From: Halobacillus sp. Marseille-Q1614
Lineage (GTDB): Bacteria > Bacillota > Bacilli > Bacillales > Halobacillaceae
Reading direction: 5' to 3'
NCBI RefSeq assembly: GCF_902809865.1
Contig: NZ_CADDWH010000001.1
Coordinates: 992,001 to 1,056,000 of the forward strand
Length of the DNA stretch: 64,000 nt
Shown here: piece after piece, positions 1 to 64,000 of the stretch
Position numbering within the stretch: the stretch's first letter is position 1
Layout of the letters: each line of letters starts with the position of its first letter
The notes under the pieces: generated by a model
Seen by the model: the letters and a program-made list of their open reading frames with translations, nothing else
Told to the model about the DNA's origin: nothing
Database searches by the model: none
Made by a program: the position numbers and the translations under genes

Positions 1-924
1 CGGATTGGGAAAAAAGCGGGAAATTATATTACGTTGGAATCCCTTGCCATCCGAAAGCAGGACACTGAGCTGCAGGTCGAATTGGCTGCGTGTTTGTCAC
101 GACAGCTCGTTAAGGTCATGGAGCTTTGCGGAATTAAAGAAACAGACAGCTGTTTAATTGTAGGGCTTGGAAACCAGCAGGTCACTCCAGATGCAATTGG
201 ACCTCTTGTTATGAATGAAGTGCTCGTAACCAGCCATTTGTTTAAGCTGCAGCCGGATACTGTAGCAGAAGGCTACCGGCCGGTTTCAGCTGTAGCACCG
301 GGAGTTATGGGAGTTACAGGTATTGAAACAAGCGATATGATTCATGGCATCATTCATGAGATCAATCCTGACTTTGTCATTGCTGTGGACGCTCTCGCCT
401 CTCGCTCCATCAATCGGATTAACGCTACGATTCAGCTTTCTGATACAGGGATACACCCTGGTTCAGGTGTAGGAAATAAGCGGAAGGAAATCAGTAAAGA
501 GACATATGGAATTCCAGTTATCTCCATCGGTGTGCCGACTGTCGTAGATGCTGTAACAATTACTAATGACAGTATTGACTATATGCTTAAGCACTTCGGA
601 AGGGAGTGGAAGGAGAAGAACAGTCCTTCTAATGTACTTTCTCCGGCTATTAATCCGTTTGAGAGAAAGACACTGACTGAGGAAGATATGCCTGGAGAAG
701 AAAAGAGAAAAGCCGTACTAGGAATGATAGGACAGCTCGGGACGGAAGAAAAGAAACAGCTTATTAAAGAAGTTCTAACCCCTCTTGGCCACAATTTAAT
801 GGTAACTCCTAAAGAGGTGGATTCTTTCGTTCAGGATATGGCATACGTAATTGCGTCGGGAATTAACAGCGCTCTCCATAAAGAAATTGACGAAGGCGAA
901 GCTTCCTCTTATACGAGATTTTAA
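1..924 (+). CDS. gpr: Germination protease GPR, 5' end outside window
   Basis: This is the spore-specific endopeptidase that starts degradation of small acid-soluble proteins during germination. The frame is open from base 1, so the N-terminal propeptide region lies before the window; about 307 residues remain of a family length near 370. Visible family blocks include [21 protein letters not shown] followed by [53 protein letters not shown] and [13 protein letters not shown], all typical of peptidase family A25. spoIIP follows 81 bp downstream, as in other Bacillaceae. A TTG at 34 opens the longest ORF that carries a start codon, but it is internal and not the true start. The family assignment is secure. 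Confidence 0.96.
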
Positions 925-1005
925 TATATTTTAAGAGCTTACACGTTCTATTATTATTTTTCCTCTCATATGGATTAGTAGAGTCCATAATAGGAGGAAT
1001 AATCG

Positions 1006-2157
1006 ATGGGGCCTATACGAAAGTGGGAGAATAAGCAAAATCTTATAATTAGAAGGTGGACATTTTGGGGAGCTTCAGCTATGTCTATCCTTCTCCTTTT
1101 ATTTATCGGGATCGGTATACTAACCGGGGCAAAATCTACATATAAACTCTACTCATCCACGATCCAGAACTTTACGACACAATTGGACGGAAGCTCGTTT
1201 ATTTATTTCTTTGAAGCAGAAAACAAGGTTTTCGCTAAGGCACACCCGCAAGAGAAAAAGCTGCCGGGTTTATCCTCTCTATCTTTCCAGCTCTTAACCA
1301 GCATTAAACCAAACGATTTACGCAGCTTGCTGGGACGGGAGATCCCAGGGCTGTCTTCTTACAATAGTGAAATCATAATCGCAGGTGAAGGTACAGATTA
1401 TACGAATTTACCTTATGAGTCTCAGCCGCCGCTGGATATTGTGTTAGAAGACAGAGAAGCAGTGGATCATGAGGAGCAGGAAGAAGAAACACCGCCGCAG
1501 GAAGACCAGGATATTAAGGAAGACAGTGTATTTATCTACCATACCCATAACCGTGAGTCCTTCTTCCCGCAGCTGCCTGAGGGAACGCAGCATGCTTATC
1601 ACGATGAGGTAAATATCACGAAAGTGGGAGCTCGTCTAGGAAAAGAATTAGAAAATCGTGGAATTGGTGCAGAAGTAGATACGTCTGACATTACAACAGC
1701 CGCTCAGCAGAAAGGTATAGGTGCTTATGAAGCTTCAAGAGAAATAGTCCAGGAAGTTATGTCAACGGATGGTAACCAAATCAAATATATCTTTGATCTT
1801 CATAGAGATAATGTACCTAGGGAAGTTACTACGAAAGAAATTGATGGAAAGTCTTATGCAAGAACAATATTTGTTGTCGGAGCGAAGCACCCAGAGTATG
1901 AAAAGAACTTAAAGATCGCTACAGACCTGCATAAAATGCTGGAAGAAAAATATCCAGGTCTGAGCCGCGGCGTATTGACAAAGAAAGGAAGCGGAGTAGA
2001 CGGAAAGTATAATCAGGATTTATCCGGAAATGCGGTACTGATTGAATTCGGCGGTGTTTATAACAGCCTTGAAGAAACCTACTTAACAACCGGTGTCATT
2101 GCCGAAGTATTCAGTGAGTACTATTTTGAAGCTGAAAAAGTATCCGGCGGGGAATAA
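1006..2157 (+). CDS. spoIIP: Stage II sporulation protein P (SpoIIP)
   Basis: Peptidoglycan amidase/endopeptidase of the DMP engulfment complex (SpoIID, SpoIIM, SpoIIP) in the mother-cell membrane. The 383-residue protein has a basic N-terminus and one membrane anchor at about residues 19-40. A Glu-rich linker at about 149-172 is followed by the catalytic domain with HTHNRESF (179-186), FDLHRDN (263-269) and IEFGGVYN near the C-terminus, which are the His/Glu zinc-site blocks of the SpoIIP family. The ATG at 1006 follows AGGAGG. It sits between gpr and yqxA as in B. subtilis. Mother-cell SigE control is expected from the family, but I could not identify a convincing promoter in the 80-bp gap. 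Confidence 0.95.
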   Translation: MGPIRKWENKQNLIIRRWTFWGASAMSILLLLFIGIGILTGAKSTYKLYSSTIQNFTTQLDGSSFIYFFEAENKVFAKAHPQEKKLPGLSSLSFQLLTSIKPNDLRSLLGREIPGLSSYNSEIIIAGEGTDYTNLPYESQPPLDIVLEDREAVDHEEQEEETPPQEDQDIKEDSVFIYHTHNRESFFPQLPEGTQHAYHDEVNITKVGARLGKELENRGIGAEVDTSDITTAAQQKGIGAYEASREIVQEVMSTDGNQIKYIFDLHRDNVPREVTTKEIDGKSYARTIFVVGAKHPEYEKNLKIATDLHKMLEEKYPGLSRGVLTKKGSGVDGKYNQDLSGNAVLIEFGGVYNSLEETYLTTGVIAEVFSEYYFEAEKVSGGE

Positions 2158-2169
2158 GGAGGAGCAGAA

Positions 2170-2424
2170 ATGAGAGGTATTATATTGATCATGATCTGCC
2201 TGCTGCTGTTTGCCGGAGGAGCCTTATTTGGAATCAAACAGAGCCACCCGGTGGAGAGCGGACCTGTTATAGAAGTTGTGGAGGAAAAGGAAGCCGGCAG
2301 CTGCTCAGACCCTGTGAAGTCAGACGACCCCTTTATCGCAGAAGTGGCTGTTGGAGTAGGAGAAGGAGTAAGCAGAAGCTTTGACGTATTCCTAATGCTC
2401 CTCTATGGATTTGCTAAAGGGTGA
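2170..2424 (+). CDS. yqxA: YqxA-like small membrane protein
   Basis: An 84-residue protein with one N-terminal hydrophobic segment (about residues 4-20) and a short polar tail containing one cysteine. It starts 12 bp after spoIIP with AAGGAGGAG just upstream, so it is probably cotranscribed with spoIIP. Position between spoIIP and lepA, size and single-anchor topology match B. subtilis YqxA (DUF3679-type). Its function is not known. A strong terminator follows immediately, which closes the spoIIP unit. Confidence 0.75.
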   Translation: MRGIILIMICLLLFAGGALFGIKQSHPVESGPVIEVVEEKEAGSCSDPVKSDDPFIAEVAVGVGEGVSRSFDVFLMLLYGFAKG

Positions 2425-2432
2425 AGTGTAAG

Positions 2433-2465
2433 GTGCTGGCTGAAATCAGCCAGCGCTTTATTTTG
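2433..2465 (+). terminator. Terminator after yqxA
   Basis: The inverted repeat GTGCTGGCTGA/TCAGCCAGCGC (one G-U pair) is followed by a T-rich run. It separates the spoIIP unit from lepA. Confidence 0.8.
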
Positions 2466-2472
2466 CTTTAGA

Positions 2473-2501
2473 TTGAATCCCTGCTCTCCTATTGCTATAA
2501 T
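2473..2501 (+). promoter_or_regulatory. SigA-type promoter for lepA
   Basis: TTGAAT (2473-2478), a 17-bp spacer and TATAAT (2496-2501) lie 42 bp upstream of the lepA start, just after the preceding terminator. Confidence 0.75.
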
Positions 2502-2543
2502 CAACCTAGACATTTGTGTCGTAGAAAGTAGGAGTGATGAAGG

Positions 2544-4358
2544 ATGAAAACCCAGCCAAACCAGGAGAGGGTGCGCAACTTTTCGATTATCGCCCATATT
2601 GATCACGGAAAATCGACGCTTGCTGACCGAATCCTTGAGAAAACAAACGCGTTAACCCAACGCGAAATGAAAGAACAGTTCTTAGATGCGATGGATTTAG
2701 AAAGAGAACGTGGAATTACCATCAAATTGAATGCTGTTCAATTAAATTATCAAGCAAAAGATAATAAGGAATATACGTTCCATTTAATTGATACACCTGG
2801 ACATGTCGATTTTACATACGAAGTGTCCCGGAGTCTTGCTGCGTGTGAAGGGGCTATTCTCGTAGTTGATGCCGCTCAAGGGATTGAAGCACAGACGTTA
2901 GCTAATGTTTATCTTGCTATGGAGAACGACCTGGAGATTATTCCTGTTATCAATAAAATTGATTTGCCGGGAGCCGATCCTGAACGTATCAAACAAGAAA
3001 TTGAAGATGTGATCGGCATTGATGCTTCACAGGCTATTCTTGCTTCTGCTAAAGAAGGAGTAGGAATTGATGAGATTTTAGAGCGGGTCGTAACGGATAT
3101 TCCGGCACCAGGCGGTAATCCCGATGATCCTCTTAAAGCTTTGATCTTTGACTCTTTATACGATTCTTACCGCGGGGTAGTTGCGTATACTTGTGTGCGT
3201 GAAGGTTCTGTGAAAATCGGTGATAAAATCAAGATGATGGCAACAGGCAAAGAGTTCGAAGTTAACGAAGTAGGAGTGTTCAAGCCGACGCCGACTCCGT
3301 TAAAAGAGCTGAATGTCGGGGATGTAGGATATCTTTCCGCTTCGATTAAGAATATCGGAGATACAGAAGTCGGGGACACCATAACGTTAGCAAACCGCCC
3401 GGCCGCCGAGCCGCTCCCGGGATATAAAAGACTTAATCCTATGGTGTTCTGCGGTCTTTACCCTGTAGATGCCGCGAACTATAATGATTTAAGAGACGCG
3501 CTTGAGAGACTTGAACTAAACGATTCATCTCTCCAATTTGAGCCGGAGACTTCGCAGGCGCTTGGATTTGGCTTTCGCTGCGGATTTCTAGGGATGCTTC
3601 ACATGGAGATTATCCAGGAGCGGATCGAGCGTGAATATAAGATTGATCTTATTACGACTGCACCGAGTGTAATTTATAAGGTCAGTTTAACGGATGGAGA
3701 AGAAATCGATGTCGATAACCCTTCTCAAATGCCTGATAACCAAAAAGTGGCTGAAGTAAAAGAACCTTATGTAAAAGCAACAATTATGGTTCCAAATGAT
3801 TACGTCGGTCCAGTTATGGAAATCTGCCAGAGAAAACGCGGTAATTTTGTAGATATGCAGTATCTTGACGATAATCGTGTAAATATCGTTTATGAGATCC
3901 CGCTTTCAGAAATTGTTTATGACTTTTTCGATTCCTTGAAATCTCAGACAAAAGGTTATGCATCTTTCGACTATGAATTAGTCGGCTACCGTGCGTCCAA
4001 CCTTGTAAAAATGGATATCCTCTTAAACGGGGACACGATTGATGCTCTGTCCTTTATTGTTCATAGGGATTTCGCCTATGAGCGAGGCAAGTTGATTGCT
4101 GAAAAACTGAAAAAGTTAATACCACGCCAGCAGTTTGAAGTTCCTGTACAGGCTGCTATTGGGAACAAGATCGTAGCCCGTACGACGATTAAAGCGATGA
4201 GAAAGAACGTACTATCTAAGTGTTACGGGGGAGATATTTCCCGTAAGCGTAAACTTCTTGAAAAGCAAAAAGAAGGGAAAAAGCGCATGAAGATGGTGGG
4301 CTCTGTTGAAGTGCCGCAGGAAGCGTTTATGTCCGTATTGGAAATTGACGAAGATTAA
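2544..4358 (+). CDS. lepA: Elongation factor 4 (LepA)
   Basis: Ribosome-associated GTPase, also called back-translocase, that acts on translation complexes under ionic stress. The 604-residue length is normal. G1 is AHIDHGKST (17-25), the G3 box DTPGHVDF is at 83-90 and NKID (G4) at 137-140; the N-terminal block [18 protein letters not shown] is diagnostic of LepA rather than EF-G. The C-terminus holds the LepA-specific domain ([13 protein letters not shown], then KEGKKRMK). The ATG at 2544 follows AGGAGTGATGAAGG. It is monocistronic or leads into hemW through a weak hairpin at 4378. Confidence 0.98.
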
Positions 4359-4377
4359 TAGAACTAATAGGATGGAG

Positions 4378-4408
4378 CCGCAAGGAGTAACTCTCTTGCG
4401 GTTTTCCT
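4378..4408 (+). terminator. Terminator-like hairpin between lepA and hemW
   Basis: CCGCAAG (4378-4384) pairs with CTTGCGG (4395-4401) and is followed by TTTTCCTT. It lies only 18 bp before hemW, so it may terminate partially. Confidence 0.65.
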
Positions 4409-4426
4409 TATGAAAGGTTGTTAACG

Positions 4427-5566
4427 ATGAATATTTCATCCGCCTATATTCATATTCCTTTTTGCCAGCAGATCTGTCATTATTGCGATTTCACGAAGTT
4501 TTTTTATAATGAACAATTAGCTGATGAATATTTAAAGGCGCTCGAGAAAGAAATACACACTTACGTTCCGGGTGATAAGGAAGTGCTGGAGACGATTTTC
4601 GTCGGCGGAGGGACACCTACCGCACTGACCGCCCCTCAATTAAAGCGGCTGCTTGAAATGATCGATCAGCACTTTGCGATTGATAAATGCAGGGAATATA
4701 CGTTTGAAGCGAATCCAGGCGACCTTGATAAAGAAAAGGTGAAACTGTTAAAAGATTATGGGGTTAACCGGATTTCTTTAGGGGTACAGGTTTTTGATGA
4801 CAAAATGTTAGAGAAGATCGGCCGCGTACACCGTGTGAAAGATGTCTATACGAACGTGGACAGGCTTCTTAATGAAGGTCTGACGAATATAAGCATTGAT
4901 CTGATGTATGCCCTGCCCGGACAGACGGTGTCCGACTTTGAAAAAACGATTGAAGAAGCATTGCAGTTCAACCTTCCGCACTACTCTTCATACTCGCTGC
5001 AAATTGAACCGAAAACCGTGTTTTACAATCGCTATAAAAAAGGGAAGCTTGTGAAACCGCCGGAGGATGACGAAGCTGAAATGTACGAACTTTTGCAAAG
5101 AAAGCTGTCAGCTGCAGGAGTAAGTCAATACGAAATCAGTAATTTTGCCAAACCGGGCTATGAAAGCCAGCATAATCTGACATACTGGAATAATGAATAT
5201 TATTATGGAATTGGCGCCGGTTCCCATGGCTACCTTCCAGGAGTTCGGACGATCAACATTCGGCCTCTCCCTGCCTATGTGAAAAAAGCGCTGGCTGATG
5301 GCCGTCCAATTTTACACGAAGAGCCGGTGGGAGAAAAAGAACGGATGGAAGAAGAGATGTTTCTTGGACTTCGCAAGGCAGAAGGTGTATCAATGGATAG
5401 GTTTGAGAAAAAATTTGACCGACCGATGAAGGAAGTTTTCGGCTCTGCTATTCTGCTCCTTGAACAAAGAGGACTGATCAGTCAATCCAATCAGAGGGTT
5501 TTTTTAACCGATAAAGGGAAGATTCTCGGTAACGAAGTTTTTCAGGAATTTTTAATCGATTCATAA
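4427..5566 (+). CDS. hemW: HemW-type radical SAM heme chaperone
   Basis: Radical SAM protein of the HemN/HemW family. The cluster motif is C13-x3-C17-x2-C20 followed by DF (HIPFCQQICHYCDF). It lacks the fourth cysteine found in true coproporphyrinogen dehydrogenase HemN, so heme chaperone activity is more likely than oxidase activity. GGGTPT (60-65) is the SAM-binding block and a HemN C-terminal domain follows. A TTG at 4418 extends the frame by three codons, but ATG 4427 is better placed after GAAAGG. Position downstream of lepA and upstream of hrcA matches Bacillus. Confidence 0.93.
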   Translation: MNISSAYIHIPFCQQICHYCDFTKFFYNEQLADEYLKALEKEIHTYVPGDKEVLETIFVGGGTPTALTAPQLKRLLEMIDQHFAIDKCREYTFEANPGDLDKEKVKLLKDYGVNRISLGVQVFDDKMLEKIGRVHRVKDVYTNVDRLLNEGLTNISIDLMYALPGQTVSDFEKTIEEALQFNLPHYSSYSLQIEPKTVFYNRYKKGKLVKPPEDDEAEMYELLQRKLSAAGVSQYEISNFAKPGYESQHNLTYWNNEYYYGIGAGSHGYLPGVRTINIRPLPAYVKKALADGRPILHEEPVGEKERMEEEMFLGLRKAEGVSMDRFEKKFDRPMKEVFGSAILLLEQRGLISQSNQRVFLTDKGKILGNEVFQEFLIDS

Positions 5567-5579
5567 TAGAGGATATCCA

Positions 5580-5608
5580 TTGACATCAATGATGCCTTTT
5601 GATAATTT
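5580..5608 (+). promoter_or_regulatory. SigA-type promoter of the hrcA-grpE-dnaK operon
   Basis: TTGACA (5580-5585), a 17-bp spacer and TAATTT (5603-5608) lie directly upstream of the CIRCE operator. Confidence 0.75.
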
Positions 5609-5618
5609 ATTATTAGAT

Positions 5619-5645
5619 TTAGCACTCAGCTTATCCGAGTGCTAA
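5619..5645 (+). promoter_or_regulatory. CIRCE operator
   Basis: TTAGCACTC (5619-5627), nine bases, then GAGTGCTAA (5637-5645): an exact match to the CIRCE consensus bound by HrcA. It lies between the promoter and hrcA, so HrcA should repress its own operon. It also covers the GTG at 5639, which argues against that codon being the hrcA start. Confidence 0.97.
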
Positions 5646-5659
5646 CAGAGGTGATTATG

Positions 5660-6682
5660 ATGCTAACGGATAGACAATTGTTAATTTTGCAAGTCATAAT
5701 TGATGATTTTATCTTGACGGCTCAGCCAGTAGGATCTAGATCCATTGCTAAAAAAGAAGAAATTAATCACAGCCCGGCTACAGTAAGGAATGAAATGGCG
5801 GATCTTGAAGAATTGGGCTTCCTTGAAAAAACCCATTCATCATCCGGCCGAGTCCCATCTGAAAAAGGGTATCGTTTCTATGTCGATCATTTATTATCGC
5901 CTCTTCAATTATCCAAACGGGAAATGCATACAATCGAGCGGGCGTTTCAGGATAGAATGATGGAATTTGAGAGAGTTGTCCAAAAGTCTGCTGGGATTCT
6001 TTCGGAATTGACGAACTATACCTCTATCATTCTTGGACCTGAAGTGTTTGAAACTAAGCTTAAACAGCTGCAGATCGTTCCTTTAAATGAACAGTCTGCT
6101 ATTGCCATTCTCGTCACGGATACAGGTCATGTGGAGCACAGGACTTTTACAATTCCTGTTGAAATTAAGCCTTCGCAGCTGGAAAAGATGGTGAACATAT
6201 TAAATGACCGTCTTAAAGGTGTTCCTCTCGTGAAGCTCTATGAGAAGCTGCAGACTGAGATATATGATCTAATAAGAGAGCACACAGATGAGCATGAACA
6301 GGCCTTTTCTTATCTTCAGGCAGCCCTGTTGGATGACCATCAGACGAAACTGTATATCGGCGGCAAAACCAACATATTGATGCAGCCGGAATTTAAAGAT
6401 TTAGAGAAGGTGCGTTCCCTTTACGCCATCATTGAAAGAGAAAATGAAATGGCCAGCCTGCTTCGTTCAAATGAGCAGGGCCTTCACATTCGAATTGGGC
6501 ATGAAAATCAGGTGGATGAGATGCAGAACTGCAGCCTGATTACTGCCAGCTATACACTGGGGAATGAACAAGTAGGGACGATTGCCCTGCTTGGGCCTAC
6601 GAGAATGGAATATAATCGAGGCATTTCCTTACTGAACGTTTTATCCAGGCAAATGACAAATACATTCAAGGAATGGTACTGA
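5660..6682 (+). CDS. hrcA: Heat-inducible transcription repressor HrcA
   Basis: Repressor of class I heat-shock genes that binds CIRCE and is kept active by GroEL. With the start at ATG 5660 it has 340 residues, the usual length. The N-terminal winged helix (MLTDRQLLILQVIIDDF, then SPATVRNEMADLEELGFLEK and SSSGRVPSEKGYRFYVDHL) is followed by a GAF-like domain. ATG 5657 and GTG 5639 are in-frame alternatives; 5660 fits GAGGTGAT spacing and the family N-terminus, and GTG 5639 is inside CIRCE. First gene of the operon with grpE and dnaK. Confidence 0.97.
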   Translation: MLTDRQLLILQVIIDDFILTAQPVGSRSIAKKEEINHSPATVRNEMADLEELGFLEKTHSSSGRVPSEKGYRFYVDHLLSPLQLSKREMHTIERAFQDRMMEFERVVQKSAGILSELTNYTSIILGPEVFETKLKQLQIVPLNEQSAIAILVTDTGHVEHRTFTIPVEIKPSQLEKMVNILNDRLKGVPLVKLYEKLQTEIYDLIREHTDEHEQAFSYLQAALLDDHQTKLYIGGKTNILMQPEFKDLEKVRSLYAIIERENEMASLLRSNEQGLHIRIGHENQVDEMQNCSLITASYTLGNEQVGTIALLGPTRMEYNRGISLLNVLSRQMTNTFKEWY

Positions 6683-6702
6683 TTTTATAGAAATCAACTT
6701 TA

Positions 6703-6738
6703 GATGGAGGGTGATCTCCATCGCTTCTTTTTGTCTTT
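6703..6738 (+). terminator. Hairpin with T-run between hrcA and grpE
   Basis: GATGGAG (6703-6709) pairs with CTCCATC (6716-6722), followed by GCTTCTTTTTGTC. The stem is short. It may act as a partial terminator or processing site that lowers hrcA relative to grpE-dnaK, or mark a second transcription unit. Confidence 0.5.
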
Positions 6739-6807
6739 TGCTTTTTTTAGGATATATAATCATGTTATATTCAATAACGGTGTAATGGTATCAAGGAGGT
6801 GTAACGG

Positions 6808-7377
6808 ATGCAGGAAAACAAACAAGAAAATGAACAGGAAGTAATCGATCCAAAAGAAAATGAAGAATTAAATGAGAAAGAAACTGAATCTGCCAATGAA
6901 CAAACGGTGGAAGCAGAGGGTGAAGAACAGACTGAATTAAACCAGCTTCAGGAAGAAAAAGATGAATTGCAAAATCGTCTCCTTCGACTTCAAGCTGATT
7001 ATGATAATTTCCGTCGCCGCACTCAAAAAGAAAAAGAGGCTGATAGAAAATATAGATCTCAATCCTTAGTGGAAGAACTAATCCCCGTACTTGATAACTT
7101 TGAGAGAGCCTTGCAGGTTGAAATTGAGGGGGATGCAGCTCAGAACCTTGCAAGCGGCATGAAGATGGTTTACAGCCAGTTCCAGGCCGCTCTTGAAAAG
7201 GAAGGGGTCGAAGAGATCCCGGCTGAAGGGGAAGAGTTTGACCCTCACTTACATCAGGCTGTGATGCAGGTGGAAGATGATAACTTTGAATCCAACGTAG
7301 TAGTCGAGCAGCTGCAAAAAGGCTATCGATTAAAAGATCGGGTTATCCGCCCGGCTATGGTTAAAGTGAATCAATAA
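6808..7377 (+). CDS. grpE: Nucleotide exchange factor GrpE
   Basis: Cochaperone that releases ADP from DnaK. The 189-residue protein has a long, very acidic coiled-coil N-terminus (about residues 1-60, rich in Glu, Gln, Asn) and the conserved core [18 protein letters not shown] at about 53-70. The C-terminal beta domain carries DPHLHQAV and [16 protein letters not shown]. The ATG at 6808 follows AAGGAGGTG. dnaK starts 29 bp downstream, so the two are cotranscribed. Confidence 0.97.
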
Positions 7378-7403
7378 TTTGAATTTTGTAGAGGAGGATA
7401 TGA

Positions 7404-9233
<1,830 letters not shown>

Positions 9234-9247
9234 GAGGTAAAAAGTGA

Positions 9248-9286
9248 AAGTCAAAGTCAGGTCATACTTGGCTTTGACTTTTTTCA
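9248..9286 (+). terminator. Terminator after dnaK
   Basis: A 13-bp stem, AAAGTCAAAGTCA with TGGCTTTGACTTT (one G-U), is followed by six or more T residues. Confidence 0.85.
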
Positions 9287-9311
9287 CGTAAGCCTCTAGA
9301 TAATAAGTTGC

Positions 9312-9340
9312 TTGAACAGGTTTGTGAATGTTAATATAAA
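9312..9340 (+). promoter_or_regulatory. SigA-type promoter for dnaJ
   Basis: TTGAAC (9312-9317), 17 bp, TATAAA (9335-9340). It lies after the dnaK terminator, which supports a separate dnaJ transcript. Confidence 0.65.
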
Positions 9341-9375
9341 CCTTATGTAACAGAGCCCGGGAGAGTGATCAAGAA

Positions 9376-10503
9376 GTGAGTAAACGTGATTATTACGACG
9401 TTTTGGGTGTCTCTAAGGATGCTTCGAAAGAGGAAATTAAGAAAGCATACCGTAAGATGGCACGTAAATATCACCCAGACGTAAGTGAAGAAGAAAACGC
9501 TTCTGAGAAGTTTAAGGAAGCAAAAGAAGCTTATGAAACATTAAGTGATCAGCAGAAACGAGCTCAGTATGATCAATTTGGTCATGCCGGCCCTCAAGGC
9601 CAAGGATTTGGCGGATTCGGCGGCGGAGCAGAAGATTTCGGCGGCTTTGGAGATATTTTCGATATGTTCTTTGGCGGCGGTGGCCGTCGCAGAGATCCGA
9701 ATGCTCCACGAAAAGGTGCTGACCTCCAGTATTCAATGACCTTGACGTTTGAAGAAGCGATCTTCGGAAAGAACACAGAGGTGGAGATCCCTACAGAAGA
9801 AACTTGCGGAACATGTGATGGATCAGGTGCGAAGGCTGGTTCCAAGCCTGAGACATGCTCCCATTGTCAAGGAAGCGGTCAAATCAATCAGGAACAGAAT
9901 ACACCTTTCGGCCGCGTTGTAAATCGCCGTGTATGTCATTACTGTCAAGGAAGCGGTAATATTATTAAAGACAAATGTAATACTTGCGGCGGTGACGGCC
10001 GCGTCACCAAGCGCAATAAAATCCAGCTTGATATTCCAGCCGGTATTGATGAAGGACAGCAGATTCGAGTCCCTGGCAAAGGGGAAGCCGGAGTAAACGG
10101 CGGCCCTGCCGGAGACCTGTTTGTCATTATCAGAGTACAGCCGCATGAGTTCTATCAGCGTGACGGCGATCACATTTTCTGTGAAATGCCACTTACATTT
10201 GCACAGGCAGCCCTAGGTGATGAAATCGAAGTGCCGACTGTGCATGGCAAAGTAAAATTAAAAGTTCCTGCTGGGACACAAACGGGCAAAACCTTCCGTC
10301 TTAAAGATAAAGGGGTTCCGAATGTTCACGGCCGTGGACAAGGTGATCAGCACGTAAAAATCAGAGTGATCACTCCTGAGAAGCTGACAGATCGCCAGAA
10401 AGAGCTTCTTAGAGAGTTTAATGAAATCAGCGGCAATGAAGCGACAGATGAACAGCATGGTAATTTTTTTGAAAGAATGAAACGTGCATTTAAAGGTGAC
10501 TAA
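9376..10503 (+). CDS. dnaJ: Chaperone protein DnaJ (Hsp40)
   Basis: J-domain cochaperone of DnaK, 375 residues. The J domain has HPD at residues 33-35. A Gly/Phe-rich segment follows at about 72-105. The zinc region holds four CxxCxGxG-type repeats ([32 protein letters not shown]), and the C-terminal substrate domain is complete. The start is GTG 9376, matching the family N-terminus MSKRDYY; the ribosome site upstream is weak (GGGAGAG at some distance). It has its own promoter candidate and a strong terminator. Confidence 0.98.
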
Positions 10504-10508
10504 TGATG

Positions 10509-10553
10509 GAAGTGTCTAGATGAGGTCTTGGAAAGTCTAGACACTTCTTTTTT
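10509..10553 (+). terminator. Terminator after dnaJ
   Basis: A perfect 12-bp stem GAAGTGTCTAGA/TCTAGACACTTC with a 15-base loop and a T-run. Confidence 0.85.
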
Positions 10554-10588
10554 AAAGGCAAATCCTTATAAAGGAATGAGTGAACGAT

Positions 10589-11521
10589 ATGAAATGGTCT
10601 GAAATTTGTATCCATACGACTAATGAAGCCATCGAGCCGGTATCTAATATTCTCCATGAGGCCGGAGCCAGCGGTGTAGTAATTGAAGATCCGCGGGATA
10701 TGATTAAAGAAGAAACGGGACTTGGAGAAATATATGAGCTAAATCCGGAGGATTATCCGAAGGAAGGCGTATATGTCAAAGCATACTTACAGATGAACAG
10801 TTTCCTTGGGGAAACTGTCGATTCTATCAAGCAGTCAGTTACGAACTTGAAACTTTATAACATAGATATTGGAAAAAATAATGTAACTCTTAGTGAGATT
10901 CATGAAGAAGACTGGGCCACTGCGTGGAAAAAGTACTATAAGCCCGTCAAAATTTCTGAACAGATCACTATTATCCCTACATGGGAAGACTACACCCCTG
11001 TTTCAAGTGATGAAATCATCATTGAAATGGATCCCGGGATGGCGTTTGGAACGGGAACCCACCCTACAACTGTATTAAGTATTCAGGCGCTTGAGCAATA
11101 TTTAAATAAAGATGATGTGGTATTAGATGTCGGAGCAGGGTCCGGGATTTTAAGTGTTGCTTCTGTATTACTCGGTGCGCAGCACGTCCATGCCTATGAC
11201 TTGGATGAAGTGGCTGTGAACAGCACAAAAAATAATGCAGAACTCAACCAGGTGCAGCACCAGATTACATCACAGAAAAATAATTTATTGAATGATGTAG
11301 AAATAAAGCCTGATTTAATTGTTTCCAATATTCTTGCTGAAATCATCGTTCAGTTTGTAGATGATGCGTACCGCCTGCTTAAAAAAGATGGTTATTTTAT
11401 TACTTCAGGCATTATTTCCGGTAAAAAGGATCTCGTTACAGGGCGCCTGGCTGAAGCAGGTTTTGAAATCGTAGAAACCAATAAAATGGAAGACTGGATT
11501 TCTATTATCGCGAAGAAGTAA
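10589..11521 (+). CDS. prmA: Ribosomal protein L11 methyltransferase (PrmA)
   Basis: SAM-dependent trimethylation of ribosomal protein L11. The N-terminus MKWSEICIHTT and the blocks MDPGMAFGTGTHPTT and LDVGAGSGILSVAS (SAM loop) followed by the NILAE motif identify the family. I chose ATG 10589, which gives the family N-terminus and 310 residues. GTG 10580 adds three codons and sits only four bases after AAGGA, so the start is not fully settled. rsmE follows 12 bp later, making a two-gene RNA/ribosome modification unit. Confidence 0.95.
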   Translation: MKWSEICIHTTNEAIEPVSNILHEAGASGVVIEDPRDMIKEETGLGEIYELNPEDYPKEGVYVKAYLQMNSFLGETVDSIKQSVTNLKLYNIDIGKNNVTLSEIHEEDWATAWKKYYKPVKISEQITIIPTWEDYTPVSSDEIIIEMDPGMAFGTGTHPTTVLSIQALEQYLNKDDVVLDVGAGSGILSVASVLLGAQHVHAYDLDEVAVNSTKNNAELNQVQHQITSQKNNLLNDVEIKPDLIVSNILAEIIVQFVDDAYRLLKKDGYFITSGIISGKKDLVTGRLAEAGFEIVETNKMEDWISIIAKK

Positions 11522-11533
11522 AGGTGACGGACT

Positions 11534-12289
11534 ATGCAGAGATATTTCGTAAAAGAAGATCATTGGGATGAATCCTTGGTTTATATCGAAGGGGAAGATT
11601 TTCATCATATAACGAACGTAATGAGAATGAAGGTAGACGACTTCTTAATTTGTATTCATCCTGAAAAAGGGGCAGCGAAATGTAAGATTGAAGAGGTCCT
11701 AGATAAAGAAAAGGTCGTATGTTCTGTTCTCGAATGGTTAAAGGAAGACATTGAGCTGCCGGTGGCCGTTTCGATTGTCCAAAGCCTTGGTAAAGGGGAC
11801 AAGCTTGAGCAGGTGGTTCAAAAAGGAACAGAGCTTGGGGCCGATTCCTTCGTTCCTTTCCAGGCTGACCGCTCAGTAGCTAAATGGGATGGCAAGAAAG
11901 CCATGAAGAAAATTCGACGGTTAGCTAAAATAGCAAAAGAAGCCAGTGAACAGTCTGAACGCACGAAAATTCCGGAAGTCCACCCCCTTATGGCACTGTC
12001 GGACGTTTTGGAATATGCCTCTTCGTTTAATACGAAGCTGTTTGCCTTTGAGGAGGAAGCCCGAAAAGGTACTCATCATACGCTTAAGGGCCAGCTGGAA
12101 GGGATATCAGAAGGCAGCTCTGTCATTATTGCTTTTGGGCCAGAAGGCGGATTCTCTGAAAAGGAAGCGGAAACCCTTAAATCTGAGGGGTTTAACCCTG
12201 TCCGGTTAGGACGAAGAATTCTGCGGATGGAAACGGCCCCCCTTTATTTCCTGTCTGCCGTTTCCTATGAAATGGAAGAACGAAGGTAA
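11534..12289 (+). CDS. rsmE: 16S rRNA (uracil1498-N3)-methyltransferase RsmE
   Basis: SPOUT-class methyltransferase that modifies U1498 of 16S rRNA. The 251-residue protein has an N-terminal PUA-like domain and a C-terminal trefoil knot with IAFGPEGGFSEKE and LGRRILRMETAPLY, the SAM-binding knot motifs. The ATG at 11534 follows AAGGTGA. It is the last gene of the prmA pair and is followed by a terminator. Confidence 0.95.
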   Translation: MQRYFVKEDHWDESLVYIEGEDFHHITNVMRMKVDDFLICIHPEKGAAKCKIEEVLDKEKVVCSVLEWLKEDIELPVAVSIVQSLGKGDKLEQVVQKGTELGADSFVPFQADRSVAKWDGKKAMKKIRRLAKIAKEASEQSERTKIPEVHPLMALSDVLEYASSFNTKLFAFEEEARKGTHHTLKGQLEGISEGSSVIIAFGPEGGFSEKEAETLKSEGFNPVRLGRRILRMETAPLYFLSAVSYEMEERR

Positions 12290-12324
12290 CCACTCAGGCG
12301 CCAAGTCTGAAGTGGTTTTTTTTC
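12288..12324 (+). terminator. Terminator after rsmE
   Basis: AACCACT...AGTGGTT with an inner CAG/CTG pair, then a run of eight or more T. The stem includes the rsmE stop codon. Confidence 0.75.
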
Positions 12325-12338
12325 TTTTGACCTTTTGA

Positions 12339-12442
12339 AAAGGAGACTCGCTCGCTTTCCAGGGCTAATCCGAGCCTCCCGAGAAAACCAGACTTCGGAT
12401 TCTCGTATTGTCCGTTTTTCCCCAGGGCTCTCACAGAACTCC
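12339..12442 (-). repeat. Dispersed intergenic repeat, copy A
   Basis: Read on the minus strand, this roughly 105-bp segment lines up with 57608-57721: both contain AGTTCTG, CCTG, GGAAAAACG, CGAGA, a GTTTT block, GGCTCGG, GCGA and GTCTC in the same order. Both keep an AAAAC...GTTTT inverted repeat in the middle, so the element may fold as RNA or DNA. It fills most of the rsmE-deoC gap. The small ORF at 12408-12635 reads through it and is not credible. Confidence 0.65.
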
Positions 12443-12544
12443 TTGCTTTTTTATCCAATATCATCCATGTCGTTTAACAACGCCTTCTATTAAATGTCAT
12501 AGAGTTCTTCATCATACCAATGACAGCCCTTACATGCTCGCTTT

Positions 12545-12571
12545 TTGCACAGTTCCGTGCTATGATACAAT
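12545..12571 (+). promoter_or_regulatory. Possible promoter for deoC
   Basis: TTGCAC (12545-12550) and TACAAT (12566-12571), with a short 15-bp spacer. Transcription would start just before deoC. Confidence 0.4.
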
Positions 12572-12606
12572 AGATGTACGAACAACTGATGAAGGGAAGT
12601 ATTCAA

Positions 12607-13278
12607 ATGGAACAAAATTTAGCGAAAATGATTGATCATACACAGTTAAAACCTGATACTACAAAAGACAAAATTGAACAGATCTGTGCAGAAGCCAAAG
12701 AACATCAGTTTATGTCGGTATGTGTAAACCCGCATTGGGTCAGCTATTGCAAAGAGCTGCTGAAAGGTACAGATGTAAAAGTATGTACAGTTATCGGTTT
12801 CCCTCTTGGAGCGACCACAACAGAAACAAAAGTTTTTGAAACAAAGCAGGCGATTGAAAACGGAGCCACAGAAGTAGATATGGTCATTAATGTTGGAGAA
12901 CTGAAATCCGGCAATAAAGACTTTGTCTTAAAAGATATTGAAGCAGTCGTTCAGGCGGCAGCAGGAAAAGCGTTAGTCAAAGTAATCATCGAAACCTCTC
13001 TGTTAACAGAAGACGAAAAAATCACAGCATCCCAGCTGACTAAAGAAGGCGGCGCTGATTTTGTAAAAACATCTACAGGCTTCTCCGGCGGCGGAGCGAC
13101 AGTCGAAGATATAAGCCTTATGCGTAAGACAGTAGGCCCTGACTTAGGCGTCAAAGCTTCCGGTGGAGTAAGAGACCTCGAAGGTGCTAAGGCCGTTATT
13201 GAAGCAGGAGCGACAAGAATTGGCGCGAGTGCCGGAATCGCTATTATCAGCGGAGAGCAAGGCTCCTCTGATTATTAA
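12607..13278 (+). CDS. deoC: Deoxyribose-phosphate aldolase (DeoC)
   Basis: Class I aldolase converting 2-deoxyribose 5-phosphate to glyceraldehyde 3-phosphate and acetaldehyde in deoxynucleoside salvage. Motifs: [45 protein letters not shown] (Schiff-base Lys) and [12 protein letters not shown] 12574 extends the frame by 11 residues, but ATG 12607 follows GAAGGGA and gives the normal 223-residue protein. It is monocistronic, with a repeat upstream and a terminator downstream. In B. subtilis the gene after rsmE (yqeU) is mtaB (yqeV); no mtaB is present here. Confidence 0.96.
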
Positions 13279-13287
13279 TTTCAACTG

Positions 13288-13327
13288 GTCCATTTGTCAT
13301 AAGGCAAATGGGCTTTTTTTTCATTTT
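13288..13327 (+). terminator. Terminator after deoC
   Basis: GTCCATTTG pairs with CAAATGGGC (one G-U), followed by eight T and a second T-run. Confidence 0.85.
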
Positions 13328-13372
13328 TTTCATACAAATTCTAATTTGCGAGCCCATCTCCTTCGAAAAAAG

Positions 13373-13401
13373 TTGACCGTGCTCTATTGATATAATATAA
13401 T
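13373..13401 (+). promoter_or_regulatory. SigA-type promoter for rpsU-yqeY
   Basis: TTGACC (13373-13378), exactly 17 bp, TATAAT (13396-13401). It leaves a leader of about 65 bases before rpsU. Confidence 0.85.
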
Positions 13402-13471
13402 TGTCGAAGGTATGGGAGATCTCCATACTTTTAGAAACAGTTTTTTTTTGCTTCGGAGGGAGGGAAATAGC

Positions 13472-13645
13472 ATGTCAAAAACAACTCGCGTGCGTAAAAA
13501 CGAGTCACTTGAAGATGCTCTTCGTCGCTTCAAGCGCGATGTATCGAAAAGCGGTGCATTAGCTGAATATCGTAAGCGTGAATATTACGATAAGCCTAGC
13601 GTTCGCCGTAAGAAAAAATCTGAGGCCGCTAGAAAGCGCAAGTAG
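13472..13645 (+). CDS. rpsU: Ribosomal protein S21
   Basis: Small basic 30S protein of 57 residues ([20 protein letters not shown], ending in [11 protein letters not shown]). A GTG-type extension to 13412 exists, but ATG 13472 follows GGAGGGAGGG and gives the family length. The leader (13410-13428) contains a GTATGG...CCATAC hairpin followed by T-rich sequence, which could attenuate or autoregulate; this is inference. yqeY starts 21 bp later and is cotranscribed. Confidence 0.97.
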
Positions 13646-13666
13646 TGATAAAAGAGGTGTCATTCA

Positions 13667-14113
13667 ATGACGATTACAGAACGCCTTAATCAAGATATGA
13701 AAACAGCGATGAAGGCTAGAGACAAAAAAACTCTTTCCACAATTCGCATGGTCAAAGCTTCACTTCAAAATGAAGCGATCAAACTAGGTAAAAATGAACT
13801 ATCTGAAGAAGAAGAACTTACTGTTTTATCTCGCGAAGTAAAACAGAGAAAAGATTCCCTCCACGAGTTTAAAGAAGCTGGACGCGGAGATCTTGTAGAA
13901 GAACTTGATGAAGAAATTAAGATTTTACAAGTATATATGCCGAAACAGCTGTCCGACTCAGAACTTGAGCAGATTGTTCAGGAAACCATTCAAGAGGTAG
14001 GAGCTTCATCTAAAGCCGACATGGGTAAAGTCATGAGTGCTGTTATGCCGAAAGTAAAAGGTAAAACAGAAGGATCTAAGGTGAATCAGCTCGTACTTAA
14101 GAAGTTATCATAA
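13667..14113 (+). CDS. yqeY: YqeY (GatB/YqeY domain protein)
   Basis: A 148-residue helical protein with the YqeY domain also found at the C-terminus of GatB, a tRNA-binding region of the amidotransferase. Typical blocks are [38 protein letters not shown] and [15 protein letters not shown]. Its precise role is unknown; a tRNA-linked function is suggested by the domain. It follows rpsU as in other Bacillaceae and is closed by a strong terminator. Confidence 0.93.
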
Positions 14114-14120
14114 GTGAGAA

Positions 14121-14153
14121 AAAGTCTCTCTTTTTAAAAGAGAGACTTTTTTT
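14121..14153 (+). terminator. Terminator after yqeY
   Basis: AAAGTCTCTCTTTT pairs with AAAAGAGAGACTTT, followed by T7. Confidence 0.9.
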
Positions 14154-14160
14154 AGATTTA

Positions 14161-14189
14161 TGAAACTTAGTACATAATAAAACCGTATA
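14161..14189 (+). promoter_or_regulatory. SigW-type (ECF) promoter for nfeD-floA-yqfB
   Basis: TGAAAC (14161-14166), 17 bp, CGTATA (14184-14189): an exact fit to the Bacillus SigW consensus. The B. subtilis yqeZ-yqfA-yqfB operon is known to depend on SigW, so the orthologous operon here is expected to be induced by cell-envelope stress. Confidence 0.88.
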
Positions 14190-14228
14190 TAAGATGTTCA
14201 GCGAAAGTCACAGATGGGAGGGGAGAAA

Positions 14229-15578
14229 GTGAAGAAGATACGCCTCGCAATATGCACTTTGCTGGTGGTCATTGCATCAGGGCTGTCCCTGTACCATATG
14301 ATCGGCACTGTTAGCGCTGATGGAGAAGGTAAGCAGGTCTACGTTATTCCTGTTGAGAATACAGTAGAGCGAGGCATGACGGCCTTTTTAGAAAGGACGA
14401 CGAGCGAAGCGGTCGATGCAGGAGCCGACCATATAATCTTTGAAATCGACACGCCCGGCGGCCGGGTCGATGCAGCCGGCGCCATTGGAGAACTGTTTCA
14501 GGATTTAGAAATTCCTAATACTGCTTTCGTCACAAGCCAGGCTTACTCAGCCGGTTCTTATATTGCGCTGAATGCGGATCAGATTTATATGAAGCAGCAA
14601 GCAACAATGGGAGCCTCAGGGGTGATCAACTCTGATGGTACAGCCGCAGATAAAAAAGCCCAGTCTGCCTGGATTTCTTCAATGGTAGCTGCTGCTGAAT
14701 CTAACAACAGGGATCCTTTGTACGCCAGGGCTATGGCTGACAGCTCGGTCGATCTGCCGGAGTATGGGGCGCCAGAAGGCGAATTTTTGACTTTAGGTCC
14801 TACAGATGCTGTGGAAGTGGGATATGCGGAAGGAATTGTCCGGTATAGAGTTGAATTGTTAAGCGAGCTTGGTCTCTCTGAGGCTACTATCGTTGAAACC
14901 AGTCCTACGCCTGCCGAGAACTTTGCCCGATTTCTTACAGACCCTGTAGTGATTCCCATTCTTTTATCTGTTGCCAGCATTGGCCTGGTCGTTGAATTAT
15001 ATTCCCCAGGTTTTGGTATTCCGGGGATTATGGGCGTACTGGCGCTGGTCCTGTTTTTCTATGGGCATATCGTAGCTGGCCTTGCCGGTTATGAATCCAT
15101 TATATTGCTCATAATAGGAATTGGGCTTATTGTCACCGAATTCTTTGTGGCCAGTGGGATCCTCGGTATTATTGGAATTGTGGCCGTAGTTGCTTCCTTA
15201 ATGCTTTCATCAGCAGATATGGGACAGATGGCGTTGAGTTTAGGGATTGCCATGATAGCAACGATTGCCGTCTCTATTATCCTGTTTCGGTATATTGGGT
15301 TTGGGAACCGGGGATTATTTAAACGTATCATTTTAAATGATACAACATCGACAGAGCGTGGGTATGTAAGTTCTGTTACTCGCCTGGAGCTCATTGGATT
15401 AGAAGGGACAGCCCTTACTCCATTGCGTCCGTCCGGTACCGCTCTGTTTGATGATGAACGGCTGGATGTCGTTACGGAGGGAAACTTTGTAAAAGCAAAT
15501 CAGCGGGTCAAAATTGTGAGGACGGAAGGTTCTCGAATTGTGGTACGCGCTATTAAGAATGAGGAGGAGAAAGCATGA
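14229..15578 (+). CDS. NfeD1b-type membrane serine protease (YqeZ-like)
   Basis: Long-form NfeD, the partner of flotillins. After a signal peptide or anchor (about residues 3-24) comes a ClpP-like protease domain with EIDTPGG and [11 protein letters not shown]; the Ser in SAGS is the expected nucleophile. Four or five membrane segments follow at roughly 235-355, then the C-terminal OB-fold NfeD domain ([18 protein letters not shown]). I chose GTG 14229, five bases after GGAGGGG, giving 449 residues; ATG 14214 lies upstream of that ribosome site. It overlaps floA by four bases. Confidence 0.92.
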
Positions 15579-16561
15579 CGATTCAAGAACTTATGCCCAT
15601 TATTATAATTGGGATAATTATCATCGCGGTAGCTGTATTATTTACCTTTATTCCGGTAATGTTATGGATCAGCGCATTAGCAGCCGGGGTAAAAATAAGC
15701 ATACTTACTCTAATTGGGATGAGATTAAGAAGGGTAATTCCTTCCCGTGTGATCAACCCTTTAATTAAAGCACACAAAGCCGGTGTGAATGTAGATACGA
15801 ACCAGCTGGAAAGCCACTACCTTGCAGGTGGTAATGTAGACAGAGTGGTTAACGCACTTATTGCTGCCCAGCGTGCCAATATTGAATTAAGCTTTGAACG
15901 TTGTGCCGCGATTGATCTGGCGGGAAGAGACGTGTTAGAAGCGGTACAGATGAGCGTCAACCCTAAAGTGATTGAAACACCATTCATAGCCGGTGTCGCG
16001 ATTGATGGTATTGAAGTAAAAGCCAAAGCCAGAATTACCGTACGTGCCAATATTGACCGACTGGTCGGGGGTGCGGGAGAAGAAACAGTTATTGCCCGTG
16101 TTGGTGAAGGAATCGTTTCTACGATTGGTTCAAGTACTAATCACAATAAAGTGTTAGAGAATCCTGATAGGATTTCTCAAAACGTACTGGAAAAAGGGCT
16201 GGATGCCGGAACAGCTTTTGAAATCCTGTCCATTGATATTGCGGATATCGACATCGGCAAAAACATCGGAGCGATTCTTCAGACTGACCAGGCAGAAGCC
16301 GATAAGAATATCGCTCAGGCGAAAGCAGAAGAACGCCGCGCAATGGCGATCGCCCAGGAACAAGAAATGCGCGCCCGTGTACAAGAGATGCAGGCTAAAG
16401 TAGTGGAAGCAGAAGCTGAAGTACCACAAGCTCTTGCTGCAGCACTTCGTTCAGGGAAAATGGGTGTAATGGACTATATGAACTATCAGAACATTAATGC
16501 TGACACCGATATGAGAAATACACTTGGCGACATGTCGGATAAAGACCAGGATGATCAATAA
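15575..16561 (+). CDS. floA: Flotillin-like protein FloA
   Basis: SPFH-domain scaffold of functional membrane microdomains. The 328-residue protein has a hydrophobic N-terminal hairpin (about residues 8-45, Ile-rich), the SPFH core with [16 protein letters not shown], and an Ala/Glu-rich coiled-coil C-terminus ([17 protein letters not shown]). It overlaps nfeD by ATGA, so translation is coupled. The NfeD/flotillin pair is a conserved functional unit and is controlled here by the SigW-type promoter. Confidence 0.95.
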
Positions 16562-16590
16562 TTTTCCTGAAGAGATAAAGGAGAATTTCT

Positions 16591-17079
16591 ATGAATGATC
16601 TGCTCGAGTTAATCTTTAGTAATTTTCTAATTGTGGCCGCGGTCATTGGCGGACTGATCAGCTGGTTCTCCAATTCAGCCAAGGAGGAAGAACGAAAACA
16701 GAACAGACCTCAGAGATCACGTCCAGCAGGCAGCAAGCCAGTGGGAAGACCTACTATGAAGCAAGCTTCTGCAGAAATGGAAGAAACAAAAGACAGGGTG
16801 CAGGAATATTATGAGCAGCGAAAGAAATTAGACTCAGACTCTCATGCAGAAACCAATGTTGAAAAGAACAATTACGGGACTTCCCGGTACAGTGACCGAA
16901 TGAACCAGGGTAATACGCTAGAAGTTTTAGTTCAGGAAGATTCTAAAAAAGATAAAGTTCAAATTAATTATTCGAAAAAGTGGGACCGCAGTAAACTAGC
17001 CAACGGGATTATTATGGCTGAAATACTCGGCCAGCCTCGTGCTTATAAGCCCCACAGCTCCCATCCTAGAAAAAGATAA
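16591..17079 (+). CDS. yqfB: YqfB-like membrane-anchored protein
   Basis: A 162-residue protein with one N-terminal membrane segment (about residues 8-28), a basic and Gln-rich linker, and a conserved-looking C-terminal patch (IIMAEILGQPRAYKPH). It is the third gene of the SigW-type nfeD-floA operon, 29 bp after floA, in the position of B. subtilis yqfB. It starts at ATG 16591 after AAAGGAG. Function unknown; a role alongside flotillin is inferred from context only. Confidence 0.7.
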   Translation: MNDLLELIFSNFLIVAAVIGGLISWFSNSAKEEERKQNRPQRSRPAGSKPVGRPTMKQASAEMEETKDRVQEYYEQRKKLDSDSHAETNVEKNNYGTSRYSDRMNQGNTLEVLVQEDSKKDKVQINYSKKWDRSKLANGIIMAEILGQPRAYKPHSSHPRKR

Positions 17080-17082
17080 TAA

Positions 17083-17119
17083 AACGCCCGGATTGTAGTG
17101 ATACAATTCGGGCGTTTTT
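17083..17119 (+). terminator. Terminator after yqfB
   Basis: AACGCCCGGATTGTA pairs with TACAATTCGGGCGTT, a 15-bp stem with one G-U pair, followed by T5. Confidence 0.9.
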
Positions 17120-17147
17120 CGTATGTATAGAATAAGGGGGGAGCCGG

Positions 17148-17435
17148 ATGTCAAAATGGCAAAGTCAATTTAAGAACTGGGTGAGTCAATATTTTGACCT
17201 GCCAGCTGATGTCATGCTGGATCTTCCCAGGATTACAACCATCGGGTCGATTCATGCTTACATAGAGAACTGTACAGGGTTGCTGCACTTTTCTGATACA
17301 GAAATCCGTTTGAAATACAGCAGGGGTGTCATTTCCATAAAAGGCAAAGAACTGCGCATCAAAATGATGCTTAAAGAAGAGCTGCTTTTAGAAGGAGAAC
17401 TGCAGGAAATCCAGTTTTTAAAAGATAAGGGCTAG
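17148..17435 (+). CDS. yqfC: Sporulation protein YqfC
   Basis: A 95-residue protein with the YabP/YqfC-family arrangement: a short helix, then beta-rich sequence DLPRITTIGSIHAYIENCTG and GVISIKGKELRI. The family is made in the mother cell under SigE and YqfC pairs with YqfD. It starts 12 bp before yqfD and has a GGGGGGAG ribosome site. The role in sporulation is known for the family from expression and context; the biochemical function is unclear. Confidence 0.9.
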   Translation: MSKWQSQFKNWVSQYFDLPADVMLDLPRITTIGSIHAYIENCTGLLHFSDTEIRLKYSRGVISIKGKELRIKMMLKEELLLEGELQEIQFLKDKG

Positions 17436-17446
17436 GGGGGGCAACG

Positions 17447-18631
17447 ATGGCTAAAAATCAGCTTCAGTTTCTGCATGGTCTAATAACGATAGAAGTGTCG
17501 GGAGAATATATTGAACCCTTTATAAGAACCTGTGTCCAAAAAGGCAGTCAAATATCAAATGTTAAATACTTGAACGAGAATGAGGTGCAAATGACCATCC
17601 GGCTTGAAGATTGGACAACCTTCCGCCGGCTGAGAAAAAGGTTCAGATGCAGGATTAAAGTCAAATCCACGTCAGGACTGCCTTTCTTTCTTCAGCGCAT
17701 GAAAAGGCATACCGCTTTGTGGGCGGCTGTTCTGTGCAGCTTTCTTGTCGTTATCTTAATGGCAAATACCCTCTGGTCGATTAAAATAGACGGAGTAACC
17801 CCCGAGGTGGAAGCCGAGGTCCAGACCCAGCTGAAATCATACGGGATTAAGCCGGGAAAGTTCACTTTTTCCATGAAAAAGCCCCGGGAAGTACAGCGGC
17901 TATTGCTGGAAGATGTCAGTGATTTGCTGTGGATCGGTGTGAAAAAACAAGGAACAAGCTATCAGCTGTATGGGGTTATGGAGACAAATTATGATGAGAC
18001 TGAACAGCCTAAGCCATCTAATATTGTCGCATCCAAAAAAGGGATGATTACCAGTATGTTTATTTCCAAAGGACGCCCGTTAGCAGAAGTTAATGATGTT
18101 GTGAAAAAAGGAACTCTTCTCGCTACCGGGGAACTTAAAGAGGAAAGCGGAGAATTCATTCAGTCAGAAGGAAAGGTAATGGCTGAAACATGGTACAGAG
18201 CAGAAGTTGAAATTCCCGAGAAGCAGAATATTTATTTAACCGATGGTGATTCCGTTAACTCCTATTCTTTAAAGATCGGTAAGGTGACGATTCCTGTATG
18301 GGGCTTCTGGAGAAAAGAAAGCGGAGAAGAGAGACAAGAATCGTTTGATCGAAATTTCCACATATTAAGCTGGAGACTCCCTTTTCAACTTCAAGAGACT
18401 ACTATTTATACAAACGAGCATATGACCCAGAACTTAAGCAAGAATCAAGCCGTTACAAAAGCTCAGAAAAGTGCTGAAAAATCACTCCTCAATCAGCTTG
18501 GGGAGGAGGCAGAAATAACAGAGGGAAAAATTTTGCACCAGCGTAAGGACCGTGGTAAAGTAAAATTAATCCTATTATTTAAAGTAAATGAAAATATAGC
18601 TGAAACAAAGTATGTTTCCCAAGGAGACTGA
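17447..18631 (+). CDS. yqfD: Sporulation protein YqfD
   Basis: A 394-residue membrane protein of the YqfD family. The soluble N-terminus (about 1-85) precedes one membrane segment at about 88-110 (HTALWAAVLCSFLVVIL), then a large extracytoplasmic domain with a FtsQ-like start (WSIKIDGVTPEVEAEV). It forms a SigE-type sporulation pair with yqfC; ribosome site AGGGGGGG precedes ATG 17447. phoH follows after only 2 bp, so read-through is likely. Confidence 0.9.
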   Translation: MAKNQLQFLHGLITIEVSGEYIEPFIRTCVQKGSQISNVKYLNENEVQMTIRLEDWTTFRRLRKRFRCRIKVKSTSGLPFFLQRMKRHTALWAAVLCSFLVVILMANTLWSIKIDGVTPEVEAEVQTQLKSYGIKPGKFTFSMKKPREVQRLLLEDVSDLLWIGVKKQGTSYQLYGVMETNYDETEQPKPSNIVASKKGMITSMFISKGRPLAEVNDVVKKGTLLATGELKEESGEFIQSEGKVMAETWYRAEVEIPEKQNIYLTDGDSVNSYSLKIGKVTIPVWGFWRKESGEERQESFDRNFHILSWRLPFQLQETTIYTNEHMTQNLSKNQAVTKAQKSAEKSLLNQLGEEAEITEGKILHQRKDRGKVKLILLFKVNENIAETKYVSQGD

Positions 18632-18633
18632 GT

Positions 18634-19596
18634 ATGCAAGGAGAACTTAAAACCATTGATATCCAACTAAATAATCCATCCGAAGCCCTTTCTTTATTTG
18701 GCACAGAAGACCGCCATTTAAAACAATTGGAAGAGCAGCTGAAGGTAACTATCATATCCCGCGGGGAGCGTGTCAGCGTCTCGGGAGAAGCCGAACACGT
18801 GAAGCTCGTCGAAGAGGTTTTATTAGCTGTGCTGGCCATTATCAGAAAAGGCTTAACGATCACAGAACGCGATATAGTATATGCCGTTGAACTTGCGAAA
18901 AAAGGGAAAATTAATCAATTTGAAGCTTTGTTTGAAGATGAGATTACCCGCAACGCCAAGGGGAAATCGGTACGTGTAAAGACATTAGGGCAGAGAAGTT
19001 ATGTATCTGCTATTAAAAACCACGATCTTGTTTTTGGAATCGGTCCAGCCGGAACAGGCAAAACTTACCTCGCTGTAGTTATGGCGGTGAACGCCCTGAA
19101 AAATGGTGAAGTCAAAAGAATTATTCTAACCCGCCCTGCTGTTGAGGCTGGAGAAAGTCTAGGGTTTTTACCAGGTGATCTTAAAGAAAAGGTAGACCCT
19201 TATCTTCGTCCGCTGTACGACTCGCTGCACGATGTTTTCGGAGCTGAACATACGGCCCGCCTTATCGACAGAGGAACCATTGAAATCGCACCGCTTGCTT
19301 ATATGCGGGGAAGAACATTGGATGATGCATTTGCTATATTAGACGAAGCCCAGAACACGACACCTGAACAAATGAAAATGTTCTTGACTCGTCTCGGATT
19401 CGGCTCGAAAATGATTATAACCGGGGATATCACCCAGGTCGATTTGCCAAAAGGAATGACTTCAGGCTTGAAAGTAGCCGAGCAGAAACTGGGTAATGTT
19501 AAAGGAGCTTCCTTTATTCATCTAGATCAGACAGACGTCGTACGTCACCCACTGGTTCAGCGAGTGATTGATGCTTATGAGAAGGATCCATCTTAA
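18634..19596 (+). CDS. phoH: PhoH-like ATPase
   Basis: A 320-residue P-loop ATPase with an N-terminal KH-like part and the PhoH domain. Walker A is GPAGTGKTY (near residue 135) and Walker B FAILDEAQN; GFLPGDLKEKVDPYLRP and ITGDITQVDLP are diagnostic of PhoH. The family is linked to RNA metabolism and often adjoins ybeY, as here with pgpH between. It begins 2 bp after yqfD with AAGGAGA inside the yqfD end. Confidence 0.95.
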   Translation: MQGELKTIDIQLNNPSEALSLFGTEDRHLKQLEEQLKVTIISRGERVSVSGEAEHVKLVEEVLLAVLAIIRKGLTITERDIVYAVELAKKGKINQFEALFEDEITRNAKGKSVRVKTLGQRSYVSAIKNHDLVFGIGPAGTGKTYLAVVMAVNALKNGEVKRIILTRPAVEAGESLGFLPGDLKEKVDPYLRPLYDSLHDVFGAEHTARLIDRGTIEIAPLAYMRGRTLDDAFAILDEAQNTTPEQMKMFLTRLGFGSKMIITGDITQVDLPKGMTSGLKVAEQKLGNVKGASFIHLDQTDVVRHPLVQRVIDAYEKDPS

Positions 19597-19618
19597 GGCC
19601 CGTATAAAGGGCCTTTCT
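19595..19618 (+). terminator. Weak terminator-like hairpin after phoH
   Basis: AAGGCCC (19595-19601) pairs with GGGCCTT (19609-19615) but the T-run is poor, so only partial termination is likely before pgpH. Confidence 0.4.
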
Positions 19619-19657
19619 TAATATTTTAAGATCTCTATGGGGAGGAGGGTGAAGGGT

Positions 19658-21782
19658 GTGGGAAAAAGATTTTGGCACTGGATACGGCGGTCTTCTAAGC
19701 ACCAGAAGAGTATTTGGAAAATCAGTATTCCAGCACTGCTCATAGCACTCGTCTTTTTTTTACTCAGCATTTCTAACGTACATATTAAAACTTACAGTCT
19801 TGAAAAGTTCAGTGAAGCTGAGGAAACTATCCGCTCCCCTATAACGATTGAGAACAAACTGAAGACAGAGCAGCGAATACGGGAAGCTGCACAATCTGTT
19901 GAGGACCGCTATCAAATTTCCCTGCCGGTTGCAGAAGAGAGAATCGGGTATATGGAAGAAATTTTTGCAGCTGTGCATGAAGTGAAGCAATCCGCTTCAG
20001 AAGAGACATCAACGGAAAAAAAATTAAACCAATTGACATCACTTTTATCTGAACCCATTACTACAGAGCTCCCCACTGAGATTTTTCGGCCACTTTTTTC
20101 AGCGTCCCAATCCGAATTAGAATCGATCGAACAGCTATTACTCACTTCATTAAACTCTCATTTTGAAAAAGGTGTAAGAAAGACTGAAATTGAAGATGTT
20201 GAGGGAACACTGCAGCTGGAAATCCAATATTCAGACGTTCCAGATCGTTTGAAAGAGGAAGTTTTTGAATTAGCTGAATTCGCCCTTGTGGAAAATACGA
20301 TGTTTGATGCTGAAGCTACAAGTGAAGTACGTAAAGAGGCGGCTTCTCTTATTCAGCCGGAAATGATTCAGGCCGGAGAAGTGATCGTTTCAGAAGGAGA
20401 AACGATCACAAGCGAAATTTATGAGGAATTAGAAATCGCTGGTATATTAAATGAAGACGCCAATTATATGCCATCTATCGGTTTGGCGATCTTTTCTTTA
20501 ATCGTTGCTCTGTTATTGATGTATCATTTTTACCATATGATTAAAGAGGAGCTGATCTGCTATAGACACCTTTCGCTAGCCGTAGTCGTATCAATCATTA
20601 TGATGGTGCTCATGAAAGTGATCAGCTTGTTTTCCTCCGCCCACGATCCTATGTTTTATGTGCTGCCAGCGGCCTTAGGGGCGATGCTGATAAAAATTTT
20701 AAGCACTGAAAGGTTCGCTATTCTGTTAAGCATTGTCCTCTCGCTGGTTGCGATGATGCTCTTTAACGGGCAAGTGCCTGGAGATTTAAATGCCCATGCA
20801 GGCATATATTTATTATTTTCTCAATTAGCGGGTATATTCTTTTTGAAAAATACGAGCGACCGGCTGTTTATTGTTAAAGTAGGGACAGGCATCGGTTTAG
20901 TGAATCTTATGACACTGAGCTTCATTTTATTCCTGTCCTTTGAGAAATACGGCTGGCTGGATTTAGCTGTCTTTGCCGGGTATAGTGTAATAAGTGCCCT
21001 GCTGTCCATTATTTTAACGTTTGGGCTGCTGCCGGTTATCGGAGTCATCGTTTGGTATACTATCAGATAATAAGCTGCTCAATCTTTCTAATCCCAATCA
21101 CCCTCTGCTGCGCAAAATTCTCACTGAGGCACCCGGCACTTACCATCATAGTGTGATGGTCGCTAACTTGAGTGAAGCAGCATGTGAGTCGATAGGAGCA
21201 AGAGGACTGCTGGCAAGAGTCGCTGCTTATTACCATGATCTCGGAAAAACACTGCGGCCCAACTATTTTATCGAAAATCAAATGGGCCTTAAGAATCCGC
21301 ACGACTTTATCGATCCGAAGCAGAGTGCGTCCATCATTATTAGTCACCCTTATGACGGGGCGCGTATGCTTAAAGAAGAAAAGTTCCCGGATGAAATAAT
21401 CGATATTGCGATGCAGCATCACGGGACTACTTTATTGAAATACTTTTATGTAAAGGCGAAAGAAATCGACAGAAACGTCAGTGAAGAAGTGTTTAGATAT
21501 CCAGGGCCTAAACCACAGACGAAAGAAGCGGCAATTGTATGCGTATGTGATTCAGTGGAAGCTGCCGTCCGGTCGCTGAGTGAGCCGACTCAGGATAAGA
21601 TAAGAGGGATCGTTCATTTGATCATAGAAAGCCGCATGCTCGACGGACAGTTTGATGACTGCCGGATCACATTTAACGAATTAAAAAAAGTAGAAAATGC
21701 AATTTGTGAAACACTACAAGGGATCTTTCATTCAAGAATCCAATATCCAGACCAAAAAACAACCGTGAAGGAGGCCAATTAA
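19658..21782 (+). pseudogene. pgpH: PgpH/YqfF 7TMR-HD c-di-AMP phosphodiesterase, frameshifted
   Basis: Membrane HD-domain hydrolase that degrades c-di-AMP. The gene is in two frames. The first part ends at TAA 21068-21070 and holds the extracellular 7TMR-HDED domain (about residues 40-265) and the membrane segments. The second continues to 21782 and holds the HD domain (TYHHSVMVANLSEAA, AYYHDLGKT, ISHPYDGA, MQHHG). Removing one G at 21041-21042 joins them as LPVIESSFGILSDNKLL...SNPNHPLL, the expected family junction, and restores about 707 residues, near the usual 711. No ribosome site precedes the second half. I take GTG 19658 after GGAGGAGG as the start; ATG 19637 is in-frame upstream. A sequencing error is possible. 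Confidence 0.85.
21035..21070 (+). other. Frameshift site in pgpH
   Basis: Frame 2 reads CCG GTT ATC GGA GTC and reaches TAA at 21068. Skipping one G (21041) gives GTT ATC GAG TCA TCG TTT, which continues as the conserved ESSFGIL. No slippery heptamer or shifty stop is visible, so programmed frameshifting is unlikely. Confidence 0.8.
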
Positions 21783-21783
21783 A

Positions 21784-22260
21784 ATGATCCACATCGATTT
21801 TCACGACGAAACAAATTCAGTAGATGAAGCTTATGTAGATTTAATTGAACGTGTTATCCAGTATGCCGCTAAGAAAGAAGAAGTCCCGGGCGAAGCGGAA
21901 CTCTCGGTAACGTTTGTAGACAATAAAGAAATCCAGGAAATTAACCGCAATTATCGCCAGAAGGATCAGCCAACTGACGTAATCTCATTTGCGATGCAGG
22001 AGCTTGGCGAAGGTGAAGTTGAAGTACAGGCTCAGAATGAGAACCTGCCCGTACTTCTTGGCGATATCGTTATTTCAGTTGATATGGCTAAAGAGCAGGC
22101 TGAGGAATATGGCCATTCCCTCGAAAGAGAGCATGCGTTTCTAGCGCTGCACGGATTTCTTCACCTGCTTGGTTATGATCATATCGAAAAAGAAGATGAA
22201 AATAAGATGTTTGCTAAGCAAGAGGAAATCTTAAATGAGTACGGACTTGAACGCTCGTAA
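21784..22260 (+). CDS. ybeY: Endoribonuclease YbeY
   Basis: Single-strand-specific endoribonuclease involved in 16S rRNA 3'-end processing and ribosome quality control. The 158-residue length is normal. The zinc-binding motif HGFLHLLGYDH sits near residue 125, and INRNYRQKDQPTDVISFA is the other family block. The ATG at 21784 follows GAAGGAGG, 1 bp after pgpH ends, so the two are cotranscribed. It overlaps dgkA by 26 bp. Confidence 0.97.
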   Translation: MIHIDFHDETNSVDEAYVDLIERVIQYAAKKEEVPGEAELSVTFVDNKEIQEINRNYRQKDQPTDVISFAMQELGEGEVEVQAQNENLPVLLGDIVISVDMAKEQAEEYGHSLEREHAFLALHGFLHLLGYDHIEKEDENKMFAKQEEILNEYGLERS

Positions 22261-22615
22261 ACGAAAGTATAAGATAGGTTTTAACCATGCGTTTAACGGA
22301 TTAAAAGAGGTGTACAGAAAAGAAGGAAACTTTAAAATCCATATTCTTGCAGCCGTTCTGGCAGTTTTGCTTGGGGTTGTTCTTAAGGTTTCACTCATCG
22401 AATGGACAGTGCTGACAGTAATTATCGTCTTGGTGTTTGCTTTAGAGATGGTTAATACAAGCATTGAACGGATAATGGACTATCTGGCACCTGAACGTCA
22501 TCCGCTGGTGGGAGAGATTAAGGATATAGCTGCTGGAGCTGTATTGATCGCAGCGCTCGGCTCGGTTATCATCGGGTGCCTTATTTTCATACCGAAATTA
22601 ATGGAATTATTATAG
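22235..22615 (+). CDS. dgkA: Undecaprenol/diacylglycerol kinase DgkA
   Basis: Small integral-membrane lipid kinase; in Bacillus the main substrate is undecaprenol, which links it to peptidoglycan carrier recycling. The 126-residue protein has a basic N-terminus, three membrane helices, and the motif FALEMVNTSIERIMD followed by KDIAAGAVLIAA, the catalytic Glu/Asn region. The start ATG 22235 lies inside ybeY after GAGGAAATC, a 26-bp overlap consistent with translational coupling. Confidence 0.94.
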   Translation: MSTDLNARKRKYKIGFNHAFNGLKEVYRKEGNFKIHILAAVLAVLLGVVLKVSLIEWTVLTVIIVLVFALEMVNTSIERIMDYLAPERHPLVGEIKDIAAGAVLIAALGSVIIGCLIFIPKLMELL

Positions 22616-22638
22616 TGATATAACGGAGGAAGTAATAC

Positions 22639-23544
22639 ATGGAGGAAAATTTTAAATCAGGATTCGTAGCAATCATCGGGAGACCCAACGTAGGGAAATC
22701 TACATTTATGAACCGGGTGATCGGAGAAAAAATTGCAATCATGAGCGATAAGCCTCAGACTACGCGAAATAAGATTCAGGGTGTATTAACCGATAAGGAT
22801 GCTCAGCTCATATTTATTGATACCCCGGGCATTCATAAGCCGAAGCACAAATTAGGCGATTATATGGTGAACGTTGCAGAAAACACATTGAATGAAGTAG
22901 ATGCAATTATGTTTATGATTAACGCCGAGGAAGGTTACGGGCGAGGTGATCAGTTTATCATTGACCGGCTGCAGAAAGTCGATCAGCCGGTGTTTTTAAT
23001 CGTTAATAAAATTGATAAAGTACACCCGGATCAACTGCTGCCTTTGATCGATCAGTATCGTGAGAAATTGGATTTTGAAGAAATTATCCCAATTTCCGCT
23101 CTTGTGGGCAACAATGTTGACCATTTGCTTAACGTACTAAAGGGGCATCTTCCCGAAGGTCCCCAATTTTATCCGGAGGACCAGATTACCGATCACCCTG
23201 AGAGGTTTATCGTCAGTGAACTCATTCGTGAAAAAGTACTTCATCTAACTAGAGAAGAAATTCCTCATTCGATTGCCGTTGTCATTGAAACGATGAAGCC
23301 GAGGGAGAATTCAAATGCCGTGTTTATACAAGCGGTAATCATTGTAGAGAGAAAATCGCAAAAAGGAATTATCATCGGCAAGCAGGGCAGCATGCTTAAA
23401 GAAGTAGGCCAGAGAGCGAGAAAAGATATTGAAACATTGCTAGGCAGCAAAGTCTATCTAGAACTTTGGGTGAAAGTGCAGAAAGACTGGCGGAACCGAC
23501 AGATTCAGCTGAGTGATTTCGGCTACAGAGAAGACGAATATTAA
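22639..23544 (+). CDS. era: GTPase Era
   Basis: Essential GTPase for 16S rRNA maturation and 30S assembly. GRPNVGKST (14-22) is the P-loop; [10 protein letters not shown] and NKID follow, and the C-terminal KH domain contains [13 protein letters not shown]. The 301-residue length is typical. The ATG at 22639 follows ACGGAGGAAG. It is part of the ybeY-dgkA-era-recO cluster. No cdd (cytidine deaminase) lies between dgkA and era, unlike B. subtilis. Confidence 0.98.
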
Positions 23545-23639
23545 TATTGGAAAAAATTAAGCCTCATCGTTTGTCGTAGATGAAGCAACCTAATAACGTA
23601 ATTAAAATTCTTTTATGTTCATAGAAAGGGGAGTTTCTT

Positions 23640-23777
23640 GTGCTAGACGTCACTTGGAACGTTTTTAGACAGACAGGAAACATTGAAACCTATTTACTAA
23701 TGAAGGAATTGGAAGGAAGCAGCGAATTAGAGGAACCTGCGACATCTGCGACAGAAGAAACGGATACGATGAGTTAA
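23640..23777 (+). CDS. yqzL: YqzL family small protein
   Basis: A 45-residue ORF starting at GTG 23640 about seven bases after AAAGGGGAG. The N-terminus (MLDVTWNVFRQTGNIETYLL) matches the YqzL family, whose B. subtilis member also lies between era and recO; the C-terminus is acidic and variable. Function unknown. It stops 20 bp before recO and is probably cotranscribed with it. It is too short for most ORF cut-offs. Confidence 0.85.
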   Translation: MLDVTWNVFRQTGNIETYLLMKELEGSSELEEPATSATEETDTMS

Positions 23778-23797
23778 TTAAGAAGCAGGTGAACGCC

Positions 23798-24550
23798 TTG
23801 TTAGAAAAAATAGAAGGCATTGTCCTAAGAACGAGGGACTACGGGGAAACCCATAAAATTGTCACTTTATTTACAAGAGAAAAAGGGAAAATAGGGGTTA
23901 TGGCCAGAGGGGCAAAAAAACCGAAGAGCCGAATGTCCTCTATCACCCAGCCTTTTATTCACGGTCAATATCTAATTCAGATAGGTTCCGGCTTAGGCTT
24001 ATTAAGCCAAGGGGAAATGCTGTCTTCCCTTCGGGTTATTCGAGAAGATATCGTGAAGGCAGCCTATGCTTCTTATTTGGCAGAACTCACCGACAAACTG
24101 GTGGATGAGAAGCAGCCGGATCCTTTTTTATTTGAACAATTTCTAAAGACTCTTCAATGGATAGCGGAGGATAAAGACAGCGAAATATTAGCGATGATGT
24201 ATGAACTAAAAATTTACCGCAAAGCCGGATTTGCTCCGAAAGTTGATGCCTGTTTAAATTGTGGGCGGGAAGAGGGGCCATTTTCTTTTTCCGTGGTCGA
24301 GGGCGGACTATTATGTTTTCGCTGTAAACAGAGAGACCCGCAGGCTTATGGTTTAACAGACCCGCTTTCAAGACTGCTGAGGCTATTTTTACATATGGAT
24401 GTTAAGCGGCTGGGCCAGGTATCGATGAAAGCGGAAAATAAAAAGAAACTTCGACAGATTTTAGATGAATATTATGACCGGTATGGCGGATATCATTTGA
24501 AATCTAAAAAATTCTTAAAACAAATCGATCTGTTTAAGGATAACGATTGA
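23798..24550 (+). CDS. recO: DNA repair protein RecO
   Basis: Recombination mediator that loads RecA with RecR. The OB-fold N-terminus (EGIVLRTRDYGETHKIVTLF) is followed by a helical domain and a zinc site CLNCG...CFRC near residues 147-175. I chose TTG 23798, which gives MLEKIEGIVL as in the family and sits after GCAGGTG; GTG 23789 is three codons upstream. 250 residues. Its stop codon overlaps the -35 element of the glyQS promoter. Confidence 0.95.
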   Translation: MLEKIEGIVLRTRDYGETHKIVTLFTREKGKIGVMARGAKKPKSRMSSITQPFIHGQYLIQIGSGLGLLSQGEMLSSLRVIREDIVKAAYASYLAELTDKLVDEKQPDPFLFEQFLKTLQWIAEDKDSEILAMMYELKIYRKAGFAPKVDACLNCGREEGPFSFSVVEGGLLCFRCKQRDPQAYGLTDPLSRLLRLFLHMDVKRLGQVSMKAENKKKLRQILDEYYDRYGGYHLKSKKFLKQIDLFKDND

Positions 24551-24576
24551 CAAATGATGTATCGCTGGAGTATGAT
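24547..24576 (+). promoter_or_regulatory. SigA-type promoter of the glyQS operon
   Basis: TTGACA (24547-24552), 18 bp, TATGAT (24571-24576). The -35 element overlaps the recO stop codon. Confidence 0.85.
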
Positions 24577-24582
24577 TCTATT

Positions 24583-24800
24583 TACTAAATATTTGTTTGC
24601 AAAGAAGGAAAGTAGTAATCGATCACTGTGTGTTTTTAGAGAGCCCGGGATGGTGGGATTCGGGCAGCACGCAATCGATGAAGGCGTTCTGGAGCAAAGT
24701 ACGTGTAAAGCGGCTTCCGGTTTTTTTGGCGGAAGCAAATAGGGTGGAACCGCGGTAACCCCGTCCCTATGTCGAGGAGACATAGAGACGGGGTTCTTTA
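24583..24800 (+). promoter_or_regulatory. Glycyl T-box riboswitch
   Basis: tRNA-sensing leader of glyQS. The T-box AGGGTGGAACCGCGG is at 24741-24755. Stem I shows the AGTA/GTAA element near 24612, an apical AG-bulge region (GAGAGCCCGGG), and a specifier loop in which GAAGGCG follows the ATCGAT stem; the triplet GGC (24683-24685) reads glycine. Uncharged tRNA-Gly would stabilise the antiterminator and allow glyQS expression. The ORF at 24554-24742 lies within this leader and is rejected. Confidence 0.95.
24757..24800 (+). terminator. T-box attenuator terminator
   Basis: AACCCCGTCCCTATGTC pairs with GACATAGAGACGGGGTT, followed by CTTTATG. Its 5' arm is next to the T-box sequence, as required for the antiterminator switch. 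Confidence 0.92.
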
Positions 24801-24830
24801 TGTTTACTTACACTATTAGGAGGTTTAGAG

Positions 24831-25718
24831 ATGAATATTCAAGATATGATACTTACTTTACAAAAGCACTGGTCCAATCAAGGCTGTCTCTTAATGCAGG
24901 CTTATGATGTTGAAAAGGGAGCAGGCACGATGTCTCCTATGACGCTGCTGAGAAGTTTAGGTCCAGAACCGTGGAACGTGGCATACGTGGAGCCTTCCAG
25001 ACGTCCGGCCGACGGGCGTTACGGGCAGAACCCGAACCGTTTATACCAGCACCACCAGTTCCAGGTCATTATGAAACCATCTCCTGACAATATACAGGAG
25101 CTGTATCTTGATTCTTTAAAGGCGCTCGGAATCGACCCTGAAAAGCATGATATTCGTTTTGTAGAGGATAACTGGGAAAACCCTACGTTAGGAGCGGCCG
25201 GATTAGGATGGGAAGTGTGGCTCGATGGAATGGAGATTACTCAGTTTACTTATTTCCAGCAAATCGGAGGCTTGGAAGCCCGCCCGGTATCTGCTGAAAT
25301 TACGTATGGTATTGAGCGTCTCGCATCCTATATTCAGGATAAAGAAAATGTTTTTGAATTGGAGTGGACGAACGGCGTAACGGTTGGAGACATTTTCACA
25401 CAGCCGGAATACGAGCACTCTGTTTACACATTTGAAGAATCTGATGACGATATGCTGTTTGATTTGTTTTCTACGTATGAAAAAGAAGCTAAGCGCATCA
25501 TGGAAAAAGGGCTCGTCTTTCCTGCGTATGATTATGTGCTTAAATGCTCGCACACTTTTAACCTGTTAGATGCGAAGGGAGTAATCTCTGTAACCGAACG
25601 AACAGGCTATATATCAAGAGTGAGAAATCTGGCACGATCTATCGCGAAAACCTACGTAGAAGAGAGAGAAAGATTAGGATTTCCAATGCTTGAGAAGGGG
25701 GAGTTCACTCATGAGTAA
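24831..25718 (+). CDS. glyQ: Glycyl-tRNA synthetase alpha subunit
   Basis: Catalytic subunit of the tetrameric bacterial GlyRS. The 295-residue protein carries [37 protein letters not shown] and [18 protein letters not shown], the class II aminoacyl-tRNA synthetase motifs of GlyQ. The ATG at 24831 follows AGGAGG. It is controlled by the upstream T-box and overlaps glyS by eight bases. Confidence 0.98.
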
Positions 25719-27795
25719 TAACGTACTATTTGAGCTGGGTCTAGAGGAAATGCCGGCAAGATTTATTGATGAATCTTTAAAACAGCTCGAGGAAAATACA
25801 AAAAAATGGCTGGATGTGCAGCGGATTCCGTATCAATCGGTTAAAGGACTTGCTACACCGAGACGCCTCGCAGTAGAAATTACAGGCGTGGAAGATAAGC
25901 AGCCAGATATTGAAGAAGAAGCGAAAGGACCGGCCAAAAAGATTGCTGTCGATGATAACGGCAACTGGTCCAAAGCAGCGATCGGTTTCTCTAAAGGCCA
26001 GGGCCAAAACGTGGAGGACATCTTTTTTAAAGACATCAAAGGAGTCGAATACGCTCATATTAAAAAATTCGTTGAAGGCCAGCCAACGAAGGAGCTTTTA
26101 AAAGATTTTAAAGAGGTCTTACTTGGACTTAACTTCCCTAAAAATATGCGCTGGGCAGATTTGAACCTGCGCTACGTCCGTCCAATCCGCTGGATGGCTG
26201 CTCTGTTTGAGAGTGAAGTCATTCCATTTGAAATAGAGGGAGTAAAAACAGACAATACTACTTACGGACACCGGTTTTTAGGAGAAAAGACAACCATAGA
26301 GCATGCGAGTCAATATGAAGAAACGCTGAACCGCCAATACGTGATAGCTGACGTTCAAAAAAGAAAAGCAGCCATCGCAGCCCAGATCAATGAACTTGAG
26401 AAGGAAAAAGACTGGAACATTATACAGGATCCTGAATTATTAAATGAAGTCACACACTTAGTAGAATATCCAACTGTTTTCAGCGGAGCTTACAGTGAAG
26501 AATTTCTGAACGTTCCTGAAGAAGCGCTCGTTATGTCTATGAAAGAGCATCAGCGCTATTTCCCTGTCCAGTCTGTAAACGGAAACCTGCTTCCTAACTT
26601 TGTCGCTGTCCGTAATGGTGACGATCGTCACCTTGATGTAGTTGCTAAAGGGAACGAAAAAGTGCTTAAGGCAAGACTCTCCGATGCTCAATTCTTCTAT
26701 CAGGAAGACCAGAAAGGATCGCTTGAAGAGAAGCTTGCCAAGTTAAAGCGAATGGTTTACCAGGTTGAGCTGGGCACACTTGCAGATAAAGTGGAACGAG
26801 TTAAAACAATCACTCAGTATATTAGTGAGCAGCTTTCATTAAGTGAGAAACAGCAAAAGCAGGCGGTGCGAGCAGCTGAAATCTGCAAATTTGATCTTGT
26901 TACCCACATGGTAGACGAATTCTCTGACTTGCAGGGAATTATGGGAGAGAAGTATGCTAGATTGTTTGGTGAAGATGAAGAAGTGGCAGTTGCCGTAAGT
27001 GAGCACTATATGCCCCGTCATGCCAATGGCCAGCTTCCTCAAACTCCAATTGGAGCTGTAGTAAGTGTAGCGGACAAACTAGATACTATTATTGGATCGA
27101 TCGCGATTGGAAATCTTCCGACAGGGTCTCAGGACCCATACGGTTTAAGAAGACAGTCTTTAGGCATTCTGCAGATCCTTAAACAATTCGAATGGTCTAT
27201 TTCTGTAGAAGAGCTGTTAAACGCTGTGATTGACCGTTATTATGAATGGGAGCTTCCTACAGCAGAAAAACAAGAGCTGACAGAATCAGTTCACGATTTC
27301 TTCCGCATAAGAGCTGCTTATTTACTTAAAGATGAGAATATCGCGCCAGATATCGTCGAAGCTGTGCTGGCAAAAGGAATTCACGTCTATAGAGTAACGC
27401 TTGAGAAAGCGGAACTGTTAATGGATAAACGTAACGAGGAATCTTTTAAGCCTGTCCATGAAGCGCTGGGAAGAGTTCTGAATCTAGCGAAAAAAGCGGA
27501 CAGCACACATGTAGATAAAGATTTGTTTGAAAACACAACAGAGCAAAAATTGTATGACACTTTCCAGGAGGTTCAGCCAGTTTACAATCAATTACTGGCG
27601 CAGGAGGAGCCTGCGCAGGCCCTGGAAGAACTGGCCAAACTGGCTCAGCCGATTCACTCCTTCTTTGATCAAACGATGGTAATGGCCGAAAATGAAAAAG
27701 TTAAACTAAACAGGCTGGCACTTTTAAATACGCTATCTAATGAAATCTTGGAATTTGCCGACTTAACAAGCATTCAATGGAAACAGCAGTTTTAA
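25711..27795 (+). CDS. glyS: Glycyl-tRNA synthetase beta subunit
   Basis: tRNA-binding subunit of GlyRS, 694 residues. Motifs include [14 protein letters not shown]-like N-terminus ([15 protein letters not shown]), [35 protein letters not shown] and [11 protein letters not shown]; a C-terminal helical anticodon-binding domain is present. A TTG at 25690 opens the frame, but ATG 25711 follows GAAGGGGGA and yields the family start. The overlap with glyQ indicates translational coupling. Confidence 0.98.
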
Positions 27796-27805
27796 TATTC
27801 GTTCT

Positions 27806-27834
27806 TTTACCATCTCACTTAAATAGGCTATAAT
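27806..27834 (+). promoter_or_regulatory. SigA-type promoter for ccpN-yqfL
   Basis: TTTACC (27806-27811), 17 bp, TATAAT (27829-27834), 48 bp before ccpN. No terminator was seen after glyS, so read-through is also possible. Confidence 0.65.
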
Positions 27835-27881
27835 AATTAAAGGAATAGTATGTCACAGTTGATGAGTAGGGTGGTGAAAGA

Positions 27882-28511
27882 ATGGAACTATCCAGCAGGC
27901 AAGAACAAATAATTCAAATTGTTAAAGATAATGGTCCGATCACAGGGGAAAGTATAGCTGATCAGCTTAATTTGACACGGGCTACCTTAAGACCGGATCT
28001 TGCTATTCTTACGATGGCTGGGTTCTTAGACGCCCGTCCCCGGGTCGGCTACTTTTTTACTGGAAAAACTGGATCAGAGCTTTTAACAGAGAAGCTGAAG
28101 AAATTTAAAGTACACGAGTACCAGGCGCTTCCTGTCGTAGTAGAAGAAGATGTTTCGGCCTACGATGCTATTTGTACAATGTTTTTAGAAGATGTTGGTA
28201 CACTTTTTGTCATCAATACGCAGTCTCTGCTCGTCGGTGTTTTATCGAGAAAAGACTTATTGAGGGCAAGTATAGGAAATCAGGACTTATCGTCCATTCC
28301 GGTTCATATCATTATGACACGCATGCCTAACATTTCTATTTGTCAAAAAGAAGATTTGCTGCTTGATGCAGCTCAAAAGCTGATAGAAAAGCAAATCGAC
28401 GGCCTTCCTGTTGTAAAGCCGGTTGAGAACGGATATGAAGTAGTTGGACGCTTAACAAAAACAAGTATTACAAAAGCGCTGGTAGAACTTGCAACAGACC
28501 AGCACTTATAA
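27882..28511 (+). CDS. ccpN: Transcriptional repressor CcpN (HTH plus CBS domains)
   Basis: Repressor of gluconeogenic genes such as gapB and pckA in Bacillus, acting under glycolytic conditions. The 209-residue protein has a winged helix ([41 protein letters not shown]) followed by two CBS domains (about residues 80-205) that sense nucleotides. It follows glyQS and is paired with yqfL, as in B. subtilis. Start ATG 27882 with GGTGGTGAAAG upstream. Confidence 0.95.
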
Positions 28512-28540
28512 AAGAATCCTTTCAAAGGAGAGGGGAACTA

Positions 28541-29350
28541 GTGGGAAAACCAATCATCTATATATTATCAGATTCAGTAGGGGAAACAGCCGAGCTGGTT
28601 GTTAAGGCAGCGCTGAGCCAATTCGATGACGGACCTTTTGATGTTCAGCGGATTCCATATGTGGAAGATAAGGGAACGATTAACGAAGCAATCGCTCAGG
28701 CTAAAGAACATAATGCTTTAATAGGGTTTACCCTGGTAGACCCGGAATTTCGCGAGCACTTGCTGACAAAGTCCAAAGAACACAACTTAGAATGTGTAGA
28801 TATTATGGGGCCGATGATGGATGCGATGCAGCGTTTCTTCAAAACAGAGCCGCGGCTTGAGCCTGGTCTTGTTCATAAGCTGGATGAAGATTATTTCAAA
28901 CGGGTAGAAGCAATTGAATTTGCTGTGAAATATGATGATGGAAGAGATGCTAGAGGAATTCCAAAAGCTGATATTGTTCTGATCGGTGTTTCAAGAACCT
29001 CTAAGACCCCATTATCTCAATATTTGGCCCACAAACGGCTAAAAGTTGCGAATGTACCAATCGTTCCGGAGGTAGAACCGCCGGAAGAATTGTATAACGT
29101 TGATCCAAAGAAATGTATTGGGTTAAAAATCAGTCCTCAGAAACTGAATGACATCCGTAAAGAGAGGCTGAAATCTTTAGGGTTAGGATCTGAAGCCAGT
29201 TATGCAAACATGGACCGGATCAGGCAGGAAATTAGACATTTCAACTCCGTTGTCGATAGAATAGGCTGTGAAGTTATCGATGTTTCTCACAAAGCAGTAG
29301 AAGAAACAGCGAATATTATCGTTAACATTATGAGACAAGATTCGAGATAA
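28541..29350 (+). CDS. yqfL: PPDK/PEP synthase regulatory protein (YqfL-type)
   Basis: Bifunctional Ser/Thr kinase and pyrophosphorylase of the DUF299 family, which regulates pyruvate phosphate dikinase or PEP synthase; which target applies here cannot be told from the sequence. The 269-residue protein has [13 protein letters not shown] at the N-terminus and the P-loop-like [15 protein letters not shown] near residue 150. GTG 28541 is used, after GGAGAGGGG. It follows ccpN by 29 bp; pairing with a gluconeogenesis repressor fits a role in controlling PEP/pyruvate flux. Confidence 0.93.
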
Positions 29351-29359
29351 ATCCCTATA

Positions 29360-29395
29360 AAAAGTCGCGCTTATTATGTAAAGCGCGACTTTTAT
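29360..29395 (+). terminator. Terminator after yqfL
   Basis: AAAAGTCGCGCTT pairs with AAGCGCGACTTTT; strong 13-bp stem with a T-rich tail. Confidence 0.88.
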
Positions 29396-29417
29396 TGGGG
29401 AAAAGTTCAATTTATCT

Positions 29418-29469
29418 ATAGATTTTCGCAAATCTATGTATTATAATGATTATTTGTGTAAAAATAATC
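29418..29469 (+). promoter_or_regulatory. Two dyads and a promoter-like element upstream of yqxD-dnaG-sigA
   Basis: ATAGATTT-TCGC-AAATCTAT (29418-29437) and GATTATTT-GTGTAA-AAATAATC (29448-29469) are adjacent perfect 8-bp dyads. Between and overlapping them is TATAAT (29442-29447), and 29441-29455 (TTATAATGATTATTT) matches the PerR/Fur-type box TTATAATNATTATAA at all but the last two bases. The layout suggests an operator over a promoter; this is inference. Confidence 0.4.
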
Positions 29470-29558
29470 TTATTATATGTTGACAGAGATACTTTTCAGA
29501 AAAATTAAACATTAAGAAAAGGGCAGGAATCTAAAGATTATTGTAGAATTACTGAATT

Positions 29559-30029
29559 ATGCCGAAAACTATGATTAATGTATGGGTAGATGCTGACAGC
29601 TGTCCGGTTCAGAAAGAAATCACTAATGTATGCAAAAACTTTCAAATCACACCTCAATTTATCGCTACGATCAATCACTATAAAGCAGACCCATCAGGGG
29701 AAGAGTGGATCTACCTTGACCATGGGTCTCAAAGTGTCGATCTATATATTCTAAATCACGTAAAACCAAATGATGTAGTGATTACACAAGATCTATCACT
29801 CGGTGTTCTTCTTACCCCTCAAAGGGTTTATGTCCTTACCCCACGAGGTAAACTAGTTAACGAAGGGGATGCGGTTCAGATAATGAATCAGAAGCACCTC
29901 CGGCAGCGAACTTTAAAGCGTAAGAAAAAATGGAAGGGGCCTAAAGCTTTTACAAAACAAGATCGAGAACAATTTTCCCAAACTTTAACCGATATTTTAG
30001 AAAGTCATCTCGAGAGGGACGGGATGTAA
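29559..30029 (+). CDS. yqxD: YaiI/YqxD (UPF0178) family protein
   Basis: A 156-residue protein of the DUF188/UPF0178 family with the N-terminal block INVWVDADSCPVQKEI, and NDVVITQDLSLGVLLTPQRVYVLTPRGKL further on. The Asp residues near the N-terminus resemble a PIN/NYN-type nuclease centre, but function is not established. It precedes dnaG as in B. subtilis. Neither ATG 29559 nor ATG 29571 has a clear ribosome site, so the start is uncertain. Confidence 0.9.
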   Translation: MPKTMINVWVDADSCPVQKEITNVCKNFQITPQFIATINHYKADPSGEEWIYLDHGSQSVDLYILNHVKPNDVVITQDLSLGVLLTPQRVYVLTPRGKLVNEGDAVQIMNQKHLRQRTLKRKKKWKGPKAFTKQDREQFSQTLTDILESHLERDGM

Positions 30030-30057
30030 GTATTTAAGTACTGGTATGGTGATGTTT

Positions 30058-31875
30058 ATGGCTGGACGTATCCCAGAAGAAACTGTTGATGAAATTAGAA
30101 AATCCGTGGATATAGCCGATGTGATCGGGGAATATGTGCAACTCAAAAGGCAGGGAAGAAATTATTTCGGCCTTTGCCCTTTTCACGGCGAAAACACGCC
30201 GTCCTTTTCCGTATCCGCTGATAAACAAATCTTCCATTGTTTTGGTTGTGGAAAAGGAGGGAATGTCTATTCCTTTCTTATGGAGCTTGAAGGATTCTCC
30301 TTCGTTCAAGCCGTAAAAAAAGTCGCTGATAAAACAGGTATTTCTTTACCGGAAGATGTGGATGAGGAACCTTCTAAGCCTCATGATCCGGAAGCTCAGA
30401 ACGTTTTAGACGCGCACATGTGGCTTACAAAATTATATCATCACCTTTTGCGGCACTCGAAAGAAGGCAGGGATGCTCTTCAATACCTTCATGATCGAGG
30501 GTTTACAGACGAGATGATTGAGAAACATTCTTTAGGATTTTCTCCGCCGTCGCAGGATTTTGTCGTTACCTTTTTAGAAAAGAAAGGCTTCCACCCCCAG
30601 ACGATGGTGAAAGCGGGACTGCTGGTCGTTAATGATCAGGGGGAATATTTTGACCGCTTTCGATCAAGGATTATGTTTCCTTTGCGAAACCACCTGGGAA
30701 AGACGGTGGCCTTCGCCGGTAGAGCAATGGGGGATCAAACTCCAAAATATTTAAACAGCCCGGAAACAAATCTGTTTCAGAAAAACCGGCTACTCTACAA
30801 TTTTGATTATGCCCGTTCAGAAATCAGAAAGACAAAGACCGTTGTGCTTTTTGAAGGGTTTGCTGATGTGATATCAGCCGACCAGGCAGGCATTCATAAT
30901 AGTGTAGGTACGATGGGAACAGCGGTATCACAAACTCAGGCCCAGCTTTTGAAGCGTTATGCAGATGAGGTTATCGTCTGTTATGACGGAGACAAAGCCG
31001 GACAGCAGGCTGCAGTGAAGGCAGGAAAACTTCTCAAGCAGACAGGCTGTCCTGTGAAAATAGCCCGATTGCCTGAAGGAATGGATCCAGATGATTATAT
31101 AAAGAAATTTGGCGGAGATCGCTTTAAAAAAGAAGTTTTAGAAACTAGTGATCCTTATACGTCGTTTATTATAAATTATTGGAAAAGAAATTATAACCTT
31201 CAATTAGAAGGAGATCGCATCGCTTATATCGAAAAGGTAGTACAGGAGGTTGCCCGTCTTGACCGGGCGATTGAAAGAGAACACTATTTAAAAGAGATTG
31301 CCAATGAATTTGAAATGGCCTTGGAAACGTTGAAAGAAGAAGTGGAGGAGGTTCGAAGAAAAACTTCTTCAGCCGGACCACCACAAGCTGGAAAACCACA
31401 AAGGCATACTAAACCACGCACTTCTGTACAGAGTAAACTGCTGCCAGCCTTTCATAATGCAGAAAGAAAGCTGATTTCCATTATGCTGAACAACCCTGTT
31501 ATTGCTGAAAAAGTTCAAGAAGAACTAGGCGGAGCATTTAATATTTCTGAGCATCAGGTTATTGTTACCCATTTGTATGCATATTATGAAGACGGTCATG
31601 AATCTGATATAAGCCAGTTTGTTGAACGCCTCGACGATCCATCCATTAAGGAACTAGCGGTTCAGCTGGCCATGTCACCCAGCGGGGAAGAGGTGACGGA
31701 CCAGGAACTCGACGATTACATGAATCGAATCAAGGCGGAACGAACAGACCGGACGGATATTAAAGGACTTTTGGAGGAGCAGAAATTAGCAGAACAACAG
31801 AACGATCCTGTTAAAGCAGCACAGATTGCTATGGAAATATTGAAAAGAAAAAAAGAGATGAAAAACACTTATTAA
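30058..31875 (+). CDS. dnaG: DNA primase DnaG
   Basis: Makes RNA primers at the replication fork. The 605-residue protein has the CHC2 zinc ribbon (C40, H43, C61, C64 in CPFHGENTPSF and FHCFGCGKGG), the primase core, the Toprim block LFEGFADV and CYDGDKAG, and a C-terminal helicase-binding domain after a Pro/Ser-rich linker at about 450-470. ATG 30046 is in-frame, but ATG 30058 gives MAGRIPEE as in the family and follows GGTGA. Middle gene of yqxD-dnaG-sigA. Confidence 0.97.
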   Translation: MAGRIPEETVDEIRKSVDIADVIGEYVQLKRQGRNYFGLCPFHGENTPSFSVSADKQIFHCFGCGKGGNVYSFLMELEGFSFVQAVKKVADKTGISLPEDVDEEPSKPHDPEAQNVLDAHMWLTKLYHHLLRHSKEGRDALQYLHDRGFTDEMIEKHSLGFSPPSQDFVVTFLEKKGFHPQTMVKAGLLVVNDQGEYFDRFRSRIMFPLRNHLGKTVAFAGRAMGDQTPKYLNSPETNLFQKNRLLYNFDYARSEIRKTKTVVLFEGFADVISADQAGIHNSVGTMGTAVSQTQAQLLKRYADEVIVCYDGDKAGQQAAVKAGKLLKQTGCPVKIARLPEGMDPDDYIKKFGGDRFKKEVLETSDPYTSFIINYWKRNYNLQLEGDRIAYIEKVVQEVARLDRAIEREHYLKEIANEFEMALETLKEEVEEVRRKTSSAGPPQAGKPQRHTKPRTSVQSKLLPAFHNAERKLISIMLNNPVIAEKVQEELGGAFNISEHQVIVTHLYAYYEDGHESDISQFVERLDDPSIKELAVQLAMSPSGEEVTDQELDDYMNRIKAERTDRTDIKGLLEEQKLAEQQNDPVKAAQIAMEILKRKKEMKNTY

Positions 31876-31907
31876 CTTGGTATGGATAGTTGGAAGGAGG
31901 GGGACTC

Positions 31908-33035
31908 ATGGCAGATAAGCAACAACAGCCATCACGTTCTAAAGAAAATGAAAGCGAGCTAACCTTAGAGCAAGCAAAAGAACAATTGCTTGAAATGGGT
32001 AAAAAACGAGGGGTTCTGGCCTACGAAGAAGTGGCTGAGAAACTCTCGAGTTTCGAACTGGATTCCGATCAAATGGATGAATACTATGAGTTTTTAAATG
32101 AGCAAGGTGTAGAAGTAATCGGCGATTCTGATCAGGATCCAAGCATGCAGCAGTTAAATAAAGAAGAAGAATTCAACCTAAATGATTTAAGCGTACCACC
32201 GGGTGTCAAAATTAATGACCCTGTCCGTATGTACCTAAAAGAAATCGGCCGGGTAAATCTTCTTTCAGCTAACGACGAAATAAGCCTTGCTCAGCGTATT
32301 GAAGAAGGCGATGAAGAGGCTAAGCGTGATTTAGCTGAAGCCAACCTGCGTTTAGTCGTTAGTATTGCCAAGAGATATGTAGGAAGAGGAATGCTCTTCT
32401 TAGACCTGATTCAAGAAGGCAACATGGGATTGATCAAAGCGGTAGAGAAGTTCGATTACCGTAAGGGTTATAAGTTTAGTACGTATGCTACATGGTGGAT
32501 CAGACAAGCCATTACTCGTGCTATTGCTGACCAGGCAAGAACGATCCGTATTCCAGTTCACATGGTGGAAACGATTAATAAATTAATCCGTGTACAAAGA
32601 CAGCTTCTTCAGGACCTCGGCCGTGAACCTACACCTGAAGAAATTGCCCAGGATATGGAACTTACACCGGACAAAGTCAGGGAAATCCTTAAGATTGCCC
32701 AGGAGCCTGTATCATTGGAAACACCAATTGGTGAAGAGGATGATTCACATCTTGGTGATTTTATAGAAGACCAGGAAGCTACTTCACCTTCCGATCATGC
32801 TGCTTACGAATTGCTTAAAGAACAGCTGGAAGATGTGCTGGATACCTTAACGGACAGAGAAGAAAATGTTCTTCGTCTGCGTTTCGGTCTTGATGATGGA
32901 CGTACCCGTACATTGGAAGAAGTAGGTAAAGTCTTTGGCGTAACTCGTGAACGTATTCGTCAGATTGAAGCCAAAGCTCTTCGTAAATTAAGACATCCTA
33001 GTCGAAGCAAACGATTGAAAGATTTCATGGAATAA
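31908..33035 (+). CDS. sigA: Primary RNA polymerase sigma factor SigA (RpoD)
   Basis: Housekeeping sigma-70 factor of 375 residues. An acidic region 1.1 is followed by region 1.2 ([18 protein letters not shown]), region 2 ([48 protein letters not shown]), region 3 and region 4 ([20 protein letters not shown]). ATG 31908 follows AAGGAGGG; the TTG at 31890 is upstream of this ribosome site. It is read out of the dnaG operon. The -35/-10 elements proposed in this window fit its expected specificity. Confidence 0.99.
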
Positions 33036-33046
33036 ATCTAATCTCT

Positions 33047-33080
33047 TTAGGGGCATTTCAAGCAGATGCCCCTTAACTAT
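33047..33080 (+). terminator. Terminator-like hairpin after sigA
   Basis: AGGGGCAT pairs with ATGCCCCT around a nine-base loop, with flanking TTA/TAA; the T-tail is short (TAACTATTT). Confidence 0.65.
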
Positions 33081-33239
33081 TTGCTTCGAGGTGATTTCCT
33101 GTTAAGCCCTTTATAACGAAGAGAGATCTGCAGCTTTTAAAACGGCGATAAGTAGAACAGTTGACCAGCTTATTACGGCTGGTTAACTCTTTCTCTTATT
33201 TTGGTTCCGCTTTCATTTCTTGTCATTTATTTTACTGAA

Positions 33240-33581
33240 ATGGGAATTATAATGCAAACAAGTCTTTTGTCGACATTTGTTAGGGGCGGATTTATCATCT
33301 ATCGAAAAGGAAACGTGCAGGAAAATTGGATGAGAGCTGTTGCCCTCTTGAATTTAATGTTATTGTTTTTAATATGAACGGTTAATACGGTTGGGAACTT
33401 TGCACAACAGGCGGCCGTTTTCTATATTATAGATATTCAATTTATTTCCTGGGTAATTTCAGGGGATGAAATGCGTGTGAAATTATTAATATTGCCGCTT
33501 TATTAGGCATTATACTTGACGGTATTCGGTTACTTTTATGAGTTTTTGAGGCTTTCCCCCTTTCCTGATAGGGGAATTTAA
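33240..33581 (+). pseudogene. Decayed small membrane-protein ORF, faintly MrpF-like
   Basis: The 600-bp gap between sigA and cccA has no intact gene. One frame runs 114 codons from ATG 33240 to TAA 33579 with only two internal stops, TGA 33375 and TAG 33504. It encodes hydrophobic, helix-like segments, and the part GFIIYRKGNVQENWMRAVAL resembles the R-x-G-x-R-VVAL entry of MrpF antiporter subunits, with FYIIDIQFISWVIS like the MrpF end. There is no ribosome site. I read this as a remnant gene; the MrpF link is weak and the frame could be chance. The rest of the gap (33081-33239) holds a small GACCAGC...GCTGGTTA hairpin near 33163-33185 and nothing else I recognise. Confidence 0.35.
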
Positions 33582-33639
33582 AGTAAAATAAATATAGTCT
33601 GTAAGACATAAGTCAACTTTCAAGGGATACATAAGGAGG

Positions 33640-34014
33640 ATGCAACCGATGAAAAGAAACCCTGTGATTCCTTTTGCACTAATTGCAGTGCTGGGGATTC
33701 TTGCGATGGTTATCGTATCATCAGTGGGAATTAACGAAAGAGAAGCCATTCAAAATGAAGAAAATGGAGAGGAAACAGAAGAGACTGCAGCCGCTCCTGA
33801 AGAAATGTATCAGCAGTCCTGTTCCAGCTGTCATGGCGGCGATCTTGAAGGGGCAAACGGTCCAAACCTTCAAGAGGTAGGATCTAAGTACGAGGCTGAA
33901 GAAATTCAGGAAATTATCATAAATGGTAAAGGCGGCGGTGCAATGCCTGCTGGACTTTACACAGGTGATGATGCTGCAAAATTAGCTCAGTGGCTGGCAG
34001 AAGAACATCAATAA
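33640..34014 (+). CDS. cccA: Membrane-anchored cytochrome c-550 (CccA)
   Basis: Small electron carrier anchored outside the membrane. The 124-residue protein has one membrane segment at about residues 7-26, an acidic linker (about 30-50), and a c-type domain with heme site C58-S-S-C61-H62 and a likely axial Met at 99 (GGGAMPAGL). The ATG at 33640 follows AAGGAGG. Monocistronic with a strong terminator. It follows sigA as in B. subtilis. Confidence 0.93.
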
Positions 34015-34020
34015 ATTGAA

Positions 34021-34058
34021 AGAAAAGCTTTCTGTCCTTTCAGAAAGCTTTTCTTTTT
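34021..34058 (+). terminator. Terminator after cccA
   Basis: AGAAAAGCTTTCTG pairs with CAGAAAGCTTTTCT, followed by T5. Confidence 0.9.
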
Positions 34059-34074
34059 ATGAGAGGGATTAAAT

Positions 34075-34779
34075 ATGAACGGTAAACAGTTATCTCAGCG
34101 TTTAAAAAAGGTAGCAGATTTCCTGAAGGACCCCATATTTTTTGCGGATATCGGTTCAGATCATGCTTACCTTCCGTGCTATGTCTGCTTAAGCAATTCA
34201 TCTGCCAAAGCCATAGCTGGAGAATTGAATGAGGGCCCCTTCTTAAGTGCTCAAGAAGAAGTAAAAGAAAATCAGCTCGAGAACGCGATCGAAGTAAAAA
34301 AAGGAAACGGACTCGAAGTGATCGATGAAAGAGTTAATCAGGTGGTTATAGCCGGGATGGGAGGGCCGCTGATCCGAGACATTTTAGAGGAGGGACGTCA
34401 TAAACTCGAGAATGTCACCCGCATTATTGCCCAGCCTAATATTGATGCACGATCTGTTCGAAAGTGGTTTTATCAAAACGGCTATCAGCTGGCTGCAGAG
34501 GAAATACTAGAAGAGAACGGCCACATCTATGAAATACTTGTTGCTAATAAAGAAGACAGTAAATCCCCTTATGGCAAAGATAACTTTGAAAAAGAACTGT
34601 GGCTTGGTCCTTATTTAATGAGAGAGAAAAACTCAGCTTTTCTTGAGAAATGGGAAGAAGAAAGAAGCAAAAAGATAAGAGTTATAGAGCAGATGAAACG
34701 AGCGAAAAATGCAGATCAAGAAAAAGCGAGGTTTTTTGAACAGCAAATCAAATGGATAGAGGAGGAATTAAGCCAATGA
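34075..34779 (+). CDS. trmK: tRNA (adenine22-N1)-methyltransferase TrmK
   Basis: Makes m1A22 in tRNA. The 234-residue Rossmann-fold methyltransferase has ADIGSDHAYLP (SAM-binding) near residue 23 and VVIAGMGGPLIRDIL, followed by QPNIDARSVRKWFY, which are typical of TrmK. The C-terminus is a charged coiled coil. It overlaps the next gene by ATGA, so the pair is translationally coupled as in B. subtilis yqfN-yqfO. Confidence 0.95.
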   Translation: MNGKQLSQRLKKVADFLKDPIFFADIGSDHAYLPCYVCLSNSSAKAIAGELNEGPFLSAQEEVKENQLENAIEVKKGNGLEVIDERVNQVVIAGMGGPLIRDILEEGRHKLENVTRIIAQPNIDARSVRKWFYQNGYQLAAEEILEENGHIYEILVANKEDSKSPYGKDNFEKELWLGPYLMREKNSAFLEKWEEERSKKIRVIEQMKRAKNADQEKARFFEQQIKWIEEELSQ

Positions 34780-35882
34780 CGGTTACCGTAAGAGAAGTCG
34801 TTCAACAACTCGATAAGCTTGCTCCTAAGAATCTTGCCTTTGAATGGGACAATGTAGGCCTGCAGCTCGGTTCTCTTGATCAAAAGGTCGAAAACGTGAT
34901 GGTTACTCTCGACGTATTAGAAGACGTTGTAGAGGAAGCTGTAGAAAAGAATGTTAATCTAATCGTAGCTCATCATCCTTTGCTATTCAAAAAGCTTCAT
35001 CAAATTGATTTTAGCTCGCCAAAAGGACGGGTCATACGAAAGCTGATTCAGCATGACATCACCGTTTATGCAGCTCATACGAACCTTGATATCGCTCAGG
35101 GCGGTGTAAACGACGCGATGGCCGAACTGCTTCAATTGCAGGACGTTCAGCCGCTCATTGAGACTACAAGCAAGTCTTTAGTGAAGCTGGCTGTGTATGT
35201 ACCCGTAAGTCATGCAGATCAAGTGAGGGATGCAATAAGTGAAGCAGGAGCGGGTCATATCGGGGATTACAGCCACTGTACGTATCAGGTAAAAGGAGAA
35301 GGCACTTTTAAACCTTTAGACGGAAGTGATCCTTATATCGGCTCTCAAGGTTCACTTGAAAGGGTAGAAGAGAATCGCATTGAAACCATCATGCCGTCCT
35401 CTCTCACGCAAAAAGTTCTGAAGGCAATGATAGAGGCTCACCCTTATGAAGAAGCCGCCTATGACCTCTTTCCTTTGTTAAATGAAGGAGCAAGTCTTGG
35501 TGTCGGCAGAATCGGGGAGCTGGAAAACGAGATGTCTTTGTATGATCTCTGCTCGATGATTAAAGAAAAATATCAGGTGCCTCAGCTGCGATACTCAGGA
35601 GACGCTAATCAAAAAGTTAAGAAAGTTGCCCTTCTTGGCGGAAGCGGAGAAAGTTATTACAAGAATGCTTTAAGTAAAGGAGCCGACGTTTACATTACGG
35701 GTGATATGACATTCCATACAGCGCAGGATGCTGTTGAAGCGGGACTGGCATTGATTGATCCGGGACACCATGTGGAAAAAGTCGTCCATCCTTTTATAAA
35801 AGATTGTATAGAAAAAAATGTGCCTCAAGTGGGCACAGTCCTTATTTCGAATACAGATACAGAACCTTTTCGCTTTATGTAA
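34776..35882 (+). CDS. yqfO: Nif3-like dinuclear metal-centre protein (YqfO)
   Basis: NIF3 family protein with the N- and C-terminal halves of the metal-binding fold: WDNVGLQLGS, VAHHPLLFKK, AAHTNLDIAQGGVN at the start, and GDMTFHTAQDA, DPGHHVEK at the end. A PII/CutA-like insert lies at about residues 130-235 (YVPVSHADQVRDAISEAGAG...HPYEEAAYDLF). Function unresolved; hydrolase and GTP cyclohydrolase-like roles have been suggested for the family. ATG 34776 follows GAGGAGG; 368 residues. Confidence 0.94.
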   Translation: MTVTVREVVQQLDKLAPKNLAFEWDNVGLQLGSLDQKVENVMVTLDVLEDVVEEAVEKNVNLIVAHHPLLFKKLHQIDFSSPKGRVIRKLIQHDITVYAAHTNLDIAQGGVNDAMAELLQLQDVQPLIETTSKSLVKLAVYVPVSHADQVRDAISEAGAGHIGDYSHCTYQVKGEGTFKPLDGSDPYIGSQGSLERVEENRIETIMPSSLTQKVLKAMIEAHPYEEAAYDLFPLLNEGASLGVGRIGELENEMSLYDLCSMIKEKYQVPQLRYSGDANQKVKKVALLGGSGESYYKNALSKGADVYITGDMTFHTAQDAVEAGLALIDPGHHVEKVVHPFIKDCIEKNVPQVGTVLISNTDTEPFRFM

Positions 35883-35918
35883 AAAACCGGCGTCCCCCTT
35901 AAGGGATGCCGGTTTTTT
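35881..35918. terminator. Bidirectional terminator between yqfO and ispH
   Basis: AAAAAACCGGCGTCCC pairs with GGGATGCCGGTTTTTT; A-run and T-run on both sides serve the two convergent genes. Confidence 0.92.
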
Positions 35919-35920
35919 CA

Positions 35921-36868
35921 TTATTTTTTCTTCACTTTCACACGAGGAAGAATCTTCTTCTGTTCAACTTTGGATTCAAGAACCCACGTGTCTTCATCAT
36001 CTGGATCGTATTGTTCAATAAATTTGATGACTTCTTTTGTAATTGGAGTAGGGGTAGAAGCTCCTGCTGTTACCGCTACTTTGGAAACTCCTTCGAGCCA
36101 TTTAAGATCGATTTCCGTAACGTCTGCAATCCGGTAAGCCTGTGTTCCGGCAATTTCCATCGATACTTGAGCTAAACGGTTTGAATTATTACTTTTCGGG
36201 TCGCCGACCACCAAAGTTAAATCAGCATCTTTAGCTTGTTCGGAAACAGCTTCCTGGCGTACTTGTGTAGCCATGCAGATTTCCTGGTGTTTTTCGACGT
36301 GCGGGTATTTTTCTTTTACCTTTTCCATTACATCATATACGTCCCATTGGCTCATCGTAGTCTGATTGGTGATCATCAGCTTATCATGATTTACGTCCAG
36401 ATCATCCACATCGTCTTCAGTTTCTACTAAATGAACTTTATCAGGAGCAACACCCATCGCTCCTTCAGGTTCCGGATGTCCTTTTTTCCCGACATAAATA
36501 ATTTCATAGCCTTCAGCTACGCGGTCACGAATCAAATTATGAGTATTGGTTACATCAGGACAGGTCGCATCCAGTGCGGTTAACCCTTTCTTTTTCGCAC
36601 GCTCTTTTACTTCAGGTGAAACTCCGTGGGCTGTGAAAATAACAGTCCCTTCATTGATGCCTTCAAGTAAATCTAAGCGGTTTTTGCCATCTACAGTTAT
36701 AATTCCTTCACTTTCGAATGCCTTCGTAACGTGCGAGTTATGCACAATCATTCCTAAAATATATATAGGTCGTGGCAGGTTAGGGTCTTTTGCTGCGTTT
36801 TGGGCAATGACCATCGCATCAACCACTCCGTAACAATAACCGCGAGGGGCGATTTTTATGACTTCCAT
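35921..36868 (-). CDS. ispH: 4-hydroxy-3-methylbut-2-enyl diphosphate reductase IspH
   Basis: Last enzyme of the MEP isoprenoid pathway; a [4Fe-4S] reductase making IPP and DMAPP. The three cluster cysteines are C12 (RGYCYGV), C103 ([10 protein letters not shown]) and C198 ([10 protein letters not shown]). FTAHGVSP is another conserved block. The longer ORF begins at 36913, but ATG at 36868 follows AGGAGG on the minus strand and gives the family N-terminus (315 residues). Its minus-strand orientation opposes its neighbours. Confidence 0.97.
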
Positions 36869-36918
36869 TGCATAAATCCTCCTCTTTGTGTACACATCTA
36901 TACTAACTTCCAACCTTT

Positions 36919-36947
36919 ATTATAAAGCCTATAGCCTCAGAAAACAA
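36919..36947 (-). promoter_or_regulatory. SigA-type promoter for ispH
   Basis: On the minus strand: TTGTTT (36947-36942), 17 bp, TATAAT (36924-36919), 51 bp before the ispH start. Confidence 0.7.
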
Positions 36948-37027
36948 AGAATCTTCTCAGTCCGTGCAATTCTTAAGGCAGTGGCTTATAATAAGATGGG
37001 GACATTATACATTAAAGGAGTACGTCT

Positions 37028-38347
37028 ATGAGCAATCATTCGTTTTATCAATTCGATATCCGGGAAACGGTCGGACATATTATAGAAGGTTATGGTTTTA
37101 AAGAGCCTACACCTATCCAGCAAAAAGTTATACCAGCCGCACTTCGCGGTGAAAGTATTATCGGCCAGTCTCATACAGGGTCTGGAAAAACTCACGCTTA
37201 CCTGCTTCCGCTTTTTAATGAAATGGAAAAGGAAGCCGCGCATGTTCAGTTTGTTGTAGCAGCACCAACGAGGGAGCTTGCTATTCAAATTCATGAAGAA
37301 GTAAAGCAGTCCATTGAGTACGCCGGCAAAAAGGGCGAGTGGAGAGCAAGCCTTGTAATCGGCGGAACAGACAAGCAAAAAATGATGGAAAAGCTAAAAA
37401 ACAATCCTCCGCAAATTGTCGTAGGAACGCCGGGAAGAATTTTGGATATGGCTAAAGAAGAAGCATTAGATCTATCAAAAACCGCTTCATTCGTCTTAGA
37501 TGAGACGGATCTTATGGTCGACTTAGGCTTTATTGAAGATGTGGATCAAATCTTGGTCCGTACCAATGAAGAAGTCCAGCTTCTCGTCTTTTCTGCAACG
37601 ATACCGGAAAGATTACAGCCCTTTTTAAAGAAATATCTTACCAATCCAACACATATTCAAATCCAGGACAGCAAGCCTGCCCCTGAGCTTATGGAACACA
37701 GGCTTATTGCACTAAGGCATAAAGATCCTGCAGATGTGGTCTTTGAGATTTCTAAAGCGATACAGCCGTATTTAGCGATTATTTTTACAAATGGAAAAGA
37801 ACAGGCTGATCAGCTGGCGGGAGATTTACTGGAAAGAGGACTAGAAGCCGGTGTTATCCACGGAGGCTTAAGTCCCCGCGAAAGAAAACGGATGCTGAAA
37901 GAATTGCAAAATCTAAAATATCAATATATCGTAGCTACAGACCTTGCTTCCAGAGGAATCGATATTCAGGGTGTCAGCCACGTTATTAATGCACAGATGC
38001 CGAAGGAAGAAGAGTTTTACATTCACCGTGTAGGCCGGACAGCTCGGGCAGGGTTAGAAGGTACAGCGATCAACCTGTACACAGAGGAAGATCTTCCTTT
38101 AATCGAGAAGCTGGAAAAACGCGGCCTTACCTTTACGTTTTATGAAGTGAAAGATGGAGAATGGAAGGAAGCTAAGTCCTATAAAGACAGGCAGAAACGG
38201 ACACGCACGACTTCTGATATGGAGAAGAAAGCAAAAGCGATGGTCCGAAAGCCTAAAAAGGTCAAGCCCGGCTATAAAAAGAAAATGAAACAGCAGGCTG
38301 ATAAGAATTTTAAAAAATTAAAGCGAGACAGCTTTCGCAATAAATAG
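37028..38347 (+). CDS. cshB: DEAD-box RNA helicase CshB
   Basis: ATP-dependent RNA helicase, likely involved in RNA folding or ribosome assembly at low temperature. Q motif FKEPTPIQQ, Walker A HTGSGKT (49-55), PTRELAIQ, DETD (158-161, a DEAD variant), SAT, and HRVGRTARAG in the second RecA domain. The basic C-terminus (about 385-439, Lys-rich) is typical of CshB/YqfR. It starts at ATG 37028 after AAAGGAG. nfo follows 15 bp later and is probably cotranscribed. Confidence 0.94.
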   Translation: MSNHSFYQFDIRETVGHIIEGYGFKEPTPIQQKVIPAALRGESIIGQSHTGSGKTHAYLLPLFNEMEKEAAHVQFVVAAPTRELAIQIHEEVKQSIEYAGKKGEWRASLVIGGTDKQKMMEKLKNNPPQIVVGTPGRILDMAKEEALDLSKTASFVLDETDLMVDLGFIEDVDQILVRTNEEVQLLVFSATIPERLQPFLKKYLTNPTHIQIQDSKPAPELMEHRLIALRHKDPADVVFEISKAIQPYLAIIFTNGKEQADQLAGDLLERGLEAGVIHGGLSPRERKRMLKELQNLKYQYIVATDLASRGIDIQGVSHVINAQMPKEEEFYIHRVGRTARAGLEGTAINLYTEEDLPLIEKLEKRGLTFTFYEVKDGEWKEAKSYKDRQKRTRTTSDMEKKAKAMVRKPKKVKPGYKKKMKQQADKNFKKLKRDSFRNK

Positions 38348-38362
38348 AGAGGAGAATTGTGA

Positions 38363-39256
38363 ATGGTTAAGATTGGGTCACACGTATCTATGAAGGGGAA
38401 AAAAATGCTGTTAGGAGCAAGTGAAGAAGCTGTATCATACGGATCCACAACATTCATGATCTATACAGGAGCTCCGCAGAACACGAGAAGAAAAGCGATT
38501 GATGATTTAAATATTGAAGCAGGGAAGGCCCACATGAAGGCTCACGGGATCGAGGATATTGTCGTGCATGCTCCTTATATTATTAATATCGGAAACACGA
38601 CAAAGCCGGAGACCTTTCAGTTGGGTGTTGATTTTCTAAGAAGTGAAATTGAAAGAACCGAGGCGCTGGGATCAAAACAAATCGTACTGCATCCGGGCTC
38701 TCACGTTGGACAGGGGGCTGAAAAGGGAATCCCTAAAATCATTGAAGGACTCAACGAAGTTCTCCATAAAGATCAGAATGTCCAAATCGCATTAGAAACG
38801 ATGGCAGGAAAAGGGTCGGAATGTGGACGCTCGTTTGAAGAAATAGCACAGATAATCAACGGTGTAACGATGAATGAAAAGCTTTCCGTTTGTTTTGATA
38901 CGTGTCACGTTCATGATGCGGGATACGATATTGTAAATGATTTTGACGGTGTATTAGAAGAGTTCGACCGCATTATAGGGCTTGACCGAATCAAAGTTGT
39001 CCACGTCAATGACAGCAAGAACATTACAGGAGCACGAAAAGACCGTCACGAAAATATTGGATTCGGCCATATCGGCTTTGAAGCCCTTCATCAGATCGTG
39101 CATCATGAGGTGTTTAAGGGTATTCCGAAAATTCTAGAAACACCATACGTCGGCGAAGATAAGAAAAATAAAAAGCCGCCCTATAAGTTTGAAATTGATA
39201 TGCTTAAAGCGGGAGAGTACGAGGAAGATTTGAAAGAAAAAATTATGGAACAATAA
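38363..39256 (+). CDS. nfo: Endonuclease IV (Nfo)
   Basis: AP endonuclease of the TIM-barrel family using three zinc ions. Metal and catalytic blocks: [48 protein letters not shown] and LETPYVG. The 297-residue length is normal. It is coupled to cshB, as in B. subtilis yqfR-yqfS. Unlike B. subtilis, no zur or yqfU gene appears in the following 3 kb. Confidence 0.97.
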
Positions 39257-39258
39257 GA

Positions 39259-39290
39259 AGAGTGCTGAGCATCAGCACTCTCTTTTTTAA
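39259..39290 (+). terminator. Terminator after nfo
   Basis: AGAGTGCTGA pairs with TCAGCACTCT around GCA, followed by CTTTTTT. Confidence 0.85.
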
Positions 39291-39298
39291 TAGGAGCT

Positions 39299-39400
39299 AT
39301 GGCTGGGACAAAAAAAGGAAGTTCGATTAAGACCGGCATGCAGTGTGCCAACATCGAACGCCCCTCGTCTGGAAAGCGAGCTGGCTTCACTATTTACAAA
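39299..39400. other. Intergenic segment with repeat-like character
   Basis: Starts with GGCTGGGACAAAAAAAGG, a motif that resembles intergenic repeats seen in several Bacillaceae, followed by two GATCG-like AACATCGAAC/GTTCGAT inverted pieces (GTTCGAT near 39324, ATCGAAC near 39353). No ORF. No second copy was found in this window. Confidence 0.3.
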
Positions 39401-39411
39401 AAATAAGCCTT

Positions 39412-39696
39412 TTAATAAAGCCAGTCTTCGACTCCATACTGTTTGGCTAACCGATGTAATAATATATTGACCGAATGAGCGGTTTCCTTAGAGGTAATGG
39501 AGGCCAGCTGCCGCAGCATTCTTTTTCTTCCGTCCGGGTCAAATGGGTTTTCTTTACTATGTTTTAAGGCTTTCGTAATCTTTCCTGCTTCTTCATACGA
39601 AATAGGTATGTTATACGTCTGACTGTAATACATTAAATCTTCAATGGTTAACTGCTTCAATTTATGGGTAATGTACTGTTGAGCTACGTTGAACAT
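39412..39696 (-). CDS. yqfT: YqfT (DUF2624) family protein
   Basis: A 94-residue, largely helical cytoplasmic protein (MFNVAQQYITHKLKQLTIED, then SYEEAGKITKALK and NPFDPDGRKRMLRQLASIT). Size, sequence and position next to nfo match B. subtilis YqfT. Function unknown. On the minus strand its ATG at 39696 follows GAGGGAGAC. It is convergent with nfo and divergent from the transglycosylase gene. Confidence 0.8.
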   Translation of the reverse strand: MFNVAQQYITHKLKQLTIEDLMYYSQTYNIPISYEEAGKITKALKHSKENPFDPDGRKRMLRQLASITSKETAHSVNILLHRLAKQYGVEDWLY

Positions 39697-39832
39697 TCTA
39701 CCGTCTCCCTCTCTGCTTATTCAGTACACCTTATGTTAAGAGGGCTTAATCTGTTCTCGAAAAAAAAAGGAATAGGAATTCGTCGGTCTAAGGCTCAGGA
39801 ATAGGGGTTTGCTGTTGAAGGAGTGGATTTAG

Positions 39833-40534
39833 ATGAAAGGAATTATCTGGTATATTAATATCGGAGTCACCGTTATTTTAGTAACTGGCTCTATACTTAT
39901 CGTTAATCATATGAAAGAACAGGATAACCGGGAGCTAGCTTTACAAAAGAAGCAGCTGGAAGAAAAGCATGAAAAACTTAAATCAGAATATGAATACATA
40001 TCTCAGCAAAACGTAGAAGAAGACATCAGCTTTAAATACTGGTCAGAAATGGAAGTGCAGGCCGAGAATCTGCATGAAGACAGCGGAGGAGCTTTCAAAA
40101 GATCCTGGGCGATTTATTTAGTGAAGAAAGCAAATGAGTATAAAGTCGATCCTGTGATTGTGTATGAACTGCTGAAAGTGGAAACAGGAAGAACGTTTGA
40201 TCCTTCTCTCGTTGGCCCTAAAACAAAGTATGGGAAAGCGTATGGGATGGCTCAATTTATGACTAATACTGCCCCTTGGATAGCTGACATGGCTGATTTG
40301 CCTTATAAAAAAGACTATTTGTTCGACCCCTATTATGCGATGCACCTTTCTATTGTTTACTTAGATTATCTTCACAATAAATATAACAATTGGAACGAGG
40401 CACTTACCGCCTATCACCGCGGCATGGGCGGATTAAAACAATATAAAGAAGAAAATGGTGATGCAGACAGCTGGTATGCAGAAGAAATCCAGTCAAACGC
40501 TGCTGCGCACGAGACACTTGCCTCTGCTAATTAA
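39833..40534 (+). CDS. Membrane-anchored lytic transglycosylase (SLT domain)
   Basis: Probable peptidoglycan lyase. The 233-residue protein has a membrane anchor at about residues 5-25, a short coiled coil (about 28-62), and an SLT domain from about 90. E117 in YELLKVETG is the expected catalytic acid, AYGMAQFM is the second motif, and ALTAYHRGMGG replaces the more common ALAAYNAGxG. The start ATG 39833 follows GAAGGAG. The domain is clear; the cellular role is not. No signal for secretion beyond the anchor. Confidence 0.85.
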   Translation: MKGIIWYINIGVTVILVTGSILIVNHMKEQDNRELALQKKQLEEKHEKLKSEYEYISQQNVEEDISFKYWSEMEVQAENLHEDSGGAFKRSWAIYLVKKANEYKVDPVIVYELLKVETGRTFDPSLVGPKTKYGKAYGMAQFMTNTAPWIADMADLPYKKDYLFDPYYAMHLSIVYLDYLHNKYNNWNEALTAYHRGMGGLKQYKEENGDADSWYAEEIQSNAAAHETLASAN

Positions 40535-40623
40535 ATTTATTTTCCCATTAACTCCCTCACTTAAATGTAAAAAAGAATCACATACTAAGCTTGATTCTCA
40601 AAACAGAAAGTGAGGTAATTCTT

Positions 40624-41079
40624 ATGGATGAATCAAAAGAGTCTGTAGGGAATCAGAATGAAGAGCTAGAGATTGAACATGAAGAGCCAGAGATTGAGCG
40701 TGAAGAACCAGTGACTGAGCATGAAAAGTATAGGCAGCAAAGTGAAGTAGAACGAGTTGCCAGCAAGCCCGTTTACGGTGAAAGCTATAACGAAGAATAT
40801 GCTCAGGAAGCAGCTGTACCTTTAGATGAACCAATGCGTTCAGAAGAAAGGGAAACGACGATGGAGGATGACGTCAAGCCCGGGTTAGGGTGGATTGCCT
40901 TAACCGCAGCTATTCTTTCCTTCTTCTTTGCTCCCTTTATATTGGGGATAGTCGGTATTGTGCTTGGAGTATTTGGAAAACGACGCGGCGCTGATACGCT
41001 CGGGAACATGGCGATCATTATAAGTGTCATCTCGATCCTGTTCTCATTATTTATGGCACCAATAACTCAAATGTTATAA
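40624..41079 (+). CDS. YqfX-like acidic membrane protein (DUF4190-type)
   Basis: A 151-residue protein with a very acidic N-terminus containing an imperfect seven-residue repeat (EIEHEEP, EIEREEP, VTEHEKY, about residues 14-35), then two membrane segments joined by a short basic loop (GKRRGADTLGN). The helix pair resembles DUF4190-type domains. It lies directly upstream of the convergent ispG, the place of B. subtilis yqfX. ATG 40624 follows GTGAGGT; a longer frame to 40591 lacks a ribosome site. Function unknown. Confidence 0.75.
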   Translation: MDESKESVGNQNEELEIEHEEPEIEREEPVTEHEKYRQQSEVERVASKPVYGESYNEEYAQEAAVPLDEPMRSEERETTMEDDVKPGLGWIALTAAILSFFFAPFILGIVGIVLGVFGKRRGADTLGNMAIIISVISILFSLFMAPITQML

Positions 41080-41110
41080 AAAAAGTGGACCCTGTGCGGG
41101 TCCACTTTTT
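41080..41110. terminator. Bidirectional terminator between yqfX-like gene and ispG
   Basis: AAAAAGTGGACCC pairs with GGGTCCACTTTTT around a five-base loop; works for both convergent genes. Confidence 0.92.
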
Positions 41111-42218
41111 AAGCGTTTTGCTCTTCTTTTTCTTTTCGTTCTTTTTCGTAATGTTCTTCTGCCAGCTTGTCGACTTCTTTCTTAAGTTCTTCAACCATGA
41201 TTTCTTCAGGTACTTTACGTATGATCTCACCGTGTCTAAACAAAAGGCCTTCTCCTCTTGCTCCGGCAATGCCGATGTCTGCTTCTCTGGCTTCACCTGG
41301 TCCGTTTACGGCACAGCCTAAAACGGCTACTTTAATCGGTGCTTTTATTGTTTGAATGTATTCTTCGACTTCGTTAGCAATTGAAATTAAATCAATTTCG
41401 ATCCGGCCGCATGTAGGGCATGAGATAAGTGTTGCAGCATTGGATGCTAAACCAAATGATTTTAATAATTCCTTAGCTACTTTAACTTCTTCTACAGGAT
41501 CGGCACTTAAGCTGATACGTAAAGTACTTCCGATGCCTTTGCTAAGGATAGCCCCAAGGCCTGCCGCACTTTTTACAGTCCCGGCAAACAATGTTCCGGA
41601 TTCGGTAATTCCTAAGTGTAAAGGATAGTCGATAGCTTCTGCTGCCTTTTCGTAAGCCTCGATCGCCAGCTTAACGTCTGACGCTTTTAACGATACGATA
41701 ATATCGTGAAAGTCAAGGTCCTCTAAAATTTTAATGTGGTGTAAGGCACTTTCCACCATACCCTCTGCTGTGGGATAGCCATATTTTTCCAGGATATGGC
41801 GTTCGAGAGATCCAGCGTTAACTCCGATTCGAATAGGGATGCCCTTAGCTTTAGCTGCTTCTACAACAGCTTCAACTTTTTCACGCTTCCCAATGTTCCC
41901 AGGGTTGATTCGAATCTTATCGGCTCCGCCTTCAATTGCTTTTAATGCTTTTTTATAATCAAAATGAATATCCACTACGAGAGGGATGTTGATGCGCTTT
42001 TTAATTTCCGGGATCGCATCTGCTGCTCGGTCGTCCGGGCAGGCTACACGTACGATTTGACATCCCGCTTCTTCTAAACGGTGAATCTCAGCAACAGTAG
42101 CTTCGACATCGTGTGTTTTTGTCGTTGTCATGGACTGAATCACAACTTGATCTTCTCCGCCTATTGTAAGATTACCGACTTTAACAGGCCGAGTGTCTTT
42201 TCTGTGAGTTAATGCCAT
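41109..42218 (-). CDS. ispG: 4-hydroxy-3-methylbut-2-en-1-yl diphosphate synthase IspG
   Basis: Penultimate MEP-pathway enzyme, a [4Fe-4S] protein converting MEcPP to HMBPP. The 369-residue protein has the TIM-barrel part ([33 protein letters not shown]) and the cluster domain with CPTCGR and CAVNGPGEA. The C-terminus carries an extra charged Lys/Glu tail of about 25 residues. ATG at 42218 follows AAGGAG on the minus strand. Together with ispH, the window holds both final steps of the pathway, as separate minus-strand units. Confidence 0.97.
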
Positions 42219-42415
42219 TAATAATCGCTCCTTTATATCTGAAAAAAGCTGTTCCTCTTATAAATTTGCCAATACCTATTATAAGGGGTAATAGTGTAAA
42301 TGAGAAGTAGTGCAGCTTAACATGGACCGATTCCTGCTTTAAGATGAAAGAGCAGACGGCCAGCTAGAGAGATTATATCACGAGTCTAATTGGAAGAAAA
42401 ACTTTACATATCTTT

Positions 42416-42444
42416 TGAAACATTTTCACGGTTTCATTCGTATT
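42416..42444 (+). promoter_or_regulatory. SigW-type (ECF) promoter for the second nfeD
   Basis: TGAAAC (42416-42421), 17 bp, CGTATT (42439-42444), 33 bp before the gene. It matches the SigW consensus in both elements and spacing, and closely mirrors the promoter at 14161. The rest of the 42219-42476 gap shows no gene. Confidence 0.8.
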
Positions 42445-42476
42445 TTAATTATGGGACCTAAAGAGGGGGAAGAGTT

Positions 42477-43121
42477 ATGGATTTATTAGCTTACGACTGG
42501 ATGGTCATGTTTATAACTTTATTTGGTACGATGTTTTTAATTGGAGAGCTTCTCGTTAATATGAGAGGATTATTTGGCATTATCGGATTTGGCTTTATTA
42601 CCGTATACTTTTACTCCTTTCTTGCTCCAGATATGTTCGTTATTATGATGTTAGTTTATATTTTAGGCCTGGCTCTTATCATTATTGACGGAAAAATAGT
42701 TAACGATGGAACGCTGGCCACTATAGGAGCAGCTGCCATGATTATTGCAGTAGGATTTAGTGCTCCTAATTGGACGGCAGGATTATATAGTGTGATTGGT
42801 GTTATTATTGGCGGAGCTGCTTCGTTTATGTTTTTAAAAGTGTTTAAGAGACGAGAAATGTGGACGAAAATCGCATTATCCGATCAGCTGTCTTCAGAGA
42901 TGGGGTACAATTCGATGAAGGAAACATACATTTCTTTAGTTGGACAGAAAGGTTTAGCCAAAACAGATATGAGGCCTGTAGGGACGATAGAGGTTAATGG
43001 GGAAGAGTATAGTGCGATTTCTAATGGCCGATGGATTTATAAAGGAGATCCAGTGAAGGTTACATCCGTAGACGGCACACGGATTTTAGTAAAAAAAGAA
43101 GTAAATATAAATGAGAATTAG
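42477..43121 (+). CDS. Short NfeD-family membrane protein
   Basis: A 214-residue NfeD protein without the protease domain: four membrane segments between about residues 8 and 115, then a C-terminal OB-fold domain (LVGQKGLAKTDMRPVGTIEV, ISNGRWIYKGDPVKV). It is a paralogue of the C-terminal half of the nfeD at 14229, and no flotillin gene adjoins it. Its promoter is also SigW-type. It may help FloA or another scaffold under envelope stress; that is inference. The ribosome site GAGGGGGAAG precedes ATG 42477. Confidence 0.85.
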   Translation: MDLLAYDWMVMFITLFGTMFLIGELLVNMRGLFGIIGFGFITVYFYSFLAPDMFVIMMLVYILGLALIIIDGKIVNDGTLATIGAAAMIIAVGFSAPNWTAGLYSVIGVIIGGAASFMFLKVFKRREMWTKIALSDQLSSEMGYNSMKETYISLVGQKGLAKTDMRPVGTIEVNGEEYSAISNGRWIYKGDPVKVTSVDGTRILVKKEVNINEN

Positions 43122-43189
43122 TACAATGGCTGTTAAACTTAATATCGTGTAAAAAGCCATTTTTCAAAATCAACATAGAAGATATCAAA

Positions 43190-43236
43190 AAAAAGCACCC
43201 TCCCGATTTTTACGGGAAGGGTGTTAATTTTTTTTA
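43190..43236. terminator. Bidirectional terminator between nfeD and the DUF1189-like gene
   Basis: GCACCCTCCCG pairs with CGGGAAGGGTGT (one bulge), with A-runs and T-runs on the two sides. Confidence 0.8.
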
Positions 43237-43715
43237 GGCAGGTAGCGGAGGGCCAAAGCTGTATAGATAATAGAACTAATTACAAAAAGGTAAAGCAGGA
43301 TCGAATGAGACCATAAAAATGATTCAATAAGTACAAAGACAATCGTAGGCGCTGTAATCGAAAAAGCCGCGATATTCCATAGCTGTTTGTAATCAGCCCG
43401 CTTCTTCCGCCATTTTACGGCTCCCATCGCGATGAAAGCAAAGAGAGAGACAACGATGAATAAAACAGCCGCAATTAAAAAATAAATAAAGGGAAGAAAT
43501 ATAACCACAAATACTCCACTTGACACGTTGTTTAAGGCAGAAGGCGTTTCATTTGAAAGCCAATAAGTAAAGAACGCACTCGCTAAAACAGGAAGTAAGA
43601 CAACCAAGCTTAAATAAAACAGGTAGCTGATCGCTTTACCCATCGGAAGTATCCGAAAGGCGGAAAGCATCTTAAAGTGGTAAAAACTTTTGATCATTTG
43701 CTGAGTTTTGCTCAT
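43224..43715 (-). CDS. DUF1189-like integral membrane protein
   Basis: A 163-residue protein with four hydrophobic segments (about 29-49, 68-95, 112-131, 136-155) and a basic cytoplasmic stretch AVKWRKKRADYKQLW typical of DUF1189 membrane proteins. Function unknown. On the minus strand ATG 43715 follows AGAAGGAG and a promoter candidate lies at 43745-43773. It is convergent with the short nfeD gene and divergent from the Na/Pi transporter. Confidence 0.7.
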   Translation of the reverse strand: MSKTQQMIKSFYHFKMLSAFRILPMGKAISYLFYLSLVVLLPVLASAFFTYWLSNETPSALNNVSSGVFVVIFLPFIYFLIAAVLFIVVSLFAFIAMGAVKWRKKRADYKQLWNIAAFSITAPTIVFVLIESFLWSHSILLYLFVISSIIYTALALRYLPKKN

Positions 43716-43744
43716 ATTTTGGACTCCTTCTTAATGTCTTTTCT

Positions 43745-43773
43745 ATAGTAATCGACATACTATAGCGAATCAA
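43745..43773 (-). promoter_or_regulatory. SigA-type promoter for the DUF1189-like gene
   Basis: On the minus strand: TTGATT (43773-43768), 17 bp, TACTAT (43750-43745), 30 bp from the start codon. Confidence 0.6.
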
Positions 43774-43931
43774 GGAAATAAATAGAATATGACGTCTAAA
43801 TAACTCGATTGTAAATTTAATGTTAAGATTTCTAAATCTCCTTTACAAAGCCTTTTATGTTCGTCAATAATGGGGAAGGTGTTAAAAAGAAAAAATAAAA
43901 ACAAACTTGGATGAAGAAAGGGTGGAGGATT

Positions 43932-45569
43932 TTGGAGATTAATGTTCAAGAGATGCTGTTTCAGTTTCTTGGTGGACTAGGTATATTCCTTTTCGGTTTG
44001 AAATTTTTGGCGGATGGATTGCAGCGTACAGCTGGTGACCGCCTTCGTGAAATACTAGATAAGTTTACAAGTAACCCGTTTATGGGTGTTATAGCTGGTA
44101 CGGTAGTTACCGTGTTGGTTCAAAGTAGTTCCACGACGACCGTTTTGACAGTTGGTTTAGTTAACGCCGGATTTATGACGTTTAGACAAGCTATTGGGGT
44201 TATCATGGGTGCCAACATAGGGACAACCATGACTGCATTTATTATCGGTATTGATATCGGTGCCTACGGTCTTCCGATCCTTGCTGTCGGTTCATTTATG
44301 CTGTTCTTCTTTAAGAATAAGAAGGTCGGAAATTTCGGGCAGCTGTTCTTCGGCCTTGGTGCCTTATTCTACGGGCTGGATGTAATGAGCGGCGGAATGA
44401 AGCCTTTACGAAGCCTACAGGCGTTTCAGGATTTAACGGTAAGCATGAGTGACAACCCTATACTTGGTGTTGTTATTGGAACTCTGTTTACAGTAATCGT
44501 TCAAAGCTCCAGTGCTACAATTGGAATTCTACAGCAATTATTCGGCGAAGGTTTAGTTGATCTGCAGGCAGCACTTCCTGTATTGTTTGGTGATAACATT
44601 GGTACAACTATTACAGCCGTATTAGCTGCTCTAGGTGCAAGTGTCGGGGCGAGACGTGCAGCAGCGGCACACGTTATGTTTAACTTGATAGGGGCAGGAA
44701 TATTCCTAATATTATTAGTACCGTTTACTGCTTATGTTGATTGGTTAAGAACAACCCTGGATTTAAATCCAGAAATGACGATTGCGTTTGCTCACGGCTC
44801 GTTTAATATTGCTAATACAATTGTTCAATTCCCGTTTATTGCCGGGATTGCATGGGTCGTTATGAAAGTTGTACCGGGCGAGGATTCTCTGATTGAGTAC
44901 AAGCCGCAGCACCTTGATCCAATCTTTATTGAACAATCTCCATCCTTAGCATTGGATCAAGCAAAAGAAGAAGTTATCCGTATGGGTGAATATGCTTATA
45001 AAGGACTTGAAGAAACAAGTCTTTATTTGAATAAAAAACAGCAAAAACATTCAGAATTAGCATTGCAGATCGAGGAAGCATTAAATAATTTGGACCGTAA
45101 AATTACGGATTATTTAGTGGATTTATCTCAAGCTCAGCTTTCTGATGAGGACAGCCATAAGCACTCAGCATTAATGGACTCTGTAAGAGATATTGAAAGA
45201 ATTGGAGATCACTTTGAAAACATTATTGAGCTGATTGATTATAAAAATTCCAACAAAGTTATACTGACAGATCAAGCGATAGATGATCTTAACGAAATGT
45301 TTGATCTTGCTCTAATGACTGTAAAACAAGCGATGAAGTCCTTAGAAAATATGGACCGCGAAGAAGCATTAGCTGTTGTTCAGAAAGAGAATGAGCTTGA
45401 CCGCATGGAAAGATCATTCCGTAAGAAGCATATTATCCGTATGAATGAAGGATTATGCTCTGGACAGGCGGGCATCGTGTTCGTTGATATGCTCAGCAAC
45501 CTTGAGCGTATTGGAGACCACGCCGTTAACATTGCAGAGGAAGTCCTTGGAGAGAAAGAAAGCTTATAA
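43932..45569 (+). CDS. Na/Pi cotransporter with C-terminal PhoU domain
   Basis: Sodium-coupled phosphate transporter of the NptA/PNaS family, 545 residues. Two inverted repeats carry the signature QSSSTTT (VLVQSSSTTTVLTVG) and QSSSAT (VIVQSSSATIGIL), with GANIGTT and GDNIGTT. The C-terminal half (from about 340) is a PhoU-like helical bundle with RDIERIGDHFENI and LERIGDHAVNIAE. I chose TTG 43932, four bases after GGTGGAGG; ATG 43911 has no ribosome site. It gives a second, low-affinity phosphate route next to the pst system further downstream. Confidence 0.9.
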   Translation: MEINVQEMLFQFLGGLGIFLFGLKFLADGLQRTAGDRLREILDKFTSNPFMGVIAGTVVTVLVQSSSTTTVLTVGLVNAGFMTFRQAIGVIMGANIGTTMTAFIIGIDIGAYGLPILAVGSFMLFFFKNKKVGNFGQLFFGLGALFYGLDVMSGGMKPLRSLQAFQDLTVSMSDNPILGVVIGTLFTVIVQSSSATIGILQQLFGEGLVDLQAALPVLFGDNIGTTITAVLAALGASVGARRAAAAHVMFNLIGAGIFLILLVPFTAYVDWLRTTLDLNPEMTIAFAHGSFNIANTIVQFPFIAGIAWVVMKVVPGEDSLIEYKPQHLDPIFIEQSPSLALDQAKEEVIRMGEYAYKGLEETSLYLNKKQQKHSELALQIEEALNNLDRKITDYLVDLSQAQLSDEDSHKHSALMDSVRDIERIGDHFENIIELIDYKNSNKVILTDQAIDDLNEMFDLALMTVKQAMKSLENMDREEALAVVQKENELDRMERSFRKKHIIRMNEGLCSGQAGIVFVDMLSNLERIGDHAVNIAEEVLGEKESL

Positions 45570-45575
45570 TTACAG

Positions 45576-45606
45576 AGCCGCTGCGTATGAGCAGCGGCTT
45601 TTTTAT
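45576..45606 (+). terminator. Terminator after the Na/Pi transporter
   Basis: AGCCGCTGC pairs with GCAGCGGCT, followed by T6. Confidence 0.88.
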
Positions 45607-45748
45607 ATGGATCTGTGAATGGTTTTGTTGAATTTTTTTCACGGAAAAAGCCTGCTCGATTTTGACCTCTCTTGAGGCTTGACCCCGATCCTTGGATCTT
45701 TTAAAAAGTTATTTAACAGCATCTCTTTAAAAAAATCCTAGAAAACTA

Positions 45749-45777
45749 TTGAAATGGAAAAAAGCTCATGCTATATT
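45749..45777 (+). promoter_or_regulatory. tRNA operon promoter P1
   Basis: TTGAAA (45749-45754), 17 bp, TATATT (45772-45777). Between the preceding terminator and this promoter (45607-45748) I see no gene. Confidence 0.75.
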
Positions 45778-45834
45778 AATTTTGCTGTCAAAAAAGCAGT
45801 AACAAAAGCAGTCAAAAAACATAAAAAGGACAGG

Positions 45835-45863
45835 TTGACAGCTCTCGCAAATCATGGTATATT
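45835..45863 (+). promoter_or_regulatory. tRNA operon promoter P2
   Basis: TTGACA (45835-45840), 17 bp, TATATT (45858-45863), about 33 bp before the first tRNA. Tandem promoters are typical of stable RNA operons. Confidence 0.85.
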
Positions 45864-45896
45864 TATTTGCGTCGCTTCAATCAAGCGAACTTATAT

Positions 45897-45970
45897 GGCG
45901 GTGTAGCTCAGCTGGCTAGAGCGTACGGTTCATACCCGTGAGGTCGGGGGTTCGATCCCCTCCGCCGCTA
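45897..45970 (+). tRNA. tRNA-Met (CAT)
   Basis: Elongator-type tRNA-Met: acceptor GGCGGTG closes on CGCCGCT, D-arm AGCTCAGCTGGCTAGAGC, anticodon loop TTCATAC, T-arm GGGGGTTCGATCCCC. It is almost identical to the B. subtilis elongator tRNA-Met as I recall it. No encoded CCA (ends GCTA then CTA). Confidence 0.93.
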
Positions 45971-45974
45971 CTAA

Positions 45975-46118
45975 CAAGTGCTTCAAGGGCTTTGATCAGA
46001 GCGGCAGGCATAAGACAAGCAGTTGTAATGTTCCTGCACTTGGAACAATCAGATGATTGACTTATGACGCGAGCATCTAAGCCATGAAGCCGGATGATAC
46101 CAAGTGCTTCAAGGGGCT
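45975..46118. repeat. Direct repeat pair in the tRNA-Met/His spacer
   Basis: CAAGTGCTTCAAGGG occurs at 45975-45989 and 46101-46115, 126 bp apart. The second copy is part of a hairpin GCTTCAAGGGG-CTTG-CCCCTGAAGC. The rest of the roughly 200-bp spacer contains no tRNA or ORF that I can support. Confidence 0.6.
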
Positions 46119-46174
46119 TGCCCCTGAAGCTATCTTCTATACATATTTTAAAAAACTTATACTTATTCAACTAT

Positions 46175-46251
46175 GGCGGTTGTGGCGAAGTGGTTAACGC
46201 ACCGGATTGTGGTTCCGGCATTCGTGGGTTCGATTCCCATCAGCCGCCCCA
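46175..46251 (+). tRNA. tRNA-His (GTG)
   Basis: Starts GGCGGTTG with the extra G-1, anticodon loop TTGTGGT (GTG), T-arm GTGGGTTCGATTCCCAT, acceptor closing on CAGCCGCC, discriminator C and encoded CCA at 46249-46251. Confidence 0.95.
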
Positions 46252-46255
46252 TGTT

Positions 46256-46332
46256 GGACCCTTAGCTCAGCTGGTTAGAGCTATCGGCTCATAACCGATC
46301 GGTCGCAGGTTCGAGTCCTGCAGGGTCCACCA
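46256..46332 (+). tRNA. tRNA with CAT anticodon, probably Ile2
   Basis: Acceptor GGACCCT/AGGGTCC, D-arm AGCTCAGCTGGTTAGAGC, anticodon loop CTCATAA, T-arm GCAGGTTCGAGTCCTGC, discriminator A and encoded CCA. The body resembles the Bacillus minor tRNA-Ile whose C34 becomes lysidine (TilS substrate) more than initiator or elongator Met. Met is the alternative; TilS identity tests would settle it. Confidence 0.85.
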
Positions 46333-46341
46333 TTTCTTCGC

Positions 46342-46434
46342 GGAGGAGTACCCAAGTCTGGCTGAAGGGAGCGGTCTTGAAAACCGCCAGGGGCTTCACG
46401 GCCCGCGGGGGTTCGAATCCCTCCTCCTCCGCCA
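46342..46434 (+). tRNA. tRNA-Ser (TGA)
   Basis: Class II tRNA with a long variable arm (AGGGGCTTCACGGCCCGC). Acceptor GGAGGAG/CTCCTCC, anticodon loop CTTGAAA (TGA), T-arm GGGGTTCGAATCCC, discriminator G and encoded CCA at 46432-46434. Confidence 0.95.
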
Positions 46435-46448
46435 TTTACATATTTAAC

Positions 46449-46521
<73 letters not shown>

Positions 46522-46528
46522 CCTCTTT

Positions 46529-46558
46529 AAACAAACGCCCCCAGCGCTTGTTTTTTTT
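46529..46558 (+). terminator. Terminator of the tRNA operon
   Basis: AACAA-A-CGC pairs with GCG-C-TTGTT around CCCCA, followed by T8. Confidence 0.8.
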
Positions 46559-46655
46559 CTGTTGTTGAGATGAAAACCATAGCCCCTCTCTATTAAAATT
46601 GTATTAGAAAGGGCTCTGGGGTATTGTTATTTTTAGAAAAACCCCTTCATATTAT

Positions 46656-46680
46656 GTTTATTTAAACCAGTATCGGGTAT
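46656..46680 (+). promoter_or_regulatory. SigB-like promoter upstream of sodA
   Basis: GTTTAT (46656-46661), 13 bp, GGGTAT (46675-46680): fits the general-stress SigB pattern. It is 122 bp before sodA, so the leader would be long. The gap 46559-46802 otherwise holds a weak AT-rich dyad near 46588-46606 and no ORF. Confidence 0.45.
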
Positions 46681-46802
46681 TTTAATTACGGAGCCCGTAG
46701 CTATGCATAATATTTGCAAGATATATACGGGTTTGGTAATGTACAATTGTGGGAGAAAACGTATACCCATTATTTACATAACAATTTAAAGGAGGAGTTA
46801 AC

Positions 46803-47417
46803 ATGGCTAAATTTGAACTACCAGAACTACCTTATGCTTATGATGCATTAGAACCTACTATTGATAAGGAAACGATGAACATCCACCATACGAAGCACCA
46901 CAACACTTACGTTACTAAGTTAAACAGCGCTCTTGAAGGACATGATGACCTTCAGCAAAAGTCTATTGAGGAACTTTTAGCGAATAACTTATCTGCTGTA
47001 CCGGAAGATATTAAAACTGCAGTTCGTAACAACGGTGGCGGTCATGCTAACCACAGCTTATTCTGGACGATTCTCTCTCCAAATGGAGGAGGCCAGCCGT
47101 CTGGTGACTTAGCTTCTCAAATTGAAGAGACTTTCGGAGGTTTCGATCAGTTTAAAGAAAAATTTGAAGCTACAGCTGCAGGACGTTTCGGTTCCGGATG
47201 GGCTTGGCTTGTTGTGAATAACGGGAACCTTGAAGTTATTGACACTCTTAACCAGGACTCTCCAATCATGGAAGGCAAAACTCCTATCCTTGGATTAGAT
47301 GTATGGGAGCACGCGTACTACTTGAACTACCAGAACCGCCGTCCAGAGTATGCTAAAGCATTCTGGAACGTTGTAAACTGGGAAGAAGTTGCAAGACGTT
47401 ACGACGAAGCTAAATAA
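46803..47417 (+). CDS. sodA: Superoxide dismutase, Mn/Fe type (SodA)
   Basis: Cytoplasmic superoxide dismutase of 204 residues. Metal-ligand blocks: [13 protein letters not shown] (first His near 28), [11 protein letters not shown], and [15 protein letters not shown]. The Gly-Gly-Gly before HANH and the Gln in [11 protein letters not shown] region fit manganese-type enzymes, but metal choice needs testing. ATG 46803 follows AAAGGAGGAG. Monocistronic, with strong codon bias and a strong terminator. Confidence 0.98.
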
Positions 47418-47422
47418 ACATT

Positions 47423-47459
47423 TAAAGGTACAGGCGCATAGCCTGTACCTTTATTTTTT
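47423..47459 (+). terminator. Terminator after sodA
   Basis: AAAGGTACAGGC pairs with GCCTGTACCTTT, followed by ATTTTTT. Confidence 0.9.
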
Positions 47460-47519
47460 GTATATCTCCATCTCCTTTGATCACACTAAGGAAAGATAAA
47501 TCAAAGGAGATATTCAATT

Positions 47520-48758
47520 ATGATACAAAAGCTGAAAACATGGTTGTCGCAAGAAAATGTCTCTAAAGATTTAATTTTACTGCTGGTGATCGGCGGGTTA
47601 TACTCGCTTGGTATTTTTCTATCCAGTACCTTTGTGAATGTTTATCTATGGAAACAATCTAACAGCTATACAGATATCGCATTATATAATTTATGCATTT
47701 ATATTATGCAGCCGATTACTTTTATTGTTGCAGGGAAGTGCGCAAAAAAGATCGACCGGGTCATTGTACTGCGGGCAGGCGTGACGGTACTTTCCTTGTT
47801 TTTTTTAACTGTGCTTTTTATAGGAGACAATGCTGCACAGTATAATTTGGTTCTCGGTGCTTTACTAGGGGTGGGATACGGATTTTACTGGCTGGCTTAC
47901 AACGTGTTAACTTTTGAAATCACAGAACCAGATACCCGGGATTTTTTTAATGGCTTTCTGGGAATTCTTCAGTCCTTCGGAGGCATGACAGGACCGCTGT
48001 TTGCCGGTTATGTCATTTCGCGCATGAACCAATTCACAGGCTACACGGTGATTTTTGCGATTTCCTTTAGTTTTTTTATTGTAGCGGTCGTGATGAGTTT
48101 CTTCTTGTCGAGGAGAAAAGCAAAAGGTAATTTTTCGTTTAAACGGATTATTTTAGAACGGAAGTATAACAGCAATTGGAACAAAATTTTAAAAGCTCAT
48201 ATTTCTCAAGGGTTTCGGGAAGGGACTTTTTTATTTGCGGTAACCATTTGGATTTATCTTGTAACCCGTGATGAATTTTCACTTGGGATCTTTAACCTTG
48301 TGTATTCTGGGTTTTCACTGCTTTTTTATTTTTTAGTTACCCGCTGGATAAAGCCTGGAAAGAGGAAGAAAGCCATCTTTCTTGCGGGACTGTCCCTCTA
48401 TTTGTCCGTTCTGCTGCTAATTTTCAGTGACAGCCTGTCTCTGATTTTATTTTATGGGGCGATTGCCGGTGTATTTTTCCCTGTGCTTTTTGTTCCGTAT
48501 CAGTCCTTAACTTATGATGTGATTGGGAAGTCATGGAATGCGGGGGAAATGAGGATTGAATATATTGTAGTGCGGGAAATTTTTCTCAATACAGGGCGAA
48601 TCCTTTCGATCTTCATTTTTTTATTAGCCATCGTTTTTATTCCACCGGAAACAGGAATTCCATATATCTTGCTTTTAGTAGGAGGAGGTCATTTCTTTAT
48701 CTACTTTTTCATTAAAGATATACATTTCACGCCTAAAGAAAGTGTGCAAAATAGCTGA
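47520..48758 (+). CDS. yqgE: MFS transporter (YqgE-like)
   Basis: A 412-residue permease with about twelve membrane segments and MFS-type loops (AKKIDRV near residue 75, a basic central loop SRRKAKGNFSFKRI near 200). Substrate unknown. It occupies the B. subtilis yqgE position between sodA and pbpA. ATG 47520 follows AAAGGAGAT. It may be cotranscribed with pbpA, 79 bp downstream. Confidence 0.85.
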   Translation: MIQKLKTWLSQENVSKDLILLLVIGGLYSLGIFLSSTFVNVYLWKQSNSYTDIALYNLCIYIMQPITFIVAGKCAKKIDRVIVLRAGVTVLSLFFLTVLFIGDNAAQYNLVLGALLGVGYGFYWLAYNVLTFEITEPDTRDFFNGFLGILQSFGGMTGPLFAGYVISRMNQFTGYTVIFAISFSFFIVAVVMSFFLSRRKAKGNFSFKRIILERKYNSNWNKILKAHISQGFREGTFLFAVTIWIYLVTRDEFSLGIFNLVYSGFSLLFYFLVTRWIKPGKRKKAIFLAGLSLYLSVLLLIFSDSLSLILFYGAIAGVFFPVLFVPYQSLTYDVIGKSWNAGEMRIEYIVVREIFLNTGRILSIFIFLLAIVFIPPETGIPYILLLVGGGHFFIYFFIKDIHFTPKESVQNS

Positions 48759-48837
48759 ATCTCCCACTAGTTCTTTACTATCAAAAAATGCTATACTGAA
48801 GTTTAGATAATTTTTTTGAGGTAAGGGAGAGGAACCG

Positions 48838-50949
48838 ATGGGGAAGAAGAAAGCTGGCAGGAATAAGTCACATTTGCCTTTCCGTTTAAATATCGTATTT
48901 TTTGTAGTGTTTCTGTTGTTTGCCATTTTAATTTTACAATTAGGCGTTGTACAGATTTTAACTGGTGAGGCAGCACAGGAACAAATTGACCGGACGGAGA
49001 ATACAACGACGACTATTCCTGTTCCTCGAGGGGAGATGTACGACAGGTTTGGTCGTTTAGTTGTAAACAATAAGCCTCTTTATTCCATTACATATACACC
49101 GCCAAAAGGGGTACAGCCAAGGGATCGTTTAGAGCTGGCTGAAAAACTTGCACAGTACATTGATATGGAATATGAAGACAAATTAACGAAACGAGACTTA
49201 AAGGATTATTACTTTTTAAAGAATGAAGAAGTGATCACCCAGCGGGTATCAGAAGAAGAATTAGAAGGCCTGGATAATGGCGAAGTGTATAAGGCGCAGC
49301 TTGATACCATTACAGAAGAGGAAATTAGCAGCTTTGATGGTGAGACTAAGGAAGTTATAGCTATTAAGAAAGAACTGGATCAGGCTTACGCACTTGCGCC
49401 TCATGTCGTTAAAAACAAAGGAATATCTGAGCAAGAATATTCTACGGTAGCTGAACATTTATCAGAACTGCCTGGTATTAATGTGACGTCTGACTGGGAT
49501 CGTGAGTATCCATTTGATGATATGTTTAGAAGTTATATAGGAAGCATTACAACTAGTGAGCAGGGAATACCGGGGGAGCAGGAAGATTATTATATGTCGC
49601 TGGACTACAGCCGTAATGACCGCGTTGGAATAAGCGGACTTGAAGAACAGTATGAAGAAGTGTTACGCGGCACGAAAGAAAAAGTTCAGTATACGACAGA
49701 TAGTGATAACAATGTTGTAAACACAGAAGTCGTCCGCGAAGGTTCGAGGGGGAAAGACCTCGTATTGTCCCTCGATATGGAGCTTCAGCAGGAAGTAGAC
49801 AAGATCGTTGAAGAAGAGCTGGTTAAAGCCATTGAACAGGAACCGGCAGCAAACCGTCACATGGAAAATGCGATTGTTGTCATGGCAGACCCTAACAATG
49901 GAGAGATTTTTGCTATTTCAGGCAAAGAATATAACCGTAACCGTGAGCCGGGAGAAGACAAAGTAACGAACGTCGGCCACCATGCGCTTTATAATTCCTA
50001 TATGCCTGGTTCGACTGTAAAAGGAGCCACAGTGCTGACTGGGCTGGAGGAAGGAGTCATTAGTCCAGGAACATATGTAAATGATAGAACTCTTCGCTTT
50101 GCAGGCTCGCCGAATAAGAGCTCTTATCGTTCGGGCATCGGAAATGTTAATTATTATTCCGCCCTGCAGCAGTCTTCCAACGTTTATATGTATTTCATTG
50201 CGATGTGGATGGGCGGTCACGAATACGTGGAAAATGGGAATTTAAACTTAAAAAGTGATACGCTGCAGCGATTCGTCTATCACTTTAACCAATTTGGACT
50301 TGGAGTAGAGACAGGAATCGATTTCCCATACGAAGCTCGCGGATTTGAAGAAATGGAGTTCCCGAATCCAGGGGTAGTGCTTGACTTTGCGATTGGCCAG
50401 TACAGCACGTATACAGCAATGCAGCTTAACCAGTACGTATCGACCATTGCAAATGGAGGTAATCGTGTCCGGCCTAAGCTGGTCAAGGAAGTTCATAACC
50501 CTAGTCAGGATGGAGATGGACTCGGTCCGCTTTACAAGAAATACGATACGGAAGTTATGAACCGCGTCACCATGGACCAGAGTGACATCGAGCGGGTTCA
50601 GGAAGGTTTCCGGGCAGTATTTCAATCGGGAGGAACAGCTTACAGCTATTTTAATGATGCTGATTACCAGGCAGCCGGGAAAACAGGGACAGCCCAGCAG
50701 AGGAAATATTACACGCAGGATGATGGAGATTCAGTAGGGTATGATACCTTAAACCTGACGATGGTCGGGTATGCCCCTTATAATGATCCTGAGGTCGCTT
50801 TCTCGGTTATCGTTCCATTTACCGGGGAAGACTCGAGCACGAGTATTAATGGATATATCTCCCGCCGTATACTAGATGCTTACTTTGAGCTGAAAGAAGA
50901 TCGGGCGGAAGAAGGAATAAAAAAAGATCTAACAGAAGCAGATGAGTGA
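48838..50949 (+). CDS. pbpA: Penicillin-binding protein PbpA (class B transpeptidase)
   Basis: Elongation-specific class B PBP (PBP2A type), 703 residues. One membrane anchor at about 18-42, a dimerisation/pedestal domain, then the transpeptidase domain with SxxK at 392-395 (GSTVKG), SSN at 446-448 and KTGT at 615-618. YDRFGRLVVNN is typical of the N-terminal domain. ATG 48838 follows AGGGAGAGG. The locus after sodA-yqgE and before pst matches B. subtilis pbpA. Confidence 0.96.
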   Translation: MGKKKAGRNKSHLPFRLNIVFFVVFLLFAILILQLGVVQILTGEAAQEQIDRTENTTTTIPVPRGEMYDRFGRLVVNNKPLYSITYTPPKGVQPRDRLELAEKLAQYIDMEYEDKLTKRDLKDYYFLKNEEVITQRVSEEELEGLDNGEVYKAQLDTITEEEISSFDGETKEVIAIKKELDQAYALAPHVVKNKGISEQEYSTVAEHLSELPGINVTSDWDREYPFDDMFRSYIGSITTSEQGIPGEQEDYYMSLDYSRNDRVGISGLEEQYEEVLRGTKEKVQYTTDSDNNVVNTEVVREGSRGKDLVLSLDMELQQEVDKIVEEELVKAIEQEPAANRHMENAIVVMADPNNGEIFAISGKEYNRNREPGEDKVTNVGHHALYNSYMPGSTVKGATVLTGLEEGVISPGTYVNDRTLRFAGSPNKSSYRSGIGNVNYYSALQQSSNVYMYFIAMWMGGHEYVENGNLNLKSDTLQRFVYHFNQFGLGVETGIDFPYEARGFEEMEFPNPGVVLDFAIGQYSTYTAMQLNQYVSTIANGGNRVRPKLVKEVHNPSQDGDGLGPLYKKYDTEVMNRVTMDQSDIERVQEGFRAVFQSGGTAYSYFNDADYQAAGKTGTAQQRKYYTQDDGDSVGYDTLNLTMVGYAPYNDPEVAFSVIVPFTGEDSSTSINGYISRRILDAYFELKEDRAEEGIKKDLTEADE

Positions 50950-50977
50950 TGCCTTAAGCGCATCACTCTTTTTTTTG
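50944..50977 (+). terminator. Terminator after pbpA
   Basis: GAGTGATGC pairs with GCATCACTC, followed by T8. The stem starts inside the pbpA stop region. Confidence 0.88.
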
Positions 50978-51009
50978 TTTATACTAAATAACCAGGAGGA
51001 AAGATTGAA

Positions 51010-51037
51010 TTTACAAAACCTTAACGTTGAGTATATA
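51010..51037 (+). promoter_or_regulatory. Possible PhoP-type box and -10 element for pstS
   Basis: TTTACA (51010-51015) and TTAACG (51021-51026) are spaced 11 bp apart like PhoP half-sites (TT-A-CA repeats), followed by TATATA (51032-51037). Only two repeats are clear, so this is tentative; Pho control is expected for the family. Confidence 0.35.
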
Positions 51038-51111
51038 TAGGGTTAAAACTCCTCTCTTAATATAGGGACTGTAAGCGAGTTAACTAAAATAGAGATGTGG
51101 GGGATTTAGAA

Positions 51112-52020
51112 ATGAAAAGAATTAAAAAGTTTGCATTGTTATTTGCTTTTATACTAGCAGCTGGAGTACTTGCTGCATGCGGTTCATCTGAAGAATCTGG
51201 CTCAGGTGAAGGAAGCGGCGGCGAAGGAGAATCCGGTTCAATCACAGTGGGCGGATCAAGTGCTATGCAGCCATTAGTGGCAGCAGCTGCTGAACAATTC
51301 ATGTCAGAAAATCCTGACGCTCAAATTAATGTACAAGGCGGAGGAAGCGGAACTGGACTAAGTGAAGTTGCAGCAGGCAACTTTGACATTGGTAATTCTG
51401 ATTATTTTGCTGAAACAAAAGAAGATATTCCAGCAGATGAACTGGTTGACCACAAAGTTGCAGTTGTAGGCATGACCGCAGCAGCTCACCCTGAAGTTGG
51501 TGTAGACAACCTTTCAAAAGAAGACTTAAAAGCAATCTTCACAGGCGAAATTACGAACTGGTCTGAAGTTGGTGGAGCAGATCAGGAAATTACCATAGTT
51601 AACCGTCCTGATGGATCTGGAACCCGTGCAACGTTTAATGAATTCGGTCTTGATGGTGAAGAACCTGCTGAAGGAATTACGGAGGACTCTTCAAACCGTG
51701 TAATGCAAATTATTAATGATACTCCTGGAGCTGTAGGTTACTTGTCTTTTGCTTATTTTGAACTGAATAAAGACATTATTCCAATGGGTATTGATGGAGT
51801 AGAACCTACGGATGAAAATGTCCAATCAGGAGAATTTCCAATCTGGGCTTATCAGCACAGCTACACTAAAGGTGAGCCGGAAGGTCTTGAAAAAGAATTT
51901 CTTGATTATATGATGAGCGAAGAGGTTCAAACGTCTCTTCTTCCAGAACAAGGATACATTCCATCAACTAAAATGGAAGTAGAACGTGACGCTGAAGGTA
52001 ACGAATCTGAAATTGAATAA
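51112..52020 (+). CDS. pstS: Phosphate-binding lipoprotein PstS
   Basis: Periplasm-side phosphate receptor of the Pst ABC transporter. The lipoprotein signal ends in LAAC (Cys near residue 23) followed by a Gly/Ser/Glu-rich linker. Binding-site blocks: ITVGGSSAMQPL, GGGSGTGL, GNFDIGNSDY, NRPDGSGTRATF and GAVGYLSF. GTG 51097 is upstream of the GTGGGGG ribosome site, so ATG 51112 is the start; 302 residues. It leads a six-gene phosphate operon. Confidence 0.97.
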   Translation: MKRIKKFALLFAFILAAGVLAACGSSEESGSGEGSGGEGESGSITVGGSSAMQPLVAAAAEQFMSENPDAQINVQGGGSGTGLSEVAAGNFDIGNSDYFAETKEDIPADELVDHKVAVVGMTAAAHPEVGVDNLSKEDLKAIFTGEITNWSEVGGADQEITIVNRPDGSGTRATFNEFGLDGEEPAEGITEDSSNRVMQIINDTPGAVGYLSFAYFELNKDIIPMGIDGVEPTDENVQSGEFPIWAYQHSYTKGEPEGLEKEFLDYMMSEEVQTSLLPEQGYIPSTKMEVERDAEGNESEIE

Positions 52021-52071
52021 AATAGTAATTTAGGATGTAAATAGGGAATCAACACGGGTTGGCCGGTTCGT

Positions 52072-52114
52072 CTACTTCTTCACATTGAGAAACAGTTTCT
52101 CATGTAAAAAGTAG
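52072..52114 (+). promoter_or_regulatory. Large hairpin between pstS and pstC
   Basis: CTACTT...AAGTAG encloses TGAGAAAC/GTTTCTCA. With no T-run it is more likely an RNA-stability or processing element that keeps PstS in excess over the membrane subunits; this is inference. Confidence 0.5.
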
Positions 52115-52158
52115 GCTTTCCGTTCAGCCCATTTCCCATGCATTAGGAGGAGTATGTT

Positions 52159-53079
52159 ATGGCGAACGCCCAGAATTCTGAGAGAAATAATCATAGATTG
52201 TTGAAAACGAATCGTTCTTCAAGCAAACAAAATGAAACACGAGGTAAAATTCTTGTATTTTCAAGTGCGGCTTTGGTTATCGTAGCAACCATCGCCATTA
52301 CTTTATTTCTAGGTTATAAAGGAATCAGGACGTTTTTTGCCTTTGATGTAAGCTTATGGAACTTTCTAACAACCACGGGATGGGATGGAACTGAAAATAG
52401 TGGTGCCTTTTCTTTTATATTTGGTTCTTTTGCTGTCACTTTTTTAGCTGCTTTATTTGCAGCTCCTTTAGGAATTGGAAGTGCGATCTTTATGACAGAG
52501 ATTGCGAAAAAGTGGGGACAAAAAGTACTTCAGCCAGTGATTGAAATTTTAGTAGGAATTCCATCTGTAGTCTATGGTTTAATCGGGGTTACTGTCATTG
52601 TTCCCCTCATCCGGAATAATTTTGGAGGCTTAGGCTTTAGTCTGCTTGCAGGGATGATCGTTGTAGGGGTTATGACACTACCAACCATTACTAGTATTTC
52701 GGCGGATGCCATTAAAGCCATTCCTGATGATATTAAAAATGCATCGTATGGCCTGGGAGCAACAAGATGGCAGACGATCTATAAAGTTATTATTCCAGCA
52801 GCGCTTCCTTCCCTCATGACTGCTATTGTATTGGGAATGGCGCGTGCATTTGGTGAAGCTTTAGCTGTACAAATGGTTATTGGAAACGTGAGAGGTCTTC
52901 CTTCATCGATCACTGATTCAGCTGCTACGCTGACATCTATCATTACTCTGGACATGCCGCATACTACTTATGGAAGTGTGCACAACAGTTTACTATGGTC
53001 TCTTGGACTAATTTTATTAGTGATGTCCTATGTGTTTATCATTATTATTCGCGTGGTGTCCTCAAGGAGGAAAGTTTAA
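52159..53079 (+). CDS. pstC: Phosphate ABC transporter permease PstC
   Basis: Integral membrane subunit of the Pst importer, 306 residues, with about six membrane segments and the permease EAA-type loop (AIPDDIKNASYGLGATRWQT near residue 190). The block GIPSVVYGLIG is typical of PstC. ATG 52159 follows AGGAGGAG. It overlaps pstA by one base. Confidence 0.96.
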   Translation: MANAQNSERNNHRLLKTNRSSSKQNETRGKILVFSSAALVIVATIAITLFLGYKGIRTFFAFDVSLWNFLTTTGWDGTENSGAFSFIFGSFAVTFLAALFAAPLGIGSAIFMTEIAKKWGQKVLQPVIEILVGIPSVVYGLIGVTVIVPLIRNNFGGLGFSLLAGMIVVGVMTLPTITSISADAIKAIPDDIKNASYGLGATRWQTIYKVIIPAALPSLMTAIVLGMARAFGEALAVQMVIGNVRGLPSSITDSAATLTSIITLDMPHTTYGSVHNSLLWSLGLILLVMSYVFIIIIRVVSSRRKV

Positions 53080-53966
53080 TGAATAGACGATTAGTCAATA
53101 ATTTAGCAACTTCAGTGTTTATTCTATGTGCGGTCCTTATGACGGCCACATTAGTGTACCTTTTAGGTTATATTTTAACGAGTGGGTTATCCTACGTGGA
53201 TATGTCCTTTTTAACTTCTGATTCCAGTTCATTTATGGAAGGTGGAGGGATTAAGAACCAGCTATGGAATTCCTTCTATATCCTAATTGTAACGCTTATT
53301 CTTTCAGTGCCCCTTGGTATATTAGGCGGAATTTACCTTGCTGAGTATGCTCGGGCTGGGAAATTAACGAATGTCATTCGAACTAGTGTAGAAGTTCTAT
53401 CGTCTCTGCCATCTATAGTAGTGGGGATGTTTGGTTTATTAGTATTTGTACAATATATGGGGTTAGGTTATTCCATCATTGCAGGATCGCTGGCACTAAC
53501 GGTTTTCAACCTTCCAATTATTGTAAGAGTGACAGAAGATTCGATCCGTTCGGTACCTGGCAAACAAAAAAATGCCAGCTTGGCATTAGGTATAACTCAC
53601 TGGCACACTGTAAAGACTGTATTAATTCCAGCTGCATTTCCCGGAATATTAACAGGAATCCTCTTATCCGCCGGCCGAATCTTTGGTGAAGCAGCGGCCC
53701 TGTTATTTACCGCTGGTTTGTCGACTAATAATTTACAATTTAACACATGGAACCCTTTTGACAATAATTCACCTTTAAACCCTTTTAGATCAGCTGAAAC
53801 ACTTTCTGTTCACATTTGGAAGGTTAATTCACAAGGGATTATGCCAGACGTTGATGCGATAGCGTCAGGTTCTGCTGCAGTGCTTATTATCTTTGTCCTC
53901 ATCTTTAATGTAACAGCACGTGTTATCGGCAATATCATTTTCAAAAAGATCACTGGTTCTAAGTAG
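53079..53966 (+). CDS. pstA: Phosphate ABC transporter permease PstA
   Basis: Second permease subunit, 295 residues, about six membrane segments, with SLPSIVVGMFG and the EAA loop RSVPGKQKNASLALGITHWH near residue 165. The ORF extends back to 52995, but ATG 53079 follows AAGGAGG and overlaps the pstC stop. Translation coupling with pstC is likely. Confidence 0.96.
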   Translation: MNRRLVNNLATSVFILCAVLMTATLVYLLGYILTSGLSYVDMSFLTSDSSSFMEGGGIKNQLWNSFYILIVTLILSVPLGILGGIYLAEYARAGKLTNVIRTSVEVLSSLPSIVVGMFGLLVFVQYMGLGYSIIAGSLALTVFNLPIIVRVTEDSIRSVPGKQKNASLALGITHWHTVKTVLIPAAFPGILTGILLSAGRIFGEAAALLFTAGLSTNNLQFNTWNPFDNNSPLNPFRSAETLSVHIWKVNSQGIMPDVDAIASGSAAVLIIFVLIFNVTARVIGNIIFKKITGSK

Positions 53967-53984
53967 GAAGGGGATAAATGACTA

Positions 53985-54839
53985 ATGGCAAAAGTTAATG
54001 TTAAATCCAAAGGTAATAAACAAGAGCAACAAAGGTTAAGTCATAACAAATTCAGCCTGGAGAAAAATAGGCACCAGGAAGAAAATTCTGAAACCCTGCT
54101 TGATTTAAAAGATCTTAGTGTGTTTTATGGAGATAACCAGGCAGTTAAAAATGTTTCGATGCCTATTGAAAAAAATAAAGTAACAGCTTTTATTGGGCCC
54201 TCAGGATGTGGGAAATCAACACTTTTAAGAACAATTAACCGAATGAATGACCAAATTCGTATTGCCCGCTATGAAGGTCAGATTAACTATGAAGAATTAA
54301 ATATTTTAAGAGATGATATCGATGTTGTTGCTTTAAGAAAAGAAATTGGGATGGTTTTCCAAGAGCCGAATCCATTTCCTAAACCGATTCGGAAAAATAT
54401 AACTCATGCGCTTAAGTTCATGAAAATGTCCAAGGCAGATATGGTTGAAATGGTAGAGGATTCTTTGAAACAAGCAGCCTTATGGGATGAAATAAAAGAC
54501 AGGCTGGATGATTCCGCATTGTCTCTTTCAGGCGGACAACAGCAGCGGTTATGTATTGCTCGCGCTTTGGCATTAGAGCCAAAAGTGCTTTTACTTGATG
54601 AACCTACTTCAGCCTTAGACCCAATATCAAGTGCTAAAGTAGAAGATCTAATTATGGAATTGAAAAAACACTACACGATAGCTGTAGTTACTCATAATAT
54701 GGAACAGGCCGCAAGGATATCAGACAATACAGCTTTTATGTACAACGGAGATTTAGTTGAATTTGGCAATACGTCAAATTTATTCACTAATCCCAAGGAA
54801 AAACGAACAGAAGACTATATTTCTGGTAAGTTCAGCTGA
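53985..54839 (+). CDS. pstB: Phosphate ABC transporter ATPase PstB (first copy)
   Basis: ATPase of the Pst importer. Walker [11 protein letters not shown]-loop FQEPNPFPK, signature LSGGQQQR, Walker [12 protein letters not shown] and switch His VTHN. It has an extra N-terminal extension of about 38 residues, charged and without known motif, compared with the second copy. Sequence differs clearly from the downstream pstB, so this is an older duplication. 284 residues. Confidence 0.95.
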
Positions 54840-54873
54840 TATTGAAGTGATGACATTAAAAAGGATGAGTTAA

Positions 54874-55632
54874 ATGGAAAAGCATTCTTATAAAGTAGAA
54901 AATCTCAATCTATGGTATGGAAGTAAACAAGCCCTATATGAAGTTAAGATGGATATTCCTACAAATAAAGTAACAGCCATCATCGGTCCATCAGGCTGTG
55001 GGAAGTCAACTTTTTTAAAAGCTTTAAACCGTATGGTTGAAATGGTCCCTGAAGTAAGGGTTTCTGGAAAGATAAATTATTATGGAGATAATATTTTTGA
55101 TTCGAGTTATCACCCGGAAGAGTTAAGAACGAAAGTAGGGATGGTTTTCCAGCACCCTAACCCATTTCCTAAATCTATTTATGAAAATGTTGTGTTTGGA
55201 GCTAGAATCCAGGGTATTAGAAAAAAAGCAAAGCTGGATGAAATGGTGGAAAGAAGTTTAAAGCAGGCGGCTATTTGGGATGAAGTTAAAGACCGCCTCC
55301 ACACGAATGCGATGGGGCTTTCGGGTGGTCAGCAGCAGAGAATTTGTATTGCTCGAGCGATTGCCAACCAACCAGATGTTATCTTAATGGATGAGCCGAC
55401 TTCTGCCCTTGACCCGATCTCAACTCTAAGAGTAGAAGAGTTAATTCAGCAGTTAAAAGAACAATACACGATTGTAATTGTTACTCATAACATGCAGCAA
55501 GCTTCTAGAGTATCGGACAAGACCGCTTTTTTCTTGAACGGAGAGCTTGTGGAATATGACAATACAAACCAGATATTTTCAAATCCTCAAGATAGACGCA
55601 CCGAAGATTATATTAGCGGAAGGTTTGGATAA
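54874..55632 (+). CDS. pstB: Phosphate ABC transporter ATPase PstB (second copy)
   Basis: Second ATPase of the operon, 252 residues, with the usual PstB length. Walker [36 protein letters not shown] and [10 protein letters not shown]. Bacillus genomes commonly carry two pstB genes (pstBA, pstBB) in tandem; which one dominates cannot be told here. ATG 54874 follows AAAGGATG. Confidence 0.95.
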
Positions 55633-55653
55633 TAACAGAGGAGGAACCTGGAT

Positions 55654-56313
55654 ATGCAGACACGACGTTTTTTTGTGGAAGAATTAGAGAAGCTGAAAGT
55701 AGAAGTGGAAGAATTAGCGGAGGATACGAAGCAAGTCCTGAGAAATTCTGTAGATGCTCTTTACAATAGTGATTTAAAAGTAGCTCAAAGTATTATAGAC
55801 AATGACCATGTGTACAACAAGAAAGAGCAGCACATTAATGAATCGGCTTTAATTATGATTGCCAAGCAGCAGCCGGTAGCTTCTGACTTAAGAAGGTTAA
55901 TCGTAGCTATTAAGATCTCGACAGACTTAGAGCGAATGGCAGACCATGGAAAAAATATTGCAAAAGCTACTTTATTTTTAGGGGAGAATCCGCCTATTTC
56001 CATTCACTCTTCGATTAGGGAGATGATGAATCTATCCCTGGAGATGGTAGATACGGCAATTAATGCATATCATTTGGAGGATGTTTCTTTTGCTATGTTA
56101 TTATCTGAGAAAGATGATAAGGTGGATGAGCTATATGGACGTATCACAAAAGATTTATTAGAAATGACGGCAAGCAATCCAGATCAAATTCAATATATTA
56201 TGCAGACAGCTTATACTTCAAGATATATTGAGCGATTTGCCGATCATATTACAAACATTGGGGAAAGCATTCTTTATTTAATAAAAGGTGTTTCGTATGA
56301 TTTAAATGATTAG
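55654..56313 (+). CDS. phoU: Phosphate transport regulator PhoU
   Basis: Helical-bundle regulator that connects the Pst transporter with phosphate signalling; 219 residues, two PhoU repeats with metal-binding motifs KISTDLERMADHGKNI and SRYIERFADHITNIGE. It ends the pst operon, with GAGGAGG at the start. Its presence in the operon is as in many Firmicutes, although B. subtilis 168 itself has the pst operon without phoU. Confidence 0.94.
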   Translation: MQTRRFFVEELEKLKVEVEELAEDTKQVLRNSVDALYNSDLKVAQSIIDNDHVYNKKEQHINESALIMIAKQQPVASDLRRLIVAIKISTDLERMADHGKNIAKATLFLGENPPISIHSSIREMMNLSLEMVDTAINAYHLEDVSFAMLLSEKDDKVDELYGRITKDLLEMTASNPDQIQYIMQTAYTSRYIERFADHITNIGESILYLIKGVSYDLND

Positions 56314-56347
56314 AAAAAACAGGGAAGCTTAAGCTTCCCTGTTTTTT
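56314..56347. terminator. Bidirectional terminator after phoU
   Basis: A perfect 17-bp palindrome, AAAAAACAGGGAAGCTT with AAGCTTCCCTGTTTTTT. It serves phoU and the convergent yqzC. Confidence 0.9.
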
Positions 56348-56843
56348 ATTGTCTCGTAATTTTATCGGCAATTTCGTCTCTGTTCATTTCTTCAACAATT
56401 TCGAATTCGCCGATTTGTACGTATTCTGTTAAATTGCGGTCATCTAAGTAGATATTAAAAGATTCAGCGCTATCGATAAAACCCTTATCTTCAAGGATTT
56501 GGCTGATTTCTGTTGAACTTGTACCTGCGTTAACCACTAGAGTATAGGTAGATGGTTTTTCATCAACCTGTTCTTTATCCTCTTTTTCTTCTTCTTTTAC
56601 ATGATCTTGTGCTTTTTCTTCTTTTACAATTTCTTCAGCTTTCGCCGCCATCGATTCCAGTTCGGCAGCCTGTTCCTCGGTTAGTACGTGATAATTCTTT
56701 GATTGTAATTGATCGATCATTTTTTCATCGGAGAGGGCCGTTACAGTTTTAGAAGAACTATCAGGTGAAGTGATGAAGAAGACGCTTATTAAAGCCGTAG
56801 CGGTTAAGAGACCGATGGAGAAAAATTGCAGGGGCTTCTTCAT
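56346..56843 (-). CDS. yqzC: YqzC-like membrane protein, MltG LysM-like domain
   Basis: A 165-residue protein with an N-terminal membrane anchor (about 8-26), a Glu/Lys-rich linker (about 60-97) and a C-terminal domain (VVNAGTSSTEISQILEDKGF, YVQIGEFEI) like the LysM-type domain of MltG/YceG, without the transglycosylase part. It overlaps the next upstream minus-strand gene by 4 bases (56840-56843). Function unknown; probable envelope role. Confidence 0.8.
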   Translation of the reverse strand: MKKPLQFFSIGLLTATALISVFFITSPDSSSKTVTALSDEKMIDQLQSKNYHVLTEEQAAELESMAAKAEEIVKEEKAQDHVKEEEKEDKEQVDEKPSTYTLVVNAGTSSTEISQILEDKGFIDSAESFNIYLDDRNLTEYVQIGEFEIVEEMNRDEIADKITRQ

Positions 56844-57202
56844 TTTCTCACACCCTTAACTTCCAGCTGACTGACAATCGAATGCACATCTTCTACATTT
56901 AACTGTGTTTCTTGGGCGATGCGTTCTTTAGAATAGCCGCCTCGATACATACTTTGAATAGTCTGCTCTAAACGAGGCTTTGAAAAGTACTGTTTTTTCG
57001 CGGGCAGGCCGCTTTCATCTCCCGACAGCAGTTCTTCCTCTAACACATTCAATTTTTTCTTTACTTGATATGTATCTTGCATGGCTTGAATGGACAGCTG
57101 TTCTACTTGATCTTCAACATCTTTAAGGCGATCGTTCATGAAAAACGATGCGATTAACAGAATAACGGCCACTGAAGCTAGAGTAATTAATACGGTCGTC
57201 AT
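56840..57202 (-). CDS. yqzD: YqzD-like membrane-anchored protein
   Basis: A 120-residue protein with an N-terminal membrane segment (about 2-21), a coiled-coil stretch and a C-terminal helix-turn-helix-like motif (GYSKERIAQETQLNVEDVHSIV). It is cotranscribed with and overlaps yqzC, as in B. subtilis yqzD-yqzC. ATG 57202 follows GAGGAG on the minus strand; the upstream ATG 57220 is less well placed. Function unknown. Confidence 0.8.
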   Translation of the reverse strand: MTTVLITLASVAVILLIASFFMNDRLKDVEDQVEQLSIQAMQDTYQVKKKLNVLEEELLSGDESGLPAKKQYFSKPRLEQTIQSMYRGGYSKERIAQETQLNVEDVHSIVSQLEVKGVRK

Positions 57203-57289
57203 TTCTTTCACTCCTCTCATACCACGTACAGTTATACCACATCCTGAAGAGGATATCTATTGATTTTTTTCACCTGATCGAATACATAC

Positions 57290-57318
57290 TTGAAAGCTGA
57301 GCAAAGTTTTGGTACGAT
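57290..57318 (+). promoter_or_regulatory. SigA-type promoter for rpmG
   Basis: TTGAAA (57290-57295), 17 bp, TACGAT (57313-57318), about 60 bp upstream of rpmG. Confidence 0.7.
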
Positions 57319-57378
57319 AAGTTAGTCTGATTATGTGATGAAAGACAGTGAATAGATTTTTGATTTGGAGGGATAATG

Positions 57379-57528
57379 ATGCGTGTAAATGTTACACTTG
57401 CTTGCACTGAAACTGGTGACCGTAATTATATTACTACAAAAAATAAGCGTACGAACCCAGAGCGTATTGAACTTAAAAAGTACAGTCCGCGTCTAGGAAA
57501 GCATACGCTTCACCGTGAGACTAAATAA
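57379..57528 (+). CDS. rpmG: Ribosomal protein L33 (zinc-independent form)
   Basis: A 49-residue L33 ([17 protein letters not shown]...HTLHRETK). Only one cysteine (residue 9) remains; the CxxC pairs of the zinc form are CTET and YSPR here, so it cannot bind zinc in the usual way and is a C-minus paralogue. ATG 57379 gives the family N-terminus MRV; ATG 57376 is one codon earlier; TTGGAGGG is upstream. Position corresponds to B. subtilis rpmGA. It is too short for most ORF cut-offs. Confidence 0.95.
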
Positions 57529-57529
57529 G

Positions 57530-57560
57530 CAGCAGGGGATTCACTCCTGCTGTTTTTTTT
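57530..57560 (+). terminator. Terminator after rpmG
   Basis: CAGCAGG pairs with CCTGCTG, followed by T8. Confidence 0.85.
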
Positions 57561-57607
57561 ATATTTGACGTTGTTAATCGACATTGTTGATATTGGATAG
57601 AAAAGTA

Positions 57608-57721
57608 GGTAGTTCTGCGAGGCTCCTGCGGAAAAACGAGCGGTGCGAGACCCAGCAGCGCTCGTTTTTACGAGAAGGCTCGGTCGTTCGTCTGCTTAAT
57701 AGCGAACGGGTGTCTCTTTTC
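57608..57721 (+). repeat. Dispersed intergenic repeat, copy B
   Basis: Plus-strand copy related to 12339-12442. It has a central inverted repeat AAAACGAGCG...CGCTCGTTTT and ends in GCGAACGGGTGTCTC. The element fills the gap between rpmG and fthC. Similar GC-rich short intergenic repeats are common in Bacillaceae, but I cannot name this one. Confidence 0.65.
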
Positions 57722-57741
57722 TTATTTAATGGAGGGGTATT

Positions 57742-58314
57742 ATGAATAAAAAAGCATTAAGAGAGCATGGAAAGCTGATTTTGAAGTCTTTTTCCCCAGA
57801 AGAAAAGCAAAATTTCCAGCAAAAGATCCACAGCAGGCTGTTTTATTCTGAGAGTTGGAAGAAAGCTAAGTCAGTCGCCGTCACGGTTTCCTTTAAGCAC
57901 GAATGGGACACTTACTCCATCATAGAGAAAGCCTGGAAGGATAATAAACAAGTGGCCGTGCCAAAGTGTGATCCTAAAACTAAAGAAATGACGTTTTATC
58001 TCTTACATAGTTTTGAGCAGTTAGAAACCGTCTATTACGGTCTGAAAGAACCTTCACCGGAAGTCTCCACTCCGATAGTAAAGGACGAAATTGGTTTAAT
58101 AATTGTGCCCGGCCTTCTGTTTGATAAAGAAGGGTACCGGATTGGATACGGCGGCGGATTTTTTGACCGCTATTTAATCGATTATGAAGGGGAGACAGTT
58201 TCATTATTATCAACCCGACAGCTTATTGACAAAGTCCCTGTGGAGCCATTTGATGTAAAAGTAAATCAGCTGATTACGGAAGAAGGCTTATTATCCTGCG
58301 AAAGGGAAGAATAA
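57742..58314 (+). CDS. fthC: 5-formyltetrahydrofolate cyclo-ligase (FthC/YqgN)
   Basis: ATP-dependent conversion of 5-formyl-THF to 5,10-methenyl-THF. The 190-residue protein ends with the family block VPGLLFDKEGYRIGYGGGFFDRYL, which forms the nucleotide and folate site. N-terminus MNKKALREHGKLIL is typical. ATG 57742 follows GGAGGGG. It is followed by yqgO after 55 bp. The order rpmG-yqgN-yqgO-yqgP matches B. subtilis. Confidence 0.94.
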   Translation: MNKKALREHGKLILKSFSPEEKQNFQQKIHSRLFYSESWKKAKSVAVTVSFKHEWDTYSIIEKAWKDNKQVAVPKCDPKTKEMTFYLLHSFEQLETVYYGLKEPSPEVSTPIVKDEIGLIIVPGLLFDKEGYRIGYGGGFFDRYLIDYEGETVSLLSTRQLIDKVPVEPFDVKVNQLITEEGLLSCEREE

Positions 58315-58369
58315 TTCCAGGTATCCATGCTCATCCTACCTTTAAACAGACTGTTTTAGGAGGAACCGC

Positions 58370-58552
58370 ATGAATGCCTTTAAAGTTCTACTGCTCATTT
58401 TGTTTCCTGTAGGTGTAGCCGGTTATACGTTTCGTAATCGAATTGTTTCTTTTGTTGCTGCTGTTCCTGTACTTCGTAAATTTGCGGTTCGCACAACGAT
58501 GCGGATCCCATTTATAAGGAAGAAATTCATGGGACAATTATTTCGTTCATAA
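58370..58552 (+). CDS. yqgO: YqgO-like short membrane protein
   Basis: A 60-residue protein with one hydrophobic segment (about 3-19), and a second moderately hydrophobic stretch, followed by basic residues (RTTMRIPFIRKKFMGQLF). ATG 58370 follows AGGAGG. Position between fthC and gluP matches B. subtilis yqgO. Function unknown. Confidence 0.65.
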   Translation: MNAFKVLLLILFPVGVAGYTFRNRIVSFVAAVPVLRKFAVRTTMRIPFIRKKFMGQLFRS

Positions 58553-58564
58553 ACTTTGTTAAAG

Positions 58565-58592
58565 ACTGCTTGCTCATCAGGCAGTTTTTTTG
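58565..58592 (+). terminator. Terminator after yqgO
   Basis: ACTGCTTG pairs with CAGGCAGT (one G-U), followed by T7. Confidence 0.75.
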
Positions 58593-58655
58593 TGAGCTTT
58601 TTTGGGCACATTTAGTAAATAAGCATGATAAGATCGAAGAAAGGAGGGGTGATGG

Positions 58656-60188
58656 GTGTACATTAAACAAGAGTATTATTTATGGAAGCTTGCCCATGAG
58701 CTGGTCGGTCATGATGGGTTTGAGATCCTCCATGTGGAATCGGAGAAAAGTGAGGTATGGCTGGAAAAAGAGCATAAAGGAGAGCGTCATATCTATCGGC
58801 TGCTTCATGGTGTGTTTAACTGGAGAAACGAGATGAAGCGGGATATTGATTATGTACTGCAGCAAATTAAGCAGAATAGCAGGCTTCTGGGCGGGAGAAA
58901 TGTTCACGTCCACTGCCTCTATATTTCTGAATACCCTCCTGTTGATGAGTGGGAAAATGTAAACGCAGATCCTGCCGGTTATATAAAAAAACTTCACATC
59001 CATTACCTTGATGATGAAGAAAAACAAAGAGAACACGAAGCTTTTTCCCCTGTCTTATCGTCGCCGCCTGTCATTCCTGATCAATTGGATGAAATGGAAC
59101 TGGAAAGGCAGGCTGGTTATTTAAAGCAGCAGCTATATACCATTCAGCAGAGAAAGATCAAAGAAGCGCAGCAGGTTTTCTCTTTTGGGACGCCTAAAAT
59201 TACTTATATTCTGCTTGCAATTAACCTTATGATGTTTGCGTGGCTTGAGATGTCCGGAGGGAGTACATCTGTCGTTACGCTTATCGAGTTAGGTGCCAAG
59301 TATAACCCGGCTATATTAGAAGGAGAATGGTGGAGGATTATCAGTTCAATGTTCCTTCACATAGGGATCTTTCATTTATTAATGAACATGCTGGCGCTTT
59401 ATTATTTAGGATCAGCAGTAGAAAGGATTTACGGCTCCCTAAGATTTTTAGTTATCTATTTTCTTGCCGGTATTTTCGGCGGGCTGGCAAGTTTTGCTTT
59501 TAATCCTAACGTGGCAGCCGGAGCTTCCGGGGCGATTTTCGGACTATTTGGTGCACTGCTTTACTTTGGTTTAAAAAATAAACGGCTCTTTTTTCAGACG
59601 ATGGGATATAACTTGATTTTTATAATTACGATTAACGTTGTATTTGGATTTGTTGTTCCTCAAATAGATAACGGCGCTCACCTCGGAGGATTGCTGGGCG
59701 GATTTCTAGCTTCGGCTTCGGTTAGTCTGCCGAAAAGAAAAGAGGGAATGAAGCAGGTTCTCGGAGCTGTGGTTTATACGGCTGCTGTTCTTATACTTAT
59801 TTTCAGAGGCCTATCAGGAGTTCAAGGAGAATACGGGTTGACGGAGCTTCAGTTCTCACAGGAGCTGATTGACCAGGAGAATTATGAAGAAGCGATCAGC
59901 CGTACGACCAATGCCCTGTTAAAACCGGGGGAGTATGAAGCAGAATTGTTATTCAACCGGTCCTTTGCTTATACACAGACTGACGAACTGGACCTTGCCC
60001 AGTCTGATTTAGAAAAAGTTATAGAGCTTCAGCCCGACATGGCTGAAGCTCACTATAACCTTGCTCTTATCTATCAGCAGAACAAGAAGATTGAGCTGGC
60101 TCAAAAGCATTCGCGTGAAGCTGCACGATTAAATCCGGATCATGAGCAGTTCATTGAATTAAAAGAAGAACTTAATAGTATTGAATAA
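58656..60188 (+). CDS. gluP: Rhomboid protease GluP (YqgP) with TPR repeats
   Basis: Intramembrane serine protease of 510 residues. The soluble N-terminal domain (about 1-175) is followed by six or seven membrane helices with catalytic S291 (GASGAIFG) and H342 (GAHLGG), and a C-terminal TPR region (about 400-505, NRSFAYTQTDELDLAQSDLEK, AHYNLALIYQQNKK). In Bacillus it acts with FtsH on the Mg transporter MgtE under high Mn. GTG 58656 after AAGGAGGGG is the start. It overlaps the convergent next gene by 17 bp. Confidence 0.93.
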   Translation: MYIKQEYYLWKLAHELVGHDGFEILHVESEKSEVWLEKEHKGERHIYRLLHGVFNWRNEMKRDIDYVLQQIKQNSRLLGGRNVHVHCLYISEYPPVDEWENVNADPAGYIKKLHIHYLDDEEKQREHEAFSPVLSSPPVIPDQLDEMELERQAGYLKQQLYTIQQRKIKEAQQVFSFGTPKITYILLAINLMMFAWLEMSGGSTSVVTLIELGAKYNPAILEGEWWRIISSMFLHIGIFHLLMNMLALYYLGSAVERIYGSLRFLVIYFLAGIFGGLASFAFNPNVAAGASGAIFGLFGALLYFGLKNKRLFFQTMGYNLIFIITINVVFGFVVPQIDNGAHLGGLLGGFLASASVSLPKRKEGMKQVLGAVVYTAAVLILIFRGLSGVQGEYGLTELQFSQELIDQENYEEAISRTTNALLKPGEYEAELLFNRSFAYTQTDELDLAQSDLEKVIELQPDMAEAHYNLALIYQQNKKIELAQKHSREAARLNPDHEQFIELKEELNSIE

Positions 60189-61026
60189 GCTGATGATTCT
60201 TCCCCTGGTCATCTTCAAACAGTACCATTAAATGGGTGCCTTTTTTATCGAACAGCAGTAAAGGCTCGTAGCTTTGAATCGGGTGGCTGGACTCCGAATC
60301 TTTTATACCGAGCACATAATTTTTATAAAGTCCTTCCCACAGCTGACCAGAAATTCTGTCAAACTGTTCAGGATCCGTATAAGGGAAAGGGTTTTTTTGT
60401 GTGTAGTTGGCCAGTTCAGTAAGAGGTGCTGTAATATATTGATCGGTGGAAAGCTGATAATATTCCATCAGCTCTGCCCACTGGGCTTCAAGCTGCTGGT
60501 TAATGGAATGGTCTAATTTTTTCTGCCATTCTTCTTCCTCTTGTGATTTAGGTTTATGAAAAGCAAAACGTTTGGTATGGGGAGAATCTATGATATAGAG
60601 ACGGTCATTTGATACAGCCTGGATGCTTTTAATCGTATCATCTTCATGGTATTCGCCATGGTGAACGGAGAGAGCTTCATATCTTTTTGTATCTTCCCCA
60701 TGCAGAAAAGACACTTTATGGATTTCCTCAACGTCCTGCTTCCACTTATTCACGACACCTTTTAACCTTCCGTTTACGAATAAAAGAGATACATCCTGTC
60801 TCAAATAGGCTGGCTCATCACTTTTAGAAAAGATTTCCCATTCGATTTCATATTCATCGTCTCCTTCGCTTTCTTTAAAAGCGAGAGTAGTGGAAGCTGT
60901 CTCAAATTTTCTTTCTTCATCAATAGGAAAGTATTTGATGACAGACAACTCCTTATGGGAGAAATGAAAGTATGTGATGACCACTCCAACGAGAAAAAGT
61001 CCGATATATAACCAGATGTATTTCAT
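60172..61026 (-). CDS. Unrecognised membrane-anchored protein
   Basis: A 284-residue protein with one N-terminal membrane segment (about residues 4-20) and a hydrophilic extracytoplasmic domain rich in Glu, Lys and Tyr. Tail blocks LANYTQKNPFPYTDPEQFDRI and LLLFDKKGTHLMVLFEDDQG suggest a compact folded domain, but I recognise no family. On the minus strand ATG 61026 is about eight bases after AAGGGAG; ATG 61035 is an alternative. It converges with gluP, sharing 17 bp at the 3' ends. I assign no function. Confidence 0.8.
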   Translation of the reverse strand: MKYIWLYIGLFLVGVVITYFHFSHKELSVIKYFPIDEERKFETASTTLAFKESEGDDEYEIEWEIFSKSDEPAYLRQDVSLLFVNGRLKGVVNKWKQDVEEIHKVSFLHGEDTKRYEALSVHHGEYHEDDTIKSIQAVSNDRLYIIDSPHTKRFAFHKPKSQEEEEWQKKLDHSINQQLEAQWAELMEYYQLSTDQYITAPLTELANYTQKNPFPYTDPEQFDRISGQLWEGLYKNYVLGIKDSESSHPIQSYEPLLLFDKKGTHLMVLFEDDQGKNHQLIQYY

Positions 61027-61174
61027 TACATCCACTCCCTTAATAGCTCTATGTAACCTTATGAAAAAGAAAGAGAGGACATGCTAAAAAAATTCATCAT
61101 CTATGGAAGAAGCGTATTTTTTCTTTCTAATAGTACAACCTAATTTTGATAAGGGACGATTAGGGGCGGATACA

Positions 61175-62632
61175 ATGAACAAAAAGAAACAGCCATTATT
61201 CAATCATTATGATGAGAATATAGACTATTTAACTGACTACTTGGGTGTAAATGAAAGCTTTGATGTTATTCATCTCGATTTGGTATATGCGAACCGAAGA
61301 ATGTCTCTTTTTATGGTGGATGGATTTGTTAAAGATGAAATTCTACACTATTTAATGAGACTTCTTTCACGGCTTGAACCAGATGAAATAGAGCCGGACC
61401 CTCTGGAAAAATTATTTAAAACCCATCTGTCATACGTTGAATTAGATAGAGTAAAGGATCTTAATCAGGCAGGTGACTTAGTCCTTGCTGGACCGACTGC
61501 ATTAGTCGTGGAGGGCATCGATGAAATAATAATGATCGATGCCAGAACTTATCCTGTTAGAGGACCTGCAGAACCTGACTTGGAAAGAGTGGTTAGAGGT
61601 TCACGTGACGGATATGTCGAAACAATCGTATTTAACACGGCGCTTACCCGCAGAAGAGTAAGAGACCGCTCGCTGCGTATGGAATATATTCAAATCGGGA
61701 GACGCTCACAAACCGATGTGTGCCTTTGTTATATAAAGGAAATTGCTGATGATGACAGAGTCGAACATCTGCGGCGTGTGCTTCATGAAATTGATACAGA
61801 TGCTCTCCCGATGGCGGAAAAAACGATTGAAGAATTTATAAGCGGGCGCCACTGGAATCCTTACCCCGTGATTCGATATACCGAGCGGCCGGATACAGCT
61901 GCCGCACACCTTTATGAAGGCCATATTCTTATTATTATTGACGGGTCACCAAGTGTAATGATTACTCCGGCTACCTTCTGGCACCACATGCAGCATTCAG
62001 AGGAATATCGCCAAAAGCCTCTTGTGGGAGCATACTTACGCTGGGTGAGGTTTTTCGCTTTGTTTGTTTCCCTGTTTTTATTACCGTTATATTATCTGTT
62101 TTCCATACAGCCTGACCTATTGCCGGTTAACTTATCGTTTTTAGGTCCGGAAGAAGTAGGGAAGATCCCGTTGATGTTACAATTCCTCATTGCTGAAATA
62201 GGTATTGATATGCTGAGGATGGCTGCGATTCATACACCGTCTTCCTTAGCTACTGCTTTAGGGCTGGTAGCTGCTATCATGATCGGGCAGGTAGCGGTAG
62301 ATGTGGGTATATTTTCTATAGAAGTAGTTTTGTATTTATCGATTGCTGCCATAGGTACTTTTGCAACACCGAGCTATGAAGTCGGCCTGGCTGACCGCAT
62401 CACTCGGATCGCTCTGCTGTTAATTACCGGCTTCTTCGGGGTTAAGGGCTATGTGATTGGAATGACTTTTTGGCTTCTTTACCTTACACAGATGCAGACA
62501 TTTAAGACACCTTATTTCTGGCCGTTTATGCCTTTTTCTTTAAGAGCCTTTCGGGATATACTGATTCGCTCTCCGATTCCTTTGAAAAATCGAAGGCCGG
62601 TGTTTCTGCATCCAAAAGACCCCGACCGATAA
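61175..62632 (+). CDS. SpoVAF-like GerA-family spore protein
   Basis: A 485-residue protein of the GerA family, with the blocks VVRGSRDGYVETIVFNTALTRRR and RYTERPDTAAAHLYEGHI typical of SpoVAF rather than ordinary GerA receptor subunits. N-terminal soluble part to about 280, then five or so membrane segments. SpoVAF contributes to spore germination and is normally in the spoVA operon; here it stands alone before yqgQ-glcK. ATG 61175 follows AGGGGCGG; ATG 61103 upstream lacks a ribosome site. Confidence 0.88.
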   Translation: MNKKKQPLFNHYDENIDYLTDYLGVNESFDVIHLDLVYANRRMSLFMVDGFVKDEILHYLMRLLSRLEPDEIEPDPLEKLFKTHLSYVELDRVKDLNQAGDLVLAGPTALVVEGIDEIIMIDARTYPVRGPAEPDLERVVRGSRDGYVETIVFNTALTRRRVRDRSLRMEYIQIGRRSQTDVCLCYIKEIADDDRVEHLRRVLHEIDTDALPMAEKTIEEFISGRHWNPYPVIRYTERPDTAAAHLYEGHILIIIDGSPSVMITPATFWHHMQHSEEYRQKPLVGAYLRWVRFFALFVSLFLLPLYYLFSIQPDLLPVNLSFLGPEEVGKIPLMLQFLIAEIGIDMLRMAAIHTPSSLATALGLVAAIMIGQVAVDVGIFSIEVVLYLSIAAIGTFATPSYEVGLADRITRIALLLITGFFGVKGYVIGMTFWLLYLTQMQTFKTPYFWPFMPFSLRAFRDILIRSPIPLKNRRPVFLHPKDPDR

Positions 62633-62652
62633 TTTATCGGCCGGGGATTTTT
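62619..62652 (+). terminator. Terminator after the spoVAF-like gene
   Basis: CCCCG-ACCGAT pairs with ATCGG-CCGGGG, followed by ATTTTTA. The stem overlaps the stop codon. Confidence 0.7.
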
Positions 62653-62700
62653 ACGTTTTCATTAGAGTGTTCGATTGGTATAATAAAAAAGGTGATTAAA

Positions 62701-62910
62701 ATGAAAACAATCTATGATGTGCAACAACTATTAAAAAAGTTCGGGACATTTATTTATATAGGTGACCGCCTCGCTGAGCTGGAGCTGATGGAGCAGGAGG
62801 TTATGGAGCTTTACCAATCGCAATGTCTTTCTAAAGAACAATTCGAAATGGCTATATTACTGCTGAGGTCAGAGATAGCTGTACAAAAAGATAAAGAAAC
62901 GGGAGAGTGA
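62701..62910 (+). CDS. yqgQ: YqgQ family protein
   Basis: A 69-residue DUF910 protein, helical (MKTIYDVQQLLKKFGTFIYIGDRLAELELME). ATG 62701 follows AAAAGGTGAT; GTG 62692 is inside that site. It sits directly before glcK (yqgR) as in B. subtilis and its stop is followed within six bases by the glcK start. Predicted to bind single-stranded nucleic acid from structural work on the family; no function is assigned. Confidence 0.9.
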   Translation: MKTIYDVQQLLKKFGTFIYIGDRLAELELMEQEVMELYQSQCLSKEQFEMAILLLRSEIAVQKDKETGE

Positions 62911-62915
62911 TGAGG

Positions 62916-63869
62916 ATGAAAGAATTATACAGTATTGGAGCCGACATCGGAGGAACGACCGTTAAACTGGCGGTTATTTCAGTAGAGGGGAAAATTATAA
63001 AAAAATGGGAAATACCAACCGATACATCGGATAAAGGAAAAAATATAACTTCCGATATTAAAGATGCTATTGAGCAGGCATTAAAAGAACTCGATATACA
63101 TAAATCTTCTATATTAGGAATTGGAGCAGGAGCGCCTGGGTTTGTGGATTCGAGCACAGGCTACATAAATGAAGCCATAAATATTGGGTGGAAAAATTTC
63201 GATTTCGGAAACGAACTCCAAGATCTGACCGGACTGCCTGTCTGGGTAGATAACGATGCAAACTTAGCCGCCCTTGGAGAAAACTGGCTCGGTGCCGGAC
63301 GTGGAGTAGACAACTTAATCGCTGTGACTCTTGGAACAGGCGTCGGCGGCGGGATTATCGCTAATGGAGAAGTAATTAACGGAGCTAATGGGACAGCGGC
63401 AGAAATTGGCCATATGCTCGTCAAAACCTCAGGAGGGGCTCCGTGTAACTGTGGCCGAAGCGGCTGCCTGGAGACAGAAACTTCAGCCACGGCCATCGTG
63501 AGAAAAGCCGGAGAAAAATTGGAAGAATATCCGGACTCGAAACTGTCTAAGATAAATAACATTACGGCTAAAGACGTTTTTCAAGCGGCTGCGCAAGGAG
63601 ATCTAGCTGCTGAAGAGGTGTTAAAAAACGTTACTGACACGTTAGGCCTGGCACTTGCTAACTTAACAGTAGTGACAAATCCAAATAAGATTGTTCTTGG
63701 TGGAGGTGTGTCTGCAGCAGGTGACCAGCTGATAACTCCATTAAAAAAAGCCTATGAATCCTATGTTCTTCCTCGTGCCGGCGAAGCCTGCACCTTTGAA
63801 TTGGCAGAGCTCGGAAATGATGCCGGGGTTATTGGAGGAGCTTTCCTAGTGAAACAGTATCATAAGTAA
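62916..63869 (+). CDS. glcK: Glucokinase GlcK (ROK family)
   Basis: ATP-dependent glucose kinase of 317 residues. DIGGTT (10-15) is the phosphate loop, DNDANLAALGE the sugar site, and the ROK zinc motif is H166 with C177, C179 and C184 (CNCGRSGCLE). VLGGGVSAAG completes the ATP domain. GTG 62907 and ATG 62910 also open the frame, but ATG 62916 sits eight bases after GGGAGAG and gives the family N-terminus. Downstream (63870-64000) I see no complete gene before the window ends. Confidence 0.96.
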   Translation: MKELYSIGADIGGTTVKLAVISVEGKIIKKWEIPTDTSDKGKNITSDIKDAIEQALKELDIHKSSILGIGAGAPGFVDSSTGYINEAINIGWKNFDFGNELQDLTGLPVWVDNDANLAALGENWLGAGRGVDNLIAVTLGTGVGGGIIANGEVINGANGTAAEIGHMLVKTSGGAPCNCGRSGCLETETSATAIVRKAGEKLEEYPDSKLSKINNITAKDVFQAAAQGDLAAEEVLKNVTDTLGLALANLTVVTNPNKIVLGGGVSAAGDQLITPLKKAYESYVLPRAGEACTFELAELGNDAGVIGGAFLVKQYHK

Positions 63870-64000
63870 GAAAGTGTAGGGGTGGTCCTTACGTGAGACG
63901 TCTATGTATCGTCTGCAACGTTTAAAAAGCAGCGAAACTACATTTAATGAAACTTTTGTGGTACGATATTCGTCATAATAAAGGATACGGTTTGAAAAAT

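Follow-up and report, generated by a model that had tools for sequence, protein, structure and literature searches.

Probable recent frameshift inactivation of the c-di-AMP phosphodiesterase gene pgpH in Halobacillus sp. Marseille-Q1614, apparently one of several losses in its family

The PgpH protein of Listeria monocytogenes (Lmo1466; 4s1b, 4s1c) consists of a 7TMR-HDED domain, a 7TM region and an HD domain, and the gene studied here encodes the same three domains. In contrast to the Listeria gene, the Halobacillus one is split by a 1-base frame offset ahead of the HD domain. Two reports on Bacillus subtilis describe what follows when the enzyme is removed: deletion of pgpH alone leaves biofilm gene expression unchanged (PMC4879592) and makes osmoadaptation slower (PMC8844918), and a pgpH gdpP double mutant grows slowly, acquires suppressors and does not cope with osmotic stress (PMC8844918). 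The defects of the double mutant would account for a loss of pgpH only alongside GdpP. Inactivation of a c-di-AMP phosphodiesterase in several strains has reportedly also been observed for gdpP of Staphylococcus aureus (PMC8715439) and pde1 of Streptococcus pneumoniae (PMC10576035); those losses are tied to beta-lactam resistance, whereas in Halobacillus and its relatives it is pgpH that is affected, GdpP is kept and there is no known drug context. Lactic acid bacteria, according to PMC10243994, mostly have GdpP without PgpH, which is found in few genera. This is the same one-enzyme state, yet in the Halobacillus family the loss is repeated and several of its stages are visible. Among the matches listed in the open-access literature, we found no description of pgpH loss in Halobacillus or its relatives.

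The window, that is, the whole stretch of DNA analysed, spans 64,000 nucleotides (bases 992001-1056000 of contig 1) of the Halobacillus sp. Marseille-Q1614 genome (G000), which is 3.98 Mb long and assembled in 3 contigs. On the forward strand of the window, the pgpH site is flanked upstream by phoH (18634-19596, 320 aa), which adjoins it in all 44 family regions compared, and downstream by the locus marker ybeY (21784-22260, 158 aa). The phoH gene is 86-88% identical to those of H. aidingensis, H. litoralis and H. dabanensis. Between these neighbors, pgpH is divided over two open reading frames of the same strand. The 5' piece (19637-21070, 477 aa) matches PF07697, the extracellular 7TMR-HDED domain (2e-42), and PF07698, the 7TM-7TMR_HD region of seven helices (2.9e-22, profile positions 3-182 of 190), and ends without an HD domain; the 3' piece (21021-21782, 253 aa) matches the HD phosphodiesterase domain PF01966 (8.4e-20). 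The true start of the gene is likely to be GTG 19658, not ATG 19637, because an SD-like motif, GGAGGAGG (19641-19648), falls between the two codons.

Both pieces align to one uninterrupted frame of 715 codons in the sister genome G004, the first covering residues 6-468 and the second residues 462-715 in a different frame. When the DNA of the two loci is aligned, every length difference within pgpH is divisible by three except one, a single base located at the junction (21041-21042 on the forward strand), and the three PgpH domains of G000 consequently share no single reading frame. An earlier note on this DNA, made from the letters alone, had proposed precisely this frameshift, named the gene pgpH, and recognized that the first part lacks the catalytic HD domain, all of which the profile matches and the alignment confirm. 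Its restored length of about 707 residues also fits the open frames of 705-734 aa in 20 intact relatives. A gene-calling artefact can be excluded as the cause of the split. Beyond the junction, the 5' frame continues for nine codons and then stops. As the note had also claimed, the second part has no apparent ribosome site: no SD-like motif is present in the 20 bases upstream of any of its four possible starts (21021-21168). The early stop together with an HD frame devoid of such a motif means that no full-length PgpH would be expected by normal reading. A spare copy elsewhere in G000 was considered and rejected, since a search of the genome for a second PF07698 match returned this one only. 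The search for the other c-di-AMP phosphodiesterase, GdpP, which the note had recommended, yielded a full-length frame of 658 aa (match at C1:3259363).

We consider it probable that a recent single-base frameshift inactivated pgpH in G000, with GdpP remaining, and that this event is one of some ten losses in the family. Active PgpH would then no longer be made in this strain, breakdown of c-di-AMP would be carried by GdpP alone, and what is left of the gene would be expected to erode until only a scar separates phoH from ybeY, an outcome apparently reached in many relatives. A rise in c-di-AMP following the loss of PgpH, as the note anticipated, is only inferred for G000. With its frame disrupted and its orthologues intact in G004 and 19 other genomes, the gene is probably a pseudogene. 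The note had left three options for its origin, namely an assembly error, a recent inactivating mutation and a rare non-standard frameshift. Recent inactivation is now favored, given that pgpH is broken or unmatched in 24 of 44 family genomes and that two genomes besides G000 have a separate single frameshift in a pgpH that is otherwise good, while a conserved programmed frameshift finds no support among the intact relatives, where 20 of 20 encode the protein in one frame. Nor is the extra base shared by close relatives, which, together with an expressed full-length protein, the note had named as a refutation: 20 of the 44 family genomes are open through the junction, and the split is thus no family trait.

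The best surviving alternative, which we regard as unlikely, is that assembly or sequencing introduced the extra base by mistake and that PgpH is functional in this strain. A single wrong base would suffice, pgpH of the sister genome is intact, and the G000 branch still appears to be under selection. Counting against an error are a clean assembly in 3 contigs and the absence of any run longer than 2 bases within 8 bases of 21041-21042. For a frame-break control, the open reading frames in 400 kb of G004 were set against 464 kb of G000 sequence that includes the window. This flagged mid-gene breaks in 2 of 314 orthologues in G000 and likewise 2 of 314 in G004. Applied to the other pairs, the same control flagged 2 of 127 orthologues in G062 and 1 of 127 in its sister G033; for G017 the count was 2 of 50, and for its sister G023 it was 0 of 50. 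In each of G000, G062 and G017, pgpH is one of the two flagged genes; the other is a 115-aa ORF in G062 and a 105-aa ORF in G017. The other flagged ORF of G000 lies outside the window, is 357 aa long and 61% identical, and has stops at 39 and 62. Therefore pgpH is the sole clear mid-gene frame split among the 314 orthologues in and around the window, in agreement with the note's statement that the remainder of the block is intact. A looser pass (318 and 319 orthologues) brought the candidates to 17 for G000 and 13 for G004. In 14 of the 17, the difference is confined to the N-terminal 26 or C-terminal 10 residues, consistent with start or end differences. If all flagged breaks were errors, the rate would amount to 13 to 25 errors per genome; with mid-gene breaks this rare, a random error would be unlikely to hit G000 pgpH (about 1%, an estimate). 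A fresh frameshift in 2 of the 22 other genomes that retain most of pgpH is a further point against an error, although those in G062 and G017 might be errors too. Besides pgpH and the 357-aa ORF, the looser pass left one more candidate in G000, a 592-aa orthologue (C1, about 1068691-1068816; L232) that has its first 42 residues in a different frame, possibly a second frameshift or a start-site difference.

The conservation of the two pieces bears on the age of the break. All 13 His/Asp columns that are invariant across the 20 intact relatives and the truncated protein of G008 are kept in the HD piece of G000; we take these residues to be metal-binding. Over its whole aligned length (222 of 222 residues), the piece also matches the solved Listeria PgpH chain 4s1b (E 2.6e-90). 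Polarized with five outgroup genomes and summed over the two pieces, the nonsynonymous and synonymous changes since the G000-G004 split number 13 and 21 in G000 and 15 and 24 in G004, so that relaxed selection preceding the break is not seen in the G000 branch. At just one position does G000 have lysine where all 21 remaining proteins of the alignment have glutamate, which was weighed against inactivation. The gene seems to have been under normal constraint until very recently. Kept His/Asp columns and unrelaxed constraint imply that the break is either very young or an error; judged on the gene itself, G000 pgpH looks like an ordinary young pseudogene, with an error the less likely case.

What favors true inactivation is the pattern of loss at the phoH-ybeY site across the family. 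We sampled 44 genomes, one per species and including G000, and compared the phoH-ybeY region of each with G004 pgpH using tblastn. Twenty have an intact gene, four a broken one (G000, G008, G017 and G062), and twenty show no PF07698 match; PF07698 is thereby present in 24 of 44 genomes and YbeY in 44 of 44. The loss is always found at the phoH-ybeY site, in stages that comprise single frameshifts, a half-gene, remnants, and scars of 19-26 bp. In G062, pgpH carries one 1-base indel relative to G033, an intact sister whose locus is 97.0% identical, and G017 shows a 2-base offset near the gene end when compared with G023. In G008, the extracellular half is gone and a 440-aa frame of the membrane and HD parts persists with the conserved His/Asp columns, which may constitute a working enzyme. 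Of those without PF07698, three (G005, G006 and G061) retain detectable pgpH remnants, mostly with stops. In the other 17, tblastn detects no pgpH at the site, where the gap measures 176-562 bp in 13 genomes and 19-26 bp in four of genus g6 (G015, G018, G021 and G024). The g6 genomes, from which pgpH is cleanly deleted, are smaller, at 2.6-3.2 Mb. Single frame splits affect pgpH in 3 of 23 genomes (the half-deleted G008 excluded), gdpP in 1 of 43 (the fragmented G066 excluded), and phoH and ybeY in 0 of 44 each (Fisher p 0.011, with relatedness ignored).

To place these losses, a tree of the 44 genomes and four outgroups was built from PhoH, YbeY and GdpP; G001, G066 and the outgroups entered it without GdpP, and two outgroups without PhoH. 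Assuming that a lost pgpH is never regained, the Dollo minimum is 11 losses, or 10 when nodes with support below 95 are collapsed and 5 when those below 99 are. Excluding the three frameshift genomes lowers the minimum to 8, or 7 with nodes below 95 collapsed. Read on this tree, the break in G000 would be one of several independent losses in the family, about ten (5 to 11).

Absence of the gene is much less common in the rest of the order. Of 299 genomes drawn evenly from the order and surveyed for presence of the domain, with at most 10 candidates scored per genome, 274 have it. Twelve of those drawn are family members, and among the 287 outside the family 21 lack it, five of which were identified by inference and shown to belong to other families. 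Absence in 20 of 44 family genomes versus 21 of 287 outside gives a Fisher p of 1.6e-9, with relatedness ignored.

GdpP, by comparison, is kept. Among the 44 family genomes, 42 carry a full-length frame (657-671 aa), and these 42 include every one of the 24 whose pgpH is defective or absent. The 21 genomes of the order that lack a pgpH match all have one as well (657-668 aa), which brings the count to 45 of the 45 genomes examined in which pgpH is not intact. The two exceptions in the family both have an intact pgpH: G001, where gdpP is split into frames of 286 and 402 aa (L185, G001:C2, about 911-2880), the converse of the common case, and G066, fragmented into about 1000 contigs, in which no GdpP match was found. 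DAC-domain cyclases occur in 44 of 44 family genomes. A third DAC-domain protein (217-aa frame; G005:C1:114898-115251 and G007:C1:2616586-2616939) is specific to two sister genomes, both of which have lost pgpH.

According to PMC11332333, PgpH is among the proteins correlated with OLE RNA, and a connection to c-di-AMP has been the subject of speculation. With strict filters that weak matches may escape, we found OLE RNA in 43 of 44 family genomes, G066 being the exception; the copy in G000 is at C1:1093607-1094233 (L233). It is kept in 24 of 24 genomes with a defective or absent pgpH, indicating that its retention is independent of an intact pgpH.

The remaining explanations for the split in G000 fare worse than an error. 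That ribosomal frameshifting fuses both frames and produces some full-length PgpH is very improbable. The frames do overlap at 21021-21070, and a shift there would regain the HD domain, but the junction is encoded without any shift in all 20 intact relatives, and no slippery run is present at 21041-21042. Programmed frameshift sites are usually conserved, and the one in G000 is not. Just as improbable, in our judgment, is that the pieces are made separately as a split enzyme, or that the 5' piece retains a signaling role. Both are open and conserved, yet the 3' piece has no SD-like motif ahead of any of its four starts, initiation from 21153 on would leave out the first conserved His pair (residues 42-43 in the 3' ORF), and no other family genome is broken at the same point. 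Phase variation through homopolymer slippage is rejected, as no run close to any of the three fresh breaks exceeds 3.

Inactivation of G000 pgpH within a series of family losses, the reading we prefer, leaves the reason for such frequent loss to be considered. The wider pattern, in which one c-di-AMP phosphodiesterase of a pair is lost again and again and its partner persists in every genome affected, is of moderate interest. The nucleotide c-di-AMP controls potassium and osmolyte uptake, and Halobacillus lives in salty places. Bacteria of such habitats would be expected to guard both degrading enzymes; here one appears to have been lost about ten times. It is conceivable, if somewhat short of probable, that PgpH is repeatedly discarded, perhaps under selection, and that a constantly salty habitat or rich medium favors a GdpP-only system; constant salinity and rich laboratory medium as the cause are guesses. 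If true, this would run contrary to what the slower osmoadaptation of B. subtilis pgpH mutants leads one to expect, and would uncouple PgpH from OLE RNA, whose statistical association with it had led to speculation on a functional link. Sister species with and without PgpH would offer a system for testing the roles of the enzyme beyond those of GdpP.

Several candidate correlates of the loss were examined and rejected. Loss of sporulation does not fit, a SpoIVA match being missing in 3 of 44 genomes only, all of genus g6. The mean number of RCK_C domains is 5.75 in intact and 6.08 in defective genomes (p 0.78). Loss of the synthase can be discounted as well: DAC matches number 2 everywhere except in the four g6 genomes (1 each) and G005 and G007 (3 each). 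The c-di-AMP riboswitch, searched with similarly strict filters that weak matches may escape, is present in 4 of the 24 genomes with defective pgpH and in 1 of the 20 with intact pgpH (p 0.36). These five ydaO riboswitches are in G000 (C1:40703-40860), G006, G022, G034 and G066, and each is followed on its own strand, some 0.5-1.2 kb further downstream, by an RCK_C match, presumably in a KtrA-like protein. Elsewhere in the window, a T-box leader at 24593-24771 (93.6 bits versus a gathering score of 93) lies upstream of a 295-aa ORF at 24831, which we take to resemble glycyl-tRNA synthetase alpha.
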